Of a stretch of DNA of 64,000 nt, positions 1 through 64,000 are shown piece after piece (the first letter of the stretch is position 1; every line of letters begins with the position of its first letter). Position numbers and translations under genes: made by a program. The stretch comes from Salegentibacter sp. 24. GTDB lineage: Bacteria > Bacteroidota > Bacteroidia > Flavobacteriales > Flavobacteriaceae. Location of the stretch: the NCBI RefSeq assembly GCF_004362395.1, contig NZ_SNWE01000021.1, positions 16,907-80,906 of the forward strand, given 5' to 3'. The notes beneath the pieces were generated by a model. It made no database searches. It saw nothing but the letters and a program-made list of their open reading frames with translations, and was not told the origin of the DNA.

Positions 1-408
1 AAATACAATGTATTGCCATCGGCTACGGATAATATAGATTTTTCTTTATTCCCACCGGTAAAAGGATCTATATCAGCAGGTTATGATGCCAAGGAAAAGC
101 ATTATGCTGTAGATATTGTGGTTCCTAAAAATACTCCGGTTAAATCGGTTGCAGATGGCCGCGTGATTTTCTCAGAATGGACTACGGAAACCGGTTATGT
201 CATTATTGTTAAGCATAATTATGGTTTATTATCAGTTTACAAACATAATGCTTCCCTTGCCAAAGAACAGGGGGAAAATGTTAGAAGGGGAGAGGTTATT
301 GCCACGGCTGGTTCTACCGGAGAGTATAGTACCGGCCCACATGTTCATTTTGAACTTTGGAACGAGGCCGTCCCGGTAGACCCTACAGATTATATTGATT
401 TTGACTAA
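1..408 (+). CDS. M23-family zinc metallopeptidase, C-terminal part (5' end outside window)
   Basis: The reading frame is open from base 1, so only the C-terminal domain is present. It is a LytM/peptidase M23 fold that cleaves peptidoglycan cross-bridges in the periplasm. Seen: the first zinc-ligand motif HYAVD (His codon near 100) and the closing HVHFE motif near 338-355, with the usual glycine-rich GSTGEYSTGPH lead-in. Both zinc-ligand stretches are intact, so the domain looks catalytically competent. The family normally carries an N-terminal signal peptide and coiled coil, which would lie upstream. An internal TTG at 13 could be mistaken for a start, but the frame continues upstream of it. 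Confidence 0.9.
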   Translation, partial: KYNVLPSATDNIDFSLFPPVKGSISAGYDAKEKHYAVDIVVPKNTPVKSVADGRVIFSEWTTETGYVIIVKHNYGLLSVYKHNASLAKEQGENVRRGEVIATAGSTGEYSTGPHVHFELWNEAVPVDPTDYIDFD

Positions 409-438
409 TAAATCACGACCTTTACAGCCTTAAAGGTT

Positions 439-1980
439 ATGCTGAAGTCAATAGTTAGCCTTATAATTTCAAATAAGATTATGTCTTTAAAGTCGTTTGG
501 AGCAAAAATTTTTGCTAAGAATATTCGTAGAAAAATAGATACTTGGGCTTCTAAACCTGAAGCTACACAAAAAAAGGTCTTCCAGGAGCTTATAGAAAAG
601 GCCAAAGACACAAAATTTGGAAGGGACCATGGTTTTAAGAATATTAGATCTCATACCCAATTTGTTGAAAGGGTACCTGTGCGTGATTATGAAGAACTTC
701 GTTTTTATGTAGATAAAATGGTCGCCGGGGAGACCGATGTTTTATGGCCGGGAAAACCTTTGTATTATGCAAAAACTTCCGGAACCACCAGTGGCGCCAA
801 ATATATTCCACTTACTAAGGATTCTATGCCATCTCATATAAATGCGGCAAGAAACGCTATTCTATGTTATATCGCCGAAACTGGTAATGCCAGATTTGTT
901 GACGGGAAAATGATCTTTCTACAGGGTAGTCCTGAAATGGAAGAAATGAACGGTGTAAAAATGGGTCGTTTATCCGGTATCGTAGCACATTATGTACCTT
1001 CTTACCTTCAAAAAAATAGAATGCCTAGCTGGGAGACAAATTGCATTGAAGACTGGGAAACCAAAGTTGATGCAATCGTTCAAGAAACCCGAAATGAGAA
1101 TATGAGCGTAATTAGCGGTATTCCTTCCTGGGTTCAAATGTATTTTGAGAGGCTTCAACAGAAATCCGGAATGAAAATCGGTGAGCTTTTTCCAAACTTC
1201 GATTTGTTTATTTATGGCGGCGTAAATTATGAGCCGTACCGTAAAAAGTTTGAAAACCTAATCGGCAGAAAAGTTGATAGTATTGAACTTTATCCAGCTT
1301 CAGAAGGTTTTTTCGCTTTTCAGGATAAACAAACTGAAAAAGGAATGTTACTCCAACTGGATTCAGGAATGTTTTACGAGTTTATAAAGGCCGATGAATT
1401 TGGTGAGGAGAACTCAAAGCGTCTTACGATCGGCCAGGTAGAAACTGGTGTGAATTATGTGATGCTTGTTTCTTCTAATGCAGGACTTTGGGCTTATAAT
1501 ATTGGGGATACGATTCAATTTACCAGTACAAAACCTTACCGTGTTATAGTTTCAGGTAGAATTAAACATTTTATTTCTGCTTTCGGAGAGCACGTGATTG
1601 CCAAGGAAGTGGAAGAGGCGATTCAGCAAGCAACTTCAGCTACTAATGCGCGTATAAGTGAGTTTACCGTGGCTCCGCAAATAACTACTGTAAATGCAGA
1701 ATTACCATATCACGAATGGTTTATAGAGTTTGAAAAGGAGCCTGATGATTTAAAGAAATTCGGAGCATTACTCGATAAAAGTCTTCGGGAGCAAAATTCT
1801 TATTATTTTGACCTTATTGAAGGCAAAATTCTCCAACCCTTAAAAATTTCGAAAGTTCCGGTAAATGGTTTTCAGGAATATATGAAATCAATAGGTAAAT
1901 TAGGTGGACAAAACAAGCTACCGCGTCTTTCTAACGACCGGAAAATAGCCGAAGTTCTGGAAAAAATTATAAAAGCATAG
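439..1980 (+). CDS. GH3 auxin-responsive-promoter-family acyl-adenylating enzyme
   Basis: This 513-residue protein belongs to the GH3 branch of the ANL adenylate-forming superfamily, which activates carboxylic acids with ATP and transfers them to an amine. Seen: the phosphate-binding loop YAKTSGTTSGAKYIPLT at about residues 110-126 and the later LYPASEGFFAFQ motif (about 283-294) that closes the adenylate site. The length fits bacterial GH3 proteins. The start at 439 follows an AAAGG stretch; an internal ATG at 481 (MSLKSFGAKIF) is a serious alternative. Only 6 bp separate it from the DUF6909 gene, so the two are probably co-transcribed. The substrate in bacteria is unknown. Confidence 0.88.
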   Translation: MLKSIVSLIISNKIMSLKSFGAKIFAKNIRRKIDTWASKPEATQKKVFQELIEKAKDTKFGRDHGFKNIRSHTQFVERVPVRDYEELRFYVDKMVAGETDVLWPGKPLYYAKTSGTTSGAKYIPLTKDSMPSHINAARNAILCYIAETGNARFVDGKMIFLQGSPEMEEMNGVKMGRLSGIVAHYVPSYLQKNRMPSWETNCIEDWETKVDAIVQETRNENMSVISGIPSWVQMYFERLQQKSGMKIGELFPNFDLFIYGGVNYEPYRKKFENLIGRKVDSIELYPASEGFFAFQDKQTEKGMLLQLDSGMFYEFIKADEFGEENSKRLTIGQVETGVNYVMLVSSNAGLWAYNIGDTIQFTSTKPYRVIVSGRIKHFISAFGEHVIAKEVEEAIQQATSATNARISEFTVAPQITTVNAELPYHEWFIEFEKEPDDLKKFGALLDKSLREQNSYYFDLIEGKILQPLKISKVPVNGFQEYMKSIGKLGGQNKLPRLSNDRKIAEVLEKIIKA

Positions 1981-1986
1981 CAAAAA

Positions 1987-3669
1987 ATGATAAATCTAAA
2001 ATTACTCGGTCGTACCCGTGCTCAAGAAAGTACCCACGCTATAGAACGCATGTATATAACGATGCGTCATCTTTTTAACCGTGGATTTTATAAACCTATG
2101 GGGGTTTCGGGAGAAACGCTTCGAGAAGCATTATTAATTCTTCGCCCCGAAATCTACGGTTCAATTGCCGATGATAAGGCAGAATTAAGTGGGTTACTCT
2201 ACGTGGTAGATCGATTACCAAAAGGAATTGAAGAATGTCGGTTTATTAATCTTACCAGCGATGAAGGTTATGGAAATTCACATTTTAAGCCCATTGTTCC
2301 GCCCAAACGTCGTCGTAATTGCTACAGGATTGACAATGAACAAATGAATATCGAAATCACGCGTGGCCGTTCTGAGATCTATGATATTCTTACCCATCTT
2401 ACATTTTTATTTGTAGAATCACATAAAATAATGCGTCGGGTTATAATAGATGAAGAAGGTAGTGTGACCCGTGACTGGCAGAAACTGGAAAAAGCTGTGT
2501 TGCAGGAGGAACCTCTAGACCAGGCGCAAAGGGAAATCGCTTTAACCCATACAGCCAATATTTTAGGCCGGACGTTTTATGAGGTTCAGGATATCTATCC
2601 AAAATTTTCTTTACCTGGGAATCCAGAACGCTTTTTAAATATAATTTACTGGTTAGGAAAACTTGCCATTGCAGAAACAGTTGAGAATAATAAAAGGATT
2701 ATCACTTTTAGTCCGGTTCTACGTGAACGTTTGGGTCACCATATTCACGGTGAGATCTGGGCCGATAATATTAAGCAACATCTCATTAAAGAAAATTTAA
2801 TGCACCGCCCGCTGCATATTATTAGTGCGAACATGCATAGTGTAATGAATACCCTTTATACTCCTTTAGCCTTAAAGGCCGATCTTAAAAAGAAGAAACC
2901 GCTGGAGATTTACGAAACCCTTAGTAATAGTGTTAACGGAGATTTACGAAGTAAAGTAATGAAGTCGGCTTTGGATAACGGGATGACGTTTTTGGAAGAC
3001 AAAAGTGGTACCAATATAGATGTCCAAATTTTTGATACTGCTAAATTAAACGGTAAATATGGCACATGGGATATTAAAACCGAAGAAAAAGCACCCGTAA
3101 TTATCGTGATGGATTATGCATTTGGAGAACAGGCTTACGAAACCATGGATGAGCTGCTAAAGCCATACAATTTTGAAGGTAATGAGATTAAGATGAACGT
3201 GGAATCGATTTCCATTATGGGAAAAGCGGGTATTCTGGAAGGAGGGAAAGGCGATATTATGATCCCCTCTGCTCATTTGTTTGAAGGGACTGCAGATAAC
3301 TATCCATTTAAAAATGAACTTAGCCGTGCCGATCTGGAAGGTAGTGGAATTGATATTGTAGACGGTGCCATGATCACTGTGTTGGGAACCTCACTTCAAA
3401 ACCGCGATATTCTTAAATTTTTTCACGATTCTACCTGGAATGTTAGCGGACTTGAAATGGAAGGTGCGCATTATCAGAAAGCCATCCAGGCCGCTTCCAA
3501 ATTAAGGGGTAGTATTAATAGCGAGGTAAAAGTGAGGTATGCTTATTACGCCTCTGATAATCCGCTAGAAACCGGTAGTACACTGGCCTCTGGCGGTTTG
3601 GGAACTACTGGTGTAAAGCCTACTTATTTAATTACCGAAAAAATTCTTGAACAAATTTTTAAATCTTAG
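1987..3669 (+). CDS. DUF6909 family protein with nucleosidase-like C-terminal half
   Basis: A 560-residue soluble protein that I recognise as the Bacteroidetes-specific DUF6909 family, of unproven function. The N-terminal half is helical and charged, without a recognisable motif. The C-terminal half (about 370-560) contains VIIVMDYAFGEQAYETMDEL and later GLEMEGAHYQKAI. These resemble the nucleotide-binding segment and the ribose-binding Met-Glu motif of the nucleoside phosphorylase/AMP nucleosidase superfamily. It follows the GH3 enzyme by 6 bp and precedes rfbC by 3 bp, which suggests one transcript. A role in nucleotide breakdown is inference from these motifs alone. Confidence 0.75.
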   Translation: MINLKLLGRTRAQESTHAIERMYITMRHLFNRGFYKPMGVSGETLREALLILRPEIYGSIADDKAELSGLLYVVDRLPKGIEECRFINLTSDEGYGNSHFKPIVPPKRRRNCYRIDNEQMNIEITRGRSEIYDILTHLTFLFVESHKIMRRVIIDEEGSVTRDWQKLEKAVLQEEPLDQAQREIALTHTANILGRTFYEVQDIYPKFSLPGNPERFLNIIYWLGKLAIAETVENNKRIITFSPVLRERLGHHIHGEIWADNIKQHLIKENLMHRPLHIISANMHSVMNTLYTPLALKADLKKKKPLEIYETLSNSVNGDLRSKVMKSALDNGMTFLEDKSGTNIDVQIFDTAKLNGKYGTWDIKTEEKAPVIIVMDYAFGEQAYETMDELLKPYNFEGNEIKMNVESISIMGKAGILEGGKGDIMIPSAHLFEGTADNYPFKNELSRADLEGSGIDIVDGAMITVLGTSLQNRDILKFFHDSTWNVSGLEMEGAHYQKAIQAASKLRGSINSEVKVRYAYYASDNPLETGSTLASGGLGTTGVKPTYLITEKILEQIFKS

Positions 3670-3672
3670 TTT

Positions 3673-4218
3673 ATGCACATTGAAGAATCTCCTCTACAAG
3701 ACTGTTTTATTATTAAACCCGATATTTTTAGGGATAAACGCGGTCTTTTCCTGGAGAGCTATCACAAGAAGAAATTTATTGAATTGACAGGAATCGAAAA
3801 AGAATTTGTCCAGGATAATCAGTCAATTTCAAAACGTGGGGTTATACGCGGGTTGCATTATCAAATAGGAGAATTGGCACAAACAAAACTGGTGCGTGCA
3901 ATTTATGGAAAAGTGCTGGATGTGGTTGTAGACCTGCGACCTGAATCCCCCTCTTTTAAGCAAAGTTTTAAGATAATTTTGGACGATGAGAATCTATATC
4001 AACTTTATATTCCTAAGGGTTTTGGCCACGGTTTTGTAACCCTTTCAGAAACTTCTGTTTTCGCCTATAAGTGTGACCAGTATTATTACCCAGGTTCTGA
4101 AGCTGGAATTCTTTACAACGATCCTGATTTGGCGATCGACTGGGAGTTTCCGGAGGAAGAAATGATAATTTCTGATAAAGATTTAAAACAACCTCGACTA
4201 AAAGAAGTTTTTGGATGA
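3673..4218 (+). CDS. rfbC: dTDP-4-dehydrorhamnose 3,5-epimerase
   Basis: RmlC/RfbC, a cupin enzyme, epimerises C3 and C5 of dTDP-4-keto-6-deoxyglucose, the third step of dTDP-L-rhamnose synthesis in the cytoplasm. Seen: the catalytic-His motif RGVIRGLHYQ, the KLVRAIYGKVLDVVVDLR strand, and IPKGFGHGFVTLSE near the dimer interface. The 181-residue length is normal. The stop overlaps the rfbD start by 4 bp (ATGA), which indicates translational coupling. rfbA and rfbB are not in the window, so the first two steps must be encoded elsewhere or upstream. Confidence 0.95.
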   Translation: MHIEESPLQDCFIIKPDIFRDKRGLFLESYHKKKFIELTGIEKEFVQDNQSISKRGVIRGLHYQIGELAQTKLVRAIYGKVLDVVVDLRPESPSFKQSFKIILDDENLYQLYIPKGFGHGFVTLSETSVFAYKCDQYYYPGSEAGILYNDPDLAIDWEFPEEEMIISDKDLKQPRLKEVFG

Positions 4219-5063
4219 AGAATATTCTAGTTACCGGTGCTAAAGGACAGTTGGGAACTTGTTTTAAAATGGGTTCCGGGAATTATCCTGATTTCAATTT
4301 TGACTTTAAGTCTTCATCGGAAGCCGATATTACCAATAAGCCTCAGTTGAAAGAACTTTTTTCCGAAATAAAATACGATTGGGTAATTAACTGCGCAGCA
4401 TACACAAATGTAGATAAAGCCGAATCTGATAGAGAAAAAGCTTTTGAAATAAATACAAAAGGCGCTAAAAATATTGCCGAGGTATGTAATGAAAACAAAG
4501 CAAAATTAGTGCATTTTTCCACCGATTATGTGTTTGATGGAAAAGCTGAGGAGCCTTATAAAGAAAGTGACCCTACAAATCCTATTAATGTCTATGGTTT
4601 ATCAAAATTTAAAGGAGAGCAAGCTATCACTGAAGTTTTAAAAGGGCATTATATCTTCAGAACCTCCTGGTTGTATTCAGAATTCGGACATAATTTTTAC
4701 AAAACTATACTTAGAAAAATAAGTGAAAAAGCGGATTTAAACATTATTACTTCACAAGTTGGAACACCAACTAATGCTAATGATCTCACAGATTTAGTTT
4801 TGAAAATAATCGCATCGGGAAAGAAAGATTTCGGACTATATCATTTTAGCAATCTTGGAGCAGCTACTTGGTACGATTTTGCTAAAGCAATACTGGAATT
4901 TTCAAGGAATTTACATACAACTCAATTACACAAAAGCAATGATTTTAGAAGCATTGCCAATCGGCCAGCATACAGCGTGCTGGACAAAACTAAAGTTCAA
5001 CAAATATTCTCAACACCAATATTGCATTGGAAAGAGAGCCTAAAAGGATTGATAAATACTTAA
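4215..5063 (+). CDS. rfbD: dTDP-4-dehydrorhamnose reductase
   Basis: RmlD/RfbD reduces dTDP-4-keto-L-rhamnose with NAD(P)H to give dTDP-L-rhamnose for surface polysaccharide. Seen: the N-terminal Rossmann signature [11 protein letters not shown], the [11 protein letters not shown] strand with the catalytic Thr/Asp region, and YGLSKFKGE containing the YxxxK pair. The length of 282 residues is normal. It overlaps rfbC by 4 bp and lies 40 bp before the decarboxylase-like gene, so a nucleotide-sugar operon is likely. Confidence 0.95.
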
Positions 5064-5103
5064 TTCTGTAAGAATTTTATTAATTTCAGATCAAACTTAC
5101 CCA

Positions 5104-6093
5104 ATGGCAAAAAGAATACTTATTACCGGTGCAGCTGGATTTCTGGGCTCCCATTTATGTGATCGATTTATTAAAGATGGTTACGATGTTATTGCCATGG
5201 ACAACCTGATTACCGGCGATGTAAAAAATATTCAGCATCTGTTTAAACTTGATAATTTTGAATTTTTTCATCATGATATCACTAAATTTATTCATGTCCC
5301 CGGTCAATTAGATTATATTTTACATTTTGCTTCTCCTGCCAGCCCGATAGATTATTTAAAGATTCCTATTCAAACCTTAAAAGTTGGTTCAGTAGGGACT
5401 TTACATTGTTTAGGTTTGGCTAAAGAAAAGAATGCCAGAATTTTAATTGCTTCCACTTCTGAAGTTTATGGGGATCCCCAGGTACATCCACAAAGTGAAG
5501 AGTATTACGGAAATGTGAACACTATTGGTCCGCGTGGGGTGTATGATGAAGCCAAGCGTTTTCAGGAGTCTATTACGATGGCATATCATCGTTTTCATGG
5601 TTTGGAAACCAGAATTGCACGTATTTTTAATACCTATGGTCCCAGAATGCGTTTAAATGATGGACGAGTGATCCCCGCATTTATTGGTCAGGCGCTCCGT
5701 GGAGAGGATCTTACCATTTTTGGAGATGGTTTGCAAACACGTTCCTTCTGTTTTGTAGACGATCAAATTGAAGGAATTCACCGTTTGTTGTTGAGCGATT
5801 ATTCCGATCCTGTGAATATTGGTAATCCAGATGAAATTACCATCAAAGATTTTGCACAAGAAATCCTGATGCTCACAGGAACCAACCAAAAGATTGTTTA
5901 CCAAAGACTTCCGGAAGACGATCCGCTAAAAAGACAGCCTGATATTAGCCGGGCAAAAAAAGTTTTGGGATGGGAACCCAAAATTTCACGAAGTCAGGGC
6001 ATGAAAATCACCTACGATTATTTTAAAAACCTGAGTCCTGAAGAACTGGAGAAAAGCGAGCACAAAGATTTTTCAAATCATATTAGGCGTTAA
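5104..6093 (+). CDS. NAD-dependent epimerase/dehydratase, UDP-glucuronate decarboxylase-like
   Basis: An extended short-chain dehydrogenase closest in motif to UDP-xylose synthase, which oxidises and decarboxylates UDP-glucuronate to UDP-xylose. Seen: [14 protein letters not shown] at the N-terminus, the [11 protein letters not shown] segment characteristic of UXS enzymes, [10 protein letters not shown], the catalytic YDEAKRFQE, and [19 protein letters not shown]. The 329-residue length matches bacterial UXS without a membrane anchor. It is flanked by rfbD and a GT2 gene, consistent with supplying sugar for envelope glycans. A different epimerase specificity cannot be excluded from sequence. 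Confidence 0.85.
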
Positions 6094-6102
6094 ACTGAGT
6101 TT

Positions 6103-6873
6103 ATGGAAAAACCATTGGTTTCAGTAATAATGCCTGCTTATAATGCGGAAAAATTTATTGAGGTTGCTGTAAATTCTATTATTGCACAAACATATTCCAA
6201 CTGGGAATTGTTTATAATTGATGATTCTTCTTCGGATTCCACCCTTTACAAAGCGAAAAATCTGGCAAAACTAGATTCACGAATTAAAATAATTCAGAAT
6301 ATAAGTAATTTAGGCGCGGGGATAAGCCGGAATAAGGCCATTAAAGAAGCGCAGGGCGATTTTATTGCATTTTTGGATGCAGATGACCAATGGAAGCCAA
6401 AAAAGCTGGAAATTCATCTTGAAGTAATGCTAGGGCAAGGTTATGCAGTTTCTTTTTCCAGTTATTTGCAAATAGATGAAAACGGCAATTCTCGTAAAGA
6501 AATCATAGAAGCTTTACCCATTTTATCCTACCATAAATTGTTGAAATCAAATTATCTGGGCAACTTAACTGGTATTTATAATGCTAAGAAACTGGGGAAA
6601 ATTTATGCTCCGGAACTCAGAAAGCGCCAAGATTGGGGCCTTTGGCTGAAAGCTTTAAAAAAGGGAGGGCCGGCCATAGGAATTCAGAGATGTTTGGCGA
6701 AATACCGGGTCAGAAAAGGATCGATTTCAGGAAATAAGTTTGAAATGATAAAATACAATTTCCAAGTCTATCATAAGGTTCTAGACTTTAGTGTATTCAA
6801 AAGTACTTGTTTTATGCTTATTTTTCTAAAAGAACAATTTTTCGTGAAGTCAAAACAGGTAAAAAGAATTTGA
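6103..6873 (+). CDS. glycosyltransferase family 2
   Basis: A GT-A-fold inverting glycosyltransferase of 256 residues. Seen: the opening strand VSVIMPAYNAEKFI, the DDSSSDST nucleotide-binding segment, and the metal-binding FLDADDQW motif, followed by WGLWLKAL around the acceptor-site region. No membrane segment is obvious. It starts 10 bp after the decarboxylase-like gene and is the last gene of the run. Donor and acceptor cannot be read from the sequence. Confidence 0.9.
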   Translation: MEKPLVSVIMPAYNAEKFIEVAVNSIIAQTYSNWELFIIDDSSSDSTLYKAKNLAKLDSRIKIIQNISNLGAGISRNKAIKEAQGDFIAFLDADDQWKPKKLEIHLEVMLGQGYAVSFSSYLQIDENGNSRKEIIEALPILSYHKLLKSNYLGNLTGIYNAKKLGKIYAPELRKRQDWGLWLKALKKGGPAIGIQRCLAKYRVRKGSISGNKFEMIKYNFQVYHKVLDFSVFKSTCFMLIFLKEQFFVKSKQVKRI

Positions 6874-6989
6874 AAAATTCTTCAAAGTATTACCCAAGCC
6901 TTTCACAGTAGTTTGGGAAATTTTCCATCTTATTTGCACACTTCAGTGATTAAAGATTATTTAGAATTATTAAAGAATTGGAATAATTC

Positions 6990-8303
6990 CTATATATCTG
7001 AAGTAAACTGCTTTAATTTTCCGCTTTTACTTCGTATAAGCCGGTCTTTTCTTTGAAACACAACTGTTAAGTTTTTACCCACATAGGTTTCAATGGCGCG
7101 CAATATTTTCTGTTGCTGGTTTTCGGAAAATTTCTTTTGGCTCACATATTCAATTTTAAAAGAATCGGGAGCGGTTTGATTTATAATAAACTCTTTAATA
7201 CTTCCGGTGTCTTCAATAATGCTTTTCGTTACATAATAAAATGTAAGGCCGGGGACTACTTTTCCACCGGGAAGTATAGCCACATCATTAGCACGTCCAA
7301 TTAATTTTTTCAAAACTGGCTTTTTGGCAGTACTTTGTTCTGAAAGAATTCCGGTATCGCCAATATCGTAGCGAATCATTGGATGAGCCTTGTTATAAAG
7401 TGAAGTAATTACGATTCGGCCTTCAGTACCGTTTGGGACGCAATTACAATTTTCGTCAAGAATTTCTACCAAGAGATCCTCGGCATTAACGATCCATTCA
7501 TTTTTTAAGTTTTCGAAAGCGATAAGTCCGACTTCACTGGCGCCATATTCGTTCACTACAGTAACACCGAAAACCGCTTCCATCAAGCTTTTGTCCTCTT
7601 CAAACAATCTTTCAGAAGTAACAATACAGAGTTGCAAGCTGGGACAGACCTCTTTCAAAATTAAATTCCTATAGTCCAGAAATTTCGCAAAAAGTAAAAC
7701 CGCGCTGGTATATCCATTAATATAACTGAAATTAGAATTTTGAAAACGTTTCAGAAAATTCTCCATTTTCTGTTCGCTAAGGTCAAAAATGGGAAACCTG
7801 CGACGTAGACTAATTCGGTCTTTTATTCTTTCCTGCATGTTTCCGTAGAAATCCAGGGGGATACCATAGAACCTGGCTTGCAAAGATTTGTTAAGATCAA
7901 TACCGTGCCAGTGGTAGCGATCCTGAAACCCAGCCCAACTCATCGCATGAGCAAATTTATCTTTGGCAAAAACAAATGGTGTACCACTACTGCCAGAAGT
8001 CTTTCCTATATAAGCGTTGGATTTTGAAAAACCTTTGCTTAGACGATTCTGAAGTTTTTGTTGTAAATCGGTTTTGCTCATCAGAGGCACCTCACTCCAA
8101 TTGGTGAATTCCTTTTTTCCAAAGTAGTTTTTATAAAATTGATTATTATGTATGTGAAATTCAACAATGTTCTTCCGCTTTTCGAAGATGTAATCCTTAT
8201 AATTTTCTTCAGGGATTTCCTGTATTACCTTTAATGTTTTTTGCGCCCTGGTTATGGGAAATTTGTTAAGTTGCAACGAGAGTTTAAACCAGTCCAAGGG
8301 CAA
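6990..8303 (-). CDS. phenylacetate-CoA ligase (PaaK/CapK)-family adenylate-forming enzyme
   Basis: A 437-residue ANL-superfamily protein of the PaaK/CapK type, often found beside capsule or exopolysaccharide genes in place of true phenylacetate degradation. Seen: the ATP-binding loop GKTSGSSGTPFVFAKD, NEYGASEVG (A5 motif), and MIRYDIGDTGIL with the hinge-like LIGRANDVAILPGG. It points toward the sugar genes on the opposite strand and ends 116 bp after the GT2 stop. No paa catabolic genes are nearby, so a polysaccharide-linked acylation role is the better inference. The substrate is unknown. Confidence 0.87.
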   Translation of the reverse strand: MPLDWFKLSLQLNKFPITRAQKTLKVIQEIPEENYKDYIFEKRKNIVEFHIHNNQFYKNYFGKKEFTNWSEVPLMSKTDLQQKLQNRLSKGFSKSNAYIGKTSGSSGTPFVFAKDKFAHAMSWAGFQDRYHWHGIDLNKSLQARFYGIPLDFYGNMQERIKDRISLRRRFPIFDLSEQKMENFLKRFQNSNFSYINGYTSAVLLFAKFLDYRNLILKEVCPSLQLCIVTSERLFEEDKSLMEAVFGVTVVNEYGASEVGLIAFENLKNEWIVNAEDLLVEILDENCNCVPNGTEGRIVITSLYNKAHPMIRYDIGDTGILSEQSTAKKPVLKKLIGRANDVAILPGGKVVPGLTFYYVTKSIIEDTGSIKEFIINQTAPDSFKIEYVSQKKFSENQQQKILRAIETYVGKNLTVVFQRKDRLIRSKSGKLKQFTSDI

Positions 8304-8382
8304 AAAAGCTTTTTTATCAGAAATAATTGGTGCTTCAATTTACAAACAATTATTTTTGGTGCATAACTAAAATAACTTCAGG

Positions 8383-9657
8383 ATGAAAATTTTAATTCTT
8401 GGTGCCGGTGGACGCGAACATACTTTTGCCTATAAACTTGGCCAGAGCCCAAAATGTTCTCAACTTTTTGTTGCGCCAGGTAACGCTGGAACTGCACAAA
8501 TTGCAGAAAATATCGATCTTAAAGTCACTGATTTTAAATCTATTAAAGATTTTGTACTGAAAGAAGAAATTGAAATGCTGGTAGTAGGTCCTGAAGATCC
8601 ACTGGTAGATGGGATTACTGATTATTTTAATGAAGATGAGGCTTTAAAGCAAGTAAAAGTGATTGGTCCTTCAAAACGCGGAGCACTTTTAGAAGGAAGT
8701 AAAGAAAGGGCCAAAGAGTTTATGGCTATGCACAAAATTCCTACCGCGGCTTACGAGAGTTTTACCGAGAAAAGCCTGGAGGCTGGAAAAAAATTCCTGG
8801 AAACCCTAAAACCGCCATATGTTTTAAAGGCCGATGGACTAGCTGCCGGCAAGGGTGTTTTAATTTTAAACGATCTTGAAGAGGCAAAACACGAACTTCA
8901 AAATATGCTAGCCGAAAAGAAATTTGGTGCGGCCAGCGCTAAAGTCGTAATCGAAGAATTTTTAAACGGTATTGAACTTAGTGTTTTTGTATTAACTGAT
9001 GGGAAGAATTATAAAATTTTACCCACGGCAAAGGATTACAAGCGAATTGGTGAGGGCGATACCGGTTTGAATACTGGCGGAATGGGTGCGATTTCACCAG
9101 TCCCATTCACCGACGAAATATTGATGCGAAAGATTGAAGAACGTATTGTGAAACCTACGGTTAATGGTCTACAGGAGGAGAATATAGATTATAAGGGATT
9201 TATTTTTATAGGTCTTATTATGGTAAATAACGAACCCTATGTGATAGAATATAATGTACGAATGGGTGATCCAGAAACTGAAGTTGTGCTACCAAGAATT
9301 AAATCAGATCTGGTTGAAGTCTTCGAAAAAGTTGCACACGGAAAATTAGACGAAATAACTTTAGAAATCGATGAGCGTGCGGCGACAACTGTAATGCTTG
9401 TATCGGGAGGTTATCCTGAAGCGTATGAGAAATATAAGGAAATTACCGGATTTGATAAGGTCGAAGACGCCATTATATTTCATGCAGGAACAATAAAAGA
9501 AGGAGATAAAATTGTGACCAATGGAGGCCGCGTAATTGCGGTAACTTCCTTAGGAACTGATTATAAAGAGGCACTAAAAAAATCTTATCAAAATGCCAAA
9601 AAAATACATTTTGATAAGATGTATTATAGAAAAGATCTCGGGTTCGATTTATCCTAA
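8383..9657 (+). CDS. purD: phosphoribosylamine--glycine ligase
   Basis: GAR synthetase, an ATP-grasp enzyme, joins phosphoribosylamine and glycine in de novo purine synthesis. Seen: the start [31 protein letters not shown], the ATP-grasp segment [23 protein letters not shown], and [16 protein letters not shown]. The 424-residue length is normal. A -7-like TATTTTTG lies at 8351-8358 and the ATG follows AGG directly. The 3' end overlaps the convergent DUF6341 gene by 9 bp. Confidence 0.97.
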
Positions 9658-9882
9658 AAACGAATGCGCGGTAGGGTCGCGATCTTCATCGTTGAGTTCG
9701 TTGTATTGCTTGAGTTGCTTCATCCAGTAGGCAAAGGCAGCCATACCGACTAAAACAAAAATGAAGTTGAGGGCATTTGCCGCCCACCAAGAATCTAATT
9801 CTAATTCCCTTAGAAGATCTAATGGATAGAAAAGTATCTCTTCAAATAAATAGGCGATACCTTCAAATATATCTCTTAACAT
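9649..9882 (-). CDS. DUF6341-type small membrane protein
   Basis: A short protein of about 77 residues that starts [20 protein letters not shown] and has one clear membrane helix ([20 protein letters not shown]), then a charged tail. I chose the ATG at 9882 because the family begins this way; a longer form from 9903 adds seven residues. It resembles the Flavobacteriia DUF6341 family, which sits beside DUF6427 as here. Function is unknown. The two are divergent, about 100 bp apart. Confidence 0.7.
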
Positions 9883-9989
9883 TTTTAATGAATTTAAGTT
9901 CAAATTATTTAAAGCTAGAGTAAAATACCTTTTCAGGTGTACATTAACTAACTTTGTTATTTCAGATTACAAAAATATAAAAAACCATA

Positions 9990-10913
9990 ATGCTAACAAG
10001 CTTTTTTAGCAAATCAAAACCGGTTAACGGTGTTTTGATTACCGTTTACTTGATCGTTTTTTTTATAATCGCTAATTTTAGGGAATGGTTTATTGTTTTT
10101 AATCCATTATATTTCTTGGAGAAATTAGCGGTTTTACTATGTCTTGTTCTAAGTGTTTTCACTCTTAACTTTATCGCTAAGAAGAATGAACTTACCTACC
10201 GCAGTGCCTATAAAATATTACTATTCGTAGTTTTTTCAGCTTCATTTTTTAGCCTTTTAAAAAATCATCAGGTTATATTTGCCAACTTATGTGTGCTTTT
10301 TGCCTTTAGAAGAATCATTAGTTTAAAATCAAAAAAAGTGATGCAGAAGAAGGTTTTTGATGCTACTTTCTGGATTTGTATCGCATCCCTATTTTATTTT
10401 TGGTCTATTTTATTCCTGATTGTGGTTTATGCCGGAATTCTATATTATTTACCCAAAGGTAAAAACTGGTTAATCCCGCCAATTGCAGCTTTAACGGTAG
10501 CTGCCTTAACGCTTAGTTTTCATATTTTAGTTTACGATCAATTTTATTTTTTTTCACAATGGTTTGAGGGGAATAATTTTGACTATTCAAACTATCAAAA
10601 CCTTAAAATACTCATTCCAGTGAGTATTATTTTAACCTTAACTCTCTGGACGCTCGTAAGGTTTCTTGCCGTAATTAATAAAGCCAGCGTTTCCCTGAAA
10701 CCCTCCCTAAACTTAGTTTTACTCAGCTTGGTTACTGCAGTGTCTGTGGCTATTTTGGCCCCAACCAAAGATGGTAGTGAACTAATTTTCTTTTTTGTGC
10801 CCCTTAGTATTATTACCTCCATCTATTTTGATCAAAAGCAGGATAAAGTCTTTAGAGAAGTCTTGCTCATATTGCTTATCTTAATGCCTATATGTTTACC
10901 AATGATTTTCTAG
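9990..10913 (+). CDS. DUF6427 family polytopic membrane protein
   Basis: A 307-residue, highly hydrophobic protein with roughly eight to nine predicted membrane helices (for example near residues 17-30, 42-63, 73-95, 130-150, 157-178 and 205-226) and short loops. I recognise it as the Flavobacteriia DUF6427 family, of unknown function. It is divergent from the DUF6341 gene, the usual arrangement of these two families. No catalytic motif is visible. A transport or envelope role would be speculation. Confidence 0.75.
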   Translation: MLTSFFSKSKPVNGVLITVYLIVFFIIANFREWFIVFNPLYFLEKLAVLLCLVLSVFTLNFIAKKNELTYRSAYKILLFVVFSASFFSLLKNHQVIFANLCVLFAFRRIISLKSKKVMQKKVFDATFWICIASLFYFWSILFLIVVYAGILYYLPKGKNWLIPPIAALTVAALTLSFHILVYDQFYFFSQWFEGNNFDYSNYQNLKILIPVSIILTLTLWTLVRFLAVINKASVSLKPSLNLVLLSLVTAVSVAILAPTKDGSELIFFFVPLSIITSIYFDQKQDKVFREVLLILLILMPICLPMIF

Positions 10914-11107
10914 AAAATGCCTTCCTTCCTTTTTGATTTATTCTACTTTCGTTGGCTCAAAAACGTTAACAAAAAGAAACTAAAAGCCGGATTTTTTTTT
11001 TGAAGGACTCAATTGAAAAATATGTTGCTATTTTTGATATGATCAATTAAAAAAATCAGTTTAAGCAGTTCAAAATGAATGTGGTTTGAAATGATCTCGC
11101 GGATATA

Positions 11108-12106
11108 ATGAATTATATAGGTTCCAAACATAAGCTTGGCGATTTTATAAAGTCTACGGTAAAAGGTGTGGTTAGCGAAGATCTATCTCAGATGGTTTTT
11201 TGCGATCTTTTTGCAGGCACTGGCAGGGTAGGCAGGAATTTTAAAACTTCTGTAAAATCCGTTATCGCAAATGATGTAGAATATTACAGCTATGTTTTGC
11301 TTAAAAATTATATTGAAAATTATCAACAACTAGATATCGAATATTTTCTTTCAGAATTAAATAAGCTGAAAGGTGAACCAGGTTTTATTTCCGAACAATA
11401 CAGTGAAAACGGTAAGGGTAACCGATTATATTTTTCTGAAGGAAACGGAAGGAAAATAGACGCGATTCGGCGAAAAATAGAGAGTTGGAGGTTGAGTGAG
11501 CAAATATTGGAAGACCAATATTTTTATCTTTTAGCTTCTTTACTTGAAAGCGCTGATAAAGTTGCTAATACTGCATCCGTGTATGGTGCGTTTCTCAAAA
11601 AGGTGAAACTTTCGGCAAGAAAAGAATTAAAACTCAAACCGGCAAAATTTGAATTTACTGAAAATTCACACAAGGTTTTTCAACAAGACGCTAACCTTTT
11701 AATAAAGGAGATCAAAGGCGATATTTTATATTTAGATCCCCCATACAATGCTCGACAGTATGGGGCTAATTACCATATTTTAAATACTATCGCAAAATAT
11801 GATACCTTTGCACCACAGGGCAAAACCGGTCTTCGTGATTATTATCGTTCTAATTACTGCAAGCGAGGGGGAGTTGTAAATTCATTTAAGGATTTACTCG
11901 AGAATGCAAATTTCAGGTATATATTTTTCAGTTATAACAACGAGGGTTTATTGCCTAGTGAAGAAATAAAAAAAATAATGAGCTGTTTTGGAAAATACGA
12001 TTTAGTCACAAAAAATTATCAGCGCTTCAAAGCGGATAAATCTAAAAATCGTAACCATACAGCCAATAAAACCATAGAATACCTTCATATTTTAGAAAAA
12101 ATATAA
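11108..12106 (+). CDS. D12-class DNA adenine N6-methyltransferase (orphan)
   Basis: A Dam-like amino-methyltransferase of 332 residues that transfers methyl from SAM to adenine N6 in DNA. Seen: the N-terminal MNYIGSKHKLGDFI characteristic of the D12 class, the SAM-binding CDLFAGTGRVGRNF, and the catalytic DPPYNARQYGANYH. There is no adjacent restriction endonuclease, so it is probably an orphan regulatory or protective methylase, though a phage-derived remnant is possible. A TATTTTTG -7-like box is at 11029-11036. The recognition sequence is unknown. Confidence 0.9.
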   Translation: MNYIGSKHKLGDFIKSTVKGVVSEDLSQMVFCDLFAGTGRVGRNFKTSVKSVIANDVEYYSYVLLKNYIENYQQLDIEYFLSELNKLKGEPGFISEQYSENGKGNRLYFSEGNGRKIDAIRRKIESWRLSEQILEDQYFYLLASLLESADKVANTASVYGAFLKKVKLSARKELKLKPAKFEFTENSHKVFQQDANLLIKEIKGDILYLDPPYNARQYGANYHILNTIAKYDTFAPQGKTGLRDYYRSNYCKRGGVVNSFKDLLENANFRYIFFSYNNEGLLPSEEIKKIMSCFGKYDLVTKNYQRFKADKSKNRNHTANKTIEYLHILEKI

Positions 12107-12109
12107 TTT

Positions 12110-12721
12110 ATGTTTTCAGATAAAGCGAATAAAATCTTTCAGGAAGTAATACAAAAATACCACGAAAAGGACACGGTTGATCAGCCGTTTTTAAACCCTT
12201 ATAATAGCGAAAATGAATTGATTGAACATCTGTTGTATCGAAAATGTTGGATAGATACGGTACAATGGCATTATGAAGATATAATTCGTGATAAACACAT
12301 AAATCCTGTAGATGCGTTAGCACTAAAACGCCAAATAGATGCTTCAAACCAGGACCGCACAGATACCGTGGAATATATTGATAGTTATTTTTTGGACAAA
12401 TTTAAAAATATTGAGCCTGATGCCAACGCAACAATTAATTCTGAGAGCCCGGCCTGGGCTGTCGATCGGCTTTCAATCCTGGCCTTAAAGATCTATCATA
12501 TGCATCAAGAGGCCAACCGCAAAGATGCTTCAAAGGAACATCAGATGAAGTGTAATGCGAAACTTGATGTTTTGCTAGAACAACGTGTAGATCTTTCTCT
12601 TGCAATAAATCAATTGTTAGAAGATATCGCTGCTGGGATAAAATACATGAAGGTCTACAGACAAATGAAAATGTATAACGATGATGAACTGAACCCGGTT
12701 TTACGTAAAAATAACCCTTAA
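12110..12721 (+). CDS. DUF4254 domain-containing protein
   Basis: A 203-residue, mostly helical soluble protein of the DUF4254 family, with segments HLLYRKCWIDTVQWHYEDIIRD and DALALKRQIDASNQDRTDTVE. The family is habitually paired with a glycosyltransferase family 9 gene, as here (3 bp gap to the GT9 gene). It also lies 3 bp after the methylase stop. Its biochemical function is not established; the pairing suggests assistance in lipopolysaccharide or surface glycan assembly. Confidence 0.83.
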   Translation: MFSDKANKIFQEVIQKYHEKDTVDQPFLNPYNSENELIEHLLYRKCWIDTVQWHYEDIIRDKHINPVDALALKRQIDASNQDRTDTVEYIDSYFLDKFKNIEPDANATINSESPAWAVDRLSILALKIYHMHQEANRKDASKEHQMKCNAKLDVLLEQRVDLSLAINQLLEDIAAGIKYMKVYRQMKMYNDDELNPVLRKNNP

Positions 12722-12724
12722 AAT

Positions 12725-13807
12725 ATGAATCAAACCAGTCAAAATACGAGCGATCTTTCTGTATCTGAAAAGAATGAGAAATCTCATATTTTGATTATTC
12801 GATTTTCAGCAATGGGCGATGTTGCCATGACGGTTCCAGTAGTAAGGGTTTTAACAGCTACCTACCCCGATTTAAAAGTAACCGTTTTAACCCGTGGTTT
12901 TTTTGAACCCTTGTTCAATGGAATTCCAAGGGTTTCGGTTTACAAGGCCGATGTTAATGGAGTACATAGCGGTGTAATAGGACTTTGCCGGTTAGCAAAA
13001 GATTTAAGGGATCTTGGCATTGATAAAGTAGCAGATCTCCACGATGTTTTGCGTACCAATATATTGAATTCGGTGTTCTATATGTTTGGAATAACGGTGA
13101 AGCAAATTGATAAAGGCAGAAGCGAAAAGAAGGCGCTTACTCGAAAAAACAATAAAATTTATAAGCAGTTAAAAACTACTGTACAGCGCTATGCTGATGT
13201 TTTGGATGCTTTAGGTTATCCTTTAGCGATTGACACACATAGATTCCCTCCTAAAGCTAAACTTTCAGATAAAACAAGGATTCTGGTAGGTGCTGAGCCT
13301 AAAAAATGGCTGGGAATAGCCCCTTTTGCGCAGCATAATTCTAAAGTTTATCCAACAGATTTAATGGAAACTGTTTTACAGGAATTAAGCAACAACCCAA
13401 ACATTAAAATCTTACTTTTCGGCGGTGGGAAAGAGGAAAAACAACAACTGGAAATCTGGGCGGCGAAATTTAAAAATACTATTAGTATCGCGGGAAAACT
13501 GAACTTCTCGGAAGAACTTGTTTTGATTTCAAATCTTGATGCCATGCTTTCTATGGATAGCGGAAATGGTCATATTGCGGCTTTGTATGGAGTTCCTGTT
13601 ATTAGTATCTGGGGTGTTACACATCCTTATGCTGGATTTAGACCGTTTAACCAACCCGATGAAAACAGTTTAATTCCTGATCTTACCCGATTTCCCAATA
13701 TACCAACTTCCGTTTACGGAAATAAATTTCCCGACGGCTATCAGAATGCCATTAGAAGTATTTCTCCAAAAATGGTTTTAAATAAGATTCAGGAGGTTTT
13801 ATTTTAA
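12725..13807 (+). CDS. glycosyltransferase family 9 (heptosyltransferase-like)
   Basis: A GT-B-fold enzyme of 360 residues related to ADP-heptose:LPS heptosyltransferases. Seen: the start of the fold ILIIRFSAMGDVAMTVPVV at about residue 22, KVADLHDVLRTNIL, and the donor-site segment MSMDSGNGHIAALYGVPVISIWG near the C-terminus. The first 20 residues are polar and unrelated to the fold. It forms a tight pair with the DUF4254 gene and probably acts at the cytoplasmic face of the inner membrane in LPS core synthesis. The transferred sugar is not determined. Confidence 0.88.
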   Translation: MNQTSQNTSDLSVSEKNEKSHILIIRFSAMGDVAMTVPVVRVLTATYPDLKVTVLTRGFFEPLFNGIPRVSVYKADVNGVHSGVIGLCRLAKDLRDLGIDKVADLHDVLRTNILNSVFYMFGITVKQIDKGRSEKKALTRKNNKIYKQLKTTVQRYADVLDALGYPLAIDTHRFPPKAKLSDKTRILVGAEPKKWLGIAPFAQHNSKVYPTDLMETVLQELSNNPNIKILLFGGGKEEKQQLEIWAAKFKNTISIAGKLNFSEELVLISNLDAMLSMDSGNGHIAALYGVPVISIWGVTHPYAGFRPFNQPDENSLIPDLTRFPNIPTSVYGNKFPDGYQNAIRSISPKMVLNKIQEVLF

Positions 13808-13966
13808 AGCTCTAGAATCATTGATGTTGATAAAATAAGAAGTTTTAATAAACTTTATGCTGCAATTTGAATCTACTTTAAGATATGCTAATTGAAGCTA
13901 AATCAGTTACGGATTGTCTGTAACATTGGACCGTACATAAATCCTCATCTCAAATAGTTTGTGTTT

Positions 13967-14911
13967 TTATAAATACTTTTTATGCAAGTGGTACAGTACT
14001 TTTAAATCATAAGAATTAAAAGGCTGGTTTAAATTTTCCTGTATAAAATGTAGTTTAAAAGCAGCTTTAGCCGCTTGAAGATCCGAGGTGTTGTAACCTA
14101 TTATTCTCAGTGCTTTTTCAACATTAAAACCTGCCGGTATTACTTCGGGGAATACTAATTTATCAATAAAGGGGATTCGAGTGTTGAGCCTAGAATTAAG
14201 ATCAATAATTAAAGGGTTTGGTTTAAAGAATTCAGCTTCAAGCTTTAATTTCTCAATTTCAGATTCATCATACCATAATCCAAAACCTTCTTGGGCTAAA
14301 TGTTCCCAGGGGAAATTAGCGTTAGGATCAACTTTTCGGGCGGGTGCAATATCAGAATGACCAATAAAATTTTCGGCAGGAATATTATATTTTTCTTTAA
14401 TTTCCTTTAGCAGTTCAATTAAACTTAAAATCTGAACCTCGGTAAATTCTTCTTTACCATTGTTGTCAATTTCAATTCCAAGAGAAGAAGAATTTAAATC
14501 AGTATTATTCCCCCATTTTCCTACTCCACCGTGCCATGCACGATAATAATCGTTCAACATATGATATATTTCTCCGTTTTTGGAAATTACATAATGTGAA
14601 CTGACCTGTGTTTTTGGCAAGGTAAACGTGTTTAAAGTTTGCCGAACTGAATCTTGGGCGGTATGATGAATTATAACATAGTTAGGCTTGCGAAGGTTAA
14701 AATTAGTAGTTCCCACCCAGTAATCACCATAGTCGAGTGCGGATTCTTTCTGGTTTTCCGGGGTGGGTAACTGCTGCAATTCTTTACTATAAGCTTTTGC
14801 CTGTTTTTTATACATTTTGTTGGTCTTCGCATATGGATTACTCCCACATGAGAAAATAAAAAATGTCATTGCTAAGTAGAAAAAAGGTATTATTTTTTTT
14901 GCTGAAATCAT
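13967..14911 (-). CDS. N-acetylmuramoyl-L-alanine amidase lipoprotein (Amidase_2)
   Basis: A secreted peptidoglycan amidase that cleaves the MurNAc-L-Ala bond. I chose the ATG at 14911 because it gives a clean lipoprotein signal (MISAKKIIPFFYLAMTFFIF then SCGS) and avoids overlap with nagB; the open frame extends to 14965. Seen: the zinc-ligand stretch YVIIHHTAQDS, SSHYVISKNGEIY, AWHGGVGKWGN, GIEIDNNG, and FIGHSDIAPARKVDPNANFPWEHLA with the second His and the Lys/Asp region. It sits downstream of the NagB-LmbE fusion on the same strand, which suggests cell-wall amino-sugar recycling. Confidence 0.92.
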   Translation of the reverse strand: MISAKKIIPFFYLAMTFFIFSCGSNPYAKTNKMYKKQAKAYSKELQQLPTPENQKESALDYGDYWVGTTNFNLRKPNYVIIHHTAQDSVRQTLNTFTLPKTQVSSHYVISKNGEIYHMLNDYYRAWHGGVGKWGNNTDLNSSSLGIEIDNNGKEEFTEVQILSLIELLKEIKEKYNIPAENFIGHSDIAPARKVDPNANFPWEHLAQEGFGLWYDESEIEKLKLEAEFFKPNPLIIDLNSRLNTRIPFIDKLVFPEVIPAGFNVEKALRIIGYNTSDLQAAKAAFKLHFIQENLNQPFNSYDLKVLYHLHKKYL

Positions 14912-14924
14912 CAGGTTGATAATT

Positions 14925-16847
14925 TTAATCAAATTTCCATTTAACAAAAGCTTCCATAGCTTCATAGTTTGCCAAACCTAATGAATGGTAACTCTCCGCG
15001 GTTTCACGATTTCTTTCTTCGGCCCTAACCCAGAACTCACGTTCATCATCTCCTGGGAAGACGGGATGGTCCTTTTGGGATTGGTGCTGGAATATCGCTT
15101 GTCTTTTGCGTTGAACCTCTTGTGGGGAAAGAGGAACAGCCATCTCTATTTCATGAATATCAAATTCCTGCCAGGCGCCACGGTACATCCATAACCAGCA
15201 ATCTTTAATCCAGGTTTCAGTTTTTCTGAGCCTTTTCATCGCTTCAAGAATAATTCTGAAACAAACGATATGCGTCCCGTGAGGATCGGCAAAATCTCCA
15301 GCAGCAAATACCTGGTGCGGTTTAATTTTTTTCAGTAATTCCATGGTAAGTTCTACATCTTTATCGGTCACCGGATTTTTTATTTTTTTTCCGGTTTCAT
15401 AAAATGGAAGTGCCATAAAATGGATGTTATTATCTTTTAATCCAGCAAAACGCGCACCAGCGATGGCTTCTGATTTTCTAATAAACGCTTTTACATCTCT
15501 AATTTCATCAAGATCAATGTCATTTGGCTCTTTCTTATCAATAAAAGCACGCATTTTTTCATATGTAGCCTCTAGCTTTTGTGTGTCTTCACCTATGCTT
15601 TTTTTAAAATCTATGGCAAATTCTACATAACGTAAAACATCGGTGTCCCAAACCGCGGTATTTCCTGAAGTTTGATAAGCCACATGAACCTGGTGACCTT
15701 GATCAACAAGCCTAATGAAAGTTCCCCCCATGGAAATCACATCATCATCGGGATGTGGCGAGAAAATTAAAGATCGCTTTTTAGCCGGATTCTTGCGCTC
15801 TGGTCGTTGTGAATCGTCCGCATTTGGTTTCCCACCTGGCCAACCGGTAATACTGTGCTGCAACTGGTTAAAAACATCTATATTAATATCGTATGCTGGG
15901 CCTTGCTCGGTTGCGAGTTGAGCCATACCGTTGTTATTGTAATCCTCATCGGTAAGTTTTAGGATTGGTTTTGTTACCTGGGAAGAAAGCCAGATAACGG
16001 CCTTTTTAATAAGGTTTTTATTCCAACTACAATCTTTTACCAGCCAGGGCGTATCGAACCTTGTCAACTCTGAAGCAGCATCTTCATCCAAAATAAATTC
16101 AACACTATCTGAGAGCTGAAGGTAGGTGGCCGGCACGTTTCCAGACATGGCACCTTCAACCGCTTTCTTGATAATCGGAGCTTTTTTCTTACTCCAGGCC
16201 ATCAAGATAATTTCACGTGCTTTAAAAATGGTGCCAATTCCCATTGTAATGGCTTTGGTAGGCACATTCTCCTTTCCTCCAAAATCTCGTGAGGCATCCC
16301 GGCGGGTCAAATCATCTAAGGTTACCAGGCGTGTACCTGAATTGGGAGCAGATCCAGGTTCGTTAAAGCCGATGTGCCCTGTTCTTCCAATTCCCAGCAG
16401 TTGCAGGTCTAATCCGCCAACCGCACCTATTTTGTTTTCGTACGACAGGCAGTAATCAGTTATATCTTCTTTGGCAAGTGTACCATCAGGAATATGAATA
16501 TTGTCTCTTTTTATATCAATATGATTAAAAAGATTTTCATCCATAAATTTAACATAACTCTGCTTTGCATCAGGCTGCATGGGGTAATATTCATCCAGAT
16601 TAAAAGTCACTACGTTTTTAAAACTCAAACCTTCTTTTTTATGCAGTCGAATTAACTCTTCATAAACACCTACAGGAGTGGCCCCGGTAGCAAGACCTAA
16701 CACGGCGTTTTCGTGGTTTTCTTGCTTGCGTTTAATCAAGTCAGCGATTCGTTTTGCTACTTTTTTTGAGGCTATTTGTTCATTTTCATAAACTTTAACT
16801 GGCAGCTTTTCAAAGCGTGTTTCTTCTAAAAGGTTTAATCTGGCCAT
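14925..16847 (-). CDS. nagB: glucosamine-6-phosphate deaminase fused to LmbE/PIG-L-type deacetylase
   Basis: A two-domain cytoplasmic enzyme of 640 residues. Residues 1-265 are NagB, converting glucosamine-6-phosphate to fructose-6-phosphate and ammonia; motifs LGLATGATPVGVYEELI, FNLDEYYPM and GIGRTGHIGFNEPGS are intact. Residues about 370-560 are an LmbE/PIG-L zinc deacetylase, with FSPHPDDDVISMGGT and the late HxxH-like DPHGTHIVC. The fusion is widespread in Bacteroidetes and plausibly couples deacetylation of N-acetylglucosamine derivatives with deamination. It lies between a ROK regulator and an amidase on the same strand. Confidence 0.94.
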   Translation of the reverse strand: MARLNLLEETRFEKLPVKVYENEQIASKKVAKRIADLIKRKQENHENAVLGLATGATPVGVYEELIRLHKKEGLSFKNVVTFNLDEYYPMQPDAKQSYVKFMDENLFNHIDIKRDNIHIPDGTLAKEDITDYCLSYENKIGAVGGLDLQLLGIGRTGHIGFNEPGSAPNSGTRLVTLDDLTRRDASRDFGGKENVPTKAITMGIGTIFKAREIILMAWSKKKAPIIKKAVEGAMSGNVPATYLQLSDSVEFILDEDAASELTRFDTPWLVKDCSWNKNLIKKAVIWLSSQVTKPILKLTDEDYNNNGMAQLATEQGPAYDINIDVFNQLQHSITGWPGGKPNADDSQRPERKNPAKKRSLIFSPHPDDDVISMGGTFIRLVDQGHQVHVAYQTSGNTAVWDTDVLRYVEFAIDFKKSIGEDTQKLEATYEKMRAFIDKKEPNDIDLDEIRDVKAFIRKSEAIAGARFAGLKDNNIHFMALPFYETGKKIKNPVTDKDVELTMELLKKIKPHQVFAAGDFADPHGTHIVCFRIILEAMKRLRKTETWIKDCWLWMYRGAWQEFDIHEIEMAVPLSPQEVQRKRQAIFQHQSQKDHPVFPGDDEREFWVRAEERNRETAESYHSLGLANYEAMEAFVKWKFD

Positions 16848-16877
16848 AATTTCTTTAGCTGATTTCTAAATTTTTAT

Positions 16878-18164
16878 TTAACTGATATACGATTTAACCA
16901 GGCTTACCTGATCTTTAAATATATCGTCCATTACTGCAATGGTGCCTCCGTATAGGCTGGAATTGGACCCAAGGGTAGAAAGTTGGATTTTTGTACGTTC
17001 TTTAAGTTGCATCATACAATAAGTATTCATTGATTGCTGAATTGGCGTTGTAATAAATTGTTTTGCTTGAGCAATCTTGCCTTCCAGAATCACCAATTCT
17101 GGATTAAATATTTGAATAAGAATTGCGATTCCTTTCCCTAGATTAATGCCTATTTCAGATAAAACATTTATCGCAAACTGGTCGCCCTTGTTGGCAGCAT
17201 CAATAATGGTTTCTGGTTCGAGTTTTTCTAGTTCTTCCTTTGTGAGGTTGTTTAAAACTGAAGTTTGCCCGTCTTCTAAACCTTCTTTGGCTTTCCTGAC
17301 CAGGGCAAGGCCGGAAGCTTCTGTTTCTAGGCAACCGCGTTTTCCGCAGTGACAAAGTAATCCGTCTTCTGTCATTGGAATATGGCCGAATTCTCCCGCA
17401 AATCCAGATTCTCCCGAATGCATTCTGCCGCCCATAATAATTCCAAGACCAATACCCCAGTCCATAGAAATGACCAGCACATTGCTTTTATTTTTTGCTG
17501 ATCCAAAACGGAATTCAGCCAAACATGCACTCTTTGCATCGTTTAAAATAGCGACGGGCTTCTTGAATTTTTTCTCAAATTTTATTTTAAGGGATTCAGG
17601 TTCCTGTTCGCTTAAATAATAAGTAAAGTTTTTCCCGGCTTCAGCCGAAACCAGTCCGGGCATACTAATGCCTACACCCATAACCTGGTCTAACTTAATA
17701 TTGGATTCTTTCAGTATTTCCATGCTCCACTCAAATAAAATGTCCACAATATTAGAGCCTGAAGAAATTTCTGCAGGCCAGGCTCTTTCGTGAAGTATTG
17801 TATGATTGTTATCGATTATCGCCAACTTAATACTATAGCGTTCTATATGTATGCTTATTACGAAAAAAGAATTTTCTTCAAGCCCATAAAGATCAGGTTT
17901 GCGACCACCTTCAGATTTCCCCCGGCCTTTTTTTACTACTATACCTTCTTCAACAAGCTGATTTAGCAGAGACATAGAGGTTGGAAGACTTACATTAAAT
18001 CGCTGGCAGACTTCCGCATTAGAGGTCTCGCCATTGAGAAAAAGGTGCTTGATGATCTTTAGTTTTTGTAGATATTTTTTTCGCTCTACATTATTGACCT
18101 TAGCTAGTTTTTTTTCATCTATAAAAAAGTCATGGAGATCTGAGGGCATGGTTTGAGATGTCAT
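16878..18164 (-). CDS. ROK-family transcriptional regulator/sugar kinase-like protein
   Basis: A NagC/Mlc-type ROK protein of 428 residues. The first ~95 residues contain a winged HTH (FLNGETSNAEVCQRFNVSLP), followed by the ASKHA-fold ROK domain. Seen: the ROK zinc motif GHIPMTEDGLLCHCGKRGCLE with its Cys residues, and GIGLGIIMGGRMHSGESGFAGE near the sugar site. It precedes the NagB-LmbE gene by 30 bp, so it probably autoregulates the operon and responds to an amino sugar. The divergent GH3 hydrolase shares its upstream region and may be co-regulated. Confidence 0.9.
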   Translation of the reverse strand: MTSQTMPSDLHDFFIDEKKLAKVNNVERKKYLQKLKIIKHLFLNGETSNAEVCQRFNVSLPTSMSLLNQLVEEGIVVKKGRGKSEGGRKPDLYGLEENSFFVISIHIERYSIKLAIIDNNHTILHERAWPAEISSGSNIVDILFEWSMEILKESNIKLDQVMGVGISMPGLVSAEAGKNFTYYLSEQEPESLKIKFEKKFKKPVAILNDAKSACLAEFRFGSAKNKSNVLVISMDWGIGLGIIMGGRMHSGESGFAGEFGHIPMTEDGLLCHCGKRGCLETEASGLALVRKAKEGLEDGQTSVLNNLTKEELEKLEPETIIDAANKGDQFAINVLSEIGINLGKGIAILIQIFNPELVILEGKIAQAKQFITTPIQQSMNTYCMMQLKERTKIQLSTLGSNSSLYGGTIAVMDDIFKDQVSLVKSYIS

Positions 18165-18558
18165 AGTTTATGATAAAAGCATTAAGATTGGTTTTAAGCT
18201 TTTGAAAAAAAGAATTTATTTTGAATTTAAAAGTATATAAAAAAATTATTTTTAAAAATACTTTCTCTATTTTTTTATAAAAGATTAATTATTTAATCGA
18301 AATTTATATTTTTATGTGTAAGTTATATATTTGAATTTTCAAAGGTAAAATCTGATCCTATGCTGATGTTAAGGAAAATTATTCTTCGTTAACAAGCCGG
18401 ACTTTAACCCTGGCTTTGTGAAAACTTATATCTTAGCTTGCCAAATAAGTTATATCGCTTCGTTGCTTGTTGCTATTTTTGTATCCACAAAGGTTGCTGG
18501 ATGGCAATTCGTTATCGAAAAAAATAACCATATTAAAGTTTAAACCAAAATTTATAAA
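18165..18558. promoter_or_regulatory. divergent intergenic region between the ROK regulator and the GH3 hydrolase
   Basis: 394 bp without a gene. It is very AT-rich near the ROK gene (18205-18330) and contains a TTTGAATTTTCAAA palindrome near 18329-18342. Toward the GH3 gene there is a TATTTTTG -7-like box at 18474-18481, which would drive the hydrolase. A ROK repressor could bind here and control both directions, but no operator is proven. Confidence 0.45.
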
Positions 18559-21504
18559 ATGAGGAATAAAATTTTATTCTTATTCACAGTCACTTTTTTT
18601 AGTCTTTCACTCCAGGCTCAGAAGGACACTGTAAAGGCTCCGGAATTTCTCCGATTCACCAATAGTAAATGGGTTGATTCTATAATGAAAAAGCTTACGC
18701 CGAAAGAAAGAATCGCACAGTTAATCATGGTGGCGGCATATTCGAACCGGGATAAGGAGCATAAGGAAGAGATCCTGAAATTAATCAAGGAACAAAAAAT
18801 TGGGGGATTGATCTTTTTCCAGGGTGACCCTGAGTCCCAGTTAAGGTTGATCAACGATTACCAGTTAGCTTCTGAAGTTCCATTGTTGGGAGCTATAGAT
18901 GCGGAATGGGGACTGGGAATGCGACTGGATAATACGATAAGTTACCCCTTTCAGATGGCTCTTGGAGCTATTCGCGATGATAGTTTGATTTATGATCTTG
19001 GAAAGGAAGTTGCCCGACAAATAAAGCGCACTGGGCTTCATCTGAATTTTGCCCCGGTAGTAGATGTAAATAATAACCCAAATAACCCCGTAATTAATTA
19101 TCGCTCTTTTGGAGAAAATAAAAAGAACGTTTCCCTGAAAGGGATTGCCTATATGCAGGGAATGCAGGACGCGAATTTGCTTACTACGGCTAAACATTTT
19201 CCTGGTCATGGCGATACCGATACGGATTCTCATTATGCACTTCCGCAAATAAATCATCCTTTTGAAAGGTTGGATTCCCTGGAAATGTATCCTTTTAAGG
19301 AATTGATAAAATCCGGGATTGGAGGCGTAATGGTCGCTCATTTAAATATTCCTGCTTTAGATTCAACCGGTGTCCCTTCAACTTTATCAAAACCAATTAT
19401 AACTGGAATTCTTAAAGATAGTTTAGGTTTTGAAGGTTTGATTGTGACCGATGCTATGAATATGAAAGGCGTTACCAAAGGTAATGAACCCGGTATTGTA
19501 GATAAGGATGCAATTTTAGCCGGGAATGATCTTTTAGAGTTTACCGAGGATGTTCCTAAGGCTATTGATGAAATTAGTAAAGCAGTTCAACAGGGTTTAA
19601 TTACTCAAAAACAGCTAGATGATAGAGTAAGAAAGATCCTGGCGGTTAAGCAATGGGTGGGGTTAAATAAATATAAAAGCCAAAGTCCTAAAAATATCCT
19701 CAAGGAAATTAATACCGCTGAAGCTAAATTTCTTAACAGAAAACTAGTAGAAGCCTCGCTTACCGTCCTGAAAAACGAAAACAGTATTTTACCATTAAGA
19801 AGGCTGGACACTTTAAAGATTGCCTCCATTTCTTTTGGGGCTTCAAAACAAACCGAATTTCAGAAAACCCTAAATTTATACACTGAAGTAAGAAACTTTC
19901 AGTTAAAACCAGATGCAAAGTCTTCAGAAATTGAAAAGCTCAAAGAAAAACTTTCAGAATTTAACGTGGTAATCGGGGGAATTCATGATGACAGCCGATT
20001 TCCACGAAATACAATGAAATTTTCTGAATCTGTTCGGAATTTTATAGCATATCTTGCCGAGAAAGAGCATACTGTTTTCAGCTATTTTAAAAATCCTTAT
20101 TCGATTAATAAACTCAATAAAATTGAAAATGCTGCCGGGTTAATATTAACTTATCAAGATAGCGAAACCACACAAAATATGGCAGGGCAACTTATTTTTG
20201 GCGGGGTGGGAGCAAATGGGCGACTGCCTGTGAGTATTGGTGATAAATTCAAATCGGGACAGGGATTGGATGTGAAAGGAAAGATAAGGTTTAAATATAC
20301 CCTGCCCGAGGATGCTGGGATGAATTCCGAAGTACTTTTTGATGGTGTGGATTCTTTAATGCAGGAAGCTATTAAAAAAAAAGCGATACCAGGAGGGCAG
20401 ATTTTAGTCGCCAGGAATGGGAAAATCGTTTTACATAAAGCTTACGGATATCATCAATACAGTGATACTGTAAAAGTGAAAAAAACCGATTTGTACGATT
20501 TGGCTTCGGTAACTAAAATTTCATCGGCCTTACCAGCCTTAATGAAGTTGCAGGACCAGAATAAATTCAGTTTAAATGCTTCCATAGACGATTACTTACC
20601 TTATTTTAAAAACTCGAATAAGGAGGGAATTCCTTTTAAGGAGATTCTTACACACCAGGCACGTTTTAAGCCTTGGATTCCTTACTGGAAGAACACACTT
20701 CGCAAAAATGGAAGTTTTAAATGGTTCACCTTCAAGAAAGATTCCTCTGCTAGATTTCCCACCAAAGTCACTGAAGATTTGTGGTTACATCGTAATTATC
20801 AAAAGAAAATTTTTAGAGCCATTAAAAAATCGGAATTAGAAAAGGATGCTAAATATAAATATTCGGGGTTAGCTTTTTATCTCCTTCCTGCAATTGTAGA
20901 GAAAATTTCTGGACAAGATTTTAGAAAGTATATTAATGAGAATTTTTACGATAAACTTGGATCAACAACCTTAGGTTATAAACCCTTGGAGCGCTTTGAA
21001 AAAAGTCGTATTGTGCCTACGGAACACGATTATTTGTTTCGTGAAAAACCGATTCACGGCATGGTGCACGACGAAGGTGCGGTAATGATGGGGGGCGTTT
21101 CGGCCAATGCTGGACTTTTTTCTACAGCAAACGATTTGGCAAAACTAATGCAGATGTACCTGAATATGGGTGAATATGCCGGAGAACGTTACATTGAGGA
21201 AGAAACTCTTAAAAATTGGAGTAGCACGCAGTTTTCCGAAAACGATAACCATCGCGCAATCGGATTTGATAAACCTTATTTAATCTATAAAGGTGAAAGT
21301 AGTAATACAGCTAAAGACGCGAGTAGGGCGAGTTTTGGTCACACGGGTTTTACAGGAATTTACGCCTGGGTAGATCCTGAAGAAGATTTGCTTTATCTGT
21401 TCCTTTCTAATCGTGTTTTGCCGAGTCGAAGCAATACAAGATTATATCAATTAAACACCAGGACTAATATTCAACAGGTTTTATATGACGCTATAGAAGA
21501 ATGA
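18559..21504 (+). CDS. GH3 beta-N-acetylglucosaminidase fused to a serine hydrolase (beta-lactamase fold)
   Basis: A 981-residue exported protein (signal peptide MRNKILFLFTVTFFSLSLQAQ). Residues ~35-375 are a GH3 NagZ-like domain with KHFPGHGDTDTDSHYALP, whose Asp-His dyad is typical of N-acetylglucosaminidases, and VTDAMNMKGV carrying the catalytic Asp. A GH3 C-terminal-like linker covers ~400-570. Residues ~595-975 are a class C beta-lactamase/PBP-like domain with YDLASVTKISS (SxxK) and YKYSGLAFYLL (YxN-like YSG). The combination hydrolyses muropeptide sugars and perhaps peptide or ester bonds. It is divergent from the ROK/NagB group, consistent with cell-wall turnover. Confidence 0.92.
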   Translation: MRNKILFLFTVTFFSLSLQAQKDTVKAPEFLRFTNSKWVDSIMKKLTPKERIAQLIMVAAYSNRDKEHKEEILKLIKEQKIGGLIFFQGDPESQLRLINDYQLASEVPLLGAIDAEWGLGMRLDNTISYPFQMALGAIRDDSLIYDLGKEVARQIKRTGLHLNFAPVVDVNNNPNNPVINYRSFGENKKNVSLKGIAYMQGMQDANLLTTAKHFPGHGDTDTDSHYALPQINHPFERLDSLEMYPFKELIKSGIGGVMVAHLNIPALDSTGVPSTLSKPIITGILKDSLGFEGLIVTDAMNMKGVTKGNEPGIVDKDAILAGNDLLEFTEDVPKAIDEISKAVQQGLITQKQLDDRVRKILAVKQWVGLNKYKSQSPKNILKEINTAEAKFLNRKLVEASLTVLKNENSILPLRRLDTLKIASISFGASKQTEFQKTLNLYTEVRNFQLKPDAKSSEIEKLKEKLSEFNVVIGGIHDDSRFPRNTMKFSESVRNFIAYLAEKEHTVFSYFKNPYSINKLNKIENAAGLILTYQDSETTQNMAGQLIFGGVGANGRLPVSIGDKFKSGQGLDVKGKIRFKYTLPEDAGMNSEVLFDGVDSLMQEAIKKKAIPGGQILVARNGKIVLHKAYGYHQYSDTVKVKKTDLYDLASVTKISSALPALMKLQDQNKFSLNASIDDYLPYFKNSNKEGIPFKEILTHQARFKPWIPYWKNTLRKNGSFKWFTFKKDSSARFPTKVTEDLWLHRNYQKKIFRAIKKSELEKDAKYKYSGLAFYLLPAIVEKISGQDFRKYINENFYDKLGSTTLGYKPLERFEKSRIVPTEHDYLFREKPIHGMVHDEGAVMMGGVSANAGLFSTANDLAKLMQMYLNMGEYAGERYIEEETLKNWSSTQFSENDNHRAIGFDKPYLIYKGESSNTAKDASRASFGHTGFTGIYAWVDPEEDLLYLFLSNRVLPSRSNTRLYQLNTRTNIQQVLYDAIEE

Positions 21505-21633
21505 AAGAGATAGACTTTCGCAGTATTGTTTAAAATTATTCTGAAATAAAGAATAGATTCCCTAAATATTTTACCGCTTATTTAAGAAAGTATATATTTG
21601 TTTGATTTTTCCATAAAAAGCCATCCGAAATAT

Positions 21634-24039
21634 ATGACCAGAAATTACAATCCAATTCTGATTACCCTACTATTATTAATTTCTAATTTTCTATTTGCAC
21701 AACATTCTTTAAAGGGGAAATTGGTAACCGAATCCAGTGAGCCTGTTGCTTTTGCAAACGTTATTTTATTAAATGCAGAAGATTCTACATCGGTTTATAA
21801 AGGAGCTATTTCTGAGGACAATGGTGAGTTTTTGCTAAAGGATATTTCTTCAAATAATTATTTGCTAAAAGTGAGTTTTGTAGGTTATGAAGAATATCTT
21901 CAAAAAATCACAGTTAATTCAAATGAAAAAATAGGAAAAATAACTTTAAAAGAAGGTTCTTCAAATTTAGATGAAGTTACGATCCACGCCCGCAAACCAA
22001 AAATTACACGAAGCATAGACCGAATAACTTTTGATGTTGAAAATTCTACGCTATCCAGTGGAAGCAGTTGGGATATTTTAAGACAAACACCTGGTGTAAT
22101 AATGGCACAAGGCCAATTACAGGTTAGAAATTCTGGAGTAACGGTTTATATTAATGACCGTAAAGTGCAACTTAGCAATGATGAATTACAGGCGCTTTTG
22201 AAAAGTTATTCTGCAGAAAATATCAAATCGGTTGAAGTTATCACGAATCCTCCTGCGAAGTATGACGCTGAAGGAGGCGCAATTTTAAATATTAACACTA
22301 ATGCTGCAATATCACCTGGTTATAAAGGAAGTGTTGAAGGCACATATACTCAGGGAATTGTTCCTAAGTATCGGTTAGGAACAAGTCACTTTTGGAAAGG
22401 AAACAAACTTAATATTTTTACAAATTATTCTTTCAGCCCGCGCAAAGAGATAAAGCGGGACAATAGTTACATCAATTTCAATCCTAATTCAGATTTATCC
22501 CAGCTGTGGCAAAGCAACTTTGAACGGATAACCCGTTCTCAGCTGCATAATGCGAATTTTATTCTAGATTACGAATTTGATAAAAAAAACAAACTTAGTT
22601 TTTCTTCAAACCTGTTTTTTTCACCCGATAAAACTTTTGATAATTCGGTACGAACGGATATTTTAACTATGGCGAGTAATCCATTTTCACGCTTTATTAC
22701 TGATAGTGATGTAAATACTGATGATAGCAATATTGCAGTGGATCTGAGTTATACCCATGATTTTGAAAATGGAGGAAATATTTCTGCCGGTGCGCATTAT
22801 ACTAAATTTGACCAGGAACGTCACCAAAGGGTTAACACCGATTATTTTTCTGGAAATGGGGAAGCTGTGAATAATATTGCCTTTGGTACCGAGGCTGTTC
22901 AAGATATAAATATTCTTACAGCTCAAATAGACTTAACTTCAAGCCTGGGAAAAACCTCTTTTGAAAGCGGATTAAAATTATCCAGTATAGATTCTGAAAG
23001 TGGCATCGATTTTTTTGATGCAGAAAGCCTTCAAAACTTGTATGACAACCTATCTGATGAATTTCATTATGATGAAAAGGTTTATGCTATTTATGCCAGC
23101 GCATCCAGAGATTGGGAAAAGTGGAGTGCAAAAGCTGGATTAAGAGGGGAATATACAGATCTTTTAGGAATGTCATTTTCAACAAATCAATTGAATAGTC
23201 AAGAATATTTTGAAATTTTTCCAACTGTTTATCTACAATATAGAGCTACAGATAACCATAGTTTTACTGTGGATTACAGCCGAAGAATTGAACGCCCGAG
23301 ATATGAAAGCCTGAACCCATTTAGATACTTCTTAAATGAAAATGATTTTAATGCCGGAAACCCGAATTTAAGAGCGGCAATTAGTAATAATTTCAACTTA
23401 AATTATACGCTTATGGGAAAATATTTTTTCGATGTATATTATCGTGATAATGGGAGATCATCGGCAAGTTTGGCATTTCAGGATAATCAAAATTTTACCA
23501 TTAGAAGGTTACAGGCCAATTTATTGGAAAGTAAAGGTTATGGATTGGATATTTTGCACGGTCGTTCGATAAGCGGATGGTGGTATGCCCAATTGTACGC
23601 TTCACTTTTTCACGAAGAAAATACTTTTTTAGCGGTAGAAAGCGATAATGTAGAAGTTACCAATGAAATTGATGCTGTATTTGCTCAATTGTATAATTCT
23701 TTTACACTTTCAGAAGATGGCACTTTTTCCGGAAATCTTAGTTTCACTTATGTTTCAGATTACATCTCTGGTTCTTATAATTTTGATCCTTTTTCAACTT
23801 TGAGCCTTGGTTTCAGGAAAACACTTTGGAATAATCGAGCTGAAGTTAGCCTTAATTTCAACGATATTTTTAACCAAACCAATACGAGACTGACTTCGAA
23901 GTATCTCAATCAGGATAATTCATTTTTCGCTCGGGAAGAAATGCGATATGTGCGGGTGGGTTTTAAATATAACTTCGGGAACTTTAGGCTGGAAGATAAC
24001 CAACGCAGCATTGAAGCCTCTGAAAGAGACAGAATTTAA
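21634..24039 (+). CDS. outer-membrane beta-barrel protein with carboxypeptidase-regulatory-like domain
   Basis: About 801 residues from the ATG at 21634, which opens a signal peptide (MTRNYNPILITLLLLISNFL then FAQ); an upstream TTG at 21598 is less likely. A CarboxypepD_reg-like beta-sandwich (HSLKGKLVTESSEPVAFANV) is followed by a short plug-like domain (WDILRQTPGVIMAQGQLQVR, SVEVITNPPAKYDAEGG) and a long barrel with Tyr/Phe-rich strands ending FKYNFGNFRL. It resembles the TonB-dependent-receptor-like 'outer membrane beta-barrel family' of Bacteroidetes. No SusD partner is adjacent; the ligand is unknown. Confidence 0.88.
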   Translation: MTRNYNPILITLLLLISNFLFAQHSLKGKLVTESSEPVAFANVILLNAEDSTSVYKGAISEDNGEFLLKDISSNNYLLKVSFVGYEEYLQKITVNSNEKIGKITLKEGSSNLDEVTIHARKPKITRSIDRITFDVENSTLSSGSSWDILRQTPGVIMAQGQLQVRNSGVTVYINDRKVQLSNDELQALLKSYSAENIKSVEVITNPPAKYDAEGGAILNINTNAAISPGYKGSVEGTYTQGIVPKYRLGTSHFWKGNKLNIFTNYSFSPRKEIKRDNSYINFNPNSDLSQLWQSNFERITRSQLHNANFILDYEFDKKNKLSFSSNLFFSPDKTFDNSVRTDILTMASNPFSRFITDSDVNTDDSNIAVDLSYTHDFENGGNISAGAHYTKFDQERHQRVNTDYFSGNGEAVNNIAFGTEAVQDINILTAQIDLTSSLGKTSFESGLKLSSIDSESGIDFFDAESLQNLYDNLSDEFHYDEKVYAIYASASRDWEKWSAKAGLRGEYTDLLGMSFSTNQLNSQEYFEIFPTVYLQYRATDNHSFTVDYSRRIERPRYESLNPFRYFLNENDFNAGNPNLRAAISNNFNLNYTLMGKYFFDVYYRDNGRSSASLAFQDNQNFTIRRLQANLLESKGYGLDILHGRSISGWWYAQLYASLFHEENTFLAVESDNVEVTNEIDAVFAQLYNSFTLSEDGTFSGNLSFTYVSDYISGSYNFDPFSTLSLGFRKTLWNNRAEVSLNFNDIFNQTNTRLTSKYLNQDNSFFAREEMRYVRVGFKYNFGNFRLEDNQRSIEASERDRI

Positions 24040-24124
24040 AAACCAATATACCTTTATTTTCTCAAAATACCTTCTTTGGGGGTTTGGGGGCTTTTTGTAC
24101 TTTTGCACTCCAAAATAATCCGAA

Positions 24125-25117
24125 GTGGCCAGAATAGGAAATATAGATGTAGGAGACTTCCCGTTGCTTTTAGCACCGATGGAAGATGTGAGCGATCCGC
24201 CATTCCGGGCGCTTTGCAAAGAGCAGGGTGCAGATGTGGTTTACACTGAATTTATCTCTTCCGAAGGACTTATTCGCGACGCTGCGAAAAGTACCATGAA
24301 ACTTGATATTTACGAAAAAGAAAGACCAGTAGGCATTCAAATTTTTGGAGCTGAACTGGATTCTATGCTAAAATCGATAGAAATTGTAGAGAAATCAAAT
24401 CCGGATATTATTGACATTAATTTTGGTTGCCCAGTTAAAAAAGTGGTTTCAAAAGGAGCAGGAGCAGGAATTTTAAAGGATATCGATTTGATGGTTTCTT
24501 TAACGGAAGCAATGGTTAAACATACCAACTTACCTATCACTGTAAAAACCCGTTTAGGCTGGGATAATGATTCCATAAGAATTGTTGAGGTGGCAGAAAG
24601 ACTTCAGGATGTCGGATGCAAAGCCATCTCCATTCACGGGAGAACCCGTGTTCAGATGTATAAGGGTGAAGCAAATTGGGCACCAATTGCTGAGGTAAAA
24701 AACAATCCAAGAATGCATATTCCGGTTTTTGGGAATGGTGATGTAGACACTCCTGAAAAGGCTGTTGAGATGCGTGATGATTACGGACTTGATGGTGCGA
24801 TGATTGGTCGCGCCAGTATTGGTTATCCTTGGTTTTTCAGGGAAGTAAAACATTATTTTGAAACCGGTCACCACTTAGCGCCTCCGACAATGTTGGAGCG
24901 ACTTGATGCTGCAAGACGTCATTTACAAATGGCGATTGACTGGAAAGGGGAGAAATTGGGTGTTTTTGAAACCCGTCGCCATTATACAAATTACTTCAAG
25001 GGAATCCCTCATTTTAAGGAATACCGAATGAAAATGGTAACCAGCGATGATGCTGCGGATGTTTTCGTCGCTTTTGATGAAGTAGAACGTGATTTTTCTG
25101 ATTTTCAGTTCGCTTAG
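24125..25117 (+). CDS. dusB: tRNA-dihydrouridine synthase
   Basis: An FMN-dependent enzyme that reduces uridine in the D-loop of tRNA. The start is GTG at 24125, chosen because the family begins with the strand IGNIDVGDFPLLLAPMEDV immediately after it. Seen: DINFGCPVKKVVSKGAGAGI with the catalytic Cys, TVKTRLGWDND, SIHGRTRVQMYKGEANW, and GDVDTPEKAVEM / GAMIGRASIGYPWFF for FMN phosphate binding. The 330-residue length is normal. It appears to be a single-gene unit. Confidence 0.95.
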   Translation: MARIGNIDVGDFPLLLAPMEDVSDPPFRALCKEQGADVVYTEFISSEGLIRDAAKSTMKLDIYEKERPVGIQIFGAELDSMLKSIEIVEKSNPDIIDINFGCPVKKVVSKGAGAGILKDIDLMVSLTEAMVKHTNLPITVKTRLGWDNDSIRIVEVAERLQDVGCKAISIHGRTRVQMYKGEANWAPIAEVKNNPRMHIPVFGNGDVDTPEKAVEMRDDYGLDGAMIGRASIGYPWFFREVKHYFETGHHLAPPTMLERLDAARRHLQMAIDWKGEKLGVFETRRHYTNYFKGIPHFKEYRMKMVTSDDAADVFVAFDEVERDFSDFQFA

Positions 25118-25260
25118 TTTATAAGGCTAGGTCACCTATCTTTTTATCAATCCTATTATTCTCCGAACATATTTCCATTGAAGAATCATAGTTCTGTAGG
25201 CCTCAAATACTTGTTGAAAACATATGAAATCAAAGGGTGATTAATTATAGAGCCCAGGGT

Positions 25261-26466
25261 TTAAATTGCTTTTAATGCTTGTCTGCTGCTTCCAGCTGCG
25301 ATAAAAGAAGCAATAAGACCGAGAATTCCTATTGTAAAGATTACAATAAGAATGTTGTCAATAGTAATAGCTACCGGATAGGGTAAGCTCGGGGTTATCA
25401 TTACAAGATCAAATTGCAGTTGCATGTAAACCAGTAAAATTGCGGCTGATAATCCTATAGCGCCCCCAATAATGGTCATAAGCATTCCCTGGGTAAAGAA
25501 TATTTTTTTTATTTGCCTTTCTGAAGCACCTAAACTAAATAAAGTTTTGATATTATTCCGTTTATCAAGAATTACCATAATAATAGAACCAGCTACATTG
25601 AATAAGGCGATAATTAATACCAGGGTAAAAATAAGGTAGACCGCTAGGTTTTCCGTATTAAGCATTTTATATAGCACTTCGTTAAGCTGGGCTCTGTTTT
25701 TTATAATAACCTCGTTTCCAAAAAGTTTTTCGATTTCGGTCGTAACTGCATCCGCATCCGCGTTGGGTGTTATTTTAATTTCTATACTCGAATATGTGTT
25801 TTCATCTAATTCTAAAAGATTTTGAGCGAAATTCAGATTCGAAAAAACATATTTATCATCCAATTCTTCATTTATACTGTATATTCCGCTAACAATTACT
25901 TTCTCCTGGTTAAAAGCCTGTCCTGGATTTAAACCAGTAATTTGACCTTTTCCGGGGCGTGGAACCATCACGTTAAGTAAACTTTGATAGTTAAAAATAC
26001 TAAGTCCTAATTTTCGAGAAATCGTATTTCCCACCACCACTTGTGCTTCACTATTGGTTAACCACGAACCGGAAACCGCACTGTCTATTTGGTTAACCTG
26101 TCGGTAATTCTTGTCCACGCCTTTTATAAAAGCAGTATGATTTTTATTACGGAAATCAAGAAAAATACGTTCTTCAATAATTTTACTAAACTCTGAAACT
26201 CCTTCAATGTCGGACAGTTTTTCTGCTTTGTTTTCGGGAAATTGAAAAGTTTTACCACTTATTGGAAGTATTTTTAAATCAGGATCAAATTTATTGGAAA
26301 ATGATAGACTAAAATCTTTTAAACCAGCAAATCCCGAGAGTACAATAAATAACGAAAAAGCTCCTGCAAAAACTCCAATAGCCGCAATAATGGTGATAAT
26401 ATTTATTGCATTATTACTGCTTTTGCTAAAAAGATAGCGACTGGCGATGTAGAAGGGAAATTTCAA
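25261..26466 (-). CDS. ABC transporter permease, LolE/FtsX type
   Basis: A 401-residue inner-membrane protein with the MacB/FtsX topology: one N-terminal helix (about 22-46), a large periplasmic domain (about 50-270), then three helices (about 272-297, 325-348 and 366-390). The N-terminus FPFYIASRYLFSKSSNNAIN is typical of LolC/LolE, which release lipoproteins from the inner membrane. No ATPase gene is adjacent. Its start is 1 bp downstream of the rbfA stop, so the pair is co-transcribed. Confidence 0.9.
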   Translation of the reverse strand: MKFPFYIASRYLFSKSSNNAINIITIIAAIGVFAGAFSLFIVLSGFAGLKDFSLSFSNKFDPDLKILPISGKTFQFPENKAEKLSDIEGVSEFSKIIEERIFLDFRNKNHTAFIKGVDKNYRQVNQIDSAVSGSWLTNSEAQVVVGNTISRKLGLSIFNYQSLLNVMVPRPGKGQITGLNPGQAFNQEKVIVSGIYSINEELDDKYVFSNLNFAQNLLELDENTYSSIEIKITPNADADAVTTEIEKLFGNEVIIKNRAQLNEVLYKMLNTENLAVYLIFTLVLIIALFNVAGSIIMVILDKRNNIKTLFSLGASERQIKKIFFTQGMLMTIIGGAIGLSAAILLVYMQLQFDLVMITPSLPYPVAITIDNILIVIFTIGILGLIASFIAAGSSRQALKAI

Positions 26467-26467
26467 A

Positions 26468-26863
26468 TTATGACTTTTTCCGGCGTTCCAGTAAGTCGGG
26501 ATCGGCTATGGGATTTTCTTCGCCTTTAATTGATTTTTCAATATTCTCTATATATTCCAACGAATCATCGAGATAGTAATTAATTTCGGGCATTTTTCTA
26601 AGTTGATTTTTTGTTCGTTGAGCCATTTCATGCTTTATTTTAGACTTGCCCAGGTTTATTTCCTCTATTACTTCTTGTGCATGTTTCTGTGGAAAAATAC
26701 TAATATATGCCTTAGCAATAGAAAGATCTGTAGTCACTTTTACTTTAGAGACTGAAATGATTACTCCTGTTCTTCCTGCATCTTTAAGGTTTTTTTGCAG
26801 AATATCAGCAAGATCACGCTGTAAAACCCCTCCTATTTTCTTTTGTCTGTTTGTCTCTTCCAT
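26468..26863 (-). CDS. rbfA: 30S ribosome-binding factor A
   Basis: RbfA, a KH-fold assembly factor of the 30S subunit needed for 16S rRNA maturation and cold adaptation. Seen: the N-terminal RQKKIGGVLQRDLADILQKN and the strand-helix region VTTDLSIAKAYISIFPQ, ending with the PEINYYLDDSLEYIENI segment. The length of 131 residues is normal. It is upstream of the LolE-like permease with no gap, a common order in Flavobacteriia. Confidence 0.95.
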   Translation of the reverse strand: MEETNRQKKIGGVLQRDLADILQKNLKDAGRTGVIISVSKVKVTTDLSIAKAYISIFPQKHAQEVIEEINLGKSKIKHEMAQRTKNQLRKMPEINYYLDDSLEYIENIEKSIKGEENPIADPDLLERRKKS

Positions 26864-26981
26864 ACGGCAAAAATACTATAATAAATTTGTTATGTACCTA
26901 AGATGTGAAATCGATGCTAGAATCTGGTTTATTTTGTTTATATAAAAATAGAAGTTTACTTTGCCGAAAACAAGAAGTGAG

Positions 26982-27407
26982 ATGAAGAAAATTGAACATA
27001 TTGGTATTGCAGTAAAAGATCTGGATGTGGCCAATGCCACCTACCAAGCAGTTTTAGGTAGTGAAAATTATAAAACCGAAACTGTAGAAAGTGAAGGAGT
27101 AAGAACTTCTTTTTTTAAAATTGGCGACAGTAAAATTGAATTATTAGCAGCTACAAATCCTGACAGTCCAATAGCCAAATTTATTGATAAACGGGGCGAG
27201 GGAATTCATCACCTAGCGTTTGCTGTAGATGATATTAGAGCTGAAATCGCCCGCCTGGAAAATGAGGGTTTTAAGATGATAAATGCCGAGCCTAAAAAAG
27301 GTGCCGATAACAAGTTGATAGCTTTTATGCATCCAAAAAGTGTAAACGGCGTTTTGGTAGAATTATGCCAGGAAAGAGCTCCGATTACAAACAGTTCGGA
27401 TTCGTAG
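26982..27407 (+). CDS. mce: methylmalonyl-CoA epimerase
   Basis: A VOC-fold enzyme that interconverts (2R)- and (2S)-methylmalonyl-CoA in propionate metabolism. The ATG at 26982 (MKKIEHIGIAVKDLD) matches the family start; an upstream TTG at 26961 would add seven residues. Seen: the metal-binding His in IEHIGIAV, a second in GIHHLAFAVDD, and the Glu in GVLVELCQE. The length of about 141 residues is normal. It is the last core gene before the tRNA and the island. Confidence 0.93.
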   Translation: MKKIEHIGIAVKDLDVANATYQAVLGSENYKTETVESEGVRTSFFKIGDSKIELLAATNPDSPIAKFIDKRGEGIHHLAFAVDDIRAEIARLENEGFKMINAEPKKGADNKLIAFMHPKSVNGVLVELCQERAPITNSSDS

Positions 27408-27508
27408 TGAGAAGTGATTAAGGAAAATCACGTTTAGTCTTGCAGAGCTTGAAAATATGTACTAATATTGCACACCTAAAATTCAGGTATTAATCAAATG
27501 CTTGAATT

Positions 27509-27585
27509 GGTCCTATAGCTCAGCTGGTTAGAGCACTTGACTCATAATCAAGGGGTCCCTGGTTCGAGCCCAGGTGGGACCACCA
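27509..27585 (+). tRNA. tRNA with CAT anticodon (elongator Met or Ile2), CCA encoded
   Basis: A 77-nt cloverleaf. The acceptor stem GGTCCTA pairs with TGGGACC (one T-G), the D arm is GCTC..GAGC, and the anticodon stem CTTGA/TCAAG carries loop CTCATAA, so the anticodon is CAT. The T arm CCTGG/CCAGG has loop TTCGAGC, and discriminator A is followed by CCA. CAT decodes Met, or AUA-Ile after lysidine modification; I cannot separate these by eye. The 3' half (from 27541) is the integration target of the island and is repeated at 63817. Confidence 0.95.
27541..27584. repeat. attL: 44-bp direct repeat in the tRNA 3' half
   Basis: Identical to 63817-63860, beginning CTCATAATCAAGG and ending GGGACCACC. 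The flanking bases differ on both sides (A versus T before, A versus G after), so 44 bp is the exact repeat length. The crossover is expected within it, most likely near the anticodon loop as for other tRNA-targeting tyrosine integrases. Confidence 0.95.
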
Positions 27586-27593
27586 ATAAAATC

Positions 27594-27621
27594 AAGCCTT
27601 ACAGAGATGTAAGGCTTTTTT
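27594..27621 (+). terminator. intrinsic terminator after the tRNA
   Basis: Stem AAGCCTTAC / GTAAGGCTT with a 6-nt loop (AGAGAT), followed by a T run. It lies on the island side of attL and ends the tRNA transcript in the integrated state. Confidence 0.85.
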
Positions 27622-27633
27622 GTTTCTTCTTGG

Positions 27634-27652
27634 GTACAACATATGTACAACA
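27634..27652. repeat. arm-type site candidate: paired GTACAACA repeats near attL
   Basis: GTACAACA-TAT-GTACAACA, two direct copies at 11-bp spacing, 50 bp inside attL. The identical 19 bp recurs at 63684-63702 just upstream of the integrase gene. Position and duplication at both ends suggest integrase or excisionase arm-binding sites. This is inference from symmetry. Confidence 0.6.
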
Positions 27653-27815
27653 TTTGGAGGATCAATCGCAATTGTTGTATTTAGGTAAAAAAATTGTGAT
27701 TAATCTATACAAGTAGGGTTCTATTTTTTTTGACTCCTCTAAACTTCGCTGGAACTACCCTTAAACCCTACTGGTATTTTACAATTCACGCTTTTTAAAA
27801 AAATCTTAAATTTTC

Positions 27816-27846
27816 TTTGTCCCGTTGATTCTTGCTTTTATATTTG
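27816..27846 (+). promoter_or_regulatory. Bacteroidetes-type promoter of the TonB receptor
   Basis: TTTG at 27816-27819 and TATATTTG at 27839-27846 are separated by exactly 19 bp, matching the primary Bacteroidetes consensus TTTG-N19-TAnnTTTG. It lies 31 bp before the receptor ATG at 27878. No Fur box is obvious. Confidence 0.75.
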
Positions 27847-27877
27847 CCTTTATTTTTAATAAATCTAAATAATAATA

Positions 27878-30262
27878 ATGAGATATTTTACGTTAATGGC
27901 ATTGTTTCTTTTTAGCCTAACTCTGTATTCCCAATCTGGTTTAAAAGGGGAAATTAAAAATGAATTAAATACACCTATTGCAGGAGCTACTATTTACCTG
28001 GAGGAATTAGGAAAAGGAACCACTACAAATTTTGATGGTTTTTATAATTTAAAAGCCATTCCTGAAGGCACCTATACAGTAACTATAAGAATGTTAGGCT
28101 ATCAAACCAAAATAGAAAAAATAGCATTTACTTCTAATACTATAGAAATATATAATACAGCCTTAAAAGAGGATTACGGCAGTTTGGATGAGGTAGTAAT
28201 TTCTGCCAGCAGAAATCCGGAATACCTTTCTGAAATTCCAGCTTCTGTTACCGTTGTAAATTCAGCCAAACTAAAAGAATTTACAAAATTAACCTCTAAC
28301 GTAAATGAAATCTTAGCCTTCACCGTTCCCGGTCTTGCGGTAAGCACAGGTACTTTTTCCAATTGGGGACAAACCTTAAGGGGACGATCTTTATTGGTAA
28401 TGGTAGATGGAGTTCCTCAATCTACCCCTTTGCGAAATGGGCAATTGGGAATTAAAAGCGTTAATCCTCAAGATATACAAAGGGTTGAGGTTATAAAAGG
28501 AGCTACTTCCATTTTTGGTAATGGAGGAAATGGTGGCTTTATCAATTATATTACTAAACAACCCAACACAAAAGGAAAAATAACCGGAACTACCGAGATC
28601 TGGGGTACTACTCAGCTATCTGATACAGAAGATGCACAGGGATATGGTGTTTATCAATCTTTTACCGGGCAGTTAGACAAATTTAATTATTACGTTAGTG
28701 GAAGTTTAGAACAAACTGGAAATAAATATGATGCGAATGGCGATCCCCTTCTTCCCACCTATGGTTTTGACAATACGAACATTTATAGCATGTATGGTAA
28801 ACTGGAATATTTACTTTCAGAAAATCAGAAATTAACACTTAATGGAAACCTTTATAAATCGCTTCAAGACTCCCCTTTTATTCCAGTCTTTGCAGATATA
28901 CAGGTATTGAATGAGGAAGGAGATTACTCCTTAGAACCAGGATATGGCATCCAGGGTTCAGTTCCTGGACAACAACCTACCGGTTCCCAACTGATAAATG
29001 GAAGATTAAAATATAATTTGAACAGTATTTTTTCTGAAACTACTGATTTTGAAACTGACTTATATTATTCGAAAGCCAAGAGCATTTTCTTTTATTCTGA
29101 TAAATTCGAAAATGGTGGACAATCTGTGATCAATTCAGAAAAATATGGCTTACGTCCAAATTTTAATACGCATATTAATCAGTATCGTGATATAGACATC
29201 TCACTGATCTATGGGTTGGATCTATTAAAGGATAAAACCAATCAGGGTCTGTTAGACGGAAGACTATGGGTGCCCAATATTGAATTAATGAGCATCGCAC
29301 CTTATTTACAAACCACCGTGAAACTGCACCAAAAGTGGGCATTCAAAGCAGGATTGCGGTATGATGACTTAAAAATGGATATTGCTGATTATAATACTCT
29401 CCCCTATTCCCCTAAAGGAGATGATAACTTTAACCCTTCCATAGCTGTTCAGGGGGGAGAGCTTGCATTCGATAACCTTGCATTCAATTTAGGATTAAGA
29501 TATATTGAGCATCAGGAATTTATTCCATACATCAGTTATTCTCAAGGATTTTCCATTGCCGATTTAGGATCTATTTTAAGATCTGCAAGAGCTGAGAGCA
29601 TAGATAATATTCAATTAGAACCAGCTGTCACCAATAATTATGAATTCGGATTTATTTCAAAATTCAACAATTTCCGATTGGAAGCAGTAGGATATTATAG
29701 CACCTCAAATTTGGGCACCGGAGTTGTATTTAGTGACGAGCTAAATTCATTTATACCTTCTGAGCAACCGCAAAAAATATTTGGTGGGGAGTTGGTATTG
29801 GATTACGCCTTTTCTAATAAAAAAGTATTTCTGGGAGCATCTTATTCCTATGTAGAAGGACTTAAACACCCTAAAGACAATGAAAATAATTTAAGTTATG
29901 TAGGAAGTGATGTTATTTCCGCTCCAAAATTAACAGCTCATGTTACCTGGAAACCAACAGAAAAGATAAGTACCTCATTGAAGGTGCTAAATTTGGGAGA
30001 TCGAAAGCGGTTTAACACGTTTCAGGATGCGGAAGGTAATTTTGCTTACAGACATACTGAGTTTCCTGTAAATGGATATACATTGGTCAATTTATCTGCG
30101 ACTTACAAAATAGAACCTAATCTTGGTATTTCCTTAGGTATTAATAACCTTATGAATGAATACTATTTACCCGCGAGATCTCAGTGGGCAGCACCATTAA
30201 GGTCTTTTACTGTAGCGGGAGAAGGAGCTAATGCACGTCTTGGGGTAACTTATAATTTTTAA
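27878..30262 (+). CDS. TonB-dependent siderophore-type receptor
   Basis: A 794-residue outer-membrane receptor that imports ligand using TonB energy. Signal peptide MRYFTLMALFLFSLTLYS; residues ~22-100 are a CarboxypepD_reg-like domain (LNTPIAGATIYLEELGKGTT); the plug (~112-225) has VPGLAVSTGTFSNWGQTLRG and QRVEVIKGATSIFGNGGNGG; a 22-strand-type barrel ends in ANARLGVTYNF with terminal Phe. The plug style and the PepSY protein 64 bp downstream point to ferric siderophore uptake. It is the first island gene and has its own promoter. Confidence 0.92.
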   Translation: MRYFTLMALFLFSLTLYSQSGLKGEIKNELNTPIAGATIYLEELGKGTTTNFDGFYNLKAIPEGTYTVTIRMLGYQTKIEKIAFTSNTIEIYNTALKEDYGSLDEVVISASRNPEYLSEIPASVTVVNSAKLKEFTKLTSNVNEILAFTVPGLAVSTGTFSNWGQTLRGRSLLVMVDGVPQSTPLRNGQLGIKSVNPQDIQRVEVIKGATSIFGNGGNGGFINYITKQPNTKGKITGTTEIWGTTQLSDTEDAQGYGVYQSFTGQLDKFNYYVSGSLEQTGNKYDANGDPLLPTYGFDNTNIYSMYGKLEYLLSENQKLTLNGNLYKSLQDSPFIPVFADIQVLNEEGDYSLEPGYGIQGSVPGQQPTGSQLINGRLKYNLNSIFSETTDFETDLYYSKAKSIFFYSDKFENGGQSVINSEKYGLRPNFNTHINQYRDIDISLIYGLDLLKDKTNQGLLDGRLWVPNIELMSIAPYLQTTVKLHQKWAFKAGLRYDDLKMDIADYNTLPYSPKGDDNFNPSIAVQGGELAFDNLAFNLGLRYIEHQEFIPYISYSQGFSIADLGSILRSARAESIDNIQLEPAVTNNYEFGFISKFNNFRLEAVGYYSTSNLGTGVVFSDELNSFIPSEQPQKIFGGELVLDYAFSNKKVFLGASYSYVEGLKHPKDNENNLSYVGSDVISAPKLTAHVTWKPTEKISTSLKVLNLGDRKRFNTFQDAEGNFAYRHTEFPVNGYTLVNLSATYKIEPNLGISLGINNLMNEYYLPARSQWAAPLRSFTVAGEGANARLGVTYNF

Positions 30263-30326
30263 ATATTGGTCGCCGTTGCTTATAAATTATAAGTAGCGGC
30301 ACCTCTCAATTACTAAAACATATTAC

Positions 30327-31394
30327 TTGAAACCATTTTTAAAAATAGTTAAGAAAGTACATCTTTATTTAGGACTGTCTTGTGGTATATTAGCATCCAT
30401 TTCTGGGCTCACCGGTTCTATGTATGTATGGCAACCAGAAATAACTGCGGCCTTAAATCCATCATTACTCCAGGTAGAGACCATTAATAATACTTCGGAA
30501 GAAACCCTTTTAAGAACCTCCCGGTCTCTTTATGAAAAACATAAGGATACCGTTTCTAAAATTTTCCTTCCATACCGGGAGCAACAAACGATTTCTATTG
30601 CTTATACTAACGGTGAAACACTTTATTATCATCCAGATAATGGAATGCTTCTAGGACAAAAATCAACTTCTATATCATTTTTTGAGGAGTTGTTGAAGAT
30701 TCATCGCAGCCTTGGGATTCCAGAATTTGGTAAATTTATTGTAGGTGGAAGTGCCGTTTTGTTTTTTCTTTTTCTCTTAACATCCGGGTTCTTATTATGG
30801 TGGAAGAAATATAAGTTCAATTTTAAAAAAGGGATTAAAATTAAATGGAAACGAAATAGAAAAAGGTTTAACTACGATGTTCATAAATCATTAGGATTGT
30901 TTTTTCTTCTTCCTTTGCTTTTAATAGCTTTTTCGGGAGGGTATTTTACTTATAATATCTATTACAAAGAGGCCTTTAAGTTGGTTGATAACTTTACTGA
31001 AAACTCCAAACCTGAGAAAAAGATAAATCCAGGTACTTCATTGGATATACTGAACATATTACAGGCTCCAGATGAAACATATTCCCTCCGTGCAATTTAC
31101 TTTCCTAAAAATCCAAATGAAGTATATCAATTTAGATATATAAAGGACCGATTTATTGTTCCCGGATTTAGAAAAACAAAAGAATTAAAAGTAAATCAAA
31201 ATGGTAAAATCATGAATACTACCTCCTTTGAAAGTGATCGTCTTAGTGAAAAAATAGCAGCACAAATGTATCCAATTCATATTGGAGAAATAGCGGGGTT
31301 TTTAGGAAGGATTTTAGTTTTTATCTCAGGCTTTATTCCTGTAATTCTATTTATTACCGGCCTCAGGTTTTATTATTTTAGAACAGTAAGATGA
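30327..31394 (+). CDS. PepSY-associated TM helix protein (siderophore-iron reductase type)
   Basis: A 355-residue inner-membrane protein with four expected helices (about 14-35, 142-162, 192-212 and 327-350) and two periplasmic PepSY-like regions. The start is TTG at 30327, giving MKPFLKIVKKVHLYLGLSCG, the family's usual beginning with the His-containing first helix. Such proteins pair with siderophore receptors and are thought to reduce or handle ferric siderophore in the periplasm. It directly follows the TonB receptor. Confidence 0.9.
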   Translation: MKPFLKIVKKVHLYLGLSCGILASISGLTGSMYVWQPEITAALNPSLLQVETINNTSEETLLRTSRSLYEKHKDTVSKIFLPYREQQTISIAYTNGETLYYHPDNGMLLGQKSTSISFFEELLKIHRSLGIPEFGKFIVGGSAVLFFLFLLTSGFLLWWKKYKFNFKKGIKIKWKRNRKRFNYDVHKSLGLFFLLPLLLIAFSGGYFTYNIYYKEAFKLVDNFTENSKPEKKINPGTSLDILNILQAPDETYSLRAIYFPKNPNEVYQFRYIKDRFIVPGFRKTKELKVNQNGKIMNTTSFESDRLSEKIAAQMYPIHIGEIAGFLGRILVFISGFIPVILFITGLRFYYFRTVR

Positions 31395-31446
31395 TCAACA
31401 ATATTAAGGTTTATTATCTTAGTTAAATTGTCTCATGGCAAGACCA

Positions 31447-31524
31447 CGCGGCATTAAATGCAACAATTTTTAGATTTCGAGGCAAACCTCGGAGCATTAA
31501 ATCTCGAATATCGAGTAAATTGCC
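31447..31524 (+). repeat. dispersed ~78-bp repeat, copy A
   Basis: Shares architecture and most bases with 34252-34330: GCATTAAA, an AATTTTT tract, GATTTC-AGGCAA-CCTCGG, GCATTAAATCTCGA and AGTAAAT. It contains two small hairpins (GAGGCAAACCTC and CTCGAATATCGAG). It lies just after the PepSY gene, in the same orientation as copy B, so the two copies bracket the AraC-ALDH pair. Confidence 0.75.
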
Positions 31525-31665
31525 ATCTCCGTAAATAGGTTAAATATCTTTTCTATATTATTAATGGTTACTCTTATAGAATTTATACTAAATTACCACA
31601 AAGGGGATATAGCCCTAATTGTAATAAGTATTTATAAGCATAGGTTAAAGCTAAAAAATATAAAA

Positions 31666-32511
31666 ATGCCAATAGAAAACATTCCTGAAATTTATATTCA
31701 AAATAAAAAAACTCCTCAAGATATATTTGTATATGACTTTAGGATGACTAGTGATGTTGTAAAAAGTAAAGTTAATTTAAGCATGAATATGTTTAGTTTT
31801 TTACAAGTTGGTAAAAAGCAAGTACATTTTGCCGGCACATCGGTTGCGGTAAATAAAGCTCAATCTTTATTGCTTAAAAAAGGAAATTGGCTTTGGACTG
31901 AATTATTAGATACTGAAGCTATTTATTACTGCAAGCTTTTTTTCTTTTCTGAAAAAAAACTAACTGATTTCTTAAGTAAGTATACTAACAATGTTAAACC
32001 TTACCAAGAGGAGGTGCCCTATTTTGTAATTGAAAACGATGATTATATTGCTACATTTATCAACTCTTTATCATCTGGCACCTTTACAAGTCATAGGTAT
32101 AGCGATGCTTTATTGGTTTTAAAGTTTGAAGAAATAATGTTGTATCTGCTCAATAAATATGGTAATAAGTTTGAATATTACTTACACTCATTAATATCAA
32201 AAGAAATTTCTCCATTTAAAAACGTAATAGATAGCAATGTGTATTCAAATTTAAAACTAGAAGAAATTGCCTTTCTCTGTAATATGAGTTTATCTACCTT
32301 CAAACGGCATTTTATAAATGAATACAATGAACCACCTGGAAAATGGTTACAAGACAGGCGTCTTCAAAAAGCAAAAGAATTATTGCAGAGTAGCGAATTG
32401 AAAGCATCTGATATTTATTTGGAAATTGGCTATAATAACCTGTCTAACTTTAGTATAGCTTTTAAAAACAAGTTTGGAATTAGTCCAACAGATATTTCTA
32501 ATTTAAAATAA
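31666..32511 (+). CDS. AraC-family transcriptional regulator
   Basis: About 281 residues from the ATG at 31666 (MPIENIPEIYIQ). The frame is open from 31564, but the extra N-terminus does not look like the family. The N-terminal half is a cupin-like sensing domain; the C-terminal ~100 residues form the double HTH, with LEEIAFLCNMSLSTFKRHFI and KASDIYLEIGYNNLSNFSIA, closing FGISPTDIS. It is 204 bp upstream of the aldehyde dehydrogenase in the same orientation. This pairing usually means activation of the ALDH gene by an aldehyde or alcohol-derived signal. Confidence 0.9.
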   Translation: MPIENIPEIYIQNKKTPQDIFVYDFRMTSDVVKSKVNLSMNMFSFLQVGKKQVHFAGTSVAVNKAQSLLLKKGNWLWTELLDTEAIYYCKLFFFSEKKLTDFLSKYTNNVKPYQEEVPYFVIENDDYIATFINSLSSGTFTSHRYSDALLVLKFEEIMLYLLNKYGNKFEYYLHSLISKEISPFKNVIDSNVYSNLKLEEIAFLCNMSLSTFKRHFINEYNEPPGKWLQDRRLQKAKELLQSSELKASDIYLEIGYNNLSNFSIAFKNKFGISPTDISNLK

Positions 32512-32642
32512 ATTGCTTAATTATCTGTTTTTAAGACGTTTGCATTTAAAGTAAATTGTACGCATATATTAAATGTTTTACATTGACCTTTTTTCATAAG
32601 TTAATGAACTGTATCAATAAATAAGAAACTAAGAACCCAACA

Positions 32643-32685
32643 TATATTTGCCCTGTAATTACACGATGCTTGTTTTGGCAAGCAT
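32643..32685 (+). promoter_or_regulatory. -7 element and 5'-UTR hairpin of the aldehyde dehydrogenase gene
   Basis: TATATTTG (32643-32650) matches the Bacteroidetes -7 box, with no convincing -33 element, consistent with activator dependence. Downstream at 32666-32685 is a perfect 7-bp inverted repeat ATGCTTG-TTTTGG-CAAGCAT, which would form a hairpin in the leader 30 nt before the ATG or serve as a protein-binding palindrome. Confidence 0.55.
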
Positions 32686-32715
32686 AATTAAAGTTTTAAA
32701 ATTAAATATATAATT

Positions 32716-34218
32716 ATGGCAAATGTAACTAAACCTGTATTTAAAGAAAGATACGGGAACTTTATTGGCGGTAAATTCGTAGCTCCTGTAAAAGGTGAGT
32801 ATTTCGACAATGTATCTCCAGTAGACGGTAAAGTATTTACGCAAGCGGCGCGTTCAACTCAAGAAGATATTGATTTGGCTCTTGATGCTGCTCACCAAGC
32901 GTTCCCAGCTTGGAGCACCTCTTCAGCTACAGAACGCAGTAATGCGTTATTAAAAATTGCTCAAGTAATGGAAGACAACTTCGAATACTTAGCAACTTTA
33001 GAAACTATTGACAATGGGAAACCAATCCGTGAGTCACGTGCAGCAGATATCCCTTACTGTATTGATCATTTTCGTTATTTCGCAGGTGTTATTCGTGCAG
33101 ACGAAGGAAGTATTTCTGAACATGACAAAGACACTGTTAGTATCGTTTTAAACGAACCTATTGGTGTTGTAGGTGAAATTATCCCTTGGAACTTCCCAAT
33201 GTTAATGCTAGCTTGGAAAATAGCTCCGGCTTTAGCAGCAGGATGTACAGCGGTTGTTAAACCAGCTGAACAAACCCCTACTAGTGTCATGGCATTAATG
33301 GAACTTATTGGTGACATTCTTCCTGAAGGTGTATTGAACATCGTAAGCGGTTTTGGTGCTGAAGCTGGTGCTGCATTAGCTACCTCTAAGCGCATTGCCA
33401 AACTTTCTTTTACGGGTTCTACCGAAACAGGTCGTAAAGTATTGCATAACGCAGCTGAAAATATTATTCCTGTAACTATGGAACTAGGCGGTAAGTCTCC
33501 AAACATTTTCTTCCCGTCGGTGGCAGATCAAGACGATGAATTCTATAGCAAAGCTATTGAAGGTGCGTTAATGTTCGCTCTTAATCAGGGAGAAATTTGT
33601 ACAGCGCCAACACGTATTTTAGTGCACAAAGATATCGCTGATGATTTTATCGTAAAAATGCAAGAACGTTTAAGAGGTATCAAAACAGGAAATCCGTTAG
33701 ATCCTGAAACAATGATTGGCTCTCAAGTTTCTAAAGCGCAATACGAAAAAATCTTGGGATACATCAATATTGGTAAAGAAGAAGGTGCTGAAGTATTAGC
33801 CGGTGGTGACGCTGGTAATTACGAAGGTGAACTTTCAGAAGGATATTACATCCAACCTACAGTATTAAAAGGTGATAACAACATGCGTGTTTTCCAAGAA
33901 GAAATTTTTGGCCCAGTTGTAGCTTTAACAACTTTCAGTTCTACTGAAGAAGCTATCAAAATTGCCAACGATACTCCGTATGGATTAGGTGCTGGTGTTT
34001 GGTCTCGTGACGCTCACGAATTATTCCAGGTTCCTCGTGCTATACAGGCTGGTAGAGTTTGGGTAAACCAATATCATACTTATCCTGCACACGCTCCTTT
34101 TGGTGGAGTTAAAGAATCAGGTTTTGGTCGTGAAAACCACAAAATGGCTTTAGATCATTACCGTGTAGTAAAAAACATGTTGATCTCTTACGATAAGAAA
34201 CCAATGGGCTTATTCTAA
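32716..34218 (+). CDS. NAD(P)+-dependent aldehyde dehydrogenase
   Basis: A 500-residue class I/II ALDH that oxidises aldehydes to acids in the cytoplasm. Seen: VVGEIIPWNFPMLMLAWKIAPA, TELGGK-type motif MELGGKSPNIFF with the general-base Glu, the catalytic Cys in NQGEICTAPTR, EEIFGPVVALTTF, and the closing FGGVKESGFGREN. Length and motifs are complete. The codon choice is unusually uniform and resembles a highly expressed gene compared with its neighbours. Probably activated by the upstream AraC protein; terminated at 34321. Confidence 0.95.
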   Translation: MANVTKPVFKERYGNFIGGKFVAPVKGEYFDNVSPVDGKVFTQAARSTQEDIDLALDAAHQAFPAWSTSSATERSNALLKIAQVMEDNFEYLATLETIDNGKPIRESRAADIPYCIDHFRYFAGVIRADEGSISEHDKDTVSIVLNEPIGVVGEIIPWNFPMLMLAWKIAPALAAGCTAVVKPAEQTPTSVMALMELIGDILPEGVLNIVSGFGAEAGAALATSKRIAKLSFTGSTETGRKVLHNAAENIIPVTMELGGKSPNIFFPSVADQDDEFYSKAIEGALMFALNQGEICTAPTRILVHKDIADDFIVKMQERLRGIKTGNPLDPETMIGSQVSKAQYEKILGYINIGKEEGAEVLAGGDAGNYEGELSEGYYIQPTVLKGDNNMRVFQEEIFGPVVALTTFSSTEEAIKIANDTPYGLGAGVWSRDAHELFQVPRAIQAGRVWVNQYHTYPAHAPFGGVKESGFGRENHKMALDHYRVVKNMLISYDKKPMGLF

Positions 34219-34251
34219 TTGATTAATTGGGATTAAAATTCAAGTAAATTA

Positions 34252-34330
34252 CCTCGAGGCATTAAAAGAAAAATTTTTGGATTTCCAGGCAAGCCTCGGT
34301 GCATTAAATCTCGATTATCCAGTAAATCCC
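34252..34330 (+). repeat. dispersed ~79-bp repeat, copy B
   Basis: Second copy of the repeat at 31447-31524 (CGAGGCATTAAAAG ... AAGCCTCGGTGCATTAAATC ... AGTAAATCCC). It lies 34 bp after the aldehyde dehydrogenase stop and merges into the terminator stem at 34321. Both copies follow the end of a transcription unit. Confidence 0.75.
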
Positions 34331-34357
34331 CAGAATATTCTGGGGATTTACTTTTTT
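34321..34357 (+). terminator. strong intrinsic terminator after the aldehyde dehydrogenase
   Basis: A perfect 14-bp stem AGTAAATCCCCAGA / TCTGGGGATTTACT with an ATAT loop, followed by a T run. The left arm begins inside repeat copy B. Confidence 0.9.
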
Positions 34358-34392
34358 AGCCCTATATTAAAAACTTTTAAAGATTTAGGATT

Positions 34393-34905
34393 ATGAAAAA
34401 AACCTTCTACCTATTCCGGCATATAAGCTGGATTGCCATTGTTTGTTCACTTCTGGGATCGCTACTACTTTTTATTGTTGGTGCGTTAAAAACTATTAAT
34501 GCCTTTAGAGTTGTTATCTTTAATTATATCCCAGAAGACAAAGCACATTTACATAAGGCAGATATAGCTACAACATATCTCATAAAATCTTTAGATACCT
34601 TTTTAATTGCTTTGGTACTCTTCATATTTGCACATGGTGTCTTTACGCTATTTATTTCTAATAAAAAATATGATGATGGAAAAAACGTCTTAAAATGGAT
34701 TAGAACACCAAACATTGGTCATTTAAAAAATGTGCTTGCCGAAGTTATTGTTATAATCCTTTTTGTAAAATTTCTTGAAGTCGTTTTTGTGAATATTGAT
34801 AACCTTAAATGGGAAATAATCATTCTTCCTATTTCTATTCTTTTACTAGCTGTTGGTTTAAAATTTTTAAGCCTAAATAAAGAAGAAACTGATAGTTCAA
34901 AATGA
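34393..34905 (+). CDS. YqhA family inner-membrane protein
   Basis: A 170-residue protein with about four membrane helices (near 13-33, 65-88, 113-135 and 140-160). I recognise the UPF0114/YqhA family from the start FYLFRHISWIAIVCSLLGSL and the pattern of helices. Function is unknown; yqhA in E. coli neighbours an aldehyde reductase, and here it follows an aldehyde dehydrogenase, though a terminator separates them. The sequence is complete. Confidence 0.8.
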   Translation: MKKTFYLFRHISWIAIVCSLLGSLLLFIVGALKTINAFRVVIFNYIPEDKAHLHKADIATTYLIKSLDTFLIALVLFIFAHGVFTLFISNKKYDDGKNVLKWIRTPNIGHLKNVLAEVIVIILFVKFLEVVFVNIDNLKWEIIILPISILLLAVGLKFLSLNKEETDSSK

Positions 34906-34979
34906 AATACGCTTTGATGTCTTTGATAACACTAAAAACCGTAAATGAAATAAAATTTTTTATATCCGTTTAGTGTCCT

Positions 34980-35205
34980 ATTGATGTAATGCTTGCTATC
35001 ACTAACCTGTTAAATATTTTGTTCTCCAATATATCGTCTATTTAACTTGTAAACGAACTCATTAAGATATAATTGCAGGTATTTTTTCTGGATTTTATGG
35101 TAGGTTCCAGCGAAATTCCGTTTTGCATTACTAATGGTAATGTGTACCCACTTAAGTATTTCTTTAGTGGTTGTCTCATTGGATTTCTCAGTGATATGTA
35201 GTAAA
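34980..35205 (-). pseudogene. remnant of an IS1595-family (ISXO2-like) transposase
   Basis: Minus-strand translation gives KEILKWVHITISNAKRNFAG, then TYHKIQKKYLQLYLNEFVYK and LNRRYIGEQNI, the characteristic C-terminal end of ISXO2-like transposases. A frameshift at about 35015 interrupts it; in the next frame it continues IFNRLVIASITSI, the family's normal ending. The catalytic N-terminal part is missing. It is a decayed IS fragment between the YqhA gene and an intron relic. Confidence 0.8.
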
Positions 35206-35215
35206 CATTAGAAAC

Positions 35216-35245
35216 CCTACAGACACTACGTTTGTAGGTTTTTTT
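35216..35245 (+). terminator. intrinsic terminator preceding an intron relic
   Basis: Stem CCTACAGAC / GTTTGTAGG (one G-T) with loop ACTAC, followed by seven T. It ends 3 bp before the GTGTG motif at 35249. Confidence 0.8.
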
Positions 35246-35248
35246 ATT

Positions 35249-35282
35249 GTGTGTCGTGCGTGACGTATAACTCGACGGTGAA
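35249..35282 (+). mobile_element. relic of a group II intron 5' end
   Basis: 34 bp starting GTGTGTCGTGCGTG and containing CGTATAACTCGACGGTGAA. It differs at only three positions from the intron start at 63909-63942 and then diverges abruptly. GTGTG matches the conserved 5' end of group II introns. It sits directly downstream of a terminator hairpin plus ATT, exactly like the copy at 63909. Too short to be functional. Confidence 0.7.
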
Positions 35283-35363
35283 TTTTTTCAACACATTACG
35301 GAAAACCATAAGGAGACACCTTTTAAAGATCTTAGCTTTGCTAAAATTTTTAAAACCTCATTT

Positions 35364-36203
35364 ATGAAATTTAAATTACTTTACATTCTTACCCTGGTAT
35401 TTGTTTTGACCTCTTGCAGTAGTACCTACTATCAGGTTTATAAAGCCGAAACAGGCGAAAATATTAAGAATACTAGCAATGGTTTAATTTATGAAGATGA
35501 CAATTGCCGTATTAGCTATGATTTTTGGAAAAATGGCGGATCAGCTGACTTTATGATTGAAAATAAAACGGAAAAGGATTTACATCTACATCTTGAAGAA
35601 AGTTATTTTATTCTAAATGGTATTGCCTACGATTATTTCCAGGACCGCATTTTTATGAGCTCTAAGGGAACTGCTGCTTCGCGGGTAAAGCGGTCAAGCA
35701 ATAAAACCTCTCTAAGCGGGATGAATATTTTCAATATTTGGCAAACAAATAGTAAAACTTTAGAGGATGGGGCCGAAGTGGCAATATCGTCAGGTGCCGG
35801 TGTAAGTTATCGTGAAAAGGAAATAGTTACTATTCCAGCAGGAACCGCCAAGATTTTTAATGAGTTTCAAATAAATAATCAGCTTTTTAGAGATTGTGAT
35901 CTTTATAAATATCCAAATAAAAGACAAATAAATACTAAGAACTATTCAGAAGCCAAAAGTCCTTTTGTTTTTGGTAATCTTTTAGCTTATTCTGTAGGAG
36001 AAGAAGAGGCCCTAAGGCAAATTGAAAATCAATTTTATGTCTCGGCCATTACCAACTATCCAGAAAAAGAATTTGTTGAGGCCGAAAGAGAAGAATTCTG
36101 TGGAGATAAGGGAAGCAGTGAAGTGAAGTACTTCAAGAAATCCTCTGCCGATGCATTTTATATAAAATATACTAAGAAGGATAGAGATCCTTTTCAGCAT
36201 TAG
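35364..36203 (+). CDS. hypothetical lipoprotein
   Basis: A 279-residue protein with a clear lipoprotein signal (MKFKLLYILTLVFVLTSCSS; Cys18 as the lipidated residue). The mature part is beta-rich and charged, with GLIYEDDNCRISYDFWKNGG near the start and paired Cys in EEFCGDKG. I do not recognise a family. The gene stands alone, between terminators at 35216 and 36229, inside the island. Export to the periplasm or outer membrane is the only supported inference. Confidence 0.75.
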   Translation: MKFKLLYILTLVFVLTSCSSTYYQVYKAETGENIKNTSNGLIYEDDNCRISYDFWKNGGSADFMIENKTEKDLHLHLEESYFILNGIAYDYFQDRIFMSSKGTAASRVKRSSNKTSLSGMNIFNIWQTNSKTLEDGAEVAISSGAGVSYREKEIVTIPAGTAKIFNEFQINNQLFRDCDLYKYPNKRQINTKNYSEAKSPFVFGNLLAYSVGEEEALRQIENQFYVSAITNYPEKEFVEAEREEFCGDKGSSEVKYFKKSSADAFYIKYTKKDRDPFQH

Positions 36204-36228
36204 TTATCGCATTAAACATACAAAATAA

Positions 36229-36262
36229 AGCCCTGTAAATGCCACGTTTGTGGGGCTTTTTT
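36229..36262 (+). terminator. intrinsic terminator after the lipoprotein gene
   Basis: Stem AGCCCTGTAAA pairs with TTTGTGGGGCT (including G-T pairs) around loop TGCCACG, followed by a T run. The loop and 3' arm (CCACGTTTGTGGG) resemble the terminator at 35216 (CTACGTTTGTAGG). Confidence 0.8.
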
Positions 36263-36394
36263 CATCACTGTGTAAATATTAGAGGCCTGGATTTCCAAGC
36301 AAGATTAAAAAATTTAGGGGTTTGCAAACCCCTAAATTTTCTTATATTTTATAGTTTTAAAGTTCCTTGGATTGTCCCTTTTTGTAAATTTATT

Positions 36395-37519
36395 TTAGCT
36401 AAAAAGGGCTAAATATTTCTTGAAAGCATAAATCTTTCCCCTTTTACTTCCAGTTACTTCTGTTAAAATTTCTAGCTCTTCTAAATCGCTTATTAAATTG
36501 TAAGCTGTTCTATTGGATACACCGGCAACCTCTTCAACCTTTTTAGGATCAATCACAGGTCTTGTTAATAAGTACTGTAAGATTTTTTGAGCATTATTTG
36601 CTCTCGATCCAAGGGTTTGAATTTTTAATTCAGATTGCTGTTTTAATTTTAGTATTTCGTCAAAAGTATCAACACCCTTTTTCGCTGTTTCGATAATCCC
36701 TACTAGGAAGAATTTAAGCCATTGTTTTAGATCATTATTAGACCTTACGCGCATTAAATTATCGTAGTATAAATTTTTATTTCTTTCAAAAAAGTCTGAT
36801 AAATATAAAATAGGCTTTTTAAGAATTTCCTTATCAACTAAATAAAGGGTTATTAATAATCTCCCTACTCGACCATTTCCATCTAAAAAAGGGTGAATTG
36901 TTTCAAACTGATAATGAATAATTCCTATTTTCAAAAGATCTGGAAAAAATAGGTCTTGATTGTGGGTAAACTTTTCTAAATCACTCATTAGTCCCCCCAA
37001 TGTTGTGTGAACTGGAGGAATAAAAGTAGCATCATTAATTGAAGCTCCTCCGATCCAATTTTGACTTTTTCTAAATTCACCAGGTTGTTTATGTTCACCC
37101 CTTACTCCTTGTAATAAAATTTTGTGAGTCTCTTTAATAAGCCTACTAGAAAAGGGAATCTCATTCAACATATCAATAGCTCTACTCATAGCGGAAATAT
37201 AGTTTTGTACTTCTTCCCAGTCATCTCTCTTCTCATTACTTACGTCTTCTTTGTCTAGTAAAGCTTCTTCCATATTAGTTTGTGTACCTTCTATTTTACT
37301 ACTTTGTGTAGCTTCTTTCAGTACGTGCATGCTAATAAAAAGATCTATGTCGGGAATATGTTCGCTATACATATCAAGTCTGCCTAATTGCCTATCCGCC
37401 TTAGATAACAAACTTAGAATTTCCATATCTTCAAGTAACCATTCTTTATTTATAGGATTAGGTTGAAAGCTTTTATAATGTCCTTGATTTATATACTTGC
37501 CCGATTTGAAATTTTGCAT
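36395..37519 (-). CDS. Fic family protein with C-terminal winged helix
   Basis: A 374-residue Fic-domain protein, typically an AMP-transferase. Residues ~30-110 are a Fic_N-like helical region that includes an SKIEGTQTNMEEAL inhibitory-type motif; the catalytic HPFLDGNGRVGRLL is at about 208-221 and is complete. The C-terminal ~70 residues are a winged HTH (KKVEEVAGVSNRTAYNLISD). DNA binding fits the two palindromes in its own upstream region (37552-37621). Such solitary Fic proteins may self-regulate or act in a toxin-like way; the target is unknown. Confidence 0.92.
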   Translation of the reverse strand: MQNFKSGKYINQGHYKSFQPNPINKEWLLEDMEILSLLSKADRQLGRLDMYSEHIPDIDLFISMHVLKEATQSSKIEGTQTNMEEALLDKEDVSNEKRDDWEEVQNYISAMSRAIDMLNEIPFSSRLIKETHKILLQGVRGEHKQPGEFRKSQNWIGGASINDATFIPPVHTTLGGLMSDLEKFTHNQDLFFPDLLKIGIIHYQFETIHPFLDGNGRVGRLLITLYLVDKEILKKPILYLSDFFERNKNLYYDNLMRVRSNNDLKQWLKFFLVGIIETAKKGVDTFDEILKLKQQSELKIQTLGSRANNAQKILQYLLTRPVIDPKKVEEVAGVSNRTAYNLISDLEELEILTEVTGSKRGKIYAFKKYLALFS

Positions 37520-37551
37520 AAAAAAGATAAGAATTACAATTTGAAAAACAC

Positions 37552-37621
37552 TATTGCAAAATATGCATTTTTATTGCAATAAGATATACGCTATTGTAAA
37601 AAAGCGTGTTTTTTTACAATA
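37552..37621. promoter_or_regulatory. two 30-bp palindromic operators upstream of the Fic gene
   Basis: 37552-37581 has arms TATTGCAA / TTGCAATA around an ATGCAT centre. 37592-37621 has arms TATTGTAAAAAA / TTTTTTTACAATA around GCGTG. They are the same length, related in half-site, and their centres lie 40 bp apart, 33-103 bp upstream of the Fic start. Likely binding sites for the Fic protein's winged helix. Confidence 0.65.
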
Positions 37622-37792
37622 ACAAAATTGTAATTGCAGATACTGCCTTTATAATTCATCAATTACACTTACCCTTACATATACTACTCTTTTCCTTTAT
37701 TAAGATTTTTGTGAAAAATGTTAGAAGAGTTAGATGCATGAATCTATTATTTTTCTTTTAGCTATATTTAATAGCCTGAAGCGTTATTAATT

Positions 37793-38467
37793 ATGGAAAA
37801 ATTTATTCTTGAATCTGGAAAAGCACTGGCTAGATTAAGATCTGGAATAAATGATTTCATTGAGGACAAAATAGAGGGAAATGTCACCAACCTAATTCTT
37901 TTTATCCTGTCTTTTTTTATTCTCTTCGTCACCAGCTTCAGTTTAATTTTTGGTGTCAAAACCATAATAGATGGTTATGTCTATTTTCTAATACTTCTTA
38001 TAGTGCTGGCGGTAGTTTTGGTTTGGCTGGCCATATTCTATGAATCAGATAAACACCTGGAGACCGACCGACATAATTTTAAGGTGGAGCCAATTAATAA
38101 ATACCGGATAAGGTTTGAATACATCAACCTTGATAAAAACGCTAAAGAGCAGTTCTTTAGATTGCTTAAAGGCCGAAAGGTTCAGGAGAAGATCAATTTC
38201 ACCGTTGGGAATAAAAGCGGAGACTCCGCAAACCACAGAATTTTGTTTGTTTTATTTGATGAATTGTTAGTTGGTGGAATTCAAGATTGCTCCGGAGAAA
38301 GGAAACGTGACTTTTTCCAGTTGCTGATGAATTCCTTTTTGATGAACAACGAACCGCTCAAAGAAAACACTTTAAAAACCAGTTTTTCCGCCTGGAAAAA
38401 CGAACAGGAAAAAATTAATTCCCGAAACCAGCGCAAATTCATCCGACAGATGTTGAATAAAGAATAA
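37793..38467 (+). CDS. hypothetical membrane-anchored protein
   Basis: A 224-residue protein with two adjacent N-terminal membrane helices (about 32-55 and 62-85) and a soluble C-terminal domain of about 135 residues rich in Lys/Asn, containing KNAKEQFFRLLKGRKVQEKINF. I do not recognise a family. It lies before the HTH/primase genes and shares their direction, so it may belong to the replication/mobilization module of the island, as similar proteins do in Bacteroidetes mobilizable elements. That role is inference. Confidence 0.6.
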   Translation: MEKFILESGKALARLRSGINDFIEDKIEGNVTNLILFILSFFILFVTSFSLIFGVKTIIDGYVYFLILLIVLAVVLVWLAIFYESDKHLETDRHNFKVEPINKYRIRFEYINLDKNAKEQFFRLLKGRKVQEKINFTVGNKSGDSANHRILFVLFDELLVGGIQDCSGERKRDFFQLLMNSFLMNNEPLKENTLKTSFSAWKNEQEKINSRNQRKFIRQMLNKE

Positions 38468-38591
38468 TTATAGCATAATTCCCTTCTTGTTTGAATTACT
38501 CTATTGATTTATAGGTATTTGCTTTCCTAAGTTTGTCCTGTACAAAATCGTAAAAGGCCTTTTACTCATTTCTAATTTTAACCATATAGTT

Positions 38592-38882
38592 ATGAATGAG
38601 CAGGAACAAGTAGTGGGTTTATTGGAGGATATTAAAGTGCTTCTTTCCCACACCAAGAAAGTAATGAACGTGGAAGACCTGGCACAATATACGGGTCTCT
38701 CCAAAAGTAAGATCTATAAGCTTACCCATTTAAAGCTTATCCCAATGGGGAATAATCCGAACATCCGTCAGAAGTTTTTCGACAAGGAAAAAATCGATGC
38801 CTGGCTCCTGGGAGAACCGGACCTATCCGATGCCTACCTTGAGGATCAGTTCAACAAGAACCTATTGAAGAACCGCAAGTAA
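38592..38882 (+). CDS. helix-turn-helix (excisionase-type) DNA-binding protein
   Basis: A 96-residue protein with a short coiled N-terminus and a MerR-like/excisionase winged HTH (MNVEDLAQYTGLSKSKIYKL) that continues into the wing segment NIRQKFFDKEKIDAWLL. Such proteins precede replication genes in Bacteroidetes mobilizable elements and can act as excision directionality factors or as repressors of the module. It is 34 bp before the primase-helicase gene, probably the same operon. Confidence 0.85.
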   Translation: MNEQEQVVGLLEDIKVLLSHTKKVMNVEDLAQYTGLSKSKIYKLTHLKLIPMGNNPNIRQKFFDKEKIDAWLLGEPDLSDAYLEDQFNKNLLKNRK

Positions 38883-38916
38883 TCACTTGCTATTTACTCA
38901 ACCTTAAAAAAACATT

Positions 38917-40122
38917 ATGATGAAAAATTCATCTTATATCCGTGTGGGTACGAGTTACTATAAAATAGTAGTAATGCCCACAATTGCCGGGAACTTCAAC
39001 GAAGTTTTGATTCCCTGGAATATCGAGACCTTACGACAGGACCACGGTAAAGGCTTTGTTGGAAGTATTAAAAAATATGAAGGCTTTACCTGTATCCCGA
39101 GCCACCTGGATTTTAAACAGGTACATCACGGTTTTTATAATACTTACGCTCCCTTATCTACTTTGCCCAGTAGCGGTAAAGTAGATTATTCACTGCTGTT
39201 CGTTAAGCACATTTTCGGCAACCAATTCGAATTAGGCCTTGATTATTTGCAACTCTTGTATACAAAGCCCATTCAGATGTTACCCATACTATGCCTGGTT
39301 TCTAAAGAACGGGTGACTGGAAAAACTACTTTTCTTAAATGGCTCAAAGCTATCTTCGAAAATAACCTGACTTATCTCACCAATGATAGTTTCAGCAGTC
39401 AGTTTAATACTGATTGGACGCATAAACTCCTTATCTGTATTGACGAGGTTTTATTTAATAGGGAGGAACTCACCGAACGAATTAAATACCTCAGTACTAC
39501 CGATTTTAATAAACTGGAGGCTAAAGGTAAAGATAAGCGGGAAGTTGAGTTTTTCGGAAAGTTTATCCTCTGTAGTAATAATGAAGATAACTTCATTAAG
39601 ATCGATAGCGAAGAAACCCGCTTTTGGGTTTTGAAAGTTCCATCCCTACAAAAGGAGGAAACTCATTTTTTAGACCATCTGAAGGCAGAAATCCCCGCTT
39701 TTTTATATTACCTCCAGCAGCGGGAATTAGCTACAACTCATAAAACCAGAATGTGGTTTGCTCCAGTGCAGATAAGAACCAATGCACTAGAGAACCTGAT
39801 GCAAAACAACCGGAATCGGGTGGAAAAAGAATTAGCAAACATGATGCTGGATGCTATGGAAAATTTTGATCTTGAGGAAGTTGAAATTTGTCCTTTAGAT
39901 GCTTTGCAGATTTTAAATAGAACCCGGGTTAAAACCGATTTAACCCAACTACGGCAGATATTAAAGAAGGACTGGAAATTAAATAACCAGGATAATTCCC
40001 TAAAATATCGAAAGCTATATATGTGGCAGGAGGGTGGCCTCGGACTTATCGATGGGAAGGGACGCTATTACACGGTTAAAAAATCGTTTTTATTACAGAA
40101 TTTCAGGGAAGATATAAAGTGA
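38917..40122 (+). CDS. primase-helicase-like P-loop ATPase (DUF5906-like)
   Basis: A 401-residue protein with an SF3-like ATPase core. Seen: a Walker A-like loop SKERVTGKTTFLKWLKAIF at about residue 129-147 and a Walker B-like hydrophobic strand LLICIDEVLF at about 170-179, with KFILCSNNEDNF as the sensor-1 Asn region. These are features of VapE/primase-associated helicases of mobile elements. It is followed after 274 bp by a CHC2-type primase. The likely role is replication of the excised circular form of the island. Confidence 0.8.
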   Translation: MMKNSSYIRVGTSYYKIVVMPTIAGNFNEVLIPWNIETLRQDHGKGFVGSIKKYEGFTCIPSHLDFKQVHHGFYNTYAPLSTLPSSGKVDYSLLFVKHIFGNQFELGLDYLQLLYTKPIQMLPILCLVSKERVTGKTTFLKWLKAIFENNLTYLTNDSFSSQFNTDWTHKLLICIDEVLFNREELTERIKYLSTTDFNKLEAKGKDKREVEFFGKFILCSNNEDNFIKIDSEETRFWVLKVPSLQKEETHFLDHLKAEIPAFLYYLQQRELATTHKTRMWFAPVQIRTNALENLMQNNRNRVEKELANMMLDAMENFDLEEVEICPLDALQILNRTRVKTDLTQLRQILKKDWKLNNQDNSLKYRKLYMWQEGGLGLIDGKGRYYTVKKSFLLQNFREDIK

Positions 40123-40307
40123 TGAATTGATGCGTAAATGATGATACCGAAAAGCTGCTAATTCAGGGGTTTTAGGAGTGATTAGCCCTGAATTTAGTGA
40201 GAACAGTAAACAAACCCTCTAGGAATATACTTTTATTATTTATTCTTTTTTTGATGAATGATGACAGATAGTAAAATAGCCCAGTGATAGCAATGGTTTT
40301 GCCCAGC

Positions 40308-40346
40308 ATCGTTTTGTCATCACTTTGTCATCAAAAATAAAACGAT
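40308..40346. repeat. nested repeats between the helicase and primase genes (candidate origin or operator)
   Basis: Two direct copies of TTTGTCATCA (40313-40322 and 40324-40333; 11-bp spacing) are enclosed by an inverted repeat ATCGTTTT / AAAACGAT (40308-40315 and 40339-40346). A related TGATGACA in the other direction lies near 40257-40265. The position between two replication genes suggests an initiation or control site. No protein is shown to bind. Confidence 0.45.
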
Positions 40347-40396
40347 ACTGAAATTTGAATGGATTTGATGGAATTTGAAACGAAAACAGCAAAAAA

Positions 40397-41269
40397 ATGG
40401 AAAACATAGAAACATCAAAAAGCTGGGAAAAAGCTCGTAATATTTGCATCGTAAAAACGCTTGCAAAATTAGGGCACTTTCCCAGCAGGAAAACGGAAAA
40501 AGAAGCTTGGTTTCTGAGTCCCCTGCGGTCAGAAACGCAAGCCTCTTTTAGCGTCTCTCTACACAAGAACCTATGGTATGACTTCGGAATGGGCAAAGGT
40601 GGTTCCATCATTGACCTTATTATGGAAATGAAATCCTGCACTATAAATGAAGCGCTGGAATACTTGATGAACGATAGGACTGCATTTTCCTTCAGACCAC
40701 TAAAAACTGAAGGTCGTTGGAAGCAAGCAGAAATTCGAATTCTGGATGTAGAAGATATCTACCTGCAGGGACTAATTGATTATCTAAAATCTCGGAATAT
40801 ACCTCTGGAGGTTGGCAATAATTACTGCAAACAGATTTGGTATAACTGTAAAGGGAAGCGGTTTTTTGCGATCGGGCTTCAAAACCATCTAGGAGGCTGG
40901 GAACTTCGAAATAAATATTTTAAAAACTCCAGTAGCCCTAAAACCTTTTCCCTCATTGAAAACGATTCCAAACAGCTACTCATCACGGAAGGGATGTTTG
41001 ATATGCTATCACTGGCTACCATTGATGAAGATTTAGTACAAAGTTCAGATAGTATCATTTTAAATTCCCTGGCTTTTATAAAGCGGATCGAATCTTTGAT
41101 TCCAAAATATAAGCGGGTTTTACTCTTCCTGGATAATGATCCCGCTGGTAAAAAAGCAACGGCTTCGCTTTTAAACCAATATAACCATATCACCGATCAC
41201 AGTGATTCTTATAAAGATTATGTAGATCTCAATGAAAAATTAAAAGATGAAAAAGCCTGGAAAAAATAA
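40397..41269 (+). CDS. CHC2-zinc-finger/Toprim DNA primase
   Basis: A 290-residue small primase of mobile elements. The N-terminal half carries a degenerate CHC2-type fold (SPLRSETQASFSVSLHKNLWYDFGMGKGGSIIDLIMEM); the C-terminal half is a Toprim domain with LLITEGMFDMLSL (catalytic Glu) and VLLFLDNDPAGKKATASLL (DxD). Length and layout match primases of Bacteroidetes mobilizable transposons. The end overlaps the mobC start by 23 bp, so these genes are coupled. Confidence 0.9.
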   Translation: MENIETSKSWEKARNICIVKTLAKLGHFPSRKTEKEAWFLSPLRSETQASFSVSLHKNLWYDFGMGKGGSIIDLIMEMKSCTINEALEYLMNDRTAFSFRPLKTEGRWKQAEIRILDVEDIYLQGLIDYLKSRNIPLEVGNNYCKQIWYNCKGKRFFAIGLQNHLGGWELRNKYFKNSSSPKTFSLIENDSKQLLITEGMFDMLSLATIDEDLVQSSDSIILNSLAFIKRIESLIPKYKRVLLFLDNDPAGKKATASLLNQYNHITDHSDSYKDYVDLNEKLKDEKAWKK

Positions 41270-41789
41270 GGATCAAGTAGGAGGTAAAAGTAAAATAAGC
41301 TGGGAAGAAGCTTTGGCTAATACCAAGAGACAACACGATAAAATGTATGGCAGAATAGATCAAAAAGCTGAGTTGGAAAAGAAGGAGCTTAAACTATCTG
41401 TACCGACTTTGGAAGGGAATGCAAGATGTGTGCCTGTGGGCACAATCTTGATTGCTCCCGGTGGTCGCAATGAAAAAAAAGAGAGGTTTAAGGGGAAAAG
41501 TGAATGGATAAAATTCAGATGTTCTATATACGAAAAGAAGATGCTCAGGATCAAAGCGAAACAAAGCGGACTTACTTTAAGTGAGTTTTGCAGAAAGGCT
41601 GTTTATGAAAAAGAGATCAAAGAACGGCTTTCTGATGATCATATCGAGATCTATAAAACCCTCCATAAATTTCATAATAACTTTAAATCTATCGGGAATA
41701 TGTACCGGAAGAAAAATCCTAAACTGACCAGGGAAGTTTATGGACTGGCCAATTTGATCAAAGCTCATCTTGAAAAGTTGAGAGGATGA
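41247..41789 (+). CDS. mobC: MobC-like mobilization protein (relaxosome accessory)
   Basis: A 180-residue basic protein. The N-terminal ~75 residues are linker-like; residues ~88-180 form a ribbon-helix-helix and MobC-like helical region (WIKFRCSIYEKKMLRIKAKQ, SGLTLSEFCRKAVYEKEIKE). MobC proteins bind oriT and help the relaxase nick. It overlaps the primase by 23 bp and the relaxase by 4 bp, a tightly coupled cassette. Confidence 0.87.
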   Translation: MKKPGKNKDQVGGKSKISWEEALANTKRQHDKMYGRIDQKAELEKKELKLSVPTLEGNARCVPVGTILIAPGGRNEKKERFKGKSEWIKFRCSIYEKKMLRIKAKQSGLTLSEFCRKAVYEKEIKERLSDDHIEIYKTLHKFHNNFKSIGNMYRKKNPKLTREVYGLANLIKAHLEKLRG

Positions 41790-42655
41790 TCGGGAAAGGA
41801 AAAGCGATATCGCATACCCAGGCTTCGATGGCCTATGGCTGGAACCAGGAGAAAGATGCCGAGGTAGTCTATTCGCAAAATATTACCGGGGACACGCCTA
41901 AGGAAGTAACGGCAGAATTTAGGATTACCCAGGAACTTAATGAAAACTGTGAAAAGAACACCCTCTCTTTTGTACTAAGTCCAACTATAGATGATGGGAA
42001 ATATTTGGAGAAGAAAGAGCTATCCAGGATCTGTGAGCAATTTATGAAACAGATGAATTTGAAAGACCGGCAGGCCATTGCCTTTGTTCACCGGGATAAA
42101 GCGCATAAGCATATTCATCTTTATGTGAACCGGATTGATTTTAAAGGGGTAGCCTACAATGATAGCTTTATTGGAAAACGAAGTCAACTGGCTGCAGAGA
42201 AAGTAGCTGAGAAAATGCAGCTGACTACCGTAAAACAGGTGCAGTGGGAAAAGCAGCATAATCTTTCTGCTATTCGTTCTGAAATCAAAAGGCGTCACGA
42301 TCTCACGATGCAGCAGTTTAAACCAAGAACGTTCCAGGATTATATAAAGGGAATGGAAACGAATGGCGTGAAGGTGATTCCCTCGATCAATAAAGCGAAT
42401 AAGCTGCAGGGCTTTCGGTTTGAATTTGATAAATATAATTTAAAAGGAAGCGAAGTGCACCGCTCAATGACCGGAGGCAATATTGGAAAATCCCTGGCTT
42501 CAGAAAAAAGTATGTCTAGCTTCCTAAAGGAAAATACCCAGCTAAAACTTGCCGGCAAAACGGTAGAGCTTTCTACCGGGATGACCAAAGCAATTGCAAA
42601 ACATGTAATTAAGAAAATAATCTCTAAAGGTATGGATGCCGGGATGGGATTCTAA
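41786..42655 (+). CDS. mobA: relaxase/mobilization nuclease (MobA/VirD2 type)
   Basis: A 289-residue MOBP-type relaxase that nicks oriT and pilots the strand in conjugal transfer. The N-terminal half carries the HUH-type metal triad motif HKHIHLYVNRID, preceded by AIAFVHRDKAH. Tyr residues near the N-terminus (MAYGW, VVYSQN) are candidates for the nicking residue. It is shorter than plasmid MobA proteins but typical for Bacteroidetes mobilizable elements. No coupling protein or T4SS lies in the window, so transfer needs a helper. Confidence 0.92.
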   Translation: MIGKGKAISHTQASMAYGWNQEKDAEVVYSQNITGDTPKEVTAEFRITQELNENCEKNTLSFVLSPTIDDGKYLEKKELSRICEQFMKQMNLKDRQAIAFVHRDKAHKHIHLYVNRIDFKGVAYNDSFIGKRSQLAAEKVAEKMQLTTVKQVQWEKQHNLSAIRSEIKRRHDLTMQQFKPRTFQDYIKGMETNGVKVIPSINKANKLQGFRFEFDKYNLKGSEVHRSMTGGNIGKSLASEKSMSSFLKENTQLKLAGKTVELSTGMTKAIAKHVIKKIISKGMDAGMGF

Positions 42656-42666
42656 AAATTCGTATT

Positions 42667-42966
42667 ATGGCAAAATTAGAACAACTTAGTGAACTGCTGG
42701 TTTCAGAAATCAGCCAGTTTGAAAAAACATTACAAAGGTTGGAAAGAATCCAGAAGGAGAAGATCGGAATTGATACTGCTGATTTTGAAATGGTGCTCTT
42801 GAAACACCAGGAAAAGATGGAAAAAGATTTTAATCAATATTCATTAGAAATGAAATCGCTTGGGGTGAAACTAAGAGAGGCTAAAGCCTATCCGGTGTGG
42901 GCTTTGACCTTGTTTACGGTTTCTCTAATGACTAACGTAGTTTTGATCTTTCTATTAATTTCTTAA
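42667..42966 (+). CDS. small coiled-coil protein with C-terminal membrane anchor
   Basis: 99 residues: a long charged helix (about 1-75, with heptad-like LERIQKEKIG and KMEKDFNQYSLEMKSLGVKL) and one C-terminal membrane helix (VWALTLFTVSLMTNVVLIFL). It follows the relaxase by 11 bp and is probably the last gene of the mobilization operon. Similar small anchored coiled-coil proteins occur at this place in Bacteroidetes mobilizable elements. Function is unknown. Confidence 0.75.
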   Translation: MAKLEQLSELLVSEISQFEKTLQRLERIQKEKIGIDTADFEMVLLKHQEKMEKDFNQYSLEMKSLGVKLREAKAYPVWALTLFTVSLMTNVVLIFLLIS

Positions 42967-43197
42967 ACCTTTATTGGGCATAAGCGTATTCGGAGATAAT
43001 AATATCAGCTGTAATACTCAATTCGTAATTATATTATAGTGCGGATTAACGTGTATTTCTTGGTACCAATCCCAATATTACCATCAAATCCAGGATCTCG
43101 AATTATTTGAACTGCTTTCCATTAAAAATAGGTTTTCTAATTAAAGTGCCCATACATAAATAAGTTTTGCTTGGAAAGAATTGGAAAAATTGGGATT

Positions 43198-43731
43198 CTA
43201 GAAGTTCATACATGCGGTACAATCAGGTTCCCCGGTGAGTTGGCCGTTTTCATCAATTTTATATTTACAGCATTCATTAAATCGTTGTTTTAAATAGTCT
43301 TTTGTTCTCCTAATCCGCGCTTTTACATTAGGCAGACTAATATTTAATTCACGGGCGGTTTCGGTTTGGGTTTTACCTTTGAAGTAAACCAGATCAATTA
43401 CCGCCTTATAATGGGAAGGCAATTCTTCAATAAAACGATCGAAACAACAAATATCCTGGTATTCTTCAGCCACGGCTGTTTTTTCGCTTTCTAAATGGAC
43501 TACGTATTTATTTTCTCTTTTGAAATAATCATTAAGCTCATTTCGTACAATTTGAAATATCCAGGCCCTTACTTTTCCGGGACTCTCTAATTGATGCAGA
43601 TTCTTATGAGCTTTAAAAAAGGTATTCTGAAAAATATCTTTCGCGGCCGTTTTATTCTTAGCCTTTTTAAGGATAAAAAAATAAACTTCCTCACGATGCT
43701 TTCTCCATATTTCCTGCGTATCCATACTCAA
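43198..43731 (-). CDS. sigZ: ECF RNA polymerase sigma factor, SigZ-like
   Basis: A 177-residue sigma-70 family factor. Region 2 covers about 10-75 (AAKDIFQNTFFKAHKNL and VRAWIFQIVRNELNDYFKR), region 4 about 108-160 (IDLVYFKGKTQTETARELNI and SLPNVKARIRRTKDYLKQRF). The C-terminal tail has five Cys (CCKYK ... DCTACMNF), suggesting metal or redox sensing without a separate anti-sigma factor. The metallothionein-like gene 154 bp upstream on the same strand is a plausible target or partner. It is unrelated in sequence to the sigma factor at 46850. Confidence 0.9.
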   Translation of the reverse strand: MSMDTQEIWRKHREEVYFFILKKAKNKTAAKDIFQNTFFKAHKNLHQLESPGKVRAWIFQIVRNELNDYFKRENKYVVHLESEKTAVAEEYQDICCFDRFIEELPSHYKAVIDLVYFKGKTQTETARELNISLPNVKARIRRTKDYLKQRFNECCKYKIDENGQLTGEPDCTACMNF

Positions 43732-43885
43732 ATATAAAGATTTAGTAAGCTACTTCGGGCGAGCTCACGAAGCATTTAGAATTAATTTTTGATTTCGAGG
43801 TATCCCGGATGCTTCAATACGGGTATTTATCCCGAAACTTCGCAACGATATCCTAAGAAGGCTGCCCATTAAGACAGCCTTTTAT

Positions 43886-44002
43886 TTAGTTACAGCAACT
43901 ACATTTATTGCAATCACAGGTTTCGCAAGGACAGGTATTTTCTTTGCAGCTTACACAATTACAGTTTGTACAGTCACAATTGGTGCATTTACAAGTATTC
44001 AT
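43886..44002 (-). CDS. metallothionein-like cysteine-rich small protein
   Basis: A 38-residue ORF from ATG at 44002 to TAA at 43886. It has 14 Cys in CxC and CxxC spacing throughout (MNTCKCTNCDCTNCNC, then NTCPCETCDCNKCSCCN) and almost no hydrophobic residues. That composition is diagnostic of a metal-thiolate cluster protein and very unlikely by chance. It lies upstream of sigZ on the same strand, and the SigZ tail is also Cys-rich, suggesting a metal-response pair. The exact family is not identified and bound metals are unknown. Confidence 0.82.
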   Translation of the reverse strand: MNTCKCTNCDCTNCNCVSCKENTCPCETCDCNKCSCCN

Positions 44003-44153
44003 AATTTCACAGATTTATGATTTATAAGGTAGACTGGAAATAACGAAAAAGGATACTCTTATTATTAAAAAATAATAAATAGATGTTTCTGAAAAGGTGC
44101 GCTAGCAAATATTTAAAACAAGCTATTCTAATGGGGAAGCTTATAGTTAGTAA

Positions 44154-45149
44154 TTAATGGCGAGATATAAGATTGACTATTACCTTGATCATCATTTCTT
44201 TATCGCCTGGGTGGCTTTCAGCAATTAATAAGGTCAATGCCACCAAAGCATTGTCCGGGATTACTTTATTCCCGGTTTGGGTATAAAGTATTTGATTTCG
44301 GTCTAGAAACCAGACAAATAAAAATGCGGCAATTCGTTTGTTTCCATCGGAAAATGAATGATTTTTGACCACAAAATACAGCAAGTGAGCTGCTTTTTCT
44401 TCGGTTGTGGGATAGAGATCCTCCCCTCCAAAAGTTTGATATATATTCTCCAGGGAGCCCTTAAAGGAATCGTCCTTCTCACGGCCAAAAAGTCCTTCAA
44501 ATTTTGTTTGTCTTCCTAGTTCATCTATTGCTTTTCGCGCTTCATTGTAGGTGATTTGAAAAACTTCGCGACTTCCTTCCTCAGGTACCTCCAGCCGCTG
44601 GTGGTCATAATCATCCAATAAATCCAGGGCGCGAGAATACTGGGCAATAATTTTTATTAGTCCGACTGATTCATCAGTATTAAGATCGTGTTCAGAAATA
44701 ACTTTTTCCTGCAAACGAACTACGTTTTTTAGTTCGTCGAGCTGGCGGGTTTTTTCTCGAAGTATTTTTTCATTGATGGAATATCCCTGTAGTAAGAATT
44801 CCTTTAGAACTTTATTAGCCCATTGTCTAAATAGAATACCGCGTTTAGAGTTAACCCGATAACCCACAGATATTACTACATCTAAATTATAGTGCATTCT
44901 ATCTCTGGCTACTTCTCTCTTTCCTTCCCGTTGAACCGTTCGGAATTTCCGAACAGTTGAATTATCATCTAACTCACCAGATGAGAATATGTGCTTAATG
45001 TGTTCACTAATATTAGCCTTACTTGATTCAAATAATGCGATCATTTGAGCTTGGGTAAGCCAAACCGTTTCTTCTTCAAGTCTTACATCAATTTGAGTTT
45101 GCCCGGTCTCTGTTTTATAAATCAGTATTTGATCCTGTTGCGATTCCAT
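44154..45149 (-). CDS. rhuM: RhuM-Fic/DOC fusion protein
   Basis: A 331-residue protein. Residues 1-150 are the RhuM virulence-protein domain (EEETVWLTQAQMIALFESSK, RGILFRQWANKVLKEFLLQG). Residues ~190-325 are a Fic/DOC domain with HSFSDGNKRIAAFLFVWFL, a complete HxFxDGNKR catalytic motif. RhuM-type N-termini resemble phage KilA/ANT DNA-binding domains. The fusion is common in mobile islands and may act as a toxin or defence component; the target is unknown. It reads in the same direction as, and is downstream of, the dCas12f-like locus. Confidence 0.9.
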   Translation of the reverse strand: MESQQDQILIYKTETGQTQIDVRLEEETVWLTQAQMIALFESSKANISEHIKHIFSSGELDDNSTVRKFRTVQREGKREVARDRMHYNLDVVISVGYRVNSKRGILFRQWANKVLKEFLLQGYSINEKILREKTRQLDELKNVVRLQEKVISEHDLNTDESVGLIKIIAQYSRALDLLDDYDHQRLEVPEEGSREVFQITYNEARKAIDELGRQTKFEGLFGREKDDSFKGSLENIYQTFGGEDLYPTTEEKAAHLLYFVVKNHSFSDGNKRIAAFLFVWFLDRNQILYTQTGNKVIPDNALVALTLLIAESHPGDKEMMIKVIVNLISRH

Positions 45150-45299
45150 AATCCTTTCAGAATATAAATTATTAGTAGCTTCTTGATTTCGAATTGAATA
45201 TAAACATTTTAATTATAGGGTAGTTTTAGGGGGAGTAACAACTTAAGGCAAAATTTTCTCCATATGAATATTACTGATTTGCTATGCAGGAATATTTAA

Positions 45300-45372
45300 T
45301 TTCCTTTTAGAATTTCCCCTTAACTAGATTATTTAAGTGAGTGAGATTTCACCCCCACCAGTACAAGCTCAT
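45300..45372 (-). ncRNA. decayed third copy of the guide-RNA scaffold
   Basis: On the minus strand the region opens with ATGAG and CTTGTAC, keeps TCTCACTCACTTAAAT and then lacks the CATATACAACAAAG block found in the two good copies. It is preceded by a recognisable fragment of the dcas12f 3' end (about 45373-45424). It is best read as an older, degenerate unit of the same tandem array and is probably inactive. Confidence 0.5.
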
Positions 45373-45411
45373 AATTTAATCAAATAAGTACCGACCTTGT
45401 ATTTTATTTTG

Positions 45412-45541
45412 GTTATCAGTTCATAACCTTTGTTCCTTAAAACCTAAAAGGTTAATAGGGGAAGGCCTTTGTTGTATATGCTGTGTGCATTTAGTGAGTG
45501 CTATTAGGGACCTCACCTTACGGGTGTACAAGTACCCTCAT
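45412..45541 (-). ncRNA. candidate guide RNA 2 for the dCas12f-like protein (scaffold plus guide)
   Basis: On the minus strand the scaffold runs from ATGAGGG at 45541 to CCTTTTAGG at 45443, possibly to GGAAC at 45432. It is about 90% identical by eye to copy 1 at 45642-45738. It has an early hairpin (GGGT..ACACCC, with CACCCGTAAGGTG) and the invariant TAGCACTCACTAAATGCA and CAGCATATACAACAAAG blocks. The following sequence (AAAGGTTATGAACTGATAAC if the scaffold ends at GAAC) is a candidate guide. The guide boundary is uncertain because part of the sequence is shared with a dcas12f 3'-end duplication. Confidence 0.6.
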
Positions 45542-45608
45542 ATTCGAATTTTATCTACTATAGGTTCAATTCCGGTTTTGTCGAGCGTCATTTATTTTGG
45601 TTATCAGT

Positions 45609-45738
45609 CCATAATAATTCCAGTTCCTTTGTTCATTTAAACTTAAAAGGTTAATAGGGAAGGCTTTGTTGTATATGCTGCCTGCATTTAGTGAGTGCTA
45701 TTAAAGACCTCACCTTTCGGGTGTACAAGCACCCTCAT
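45609..45738 (-). ncRNA. candidate guide RNA 1 for the dCas12f-like protein (scaffold plus guide)
   Basis: Begins 9 bp after the dcas12f stop on the same strand. The scaffold runs from ATGAGGG at 45738 to CCTTTTAAG at 45642, or to TGAAC at 45631. It holds the hairpins GGGTG-CTTGTA-CACCC and CACC-CGAA-AGGTG and the same invariant blocks as copy 2. The downstream sequence (AAAGGAACTGGAATTATTAT) differs from copy 2 after the first five bases. A scaffold just 3' of the effector gene with a variable 3' end matches Cas12f/TnpB guide RNAs. Expression is unproven. Confidence 0.65.
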
Positions 45739-45746
45739 AAATTAAT

Positions 45747-46847
45747 TTAATCCACTATAAGTTCAATACCAGCTTTTTCGGCCTTGTATTTTATTTTGGT
45801 CATCAATTCGTAATAATTCCAGTTCCTTAAAATAAATCCGTCTTCTTTTTTGGCAATTTCCATTTTATCTTCCTGGTTTAATAAAATGAGTGTCCCCGCT
45901 TGTTGTTTAATACAAAAATCAATGAGCTTCCGGCTATATACATGCAAGCGATTACCTACATAGTTTTTTTCCTTTTCGTGGAATCTATCCACTGCTTTTG
46001 TTTTGCGTTTACGACCCTTTCCCGATCTGCAATAAGTAGCACCGTTTTGTGCCCTTTTTAGAGAAGACTGTATGGCAAGCCTTCTAAATAGAAATTCTTC
46101 TCGACTGCCAATACTAAGTTTTTCTTTACCGGATTTGACTATAATAGGATACTCCATAGATAAAGAAGCTTCTGCAATTATTTCCGGTTTCAGTTTATGC
46201 TTCTCTTTCTCAACCTCAAAAACGGCTAACCAATAAATTTTTTGATTTTTAAGTTGAAGTTTAGAGGCGCAAAGTTTGATTTGGCCGGCCACTACCTGTT
46301 CCAGTAGGCTTCGTTTATCGGTATAATCTTTTCCTAAATAAGCTTTCAAGGGAACGGAGAATAATCGAAAACAGAAGGTCTTTTTTTCTTCTTTATAACA
46401 TAAGCGCTGAATACCTCTCGTTCCAAAAGGAAAAGCGATATCCCTCCTAAAATTAGCCAGGGAGCGTTCCCCACTCCTATAAGACGATAGGTCATTCCTA
46501 AAGCTGCTCATTATATTATTATTCAGGTTGGATAGAATATTGGTAGGGATTTCCCCTTTAAAACGATCGGATACCACCCGGTAGGTGCAGTTGGTTTTTG
46601 AAAAATTGAGTATGCCGTCTTCAGCTTTTTTTTCATCCGCTAACCTATATTTTATTCTTTCCGATAAATAAAAGAATTCCTTGATCATTTCCTGTACGTA
46701 GAGATGTGCAACAATGAGATTAGCCGCCCTGTAGCTTCGGTTCTGCCAGCGGTACAGGGTCTCAAGAGCCTCCCTTTTTTCTTCTTTGGTGGGGGCATCC
46801 ACCTGCAGCTGGATTTTCCGGGTGAGTTTTATCGTTTCTTTTCCCAT
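45747..46847 (-). CDS. nuclease-dead Cas12f/TnpB-like RNA-guided protein (dCas12f), C-terminally truncated
   Basis: 366 residues. Family resemblance: the strand NQKIYWLAVFEVE (201-213) just before RuvC, the arginine-rich REEFLFRRLAIQSSLKRAQ (249-267), the bridge-like SGKGRKRKTKAVDRFHEKEK (275-294), HVYSRKLIDFC (302-312), and RNWNYYELMTKIKYKAEKAG (341-360). The RuvC-I Asp position reads EASLSMEYPIIV with no Asp, the RuvC-II 'vlE' position reads LILLNQ, and the protein stops at GIELIVD, exactly where the zinc ribbon and RuvC-III Asp should follow. So it should bind RNA and DNA but not cut. Its gene starts 2 bp after the sigma gene and is followed by the scaffold repeats. A TnpB-like repressor is the alternative reading. 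Confidence 0.8.
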   Translation of the reverse strand: MGKETIKLTRKIQLQVDAPTKEEKREALETLYRWQNRSYRAANLIVAHLYVQEMIKEFFYLSERIKYRLADEKKAEDGILNFSKTNCTYRVVSDRFKGEIPTNILSNLNNNIMSSFRNDLSSYRSGERSLANFRRDIAFPFGTRGIQRLCYKEEKKTFCFRLFSVPLKAYLGKDYTDKRSLLEQVVAGQIKLCASKLQLKNQKIYWLAVFEVEKEKHKLKPEIIAEASLSMEYPIIVKSGKEKLSIGSREEFLFRRLAIQSSLKRAQNGATYCRSGKGRKRKTKAVDRFHEKEKNYVGNRLHVYSRKLIDFCIKQQAGTLILLNQEDKMEIAKKEDGFILRNWNYYELMTKIKYKAEKAGIELIVD

Positions 46848-46849
46848 GA

Positions 46850-47632
46850 TTAAGCCGATTGTTGTTGTTCGTGTTTGAGCTGCATTAGTTTATAGGCCGC
46901 CATAAATTCCTTGTGAACTTCCTTTTGAGTAAGGTTCAGCTCCCGGGCAATATCCGCAAAGGAATATTGCTTTTCCGTACGCAGCTGTAGCACCTTTTGC
47001 TGTTCTCGGGTCATGGTAGTCTGAATCTTTACCGCCAACATCGGTCTTGGTTTAGCTTCAAGCGAACTCCCTTTATTAACAATATTCTTAATATCCTCAA
47101 TAGCACTTTTTATTTCGGTACTGGTTTTGTTGATACTGGTTCCCATCGCCTGGGCAATGGCCTTATACTGAAAACCGTGTTTTAAACAGAGTTCAATAAG
47201 TCGCCTTCTTTCACTGCTAAGCAGAGGAAGGATACGCTGAATTCGCTCAAAAGCTTTCTGTTCCGCTTCCTGGTCCAGTAAATGCCTATCTTTTTCCTCC
47301 GGATCATAACCGTGCATATAATCCTGGTAGTCCTTGTAATATTCTAACCTATTAATATTCCTGTGAAATTTATTCTTAGGTCGAGAGTAGTAGTATATAC
47401 ACTCAGTTTTCATCACATAACGAAGGAAAAAGTATATATGTTCCGGTTCTTCTATCCTATCCCTTTTCTTCCATAAAATGAGGAAAGTATCCTGAAGGAT
47501 GTTTTCTATGACGAATTCATCCTTTATAGTTTTCTTGCCCAACCAAAAGAGCCTGCGGTGATACCTGGCATAAATAAACTCCAAAGCATCAGGATGTCCC
47601 TGTTGTAATAATTCAAAAATACGCTGTAACAT
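46850..47632 (-). CDS. ECF-like sigma factor with additional C-terminal HTH, partner of dCas12f
   Basis: 260 residues, longer than the ~190 typical of ECF factors. Region 2 is at ~12-85 (HPDALEFIYARYHRRLFWLG, ENILQDTFLILWKKRD, FFLRYVMKTECIYYYSR). Region 4 is at ~128-186 (ERRRLIELCLKHGFQYKAIA, QAMGTSINKTSTEIKSAI). A further HTH follows at ~205-250 (TREQQKVLQLRTEKQYSFAD, IARELNLTQKEVHKEFMAAY), which may contact the dCas12f protein or DNA. The stop is 2 bp before the dCas12f start, implying co-translation. No anti-sigma gene is adjacent. In reported dCas12f-sigma pairs the complex recruits RNA polymerase to guide-specified sites. Confidence 0.85.
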   Translation of the reverse strand: MLQRIFELLQQGHPDALEFIYARYHRRLFWLGKKTIKDEFVIENILQDTFLILWKKRDRIEEPEHIYFFLRYVMKTECIYYYSRPKNKFHRNINRLEYYKDYQDYMHGYDPEEKDRHLLDQEAEQKAFERIQRILPLLSSERRRLIELCLKHGFQYKAIAQAMGTSINKTSTEIKSAIEDIKNIVNKGSSLEAKPRPMLAVKIQTTMTREQQKVLQLRTEKQYSFADIARELNLTQKEVHKEFMAAYKLMQLKHEQQQSA

Positions 47633-47768
47633 AAGCAGTCGCTTTTAGGTGGAGGCAAAAACCCCCAGAATTAAAATGGATTTAGCTTAAGCGAATTCTT
47701 ATAAGATATAAAGAGAAGATAGCTTTGAAAACAATTGAGAAGAATGCCTGTTTCCTACAAACAAAAAA

Positions 47769-47912
47769 GGCGTGGATACTCAACTTATAGCATCAAGGTA
47801 CTGGTATACCGCACGACAATAAGTAAGCCCACGCCCGGGTCGTGAGCATTTACACTCATCATCTCGTCGCTAAAAATTACCAGTTTTTGATGCGAGAATC
47901 AAAGCGAATGCT
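47769..47912. ncRNA. candidate structured element upstream of the sigma/dCas12f operon
   Basis: Noncoding segment with complementary blocks: GGCGTGG (47769-47775) with CCACGCC (47829-47835), and CTCGTCGC (47863-47870) with GCGAG (47892-47896) flanking AAAAATTACCAGTTTTT. Composition is GC-richer than the AT-rich surroundings. It could be a leader RNA of the sigma gene (minus strand), a separate small RNA, or a structured DNA site such as oriT. I cannot assign a known family. Confidence 0.35.
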
Positions 47913-47978
47913 TCTAATATTTTACTTAAAGAAGTTTCGCAAATATATTAATATGAGATAAATATAATAAAAATATTT

Positions 47979-48002
47979 TAATCTCGTCCGATCGAACGAG
48001 AT
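47979..48002. promoter_or_regulatory. 24-bp palindrome upstream of the HTH gene at 48034
   Basis: Arms AATCTCGT / ACGAGATT around CCGATCGA, which is itself near-palindromic (CGATCG). It lies 31 bp before the HTH gene start, in the divergent region shared with the sigma/dCas12f operon. A likely operator for the small HTH protein. Confidence 0.6.
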
Positions 48003-48033
48003 TCTTTTAAAAGTATACAATTTCTTTGTTAGT

Positions 48034-48297
48034 ATGGCAAAGGAAATCAATAAAGCTATTTGTGAGTTTATAACTGAAGAATGGATAAATCCATTTTTAG
48101 CCAAAGGAGGAACACAGGTAGGATTTGCCGACAATCATAACATTTTAGAAAGTACCGTACGTAAAATTAAGAACACCCCCAACTATCGAATTCCTGTAGA
48201 AACACTCTTCAAAATATGTCAAGAAAGACGAATAAGTGTTTCAGATTTCTTTAAACAACTTGAAAAAAAGTTTCCTGATTTGAAGATTGAAGAGTAA
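48034..48297 (+). CDS. small HTH-like DNA-binding protein
   Basis: 87 residues. The segment VGFADNHNILESTVRKIKNT resembles a HTH recognition unit, followed by ETLFKICQERRISVSDFFKQ, the pattern seen in XRE-like regulators of Bacteroidetes elements. A 24-bp palindrome lies directly upstream. It is divergent from the sigma/dCas12f operon, so it may control that operon and itself. Family assignment is tentative. Confidence 0.7.
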   Translation: MAKEINKAICEFITEEWINPFLAKGGTQVGFADNHNILESTVRKIKNTPNYRIPVETLFKICQERRISVSDFFKQLEKKFPDLKIEE

Positions 48298-48489
48298 AGT
48301 TATTGAAGTTTACTCTGCCACATCGAACTTTTTAAGCACTTCTTTTTAACTCTCCTTCCGGTTTTCCGTAATCTACTTTTATTTGAATGTATTTAGTGAA
48401 ACTGGGTTTATTCTGTAATATTTCTTTTAAAAATAATAAATTGTGCTATATATAACAAATGAACTGCAATCATCAAAGAATCATAAATG

Positions 48490-48532
48490 TTCACTAAAAA
48501 AGTGAATTTTATGTTTTTAAATCTTACATTTG
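48490..48532 (+). promoter_or_regulatory. promoter and operator of the HigBA operon
   Basis: An inverted repeat TTCACT-AAAAA-AGTGAA (48490-48506) overlaps the expected -33 region, and TACATTTG (48525-48532) is a consensus -7 box. Overlap of operator and promoter fits autorepression by the antitoxin encoded downstream. Confidence 0.6.
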
Positions 48533-48551
48533 TCAAATGAAATAAACTGTA

Positions 48552-48872
48552 ATGAAGATTATTTTCGAGAAGGATCACCTACAACAATTATATGAGGAGG
48601 GAAAAGCAAAAAGTAAAAAATATAGATATCAAAAAACCATCATCAGAAAATATAAACAGACTATCGACAAATTAAGAGTTGCAGAAAAAGTCGAAGATCT
48701 GTATCCATTTAAAAGTCTCAACTATGAAAAATTAAAAGGTGATAAAAAAGGAATTGAATCCGTTAGAGTAGACCAAAAGTATCGGATTGAATTTACTAGT
48801 AGCGTGGAAAAAGATAGTGAGAGTACGATTACAATTTGCTCTATTATCGAATTAAGTAATCACTACCAATAG
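48552..48872 (+). CDS. higB: HigB-like mRNA interferase toxin
   Basis: 106 residues with the RelE/HigB fold. Seen: the N-terminal strand MKIIFEKDHLQQLYEEGK, a helical pair with FKSLNYEKLKGDKKG, and the core strands SVRVDQKYRIEFT and TITICSIIELSNHYQ, ending in the HY motif typical of HigB toxins. It precedes its antitoxin by 17 bp, the reversed order characteristic of hig loci. It would cut translating mRNA when free. Confidence 0.88.
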   Translation: MKIIFEKDHLQQLYEEGKAKSKKYRYQKTIIRKYKQTIDKLRVAEKVEDLYPFKSLNYEKLKGDKKGIESVRVDQKYRIEFTSSVEKDSESTITICSIIELSNHYQ

Positions 48873-48889
48873 AACAAAGAAAAGAGAAG

Positions 48890-49984
48890 ATGGAAACTAA
48901 AAACAACCTTATACCATTTGAAGCAACTCATCCTGGTATATTAATCAAAGATGAAATTGAAGCCCGCCCTGAGTTGACTCAAAAAGAGCTGGCAAAAGAA
49001 TTAGATGTAAAACCTTCCTTCCTTAATGAGATAATCAAAGGAAAAAGATCGCTGACTGCAGACATTGCAATTTTATTAGAGAAAACCTTAGAAATCCCTG
49101 CAGATTATTGGATGAAATTTCAATCCCAATATGAGATTGATAAAGCAAGGATAAAAGAAAAGAATATTGAAAAGCTAAGAAATATTGAGCTTTATAGTAT
49201 TATAAAAGAATATGTCCCAGTAAAATATTTCAAGAAGTATGGGTATTTAAAAAATGAAATAGTTTATGACATAGAAAAAGTAAAAGAAATTTATGCAGTA
49301 AATAGCATAGATGAATTGGTCGGTAATTTTGCTCAGAGAAAACTTTCATTTTTTAGAAAATCAGAGAAACTAAAAGTTGATGAAAAAAATATGGTTGCGT
49401 GGAGTGCCTTAGCACAATTTAAAGCCCAAAACCAGAAAATTAATACTTTCAATTTCGAAAATATTCCACATTTAATTAAGGAATTAAATGAAGTGTTTTA
49501 TGAGAATATCAACACTTTAGAAGAAGTAGAGTCTTTATTATCTCAATTTGGTATAAAATTTATTCTAATTGAAAAATTTGAGAAAACCCCTATTGATGGA
49601 TTTTCATTTTGGTCTGAGGACAATCCAGCTGTTGCAATGACCTTAAGACACAAAAGAGTCGATAATTTTGCCTTTACATTATTACACGAAATTGGGCATA
49701 TTGACCTTCATCTTAAAAACAATAGAGAAAAAGAATTTATTGATTTATCAAAAAATAAGCGAATCGATAAATTTGAGAAGGAGGCTGATAAGTTTGCGCA
49801 AGAAAATTTGATAGCACCGAACATATGGAAAGATATTTTAGAAAATCATATTCCTTTATCAGAAGAAAAAATTAATTCGCTAAGCGAACAACATCGTATA
49901 AATCCTGCAATATTGTTAGGAAGAGCCTGTTACGAAATGGATTTTTATGCCATAAAAACTCGGATTAACAAGAGTATTGGGTAA
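48890..49984 (+). CDS. higA: HigA-type antitoxin fused to an ImmA/IrrE (M78) metallopeptidase domain
   Basis: 364 residues. The first ~85 form an XRE HTH of the HigA type (THPGILIKDEIEARPELTQKELAKELDVKP in pieces; SFLNEIIKGKRSLTADIAIL). The C-terminal half (~240-345) is an M78 protease domain with TLLHEIGHIDLHLK (HExxH) and the third ligand region EADKFAQENL. Such fused antitoxins are common in Bacteroidetes; the protease may degrade a partner or respond to damage. It directly follows higB. Confidence 0.9.
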   Translation: METKNNLIPFEATHPGILIKDEIEARPELTQKELAKELDVKPSFLNEIIKGKRSLTADIAILLEKTLEIPADYWMKFQSQYEIDKARIKEKNIEKLRNIELYSIIKEYVPVKYFKKYGYLKNEIVYDIEKVKEIYAVNSIDELVGNFAQRKLSFFRKSEKLKVDEKNMVAWSALAQFKAQNQKINTFNFENIPHLIKELNEVFYENINTLEEVESLLSQFGIKFILIEKFEKTPIDGFSFWSEDNPAVAMTLRHKRVDNFAFTLLHEIGHIDLHLKNNREKEFIDLSKNKRIDKFEKEADKFAQENLIAPNIWKDILENHIPLSEEKINSLSEQHRINPAILLGRACYEMDFYAIKTRINKSIG

Positions 49985-50117
49985 CTGCAGCTAAGTCGGG
50001 TCCTAAGAAATAAGTGGATATTTTCGTAAAAATGTAGTTTTAGAAAAATGAAGTTGGTAAGTCTCTTCAGAATTTTTATAAAAATATCATATTAGATAAA
50101 TATCCAGATTTAAAACT

Positions 50118-51614
50118 ATGGAATTTAAAGATTTACCAATCAAAGAAGAGTCAAAAAGATTCAAAGAACATTTACTCCTCGAAAATAATAATAGGACAAT
50201 TCTTTCGGGAATTTTCGGGATTGGAAAAACTTATTTTATAGATAAATTTTTCAAAATTAATAAAAATGAATTTATTGAAATAAAATTAAATCCCGTAAAC
50301 TATTCCGTATCTCAAAATGAAGATATTTTTGAATTAATCAAATTTGATATTGGATTTCAACTCTTCAAGGAAAATCCGAATTTTGAAAAAGTTGAGATTG
50401 ATAGTCTATTAGCTACAGAGTTTTTCTTTCGCCAGAATTTTGAAGAATTAATAGAATCATTGGCAAACAATCTATCCAAACTGGATCACAGGCTCAATAC
50501 CATTGTAAGACCAATTTTAAATTTAAAAAATAAAGTCCAAGAGTTTCAAATGGCAAATGAGGTTGACGAAGAAAAAGATTTAATAAACTTCCTTAGAGAA
50601 TTTAAATTCAAAAAAGGGACTTTCCGCGAGGAAAACTCAATAACTGAATTAATCAATATTCTACTTCAGACCTTAAAAGAAAATTTTCCGGATAAAAAGA
50701 CAGTATTGGTAATTGATGATTTAGACAGAATAGATCCTGAGCATATTTTTAGAATTTTAAATATTTTTTCAGCACATTTCGACTATTATGATCTCAAAGG
50801 TGAAAACAAGTTTGGATTTGATAAAGTGGTTTTAATCTGTGACATTGATAATATCAGAGGTATATTTCATAACCAATACGGAACAGATATTGATTTTTCA
50901 GGGTATATAGATAAATTTTACTCTTTGGAAGTTTTTGAGTATGATTTTTCCAGTACAATAAATTCTAGCCTTGAGAAATTTTTTAGAAGTATACACTCCA
51001 GCGATAATAAAATTGTTGCACATATAATTAATCATAGTAATAACTATTACACTAAGGAGCTTACTTTTCTAATTAGTCATTTTGTTCATTCAAGCGCACT
51101 TAGTATGAGGTCTTTAGTGAATTTTTTAAAAATTGATTATCGCCCTCGGGATTATACCATAAGCACAAATTATTCTCATAAAATTTATACTCGCGATACT
51201 CCAATATTCTTAATATTTGATATACTAATAAAGTTATTCGGTGGTCTCGATAATTTAGAGTTTGCAGTAGAGAAAACTATTAAAAAATTTCCAATAATTG
51301 AGTTGACAACATACAACGATTACTGGCATAATAGATTAGGAAATTTAATTATGCTTTTAGAACACAATAAAACTAACCTAGATCCGCGTTCTGAAACTAT
51401 TAAATTTTCGGAATTTGAAATTGGAATAAAAGTAAATTATGAAATAGTTCCATTGGATTATGGAATAATGGGTAAGGCTAAACAAATTGGTGAATACGGT
51501 CCGGATTCAGAATTTTTGGATATTCAAAGCCCTATAAATTTTAAAATACAATATTTTCAAATTTTGAAAAGAGCAATCAGAGTTTATAAACGTCTTCCTA
51601 AACAAGTTGTGTAA
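50118..51614 (+). CDS. KAP-family P-loop NTPase
   Basis: A 498-residue soluble protein of the KAP/STAND-like class. Seen: Walker A SGIFGIGKTYFIDKF at about residues 30-44 and Walker B TVLVIDDLDRIDPEHIF at about 195-211, followed by an Asp-rich SGYIDKFYSLEVFEY sensor-like region. No membrane segments are evident, so it is not a membrane KAP. P-loop NTPases of this type are frequent in anti-phage islands, and it lies between HigBA and a type I restriction operon, but its own function is unproven. Confidence 0.82.
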   Translation: MEFKDLPIKEESKRFKEHLLLENNNRTILSGIFGIGKTYFIDKFFKINKNEFIEIKLNPVNYSVSQNEDIFELIKFDIGFQLFKENPNFEKVEIDSLLATEFFFRQNFEELIESLANNLSKLDHRLNTIVRPILNLKNKVQEFQMANEVDEEKDLINFLREFKFKKGTFREENSITELINILLQTLKENFPDKKTVLVIDDLDRIDPEHIFRILNIFSAHFDYYDLKGENKFGFDKVVLICDIDNIRGIFHNQYGTDIDFSGYIDKFYSLEVFEYDFSSTINSSLEKFFRSIHSSDNKIVAHIINHSNNYYTKELTFLISHFVHSSALSMRSLVNFLKIDYRPRDYTISTNYSHKIYTRDTPIFLIFDILIKLFGGLDNLEFAVEKTIKKFPIIELTTYNDYWHNRLGNLIMLLEHNKTNLDPRSETIKFSEFEIGIKVNYEIVPLDYGIMGKAKQIGEYGPDSEFLDIQSPINFKIQYFQILKRAIRVYKRLPKQVV

Positions 51615-51824
51615 AAGAAAGATTTCCTATTTGCTGATAGAGACTAAAAATGGAAAAAGGTACAGAGATTCATAATATGTTTATCTGTTCACGAATTACT
51701 AAAGGATAATTCTCCTCCATTTCCCTTATATTTGTCATATTCCCCACCCTACAGGAATATTTAATTGCAGCCAAATCATTATATTCAGGCTGTTTAAGTA
51801 AACTAAAAGACCCAACCAACCTAC

Positions 51825-53417
51825 ATGGCAAAAGCAGATATTGATTTTGAAAAGGAACTCTGGGACGCGGCCAACGAACTTAGAGGTGCCGTTTCAGAAA
51901 ACAATTATAAAAACTACATTCTTCCCCTGGTATTCCTTAAACACCTTAGCGAACGCTACGAGGTGATTCGGGAGGAATTAAAGGATCTAATAAACGACCC
52001 TTCATCAGATTATCATACTACCGATACCGAGGAAATAAATTACGTGCTGGAAGACCGGGACGAATACCGTTCCCGCAACACTTTTAAAATTCCGGAAAAA
52101 GCTTCCTGGCAGTATTTAAAAGACAATGCCGAGCAGGATGATATCAAGGTAAAAATAGATGATGCTTTTGATGAAATCCAGGGATTGCTTACCGAGTACA
52201 ATCCGCAGCTTCAAAATTTATTGCCGCGAATTTTTGTGCGCAGTGAATTGTCGCCCAAGCAAACCGGTGGAATCATAAACCTCCTCTCCCACCCTAAATT
52301 TTCTGAAAAGGAAAATCCTGAAAGTGATATTTTAGGCCGTATTTATGAATATTATATCGGTCGATTTGCGATGGCAGAAGGTTCGGGCGCAGGACAGTTC
52401 TTTACGCCGGGTAGTATTGTGCGTTTGTTGGTAGAACTTTTGGAACCCTATAAAGGAAGGATCTTTGATCCTGCCTGCGGAAGCGGAGGAATGTTTGTGC
52501 AGAGTTTAAAATTCCTTCAGGAACACGGCGGAAATAAAAGCGATATCGCCATCTACGGACAGGAAATGACTGCACAAACTTTACGATTATGCCTGATGAA
52601 CCTGATGCTCCGAAATCTTTCTTTCGACATTAAACTCGGAAATTCCCTTTTAGATGATAAATTCCCGGAACTAAAAGCCGATTATATTATTGCCAATCCG
52701 CCATTTAATGTGAGCAACTGGCATCCGGAAGATCTGCCGGAGGGCGATCCCCGATTATTTGGCCCCAGGGAAGAATTCACCACCGATGGTAGCGCCAATT
52801 ATATGTGGATGCAAACTTTTTGGCATCATTTGAGCGAAACCGGGACCGCCGGAATCATAATGGCCAACGGGGCGATGACTTCCAATAACAAAGGAGAAAA
52901 AAATGTACGCCAATATATGGTAGATCATTCTATGGTTGATGCCATTGTACGTTTACCCGATAAACTTTTCCTTACCACCGGAATCCCGGCCTGTCTTTTT
53001 ATTTTAAGTAAAAACCGAGACGGCAACGACGGCACCCATCGCGAGCGAAACGATGAAATTCTTTTTATCGATGCTTCAAAAATGGGTAAAATGGCCAGTA
53101 GAAAACTCCGGGTTTTTGACGATGAGGATATCCAAAAAATATCTGAAACCTATCATAAATGGCGTAACGTCACCTCGAGCGCAGTCGAAGATTATTCGGA
53201 CGTGGAAGGCTTCTGCAAAGCAGCCACAATAGAAGAGGTAATAAAACAAGATTACAAACTCACCCCCGGAATTTACGTTGGCACCGAAGCCGAAGAAGAT
53301 GACGGGATTCCTTTTGAAGAAAAAATGGAGGGTCTAAAGGCACAATTGCTGGAACAGTTTGAAAAAGGGGAAGAGTTAAACGAAAAGATTAAGGCGAATT
53401 TTGATAGAATACTTTAA
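51825..53417 (+). CDS. hsdM: type I restriction-modification system, methyltransferase subunit
   Basis: HsdM, 530 residues, methylates adenine in hemimethylated sites and forms the core of the EcoKI-like complex. Seen: the N-terminal FEKELWDAANELRGAV helical domain, GAGQFFTPGSIVRLLVELL, SAM-binding IFDPACGSGGMFVQSL, and the catalytic IIANPPFNVSNW. A -7-like TATATTTG is at 51727-51734. Unusually, two non-RM genes (DUF4145 and TIR) lie between it and hsdS. Base composition is slightly richer in G+C than the neighbouring island genes. Confidence 0.95.
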   Translation: MAKADIDFEKELWDAANELRGAVSENNYKNYILPLVFLKHLSERYEVIREELKDLINDPSSDYHTTDTEEINYVLEDRDEYRSRNTFKIPEKASWQYLKDNAEQDDIKVKIDDAFDEIQGLLTEYNPQLQNLLPRIFVRSELSPKQTGGIINLLSHPKFSEKENPESDILGRIYEYYIGRFAMAEGSGAGQFFTPGSIVRLLVELLEPYKGRIFDPACGSGGMFVQSLKFLQEHGGNKSDIAIYGQEMTAQTLRLCLMNLMLRNLSFDIKLGNSLLDDKFPELKADYIIANPPFNVSNWHPEDLPEGDPRLFGPREEFTTDGSANYMWMQTFWHHLSETGTAGIIMANGAMTSNNKGEKNVRQYMVDHSMVDAIVRLPDKLFLTTGIPACLFILSKNRDGNDGTHRERNDEILFIDASKMGKMASRKLRVFDDEDIQKISETYHKWRNVTSSAVEDYSDVEGFCKAATIEEVIKQDYKLTPGIYVGTEAEEDDGIPFEEKMEGLKAQLLEQFEKGEELNEKIKANFDRIL

Positions 53418-53522
53418 AATTAAAAAGTAACCTAATAATGGAGAAGTAAGAGCCATTGTAAATAAACCAGAAAAGAAATAATAATAGATAAGAACATTGT
53501 CAATAGACAGTTAAAAACCGAA

Positions 53523-54128
53523 ATGGAATTTTTTAAAATTAATAATAGTAATTGGAAACAATATCAAACAATTTCTAATAAGTCTTTTTCTTGTGGATTT
53601 TGTGGAGAAAGAGTTGCTTCTGATAGAGGATATAAAATAGGTCGTGGACGAGACGGTTCTGGTGACCAAATTGGTGGAATTTATATTTGCCCAAACTGTC
53701 AAGGCCCTAATTTTATAGACCTAAATGACATATGGCATCCTGGACAGTTATTTGGTAGATCTGTTAAAAATGTACCAGATGAATTAAATGAACTTTATGA
53801 AGAAGCAAGAAAATGTCATAAAGAAAATTGTTTCACTGCATCAGTTCTATTATGTCGAAAAATGTTAATGAACATTGCAGTGGATCAAGGTGCCAAGCAG
53901 AATCTAAGCTTTATTAAGTACGTAAATTATTTGTCTGACCAAGGGTTTATACCACCCAATGGTAGGAATTGGGTAGATCATATTCGCAAAAAAGGAAATG
54001 AGGCAACACACGAAATCAAAATGATGGAGGAAACTGATTCTAAAGACTTACTAACTTTTACAGAAATGATGCTAATGTTTTTATTCGAATTCCCATCAAT
54101 GGTTGAAATACATAAACCCTCTGAATAG
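53523..54128 (+). CDS. DUF4145 protein with zinc ribbon, inserted in the type I RM operon
   Basis: 201 residues. The N-terminal part has a CxxC ... CxxC zinc ribbon (SCGFCGERV at about 24-28; ICPNCQGPN near 59-64). The C-terminal part matches DUF4145: TASVLLCRKMLMNIAVDQGA and HIRKKGNEATHEIKMM, with the typical Arg/His near the end. DUF4145 proteins are repeatedly embedded in type I restriction operons and other defence loci; their role is unclear. It is 105 bp after hsdM. Confidence 0.88.
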   Translation: MEFFKINNSNWKQYQTISNKSFSCGFCGERVASDRGYKIGRGRDGSGDQIGGIYICPNCQGPNFIDLNDIWHPGQLFGRSVKNVPDELNELYEEARKCHKENCFTASVLLCRKMLMNIAVDQGAKQNLSFIKYVNYLSDQGFIPPNGRNWVDHIRKKGNEATHEIKMMEETDSKDLLTFTEMMLMFLFEFPSMVEIHKPSE

Positions 54129-54303
54129 GAAAAGTCTAACATATAATACGCTTTAATCTATCTAAAGAATTATGTCCGTACTCACTTGCAATACCTCATT
54201 GTCTTTGAAAAATTACGCTCGCACGTTCAGACTGTTTTTATACTGAACGCTCAATTTAATTTAATAATCGAAACGCAATAATAAACAATCTAAAAAAAAC
54301 AAT

Positions 54304-55029
54304 ATGGCAAGATGCACAGCACCATCAAGAGGACATCGAACAGCTAGCGGAGCAGCCGCCTGCCCTGCCTGTGGAGGCCGTTCCCGTGGATATAGTTCAT
54401 ACTCAAATTATATTTCGCCTTACCCTACATATAGCGAAAGTAGAAATTCTGGTGGTTCATCTGGAAGAAGTGGGAATTATAATAGCAGTAAAGGAAGAAC
54501 AAAAAAACCAAGTTGGTCAAATTCAAATTCTTCAATTTATTATACTCCAACAGAAATCAAGACACTAACTCCTGCAAGAAAAATTGTAGAAGAGAGGACA
54601 AAAAAGCCTGATTTAAGGGATATTTTTCTTTGTCACGCTTGGGATGACAGAAAACATAGTGCAAAAGAATTATATGATTTCCTCGTATCTAAAAGCATTT
54701 CAGTTTGGTTTAGCGAAAAAGATGTACCCTTAGGAACCTCTCTTCTACGTGAAATTGACAAAGGACTTGCAAAATCTAAAATTGGCATCGTATTAGTAAC
54801 TCCGAAATTTTTAGAAAGAATTGAGAATTCTGGAATTGCTGATAAAGAACTTTCCGCTCTACTTGCTACCGACCAACTTGTTCCAATTGTTCACGAGACT
54901 ACTTATGAAGAATTAAGGGATGTTAGTCCTCTATTGGCTTCTAGAAGTGGATTAGATACCTCAGAAGAAACTATAGAAATTATTTCCGACAAACTTGCCG
55001 AACTAGTTGCTGTAGAATTAGTAAGTTAA
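54304..55029 (+). CDS. TIR-domain protein with N-terminal zinc knuckle and low-complexity linker
   Basis: 241 residues. C4, H11, C20 and C23 form a possible CxHxCxxC zinc site (RCTAPSRGHRTAS, then CPACGGR). A Ser/Gly/Tyr/Asn-rich linker covers ~26-85. The TIR domain spans ~105-235: DIFLCHAWDDRKHSAKELYD, VWFSEKDVPLGTSLLREIDK, IGIVLVTPKFL, and a Glu in IADKELSALLA that could be the NAD-hydrolysing residue. It lies 11 bp before hsdS within the RM operon. An abortive-infection role is plausible; the substrate is untested. Confidence 0.9.
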   Translation: MARCTAPSRGHRTASGAAACPACGGRSRGYSSYSNYISPYPTYSESRNSGGSSGRSGNYNSSKGRTKKPSWSNSNSSIYYTPTEIKTLTPARKIVEERTKKPDLRDIFLCHAWDDRKHSAKELYDFLVSKSISVWFSEKDVPLGTSLLREIDKGLAKSKIGIVLVTPKFLERIENSGIADKELSALLATDQLVPIVHETTYEELRDVSPLLASRSGLDTSEETIEIISDKLAELVAVELVS

Positions 55030-55040
55030 TTCTAAAATTA

Positions 55041-56282
55041 ATGAACGAACAGATGCCGGAAAACTGGAAAACATATAAACTTGGAGAAATTGCTACACTA
55101 AGGAAACAGACGGTTCGGCCAAAAGATTTCAACGGTGAAAAGTATATTGGACTTGAGCATATAGGCCAGGGTGATTTTCTTTTAAATGGAATTGGAATAT
55201 CAAGCGATGTTACCAGTAATAAATTCAAATTTAAAAGCGGAGATATTTTATATGGAAAAATCCGACCGTATTTTAAAAAGGTTTATAAACCGACCTTTTC
55301 AGGAATTTGTTCTACAGATATTTTAATAATTAAATCATCTTCCGAAGATGCTGTAATCCAGGAATATTTATATCAATTAATAAAAACTCAGGCATTTACA
55401 GATAAAGCGGTAGAAACAAGTTCAGGAACTAAAATGCCAAGAGCAGATTGGAACAGTTTAGAGCAAGCTGAATTTATCTTTCCTCCTTTATCAGAACAAA
55501 AATCCATCGCCTCCATCCTTTCTGCTTTAGACGATAAGATCGAGCTCAACCTCCAAATGAACAAAACCCTGGAAGAAATGGCTATGGCTTTATACAAACA
55601 CTGGTTTGTAGATTTTGGGCCGTTTCAGGATGGAGAATTTTTAGATTCTGAATTGGGGAAAATTCCGAAGGGATGGGAGGTAAAGAGATTAGACGAATTT
55701 GCACTTAAAAAATCTGAGTCTTTTAATTTTAAAAATAAAGAAGATGTAGTATTTGTAAATACTGGTGATGTGCAAGAGGGAAGGTTTCTTCACTCCAACC
55801 GTCTGCCTAAAAAAGGACTTCCCGGTCAGGCAAAAAAGGCCATAGAAAAAGGAGATATTTTATACAGTGAGATTCGTCCTAAAAATAAAAGATTCGCATA
55901 TGTGAATTTTGATTCAGAGGATTATGTTGTTTCCACAAAATTTATGATAATCAATCCTAAAAGTAATATTCTATCAAAATTACTTTACCGCATTTTAACA
56001 ATGCAATCTACGGTGGATAATCTGAATTCAATTGCTGAAGGAAGGTCTGGGACTTTTCCACAGATAACTTTTGATGCAATAAGTGATTTAAAATTTATTT
56101 TACCTCCATTGGATGTTCAGGAACAATTCCAAGCAATCGTTGGTCCTATGGAATTGAAGCAGGATGAGCTTTATATTGAAAACCAAACCCTCACTCAACT
56201 CCGCGACACCTTACTTCCAAAACTCATCAGTGGGGAAGTCCGGGTAAAAGATGCTAAAAAAACTTTATCTGAAGTCTTATGA
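55041..56282 (+). CDS. hsdS: type I restriction-modification system, specificity subunit
   Basis: HsdS, 413 residues, with two target-recognition domains (about 5-150 and 205-370) and two long conserved helices. The central helix is visible as LSEQKSIASILSALDDKIEL, NLQMNKTLEEMAMALYKHWF, and the second as LDVQEQFQAIVGPMELKQDE. It defines the bipartite DNA site for HsdM and HsdR. It overlaps hsdR by 4 bp. The site cannot be predicted from sequence here. Confidence 0.95.
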   Translation: MNEQMPENWKTYKLGEIATLRKQTVRPKDFNGEKYIGLEHIGQGDFLLNGIGISSDVTSNKFKFKSGDILYGKIRPYFKKVYKPTFSGICSTDILIIKSSSEDAVIQEYLYQLIKTQAFTDKAVETSSGTKMPRADWNSLEQAEFIFPPLSEQKSIASILSALDDKIELNLQMNKTLEEMAMALYKHWFVDFGPFQDGEFLDSELGKIPKGWEVKRLDEFALKKSESFNFKNKEDVVFVNTGDVQEGRFLHSNRLPKKGLPGQAKKAIEKGDILYSEIRPKNKRFAYVNFDSEDYVVSTKFMIINPKSNILSKLLYRILTMQSTVDNLNSIAEGRSGTFPQITFDAISDLKFILPPLDVQEQFQAIVGPMELKQDELYIENQTLTQLRDTLLPKLISGEVRVKDAKKTLSEVL

Positions 56283-59272
56283 TAGAAATTACGGTTCAAA
56301 ATGCGGCAATTGAATATCTAAAAGACCTGGGCTACCAGCACCGGGAGGGAAATTCCCTAAACCGTGACCTTAAAAAGGTTGTGCTGGAAAAGGAGTTGAG
56401 GGATTTCCTGCTTTCCACCTATCCCGATGTTCCGGCTACCGCCATCAATGAAGCCCTGGCGGGTTTTACCCAACATTCCGGGATGGATTTAGACCACCGC
56501 AACCGTGATTTTCACCGTAAACTCACCCAGGGCATTTCGGTTTCCTGGAAAGATAAAAACGGCAAAGAACTGGCCAAACATATCTACCCCATCAATTACC
56601 GCGAACCGGAGCAAAACCAGTTTATCTGTGCAGATGAAGTAAAAGTAATCGGTAAAAACAGTCGGCGCGCCGATTTGGTGATCTTTATCAACGGCCTTCC
56701 GCTCATCGTTTTTGAATTCAAAAATATGTTTGATGCCGAAGTTGGCGTAGATAACGCCCACCGGCAAATTGGTCATTACCTGCAGGATATTCCGCAACTA
56801 TTCGATTTTAACGCTATCACCATCGTTTCAGACGGGATGCAAACTTTGCACGGGATGTATAACTCCTCTTTAAAATGGTTTGCCCCCTGGAAAAGTTTAA
56901 AGGGCGATGATATAAAACAGGAAACCGAGCTTCAGTTGGAAACTTTACTCAACGGCCTTTTCCCAAAAGCTACTCTTTTAAATTATATTCAGAATTTTAT
57001 TTTCCACGAAGACCATAATGGAAAGATCATCAAAAAAGGAGCTAAATACCACCAGTATTGGGGTATTCAAAAAGCAGTTGAAAGTGCGGTAGAAAATATT
57101 AAACCAAAAGGTGATGGTCGGCTGGGAGTAATCTGGCATACCCAGGGATCGGGAAAAAGTATTTCAATGGCCATCCTTACCGGGATCCTACGGCAAATGC
57201 CGGAAATGAAAAATCCAACGATAGTGATCCAGGTAGACCGTTCCGATCTCGACCAGCAGTTATATGAAAATTTTGTCCTGGCCAAAGATTTGGTAGGCGA
57301 TGTACAGCACGCTGATACTACGGAAGAATTAAGGAATCTGTTACATTCAGATGGGGGCGGGGTAATTTTTACCACCATTGAGAAATTCCGTTTAAAAGAC
57401 CTGGAAACAGGAAAAGAAACCCGGCACCCGGTACTTTCAGAAAGATACAACCTAATTATTATGGCCGATGAAGCCCACCGTACCCAATACGGGTTTCACG
57501 ATGGCGGCTTCGCACAAAACCTTCGAAGGGCTTTGCCCAATGCTTCCTTTATCGGGTTTACCGGTACGCCGGTAGACAGCAAAGACGCTGATACACAAAT
57601 GGTGTTTGGACCTACCCTTCACAGCTATGATATAGAACAGGCGGTTAAAGATGGCGCCACGGTGCCTATTTATTACGAGCCTAAAATGGTTCCTTTAAAC
57701 ATAAAAGCCGCCTATAGCGCGCAGCTCGATGAAATTGAAGACGATGAAGATAATCCTTCCAATGCTGTTTGGGCGGCCATAGAAGATGCCGCAGGAGCAC
57801 AGAGCCGGGTAGAAAAAGTGGCCGGGGATATCCTGGAGCATTTTCTGGCAAGAACGGCTACGTTGGAAGGAAAGGCGATGGTGGTTTGTATGAGCAGGCG
57901 TAATTGTGTAAAGATGTATGATGCCTTAACTGCTTTGGATGGCTGCCCTGAAATTGCGGTGATTATGACCGGAAATATCAGTAAAGATCCACCAGAATGG
58001 AATAAGCATATACGAACCAAAGATGCTATGGAAGCGATTAAAAAACGTTTCCGAAATCCTGCTGACCCTTTAAAGATGGTGATTGTACGGGATATGTGGC
58101 TTACCGGATTTGATGCGCCTATTATCCATACGATGTATGTAGATAAGATTATGAAAGGTCATAACCTTATGCAGGCCATCGCCCGGGTGAATCGGGTGTT
58201 TGAAGACAAACCCAGCGGCCTGGTGGTAGATTTTATAGGAATTTCGGGTTACCTGGCTGAAGCTACTAAAAAATATACTTCAGGTGGAGGGAGAGGAAAA
58301 CCCGCAGTAGATATAGAAATGGCCGTCAACTTATGTTTTGAGCAGCTGGAAACGGTAAAGGAATTGATGGGTGGTTTTAGTATGGAAGAAATCGACCAGA
58401 TGGATGATCGCGAAAAACTGCGTTGGTCTAAGAAAGTGATAAACGATCTACTGCAAACCGATCCTATAACCGATAACTTTCTACGGGAAGAAAGAAAATT
58501 GTCGGAGTTGGTGTCGATGACCAGCTCAGATAAGCGCATTTGGGAAATTCAGGATGATGTGGCCATTATTCAGAAAATAAGAAAGACAATCAGGAAGATT
58601 AAATTTCCGCCGGGCCCGCAGCGAGAGAAAAACGAGCGGATTAAAGATCTTATAAGCAAATCTTTGGAATCCCAGGAGATTGTAGACCTGGCAAAGATGT
58701 ATGACCTGGACAAAATTGATATCTCCATTATAGATGATCGCTTTCAGGCTACAGTAAAAGAAAAAGGAGATGAGAATGTAAAAATTGAATTGCTGCGGCG
58801 CATTATCAATGATGAGTTGCGGGTACGAATGCCCAAGAATATTAAAAAAGCCAGAAGACTCCGCGATGAGCTTGAAAAGATTTTGAGCAACTATCATAAA
58901 AACAGTCTGGATTCCATAGCAGCGATTAAGCATTTGCTTGATATAGCCGATGAGTTTCAGCAGGATGATATTAGAACCAAACAACTCGGTTTAACCGAAG
59001 ATGAACTGGCATTTTATGATCTGCTTTCTGCCAACGAAAAAATATTGAATAAAGCAGGGCCTATTCAGGATTTGGTGCATAAAGTAGTGGATTCGGTAAA
59101 GAAAAACCTTCAGCTAGATTGGACTAAAAAAGAAGATGCCAGGGCAGCTATTCGCCTGGCCGTAAAAAAAGAACTCCGCGGAAAAGTACCATTTTCAGAG
59201 CTGGATAATTTACTCAAGGAAGTGATTGAACAGGCAGAGGGGCAGTATAGGGATTGGCCGGTGGAGGCTTAG
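56279..59272 (+). CDS. hsdR: type I restriction-modification system, endonuclease/translocase subunit
   Basis: HsdR, 997 residues, an SF2 translocase that cuts DNA when blocked. Seen: the PD-(D/E)xK nuclease stretch RRADLVIFINGLPLIVFEFK near 130-150, Walker A HTQGSGKSISMAI near 288-300, the DEAH motif MADEAHRTQYG near 396-406, FIGFTGTPVDSKD, and the C-terminal helical region (~780-990). All motor and nuclease motifs are intact. It completes the operon hsdM-DUF4145-TIR-hsdS-hsdR. Confidence 0.96.
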   Translation: MIEITVQNAAIEYLKDLGYQHREGNSLNRDLKKVVLEKELRDFLLSTYPDVPATAINEALAGFTQHSGMDLDHRNRDFHRKLTQGISVSWKDKNGKELAKHIYPINYREPEQNQFICADEVKVIGKNSRRADLVIFINGLPLIVFEFKNMFDAEVGVDNAHRQIGHYLQDIPQLFDFNAITIVSDGMQTLHGMYNSSLKWFAPWKSLKGDDIKQETELQLETLLNGLFPKATLLNYIQNFIFHEDHNGKIIKKGAKYHQYWGIQKAVESAVENIKPKGDGRLGVIWHTQGSGKSISMAILTGILRQMPEMKNPTIVIQVDRSDLDQQLYENFVLAKDLVGDVQHADTTEELRNLLHSDGGGVIFTTIEKFRLKDLETGKETRHPVLSERYNLIIMADEAHRTQYGFHDGGFAQNLRRALPNASFIGFTGTPVDSKDADTQMVFGPTLHSYDIEQAVKDGATVPIYYEPKMVPLNIKAAYSAQLDEIEDDEDNPSNAVWAAIEDAAGAQSRVEKVAGDILEHFLARTATLEGKAMVVCMSRRNCVKMYDALTALDGCPEIAVIMTGNISKDPPEWNKHIRTKDAMEAIKKRFRNPADPLKMVIVRDMWLTGFDAPIIHTMYVDKIMKGHNLMQAIARVNRVFEDKPSGLVVDFIGISGYLAEATKKYTSGGGRGKPAVDIEMAVNLCFEQLETVKELMGGFSMEEIDQMDDREKLRWSKKVINDLLQTDPITDNFLREERKLSELVSMTSSDKRIWEIQDDVAIIQKIRKTIRKIKFPPGPQREKNERIKDLISKSLESQEIVDLAKMYDLDKIDISIIDDRFQATVKEKGDENVKIELLRRIINDELRVRMPKNIKKARRLRDELEKILSNYHKNSLDSIAAIKHLLDIADEFQQDDIRTKQLGLTEDELAFYDLLSANEKILNKAGPIQDLVHKVVDSVKKNLQLDWTKKEDARAAIRLAVKKELRGKVPFSELDNLLKEVIEQAEGQYRDWPVEA

Positions 59273-59376
59273 GTGGTAATAGTGCGTAAAAAGGCTATTA
59301 GAGGCATAATTTGTAAGCTGAAAAGTGGAATAAATGTTTTAACACTAAATTAATTAGGATTTTTTAGAGTTGTCAT

Positions 59377-59384
59377 TATATTTG
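59377..59384 (+). promoter_or_regulatory. -7 box separated from its operon by the IS3 insertion
   Basis: TATATTTG, a consensus Bacteroidetes -7 box, lies 31 bp before the IS left end. Removing the IS and one copy of the ACAA duplication would place it about 38 bp before the GTG at 60632. It is therefore probably the original promoter of the toxin-antitoxin-chaperone genes. Confidence 0.55.
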
Positions 59385-59427
59385 CAACCTAAAAAGTTTA
59401 GCTATAACTAAACAATGTAAGCTTCCC

Positions 59428-60219
59428 CTAATTAGAACTGCTTGATTGTCCAAAAATATTATTTTTCATTCTCCTGGCGGTACCGCCAGGAGAATGAATT
59501 TTAGCGAATGCTACCGGTGCCATTTTTCCCAGTGCATTATGGGGTCTTACGTTATTGTAATCTTCCATCCAGGTCTCAGTTTGTTCCCTTACTTGATTGA
59601 GATCTTCAAAAATGTATTTATTGAGAACGCCTCTTCGATAGGTTCCATTGAATCGTTCTATAAAAGCATTCTGGGTTGGTTTTCCGGGTTGAATATACTG
59701 GAAATCGATTTCATGCATCTGGCTCCATTCTGAAGCTATTTTAGCAATAAATTCAGGACCATTATCCATTCTTATCTTTTGGGGTTTTCCTCTGCGATTA
59801 ATCAAATGGTTTAGTACCCAGACGACACGTTTGCTGGGCAGTGAAAAATCAATTTCTATATGCAATGCTTCCCGGTTGTAATCATCGATTACCGTCAAGC
59901 CACGGAAGCGCCTTTTATTTTCTAAAACATCGGTCACAAAATCAATACTCCAACTACAATTAGGAGCTATGGGAGCCTCCAGGGGTTCTTTAACCCTGGC
60001 AGGTAAACGCTTTTTCACCTTTCTTCTCAAACTTAAGCCAAGCTTTTTATAAACCCGGTACACTCGTTTGTGGTTCCAGGACTTACCTTCATTCCTTAAT
60101 CGATCGTAAGCCATCCAGAAGCCTTCCTCGCTATGTTCTTTAGCTTTTTGTCGTAAGGCCTTCTCTATAGCAGTATCGTCCTTTGGGATTGGCTTGTAAT
60201 AAAAAACGCTTTTGCTCAT
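59428..60219 (-). CDS. IS3-family transposase OrfB (rve integrase domain)
   Basis: 263 residues from the internal ATG at 60219; the natural product is probably an OrfAB fusion made by -1 slippage at about 60303. Upstream coding in this frame continues [20 protein letters not shown]. The HTH_21 region ([20 protein letters not shown]) precedes the rve domain, in which the DDE residues can be placed: SIDFVTDVL (D), [12 protein letters not shown] (D) and NAFIERFNG (E). All three are intact, so the enzyme looks functional. Confidence 0.93.
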
Positions 60220-60293
60220 ATTTAAAACCCGGCACGCCCTGCTGATACCGTAATGAACAAGTTCTTTGGCTATGGCTCTTTTACGGCAGGGCT

Positions 60294-60560
60294 TTAAAGC
60301 TTTTTTTCAATGATTTCTTTGGCCATTTGATGATCCAGGGATAGATTGGCATACATCTGTTTCAGTCTTCGATTTTCCTCTTCCAGATCTTTTAGGCGCT
60401 TCAGCTCTTTGCCGTTCATACCGCCATAGCGTTCCCGCCACTTGTAAAATGCCGCTGTACTAATGCCATATTCACGGCTGATCTCTGCGGCCGTTTTTCC
60501 GTTATCAAATTCCTTTAAAATCTTTGCGATTTGCTGTGGTGAATATCTACTCTTCTTCAT
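60294..60560 (-). CDS. IS3-family transposase OrfA (HTH)
   Basis: 88 residues with a HTH_8 domain ([35 protein letters not shown]) and a leucine-zipper-like tail [20 protein letters not shown]. It ends at EKKL followed by TAA; the A AAA AAG slippery run in these last codons would shift ribosomes into orfB. It binds the IS ends and pairs with OrfAB. Confidence 0.93.
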
Positions 60561-60631
60561 AATTACTGTTTAAAGTTATAAAATATATTATACTTTTAAA
60601 CAGTTCGTTTTTAAGGGAAGCTTACAACAAA

Positions 60632-61027
60632 GTGAGTGAATATTCAATAGAATTGTCTAACTTAGTCAGTCCGAATACGGAGATATCAGTATATGAACTG
60701 TGTAAGAATGGGGAAAGTTTGATAGCTCAATTTGCAAGGACTATAGAAACGGATAAGAAATTATTTAACCAATTTTCGGGAGCTATTTCTATTGTAGAAA
60801 GAAGTTCGAGTTTTTCCCGACCATTACCAAAAACTAAATTTAGGCAAATTGAAGGTCATAACTTAGCTTGCAAAGTTTATGAGGCTAAAAAAGGGAGCAT
60901 CAGGATTTATCTTTTTCACCAGGAAAAAACCGGTAGAGTTATAGTTACGGGAGGTAAAAAAGGTAACCAGAAAAAAGATATAAAAGCAGTAGCTAAAATT
61001 ATCAAAGAATTTCAAGAAAACACCTAG
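60632..61027 (+). CDS. toxin of a candidate toxin-antitoxin-chaperone operon (RelE/HigB-like)
   Basis: 131 residues starting at GTG 60632, only 6 bp after the IS3 end. Basic, with strands RQIEGHNLACKVYEAKKGSI, RIYLFHQEKTGRVIVTGGKK and closing KDIKAVAKIIKEFQENT, which resemble RelE/ParE-superfamily (phage-derived Gp49-like) toxins. It is followed by an XRE antitoxin after 4 bp. The IS now separates it from its presumed promoter. The family call is moderate, supported mainly by context. Confidence 0.72.
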   Translation: MSEYSIELSNLVSPNTEISVYELCKNGESLIAQFARTIETDKKLFNQFSGAISIVERSSSFSRPLPKTKFRQIEGHNLACKVYEAKKGSIRIYLFHQEKTGRVIVTGGKKGNQKKDIKAVAKIIKEFQENT

Positions 61028-61031
61028 AGCG

Positions 61032-61463
61032 ATGAGAGACAAAATAATTAGCCAGCCCGGTTATTGGGTGGAGCAAATTAACGGGATATTATATGATGCA
61101 ATAATGGATTATATGGAAACCCATAATATGAAAAGAAAAGATCTAGCTAAGCATCTTGGTATCAGTAAAGGTAGAGTTTCTCAAATTATTAATGACGGAG
61201 AAATTAATTTCCGCTTAGAAAAGATTATCGAGATTTCCCTAAAGTTAGGGATGGTTCCGCATTTTAGTCTGGAAGAAAAAGCTGAATTTCTAGCAAAAGA
61301 GGAAATACATCTTATTAAAAAGGAAATAAACGATATGGCCGATTTTTTTGAAAGTGACAGGGATGATACTAAAGTTGTACAATTATACGCTAGTACTAAA
61401 TCTAATACAATTGTGGAGTCGTCTGGAATGAATGTAGAAGAACCTTTAGCCCAAACTTGTTAG
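61032..61463 (+). CDS. XRE-family antitoxin with long C-terminal extension
   Basis: 143 residues. The HTH spans ~30-80 (MKRKDLAKHLGISKGRVSQI, INDGEINFRLEKIIEISLKL). The C-terminal ~50 residues (from FFESDRDDTKVVQLYASTKS) are polar, unstructured-looking and end NVEEPLAQTC. Such tails in some antitoxins are chaperone-addiction segments that need a SecB-like protein for folding. It is 2 bp before the next gene, which looks SecB-like. Autorepression of the operon is expected. Confidence 0.85.
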   Translation: MRDKIISQPGYWVEQINGILYDAIMDYMETHNMKRKDLAKHLGISKGRVSQIINDGEINFRLEKIIEISLKLGMVPHFSLEEKAEFLAKEEIHLIKKEINDMADFFESDRDDTKVVQLYASTKSNTIVESSGMNVEEPLAQTC

Positions 61464-61465
61464 AA

Positions 61466-61930
61466 ATGAGTAAAGAGATTAAAATTGGTTATAGAATTTT
61501 AAAAATCCATACTAAAAGTTTTTCTGTTAACGATATTCCAGAAGAACAGTTCAATTCTTTATTTAACAATGGAAATTCCATACTGAATATTGGAAGCAAT
61601 ATAAATTTTGATAAGGATAAATCTACGATCACTATAGATATTCAAACCTCATTAACGAAAAAGGGCGGAAACAAACAGATTGTATCTCATAGTGGGCGCA
61701 CCGTATTTTTAATAAATGAATTGAAAAAACTATTTAATTCGAAAGAGAATTCTTATGATCTTCCGAATAATTTTCTCTTGCAACTTTTAGGAATTTCCTT
61801 TTCTCATAGTAGAGCACTACTATCTACGGAATTGCAATCAACTGCCTACGCTGATAAATTTATATTGCCGGTAGTTAACCCTAGTATCTTGCTTCCCAAG
61901 AATCTTCAGCAGCCTAAAAGAGAAAAATAA
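61466..61930 (+). CDS. SecB-like chaperone candidate, third gene of the toxin-antitoxin operon
   Basis: About 154 residues from ATG 61466. Alternating strands (KIGYRILKIHTKSFSVNDIP, STITIDIQTSLTKKGGNKQI) are followed by helices and a C-terminal LQSTAYADKFILPVVNPSIL with the Leu-Pro-x-Val-(N) signature that ends SecB and SecB-like proteins. The order toxin-antitoxin-SecB-like is that of type II toxin-antitoxin-chaperone (TAC) systems. I call it from fold-like pattern and context, not from strong identity. Confidence 0.6.
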   Translation: MSKEIKIGYRILKIHTKSFSVNDIPEEQFNSLFNNGNSILNIGSNINFDKDKSTITIDIQTSLTKKGGNKQIVSHSGRTVFLINELKKLFNSKENSYDLPNNFLLQLLGISFSHSRALLSTELQSTAYADKFILPVVNPSILLPKNLQQPKREK

Positions 61931-62123
61931 TTATACTCTTTTTTAAGGATATGTAATTACGTGACAGGGATGTGACTAAAGCATATAATTGCTTTCTGAA
62001 AGTCCCTGTTTCTAGGCTTTAAAATAGGTTACAGGATGTGATAAAAGATGATTAAGTTTTTAATCTCTTCGATTATTGGCTAAGTGAGAGTTATGGAGTA
62101 ATATTTTAAAGTCTGTTTTGAAT

Positions 62124-62220
62124 GGGCTCATTACGGGCTCATTTAATAGAGTAGGAGAAATATAAAAGACTATAAGACCTGTGATCTCAATAGGTTTCAG
62201 CGATTGAATAAGGGCTCATT
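62124..62220. repeat. three GGGCTCATT direct repeats downstream of the integrase gene
   Basis: Copies at 62124-62132, 62135-62143 (11-bp spacing) and 62212-62220. One-turn spacing suggests cooperative protein binding on one DNA face. They are candidates for accessory recombination or replication sites. No binder is known. Confidence 0.4.
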
Positions 62221-62231
62221 GAGTTCTCAAT

Positions 62232-62260
62232 AAAAAAACTCCTGCTTCGAAAAACAGGAG
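62232..62260 (-). terminator. intrinsic terminator downstream of the integrase gene
   Basis: Read on the minus strand: stem CTCCTG / CAGGAG with loop TTTTTCGAAG, followed by seven T. It ends the integrase transcript about 190 bp after its stop. Confidence 0.75.
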
Positions 62261-62446
62261 CTCTATGAAATATTAAAATTAATTTTACCATTCTAAATAT
62301 ACAAAAAAAACCTAACAAGTCTGATGCTTAACCTTGCTTTCATAGCTTCAGAGAATAAAAGGAAGGATTATAAGCTTCCCTAAAAGAAAATAGTTTGATT
62401 TGGAATACCTTTATTTTATATTGAATTAAGTTAAGATGCTTTGCAT

Positions 62447-63652
62447 TTACTGCAACAATAATTCACTGGCTTCATCCAGTATGGCAGTATCCAGCTCTTT
62501 TAAATAAGCTTTGGTGGTTTTTACATCCTGATGGCCTAAAGATTCACTTATTATATCGGTTCCTGCCCCTTTTTGTTTTAAGCAGTTGGCGAAGCTATGT
62601 CTGGCAACATAACTAGTAAGGGGTTTATCAATTCCGGCAAGAATTGCTAATTCCTTTAAATCCTTATTAAACTTGCTCAGGGTTTTTCTTTTTCTATCAT
62701 TTAATTGAGTGGGGGTGAGGTTTTCCCTAAGGAGTATTGGAAAAATATATGGTCTTTTATTTTTACGGTAATAGTCAAGTATTTCTTTTACCGGGGGCAT
62801 AATTTTTATGATGAAATTTCCTTTGGTTTTGGATCGCGTGTAATGAATTCTGTCGCCGGAAACATTACTCCACTTGAGTCTCATCATATCGGCGAAATTC
62901 ATTCCTCTGGTATAAAAGCTAAAAATAAAATAATTTCTACTGTTGATTAAATGAGGTTTATCACTCAAATCTAGATTTTGAAGGTTATGAACTTCTTCAA
63001 TGTTTAGAGCTTTTTTAATTGCTTTGCCTTTTAGTTTCGAAATTTTATAGTGTTTAAAAGGGTAAAGTTTTTCGTCTATTATACCTCTTTTTATTGCCAC
63101 GTTGAAAATAGCCCGTATAGCCCTCATTTTAACCCCAATACCTCCTCCGGTTCCGCCTTTATTGCGAAGGTGTACTTCATATTTATCTAAAAAGGTAGGG
63201 GTCACTTCGTAGAAATGTAAAGATTTTTGTTTCACGAATCTTTGTACCGAATTTTTAGTGTGGTGATAAATGGCTGCATTGCTCATTCTCCCTGCTTCTT
63301 TAAATTCATCAATTTGCTCTTGCCAAAATGCGAATATATTTGAAGCTTCAGGATTTGATTGTGTTCTAAATTTTCTTTCAAAATCATTTAGGCTATAGAA
63401 ATCCTGGTTCATTTCCAGTTCACTTATGACTTCTAAAGCACGATCTTCAAATTTTCCTATTAATCGATTAGACTTAATTTGTTGGGTAAATTTCTTATTA
63501 AAGCGTCCTAATTTAGAATCCCATTCATTTAAATTAGCTTCGAATGGAGTACTGAAGAATTTAGATTTACGATCTTTGGTAACCCTTAAAAGAACTGGGT
63601 ATTTTCCATTTTTTAGTGCAGTTTTACGGAGGGTAGTTTTTATGGAAGCCAT
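62447..63652 (-). CDS. int: tyrosine-type site-specific integrase of the island
   Basis: About 401 residues from ATG 63652 (MASIKTTLRKTALKNGKYPV, the usual start of Bacteroidetes integrases; the frame is open to 63676). An Arm-type N-terminal domain and SAM-like core-binding domain (~100-200) precede the catalytic domain. The active-site residues are visible: the first Arg in FYTRGMNFADMMRLKW, ARHSFANCLKQKG (HxxR), LGHQDVKTT (His) and the nucleophile in KAYLKELD. It reads inward from attR and should catalyse integration at the tRNA 44-bp site. Confidence 0.95.
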   Translation of the reverse strand: MASIKTTLRKTALKNGKYPVLLRVTKDRKSKFFSTPFEANLNEWDSKLGRFNKKFTQQIKSNRLIGKFEDRALEVISELEMNQDFYSLNDFERKFRTQSNPEASNIFAFWQEQIDEFKEAGRMSNAAIYHHTKNSVQRFVKQKSLHFYEVTPTFLDKYEVHLRNKGGTGGGIGVKMRAIRAIFNVAIKRGIIDEKLYPFKHYKISKLKGKAIKKALNIEEVHNLQNLDLSDKPHLINSRNYFIFSFYTRGMNFADMMRLKWSNVSGDRIHYTRSKTKGNFIIKIMPPVKEILDYYRKNKRPYIFPILLRENLTPTQLNDRKRKTLSKFNKDLKELAILAGIDKPLTSYVARHSFANCLKQKGAGTDIISESLGHQDVKTTKAYLKELDTAILDEASELLLQ

Positions 63653-63683
63653 AGTTTTATTTTTAGATTTCCGCAAATTTTAT

Positions 63684-63702
63684 GTACAACATATGTACAA
63701 CA
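63684..63702. repeat. arm-type site candidate at the right end
   Basis: Second copy of GTACAACA-TAT-GTACAACA, identical to 27634-27652, located 31 bp upstream of the integrase start and 114 bp inside attR. Binding here could also autoregulate int. Confidence 0.6.
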
Positions 63703-63816
63703 AATTGACAAATAAAGGTAATTTAAAGAAACTAAAATAAAAATTATATTTCATAAAACATTGAAAATCAGTTAAATGAAAACAAATGAAAGTTACGGGT
63801 AGGCTATTTCCGACTT

Positions 63817-63860
63817 CTCATAATCAAGGGGTCCCTGGTTCGAGCCCAGGTGGGACCACC
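63817..63860. repeat. attR: 44-bp direct repeat of the tRNA 3' half
   Basis: Identical to 27541-27584. The 5' half of the tRNA is absent here, so this copy is not a functional tRNA and marks the right boundary of the island. Confidence 0.95.
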
Positions 63861-63870
63861 GATAAACAAA

Positions 63871-63904
63871 GGCTTCACGAGGTTTTACCTGTGAAGCCTT
63901 TTTT
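63871..63904 (+). terminator. intrinsic terminator just outside attR
   Basis: Stem GGCTTCAC / GTGAAGCC with a 12-nt loop, followed by TTTTTT. Before integration this was probably the native terminator of the tRNA gene. It is followed after CATT by a group II intron start. Confidence 0.85.
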
Positions 63905-63908
63905 CATT

Positions 63909-64000
63909 GTGTGCCGTGCATGGCGTATAACTCGACGGTGAAAGTCCGTTATGAGGGTTTATAGCTACCTATCATTAGCTAAGAGCAAGGGTGTCCACCG
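63909..64000 (+). mobile_element. 5' end of a group II intron (continues past the window)
   Basis: Begins GTGTGCCGTGCATGGCGTAT, matching the conserved GUGYG intron start. It contains the domain I block CTCGACGGTGAAAGTCCGTT and, near the window end, AGAGCAAGGGTGTCCACCG, sequences typical of Bacteroidetes group II introns. It starts right after a terminator hairpin. No maturase gene is visible because the window ends; a relic with the same start is at 35249. Confidence 0.75.

Follow-up and report, generated by a model that had tools for sequence, protein, structure and literature searches.

A sigma factor–dCas12f operon with a tandem guide-RNA array in Salegentibacter sp. 24: a likely RNA-guided transcription switch for SusCD importers and sister operons

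The gene pair at the locus

The window analysed here is the whole stretch of 64,000 nucleotides from Salegentibacter sp. 24 (contig NZ_SNWE01000021.1, positions 16,907 to 80,906). It contains an ECF-type sigma factor and a nuclease-dead Cas12f (dCas12f), followed by guide-RNA units and preceded by a structured leader, see Table 1. According to the ORF coordinates, the 3' end of sigma and the start of dcas12f are separated by 2 bp on the minus strand. This confirms the order and spacing given in a first-pass annotation of the sequence.

Table 1. Features of the sigma-dcas12f locus, in window coordinates.
Feature	Position	Strand	Basis or remark
Decayed third unit: dcas12f 3' end and broken scaffold	~45330..45446 (approximate ends)	-	Sequence reading
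Guide 2, AAAGGCCTTCCCCTATTAAC	45451..45470	-	Follows scaffold 2; compared with susC UTR site
Guide-RNA scaffold 2	45471..45544	-	Covariance model R2, 86.6 bits, E 1.7e-17
Degenerate dcas12f 3'-end copy ahead of scaffold 2	45545..45620 (approximate ends)	-	Sequence reading
Guide 1, AAAGCCTTCCCTATTAACCT	45648..45667	-	Sequence after scaffold end
Guide-RNA scaffold 1	45668..45741	-	Covariance model R2, 89.9 bits, E 2.6e-18
Nuclease-dead Cas12f, 366 aa	45747..46847	-	PDB profile match
ECF-type sigma factor, 260 aa, partner of dCas12f	46850..47632	-	Sigma70_r2 and r4 domains
Bistable leader upstream of sigma, terminator-like end CCACGCCTTTTTT	47763..47906	-	88-96% DNA identity to the copies of two paralogues
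Target predicted for the C4 and C30 guides, G + GGCGTGGGCTTACTTA	47820..47836	-	1 mismatch to the C4/C30 guide pattern
Gene for a small HTH protein, oriented away from the leader	48034..48297	+	Weak HTH_26 match, E 0.0043

In a profile search, the only PDB match of the sigma factor is chain C of 9n9q, 'RpoE' (E 7e-90). For dCas12f, a profile of 42 sequences was used, and the top PDB match is 9n9c (E 9.4e-216), which is aligned over the full length and has 365 residues, compared to 366 in the window. Four entries named 'Nuclease-deactivated Cas12f' (9n9c, 9n9m, 9n9o and 9n9q) come first, followed by Cas12f and TnpB-type chains. The protein also matches NF040570 (guided_TnpB), with a score under the cutoff of that model.

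The printed alignment with the active Cas12f 9nzo shows that the RuvC-I Asp (GVDLG) is Ser and the RuvC-II Glu (MER) is Asn in the window protein, which bears out the earlier statement that these acids are missing. The protein had also been described as stopping before the zinc ribbon, and it does end at position 20 of the 60-position Cas12f TNB (zinc-ribbon) model, as only the first 20 positions are matched, weakly (E 0.11). A comparison of the predicted structure with Cas12f and TnpB had been proposed as a check on the assignment; both Foldseek and VIA-align rank 9n9m first. With a mean pLDDT of 62.4, the structure model is only modestly reliable, and matches are used at the level of the fold alone, mainly over residues 141-366.

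Judged by sequence, the window pair is orthologous to the solved dCas12f-gRNA-RpoE complex, and the gene-pair part of the system is therefore not new. The title of 9n9m describes target DNA within a partial R-loop. In such systems, as reported by Hoffmann and colleagues, a 5' G marks the DNA bound by dCas12f-gRNA, and the polymerase recruited by sigma starts at a fixed distance.

Guide-RNA units in the window and in related loci

The covariance model R2 was made solely from scaffolds of other species, so the scores of the two window scaffolds are not due to chance. The sequence 3' of ...GCATATACAAC is AAAGCCTTCCCTATTAACCTTTT in unit 1 and AAAGGCCTTCCCCTATTAACCTTTT in unit 2. The first-pass annotation had described two near-identical repeats on one strand with unlike 3' ends, and more than one guide. 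The repeats and their common strand are as described, but the ends differ only by two single-base insertions. Likewise, there is more than one guide as far as anatomy goes but not in content, as both window guides are variants of one sequence. The four paralogues, the guide targets and the leader upstream of sigma had been overlooked.

The scaffold, GAGGGTGCTTGTACACCC..GGTGAGGT..ACTCACTAAATGC..GCATATACAAC, is present in 78 of 79 related loci; the exception, L170, ends 14 bases past the gene match. Together with the orthology, this supports the initial proposal of a nuclease-dead Cas12f and an ECF sigma factor of the RNA-guided transcription type with adjacent guide RNAs. If only units scoring 30 bits or more are counted (weaker ones were dropped in the 79-locus set, as were those below 20 bits in the genus set), 55 of the 78 loci have one unit, 16 have two, six have three and one has five. 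The units are tandem in 21 of the 79 loci, while in L113 and L122, which also have multiple units (23 loci do in all), they lie apart. With the scaffold model, guide RNAs were found in 14 of 60 genomes, the same 60 as in the leader search below.

The 79 loci contain 110 guides. The commonest class, (G)(G)CGTG, has 59 members by a strict reading and 61 by a loose one, which includes two guides that the strict reading drops; 31 of the 110 guides belong to no class. Strict registers of the commonest class are GGCGTG, GCGTG and CGTG, never GTGG. For class-2, class-3 and unclassed guides, no cis match with fewer than three mismatches in 17 nt was found in the 79 loci.

Five paralogous operons in one genome

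The genome (G000; 4.15 Mb in 61 contigs) carries five full sigma-dcas12f copies, C21 (the window), C38, C32, C30 and C4, with 72-100% protein identity and with sigma in front of dcas12f in all five. In the window, C32 and C29 arrays, the later units each follow a duplicate of roughly 80 bp from the dcas12f 3' end, found by search in C29 and C32 and by reading in the window. The three units of C30 keep good scaffolds (91.4, 85.3 and 88.6 bits), yet their guides differ, and little beyond the scaffold is retained in this array. This suggests that the coding part of the copies is not needed for guide units. In C38 and C29 the array is disrupted, probably by an insertion sequence; from their sequences, the first unit of C38 and the C29 array resemble the two flanks of a single insertion.

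A bistable leader upstream of sigma

Upstream of sigma lies a leader of about 145 nt. Its predicted minimum free energy is -44.5 kcal/mol (z-score -3.45). In Rfam 15, the window leader and the scaffold are unmatched, both at the gathering score (whole window) and at E <=10 (45200-48100). The leader alignment A2 contains 35 of 42 copies, five from this genome and 30 from other species, with seven near-copies left out.

The alignment reveals two mutually exclusive folds, each with compensatory changes. Fold A has four stems (columns 25-31/119-125, 43-47/106-110, 53-58/97-103 and 66-72/85-91); 96.1% of its 875 cells are paired, ten pairs have changed on both sides, and slid versions are 25-48% paired. 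Fold B has two stems (3-6/56-59 and 11-15/47-51) and a long hairpin (82-102/138-158), after which many rows have a T run; 98.0% of 905 cells are paired, eight pairs have changed on both sides, and slid versions reach 39-59%. Columns 85-91 and 97-102 belong to both folds. Of 500 shuffles, none equals fold A on four of five measures (156 do for pair types) and none equals fold B on four measures (one does on the fifth), with the provisos that the shuffles ignore kinship, that even unstructured sequences may beat shuffles if they are related, and that the structures are derived from the same sequences. When partners are permuted in stem b (34 of 35 leaders, L108 out) and stem d (33 of 35, L112 and L123 out), 0 of 5000 permutations are as good. 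Forcing the terminator in the window leader costs about 6 kcal/mol. Several leaders, among them L124, L159 and L165, have no T run.

Within the genome, three of the five operons have the leader before sigma (C21, C30 and C32), while none was found at C4 and C38 by DNA search or with the covariance model R1. Two further copies, at C3 (found by DNA search) and at C31 (found through a guide pattern), precede SusC/RagA receptors, and a SusD-like protein follows at C3. On this genome, model R1 returns the same five leaders and no sixth; as the five are rows of the model, this shows merely the absence of a sixth, and the 156.8 bits of the window leader are likewise by construction. R1 detects the leader in 24 of the 60 genomes, this one included, and several of the 24 also supplied rows of the model.

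Among 32 leaders in the genus, a count that omits one overlapping reverse match, 13 lie before sigma-dcas12f, 111-132 nt from the ATG, and 17 before a long susC-like ORF (396-655 nt); two are weak matches before other genes. SusC/RagA was assigned by family model in the two cases of this genome, and the remaining susC-like ORFs were read from translations. In genome G033, six leaders precede other genes and no guide RNA was found, so the leader would have a further regulator or job. Judged by its neighbours, the leader is not exclusive to the sigma-dCas12f system. The accessible part of PMC9723704 describes 64 structured 5' regions in Flavobacterium psychrophilum.

Guide matches to the leader

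The commonest guide, GCGTGGGCTCTCTTAT, matches a block of 16-17 nt in the leader, located on the strand common to both folds. When 59 guides are compared with 35 leaders, the agreement begins at the scaffold end, spans 16-17 nt and then drops; position 11 is variable, and a few scattered flanking or upstream positions agree too. A G precedes the matched block in 37 of 37 cis leaders; in the 35 aligned leaders, position -1 is always G and position -2 is G in 89%. The G before the block may also be kept for the hairpin, where it pairs.

In this genome, the pattern of the C4 and C30 guides matches the C32 leader with 0 mismatches and the window leader with 1. There are 29 other matches with at most three mismatches, compared to 21 for the control; these include the C31 leader (2 mismatches), the C30 leader (3), the arrays themselves and two non-leader places, C6 and C15, with 2 mismatches and a G. 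Guide 1 of C30 fits the C3 susC leader in its variable part, where 16 of 17 nt agree behind a G, and guide 2 of C30 fits none of the five leaders of the genome.

In ten of the 20 loci with both guide and leader, there is at most one mismatch over 15 nt. Over the same length, cis pairs have 1.6 mismatches on average and swapped pairs 1.87 (p 0.035, permutation over the 20 loci). As swapped pairs are nearly as good, the commonest guide is simply conserved. A claim of guide-target coevolution was dropped, since this p-value is too weak. Of the 53 loci whose guides belong to the commonest class, 33 have no leader within the locus examined, some of these loci being partial.

A candidate second target region in susC UTRs

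In the genus, susC UTRs contain two sites, GTGAATTAGCC... some 119 nt ahead of the ATG and AAAGCCTTCCCC..GATTGG some 80 nt ahead of it; CCTTCCC is exact in 13 of the 21 UTRs listed. The 14 guides of this genome were compared with its three susC UTRs, using 200 shuffles each. After a G, three of the 14 reach at least 13/16: C29 unit 1 with 14/16 (0/200 shuffles as good) and C32 units 1 and 3 with 13/16 each (1/200 each). C32 unit 2 (68/200) and C29 unit 2 (31/200) are weak, and the four class-1 guides of C30 and C4 have, as expected, no match in the three UTRs. Genome-wide, the C29 guides have 49 matches with at most three mismatches, compared to 54 for the control; at 2 mismatches and with a G there are two non-self sites, and the C14 susC UTR is among them.

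The guides of the window itself are less clear. The first-pass annotation had suggested a search of the genome for guide matches upstream of genes beside a 5' G. For guide 1, no site outside the array has fewer than three mismatches over G + 17 nt, and the only such match is the array itself; with at most three mismatches over 18 nt, G included, there are 8 matches, compared to 10 for the reversed control. Guide 2 was covered by a genome-wide search for the exact core and by the three susC UTRs. The exact AAAG(N)CCTTCCC has nine matches in the genome; two are the array itself, and three of the other seven lie about 80 nt before susC. At this UTR site, guide 2 agrees at 13/16 (0/200 shuffles equal; preceding base A, not G), with 12/16 on the opposite strand, and guide 1 at 12/16 (14/200 shuffles equal; preceding base C, not G). 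No 5'-G target for the window guides was found in the guide 1 genome search, nor for either guide at the three susC UTRs. Such targets upstream of genes are seen for the guides of the paralogues, at leaders. The probable target of the window guides is the susC site at 80 nt, and this is the weakest step of the explanation.

A model for the switch and its alternatives

We suggest that the window pair and its two-unit array are likely an RNA-guided transcription switch for SusCD importers and sister operons. In this model, dCas12f with its guide would bind the leader DNA beside the 5' G, and sigma would bring RNA polymerase to the bound leader. Transcription would begin about 45-50 nt downstream, past the terminator hairpin's 5' arm; the transcript could then not form the terminator, and attenuation would be bypassed. 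The distance between R-loop and start site is taken here from general background on these systems. In 30 of 35 leaders, the conserved TAAG lies 45-49 nt from the first matched base; a start at TAAG would leave the 5' arm of the terminator out of the transcript. The guides of C4 and C30 would target the leaders in front of three operons, C21 (window), C32 and C30, so that the paralogues would make up a cross- and auto-activating circuit.

More tentatively, it can be speculated that sigma-dCas12f proteins guided by tandem arrays start transcription inside attenuators and thereby override an RNA switch, that they form a self- and cross-activating import regulon, as one leader fronts both susCD genes and sigma-dcas12f operons, and that new guides arise by duplication of the effector 3' end. 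This wider reading is possible, and we would not yet expect it to hold in full. If true, it would show a purpose of natural RNA-guided transcription, namely a programmable choice of importers tied to an RNA attenuator and to its own control. It would also provide concrete, testable guide-target pairs and a candidate for a new family of bistable RNAs, present in 24 of the 60 genomes, this one included. Duplication of the 3' end would then be a route for an exapted Cas effector to several guides without CRISPR adaptation.

In published dCas12f-sigma systems, the pair reportedly activates one susCD-type operon, and the window pair could be another such single-purpose member, with the extra units and paralogues as duplication debris. 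The window guides are near-copies and the third unit there has decayed, breaks are seen in the arrays of C38 and C29, and 55 of 78 loci have just one unit. However, C30 has three good scaffolds with different guides, one of which fits a susC leader at 16/17, and tandem units occur in 21 of 79 loci, so we consider it unlikely that the system has only one purpose.

The match to the leader could alternatively be a match to its RNA. The guide region would then pair with the 3' arm of the terminator as an antisense antiterminator, and dCas12f would be a mere RNA chaperone. Guides of the commonest class do pair with the 3' arm of the window leader at -17.8 to -21.0 kcal/mol, compared to -21.2 for its own 5' arm, and trans-acting sRNAs on susC mRNAs are known in Bacteroides, such as FopS (accessible part of PMC11697453). 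On the other hand, the solved structure of the orthologue contains target DNA, held in a partial R-loop according to the title of 9n9m, the guide registers leave a G ahead of the matched block, guide 1 of the window pairs poorly with the 3' arm (-4.0 kcal/mol), and class-2 and class-3 guides read in the same sense as the susC UTR. We find such an antisense role decidedly improbable. A repressor, where leader-bound dCas12f blocks transcription like TldR and sigma tunes it, is very unlikely: the target does lie inside the folded leader and nuclease-dead TnpB homologues (TldR) do repress (accessible part of PMC13418256), but the two genes form a strict operon, the sigma orthologue shares a PDB entry with dCas12f, and at the listed leader and UTR sites the strand matched by the guides is the coding strand, upstream of the start codon.

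Relation to known systems

For the proposed RNA-guided switch, the closest known systems are the dCas12f-sigmaE (RpoE) systems of Flavobacteriia (9n9c, 9n9m, 9n9o, 9n9q), with orthologous dCas12f of the same size, an orthologous sigma, a downstream scaffold and a 3' guide. The 5'-G motif that these systems are said to use is present here at the predicted leader targets of the paralogues' guides. What differs here is that one genome has five paralogues and tandem arrays, with guides matching the bistable leader found before sigma operons and susC genes. Tandem arrays and leader targets may already have been described in the literature on dCas12f-sigma systems.

The protein resembles CRISPR-Cas12f (type V-F) in its fold and in the alignment of the RuvC domain, and the repeated guide units resemble a small array. 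However, it lacks the RuvC catalytic acids, and each unit includes a scaffold, joined in some arrays by a duplicate of the gene 3' end. To our knowledge, TldR is a lone effector with no co-encoded sigma factor. TldR represses, while the window system co-encodes a sigma factor 2 bp upstream; as far as the accessible part of PMC13418256 goes, both are nuclease-dead RNA-guided DNA binders exapted for transcription control.

The FopS/GibS sRNAs of Bacteroides are also multicopy small RNAs that act at the 5' regions of susC homologues, but according to the accessible part of PMC11697453 they are post-transcriptional repressors that pair near the start codon, with no Cas protein. Finally, the leader is similar to attenuators and riboswitches in its two mutually exclusive folds, one with a terminator-like hairpin end. 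It differs from these in that its switching strand doubles as the predicted DNA target of the guide RNA.

The locus had been proposed to lie on a mobile island. The sole tRNA has no repeat of its 3' end within the window, and a tRNA-based integration site was rejected on that ground. Mobility genes do lie near the pair, with a NikA/MobC-like protein and a relaxase at 41.2-42.7 kb and an integrase at 62.4 kb. Relatives of the small HTH gene that diverges from the leader are found in 23 of 125 loci and regions.

Genes around the operon and its paralogues

At the C30 paralogue, as in the window, the guide-RNA array is followed by the gene of a RhuM-Fic protein. The module that was copied is therefore larger than the sigma-dcas12f operon with its array. 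The window also encodes a phage-type integrase and the R subunit of a type I restriction enzyme, as would fit a mobile region. Near the array lies a further ECF sigma gene (see the table). Upstream of sigma, the C4 and C38 operons (L012 and L009) share a common region in the place of the leader, the bistable RNA element found before the three other sigma operons, and a reading frame of ~70 codons was read by eye inside this region.

Features of the window and of related loci in the same genome
Feature	Location	Remark
Second ECF sigma gene, SigZ-like	window 43198-43731	near the array
RhuM-Fic protein gene	window 44154-45149	after the array
RhuM-Fic protein gene, C30 paralogue	L011:5806-6801	after the array
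Type I restriction enzyme R subunit	window 56279-59272	
Phage-type integrase	window 62447-63676	
Orphan scaffold and adjoining gene, C14	L270:2148-2217 and 2538-3635	no dCas12f
Orphan scaffolds, C29	L013	no dCas12f

Orphan scaffolds and interrupted arrays

Guide-RNA scaffolds without dCas12f exist at two places in this genome, C14 and C29. The genes adjoining them have similar N-termini; one of the two encodes an AAA ATPase according to Pfam, and the other was compared by eye. An insertion-like sequence breaks the arrays of C38 (start of L009) and C29 (end of L013) at approximately the same scaffold position, and the two arrays are likely a single locus split by a mobile element.

The leader outside the sigma-dCas12f system

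Six copies of the leader (L308-L313) were found in another of the 60 genomes searched, G033, in which a search for the guide RNA found none. In five of these copies the first ORF after the leader encodes 110-122 amino acids, most with a KKHCK motif. From these copies, it seems that another regulator acts on the leader. Weak matches to the leader, of 27-38 bits (L290, L291, L318, L319 and L321), with other genes downstream, hint that the RNA family is a wider one.
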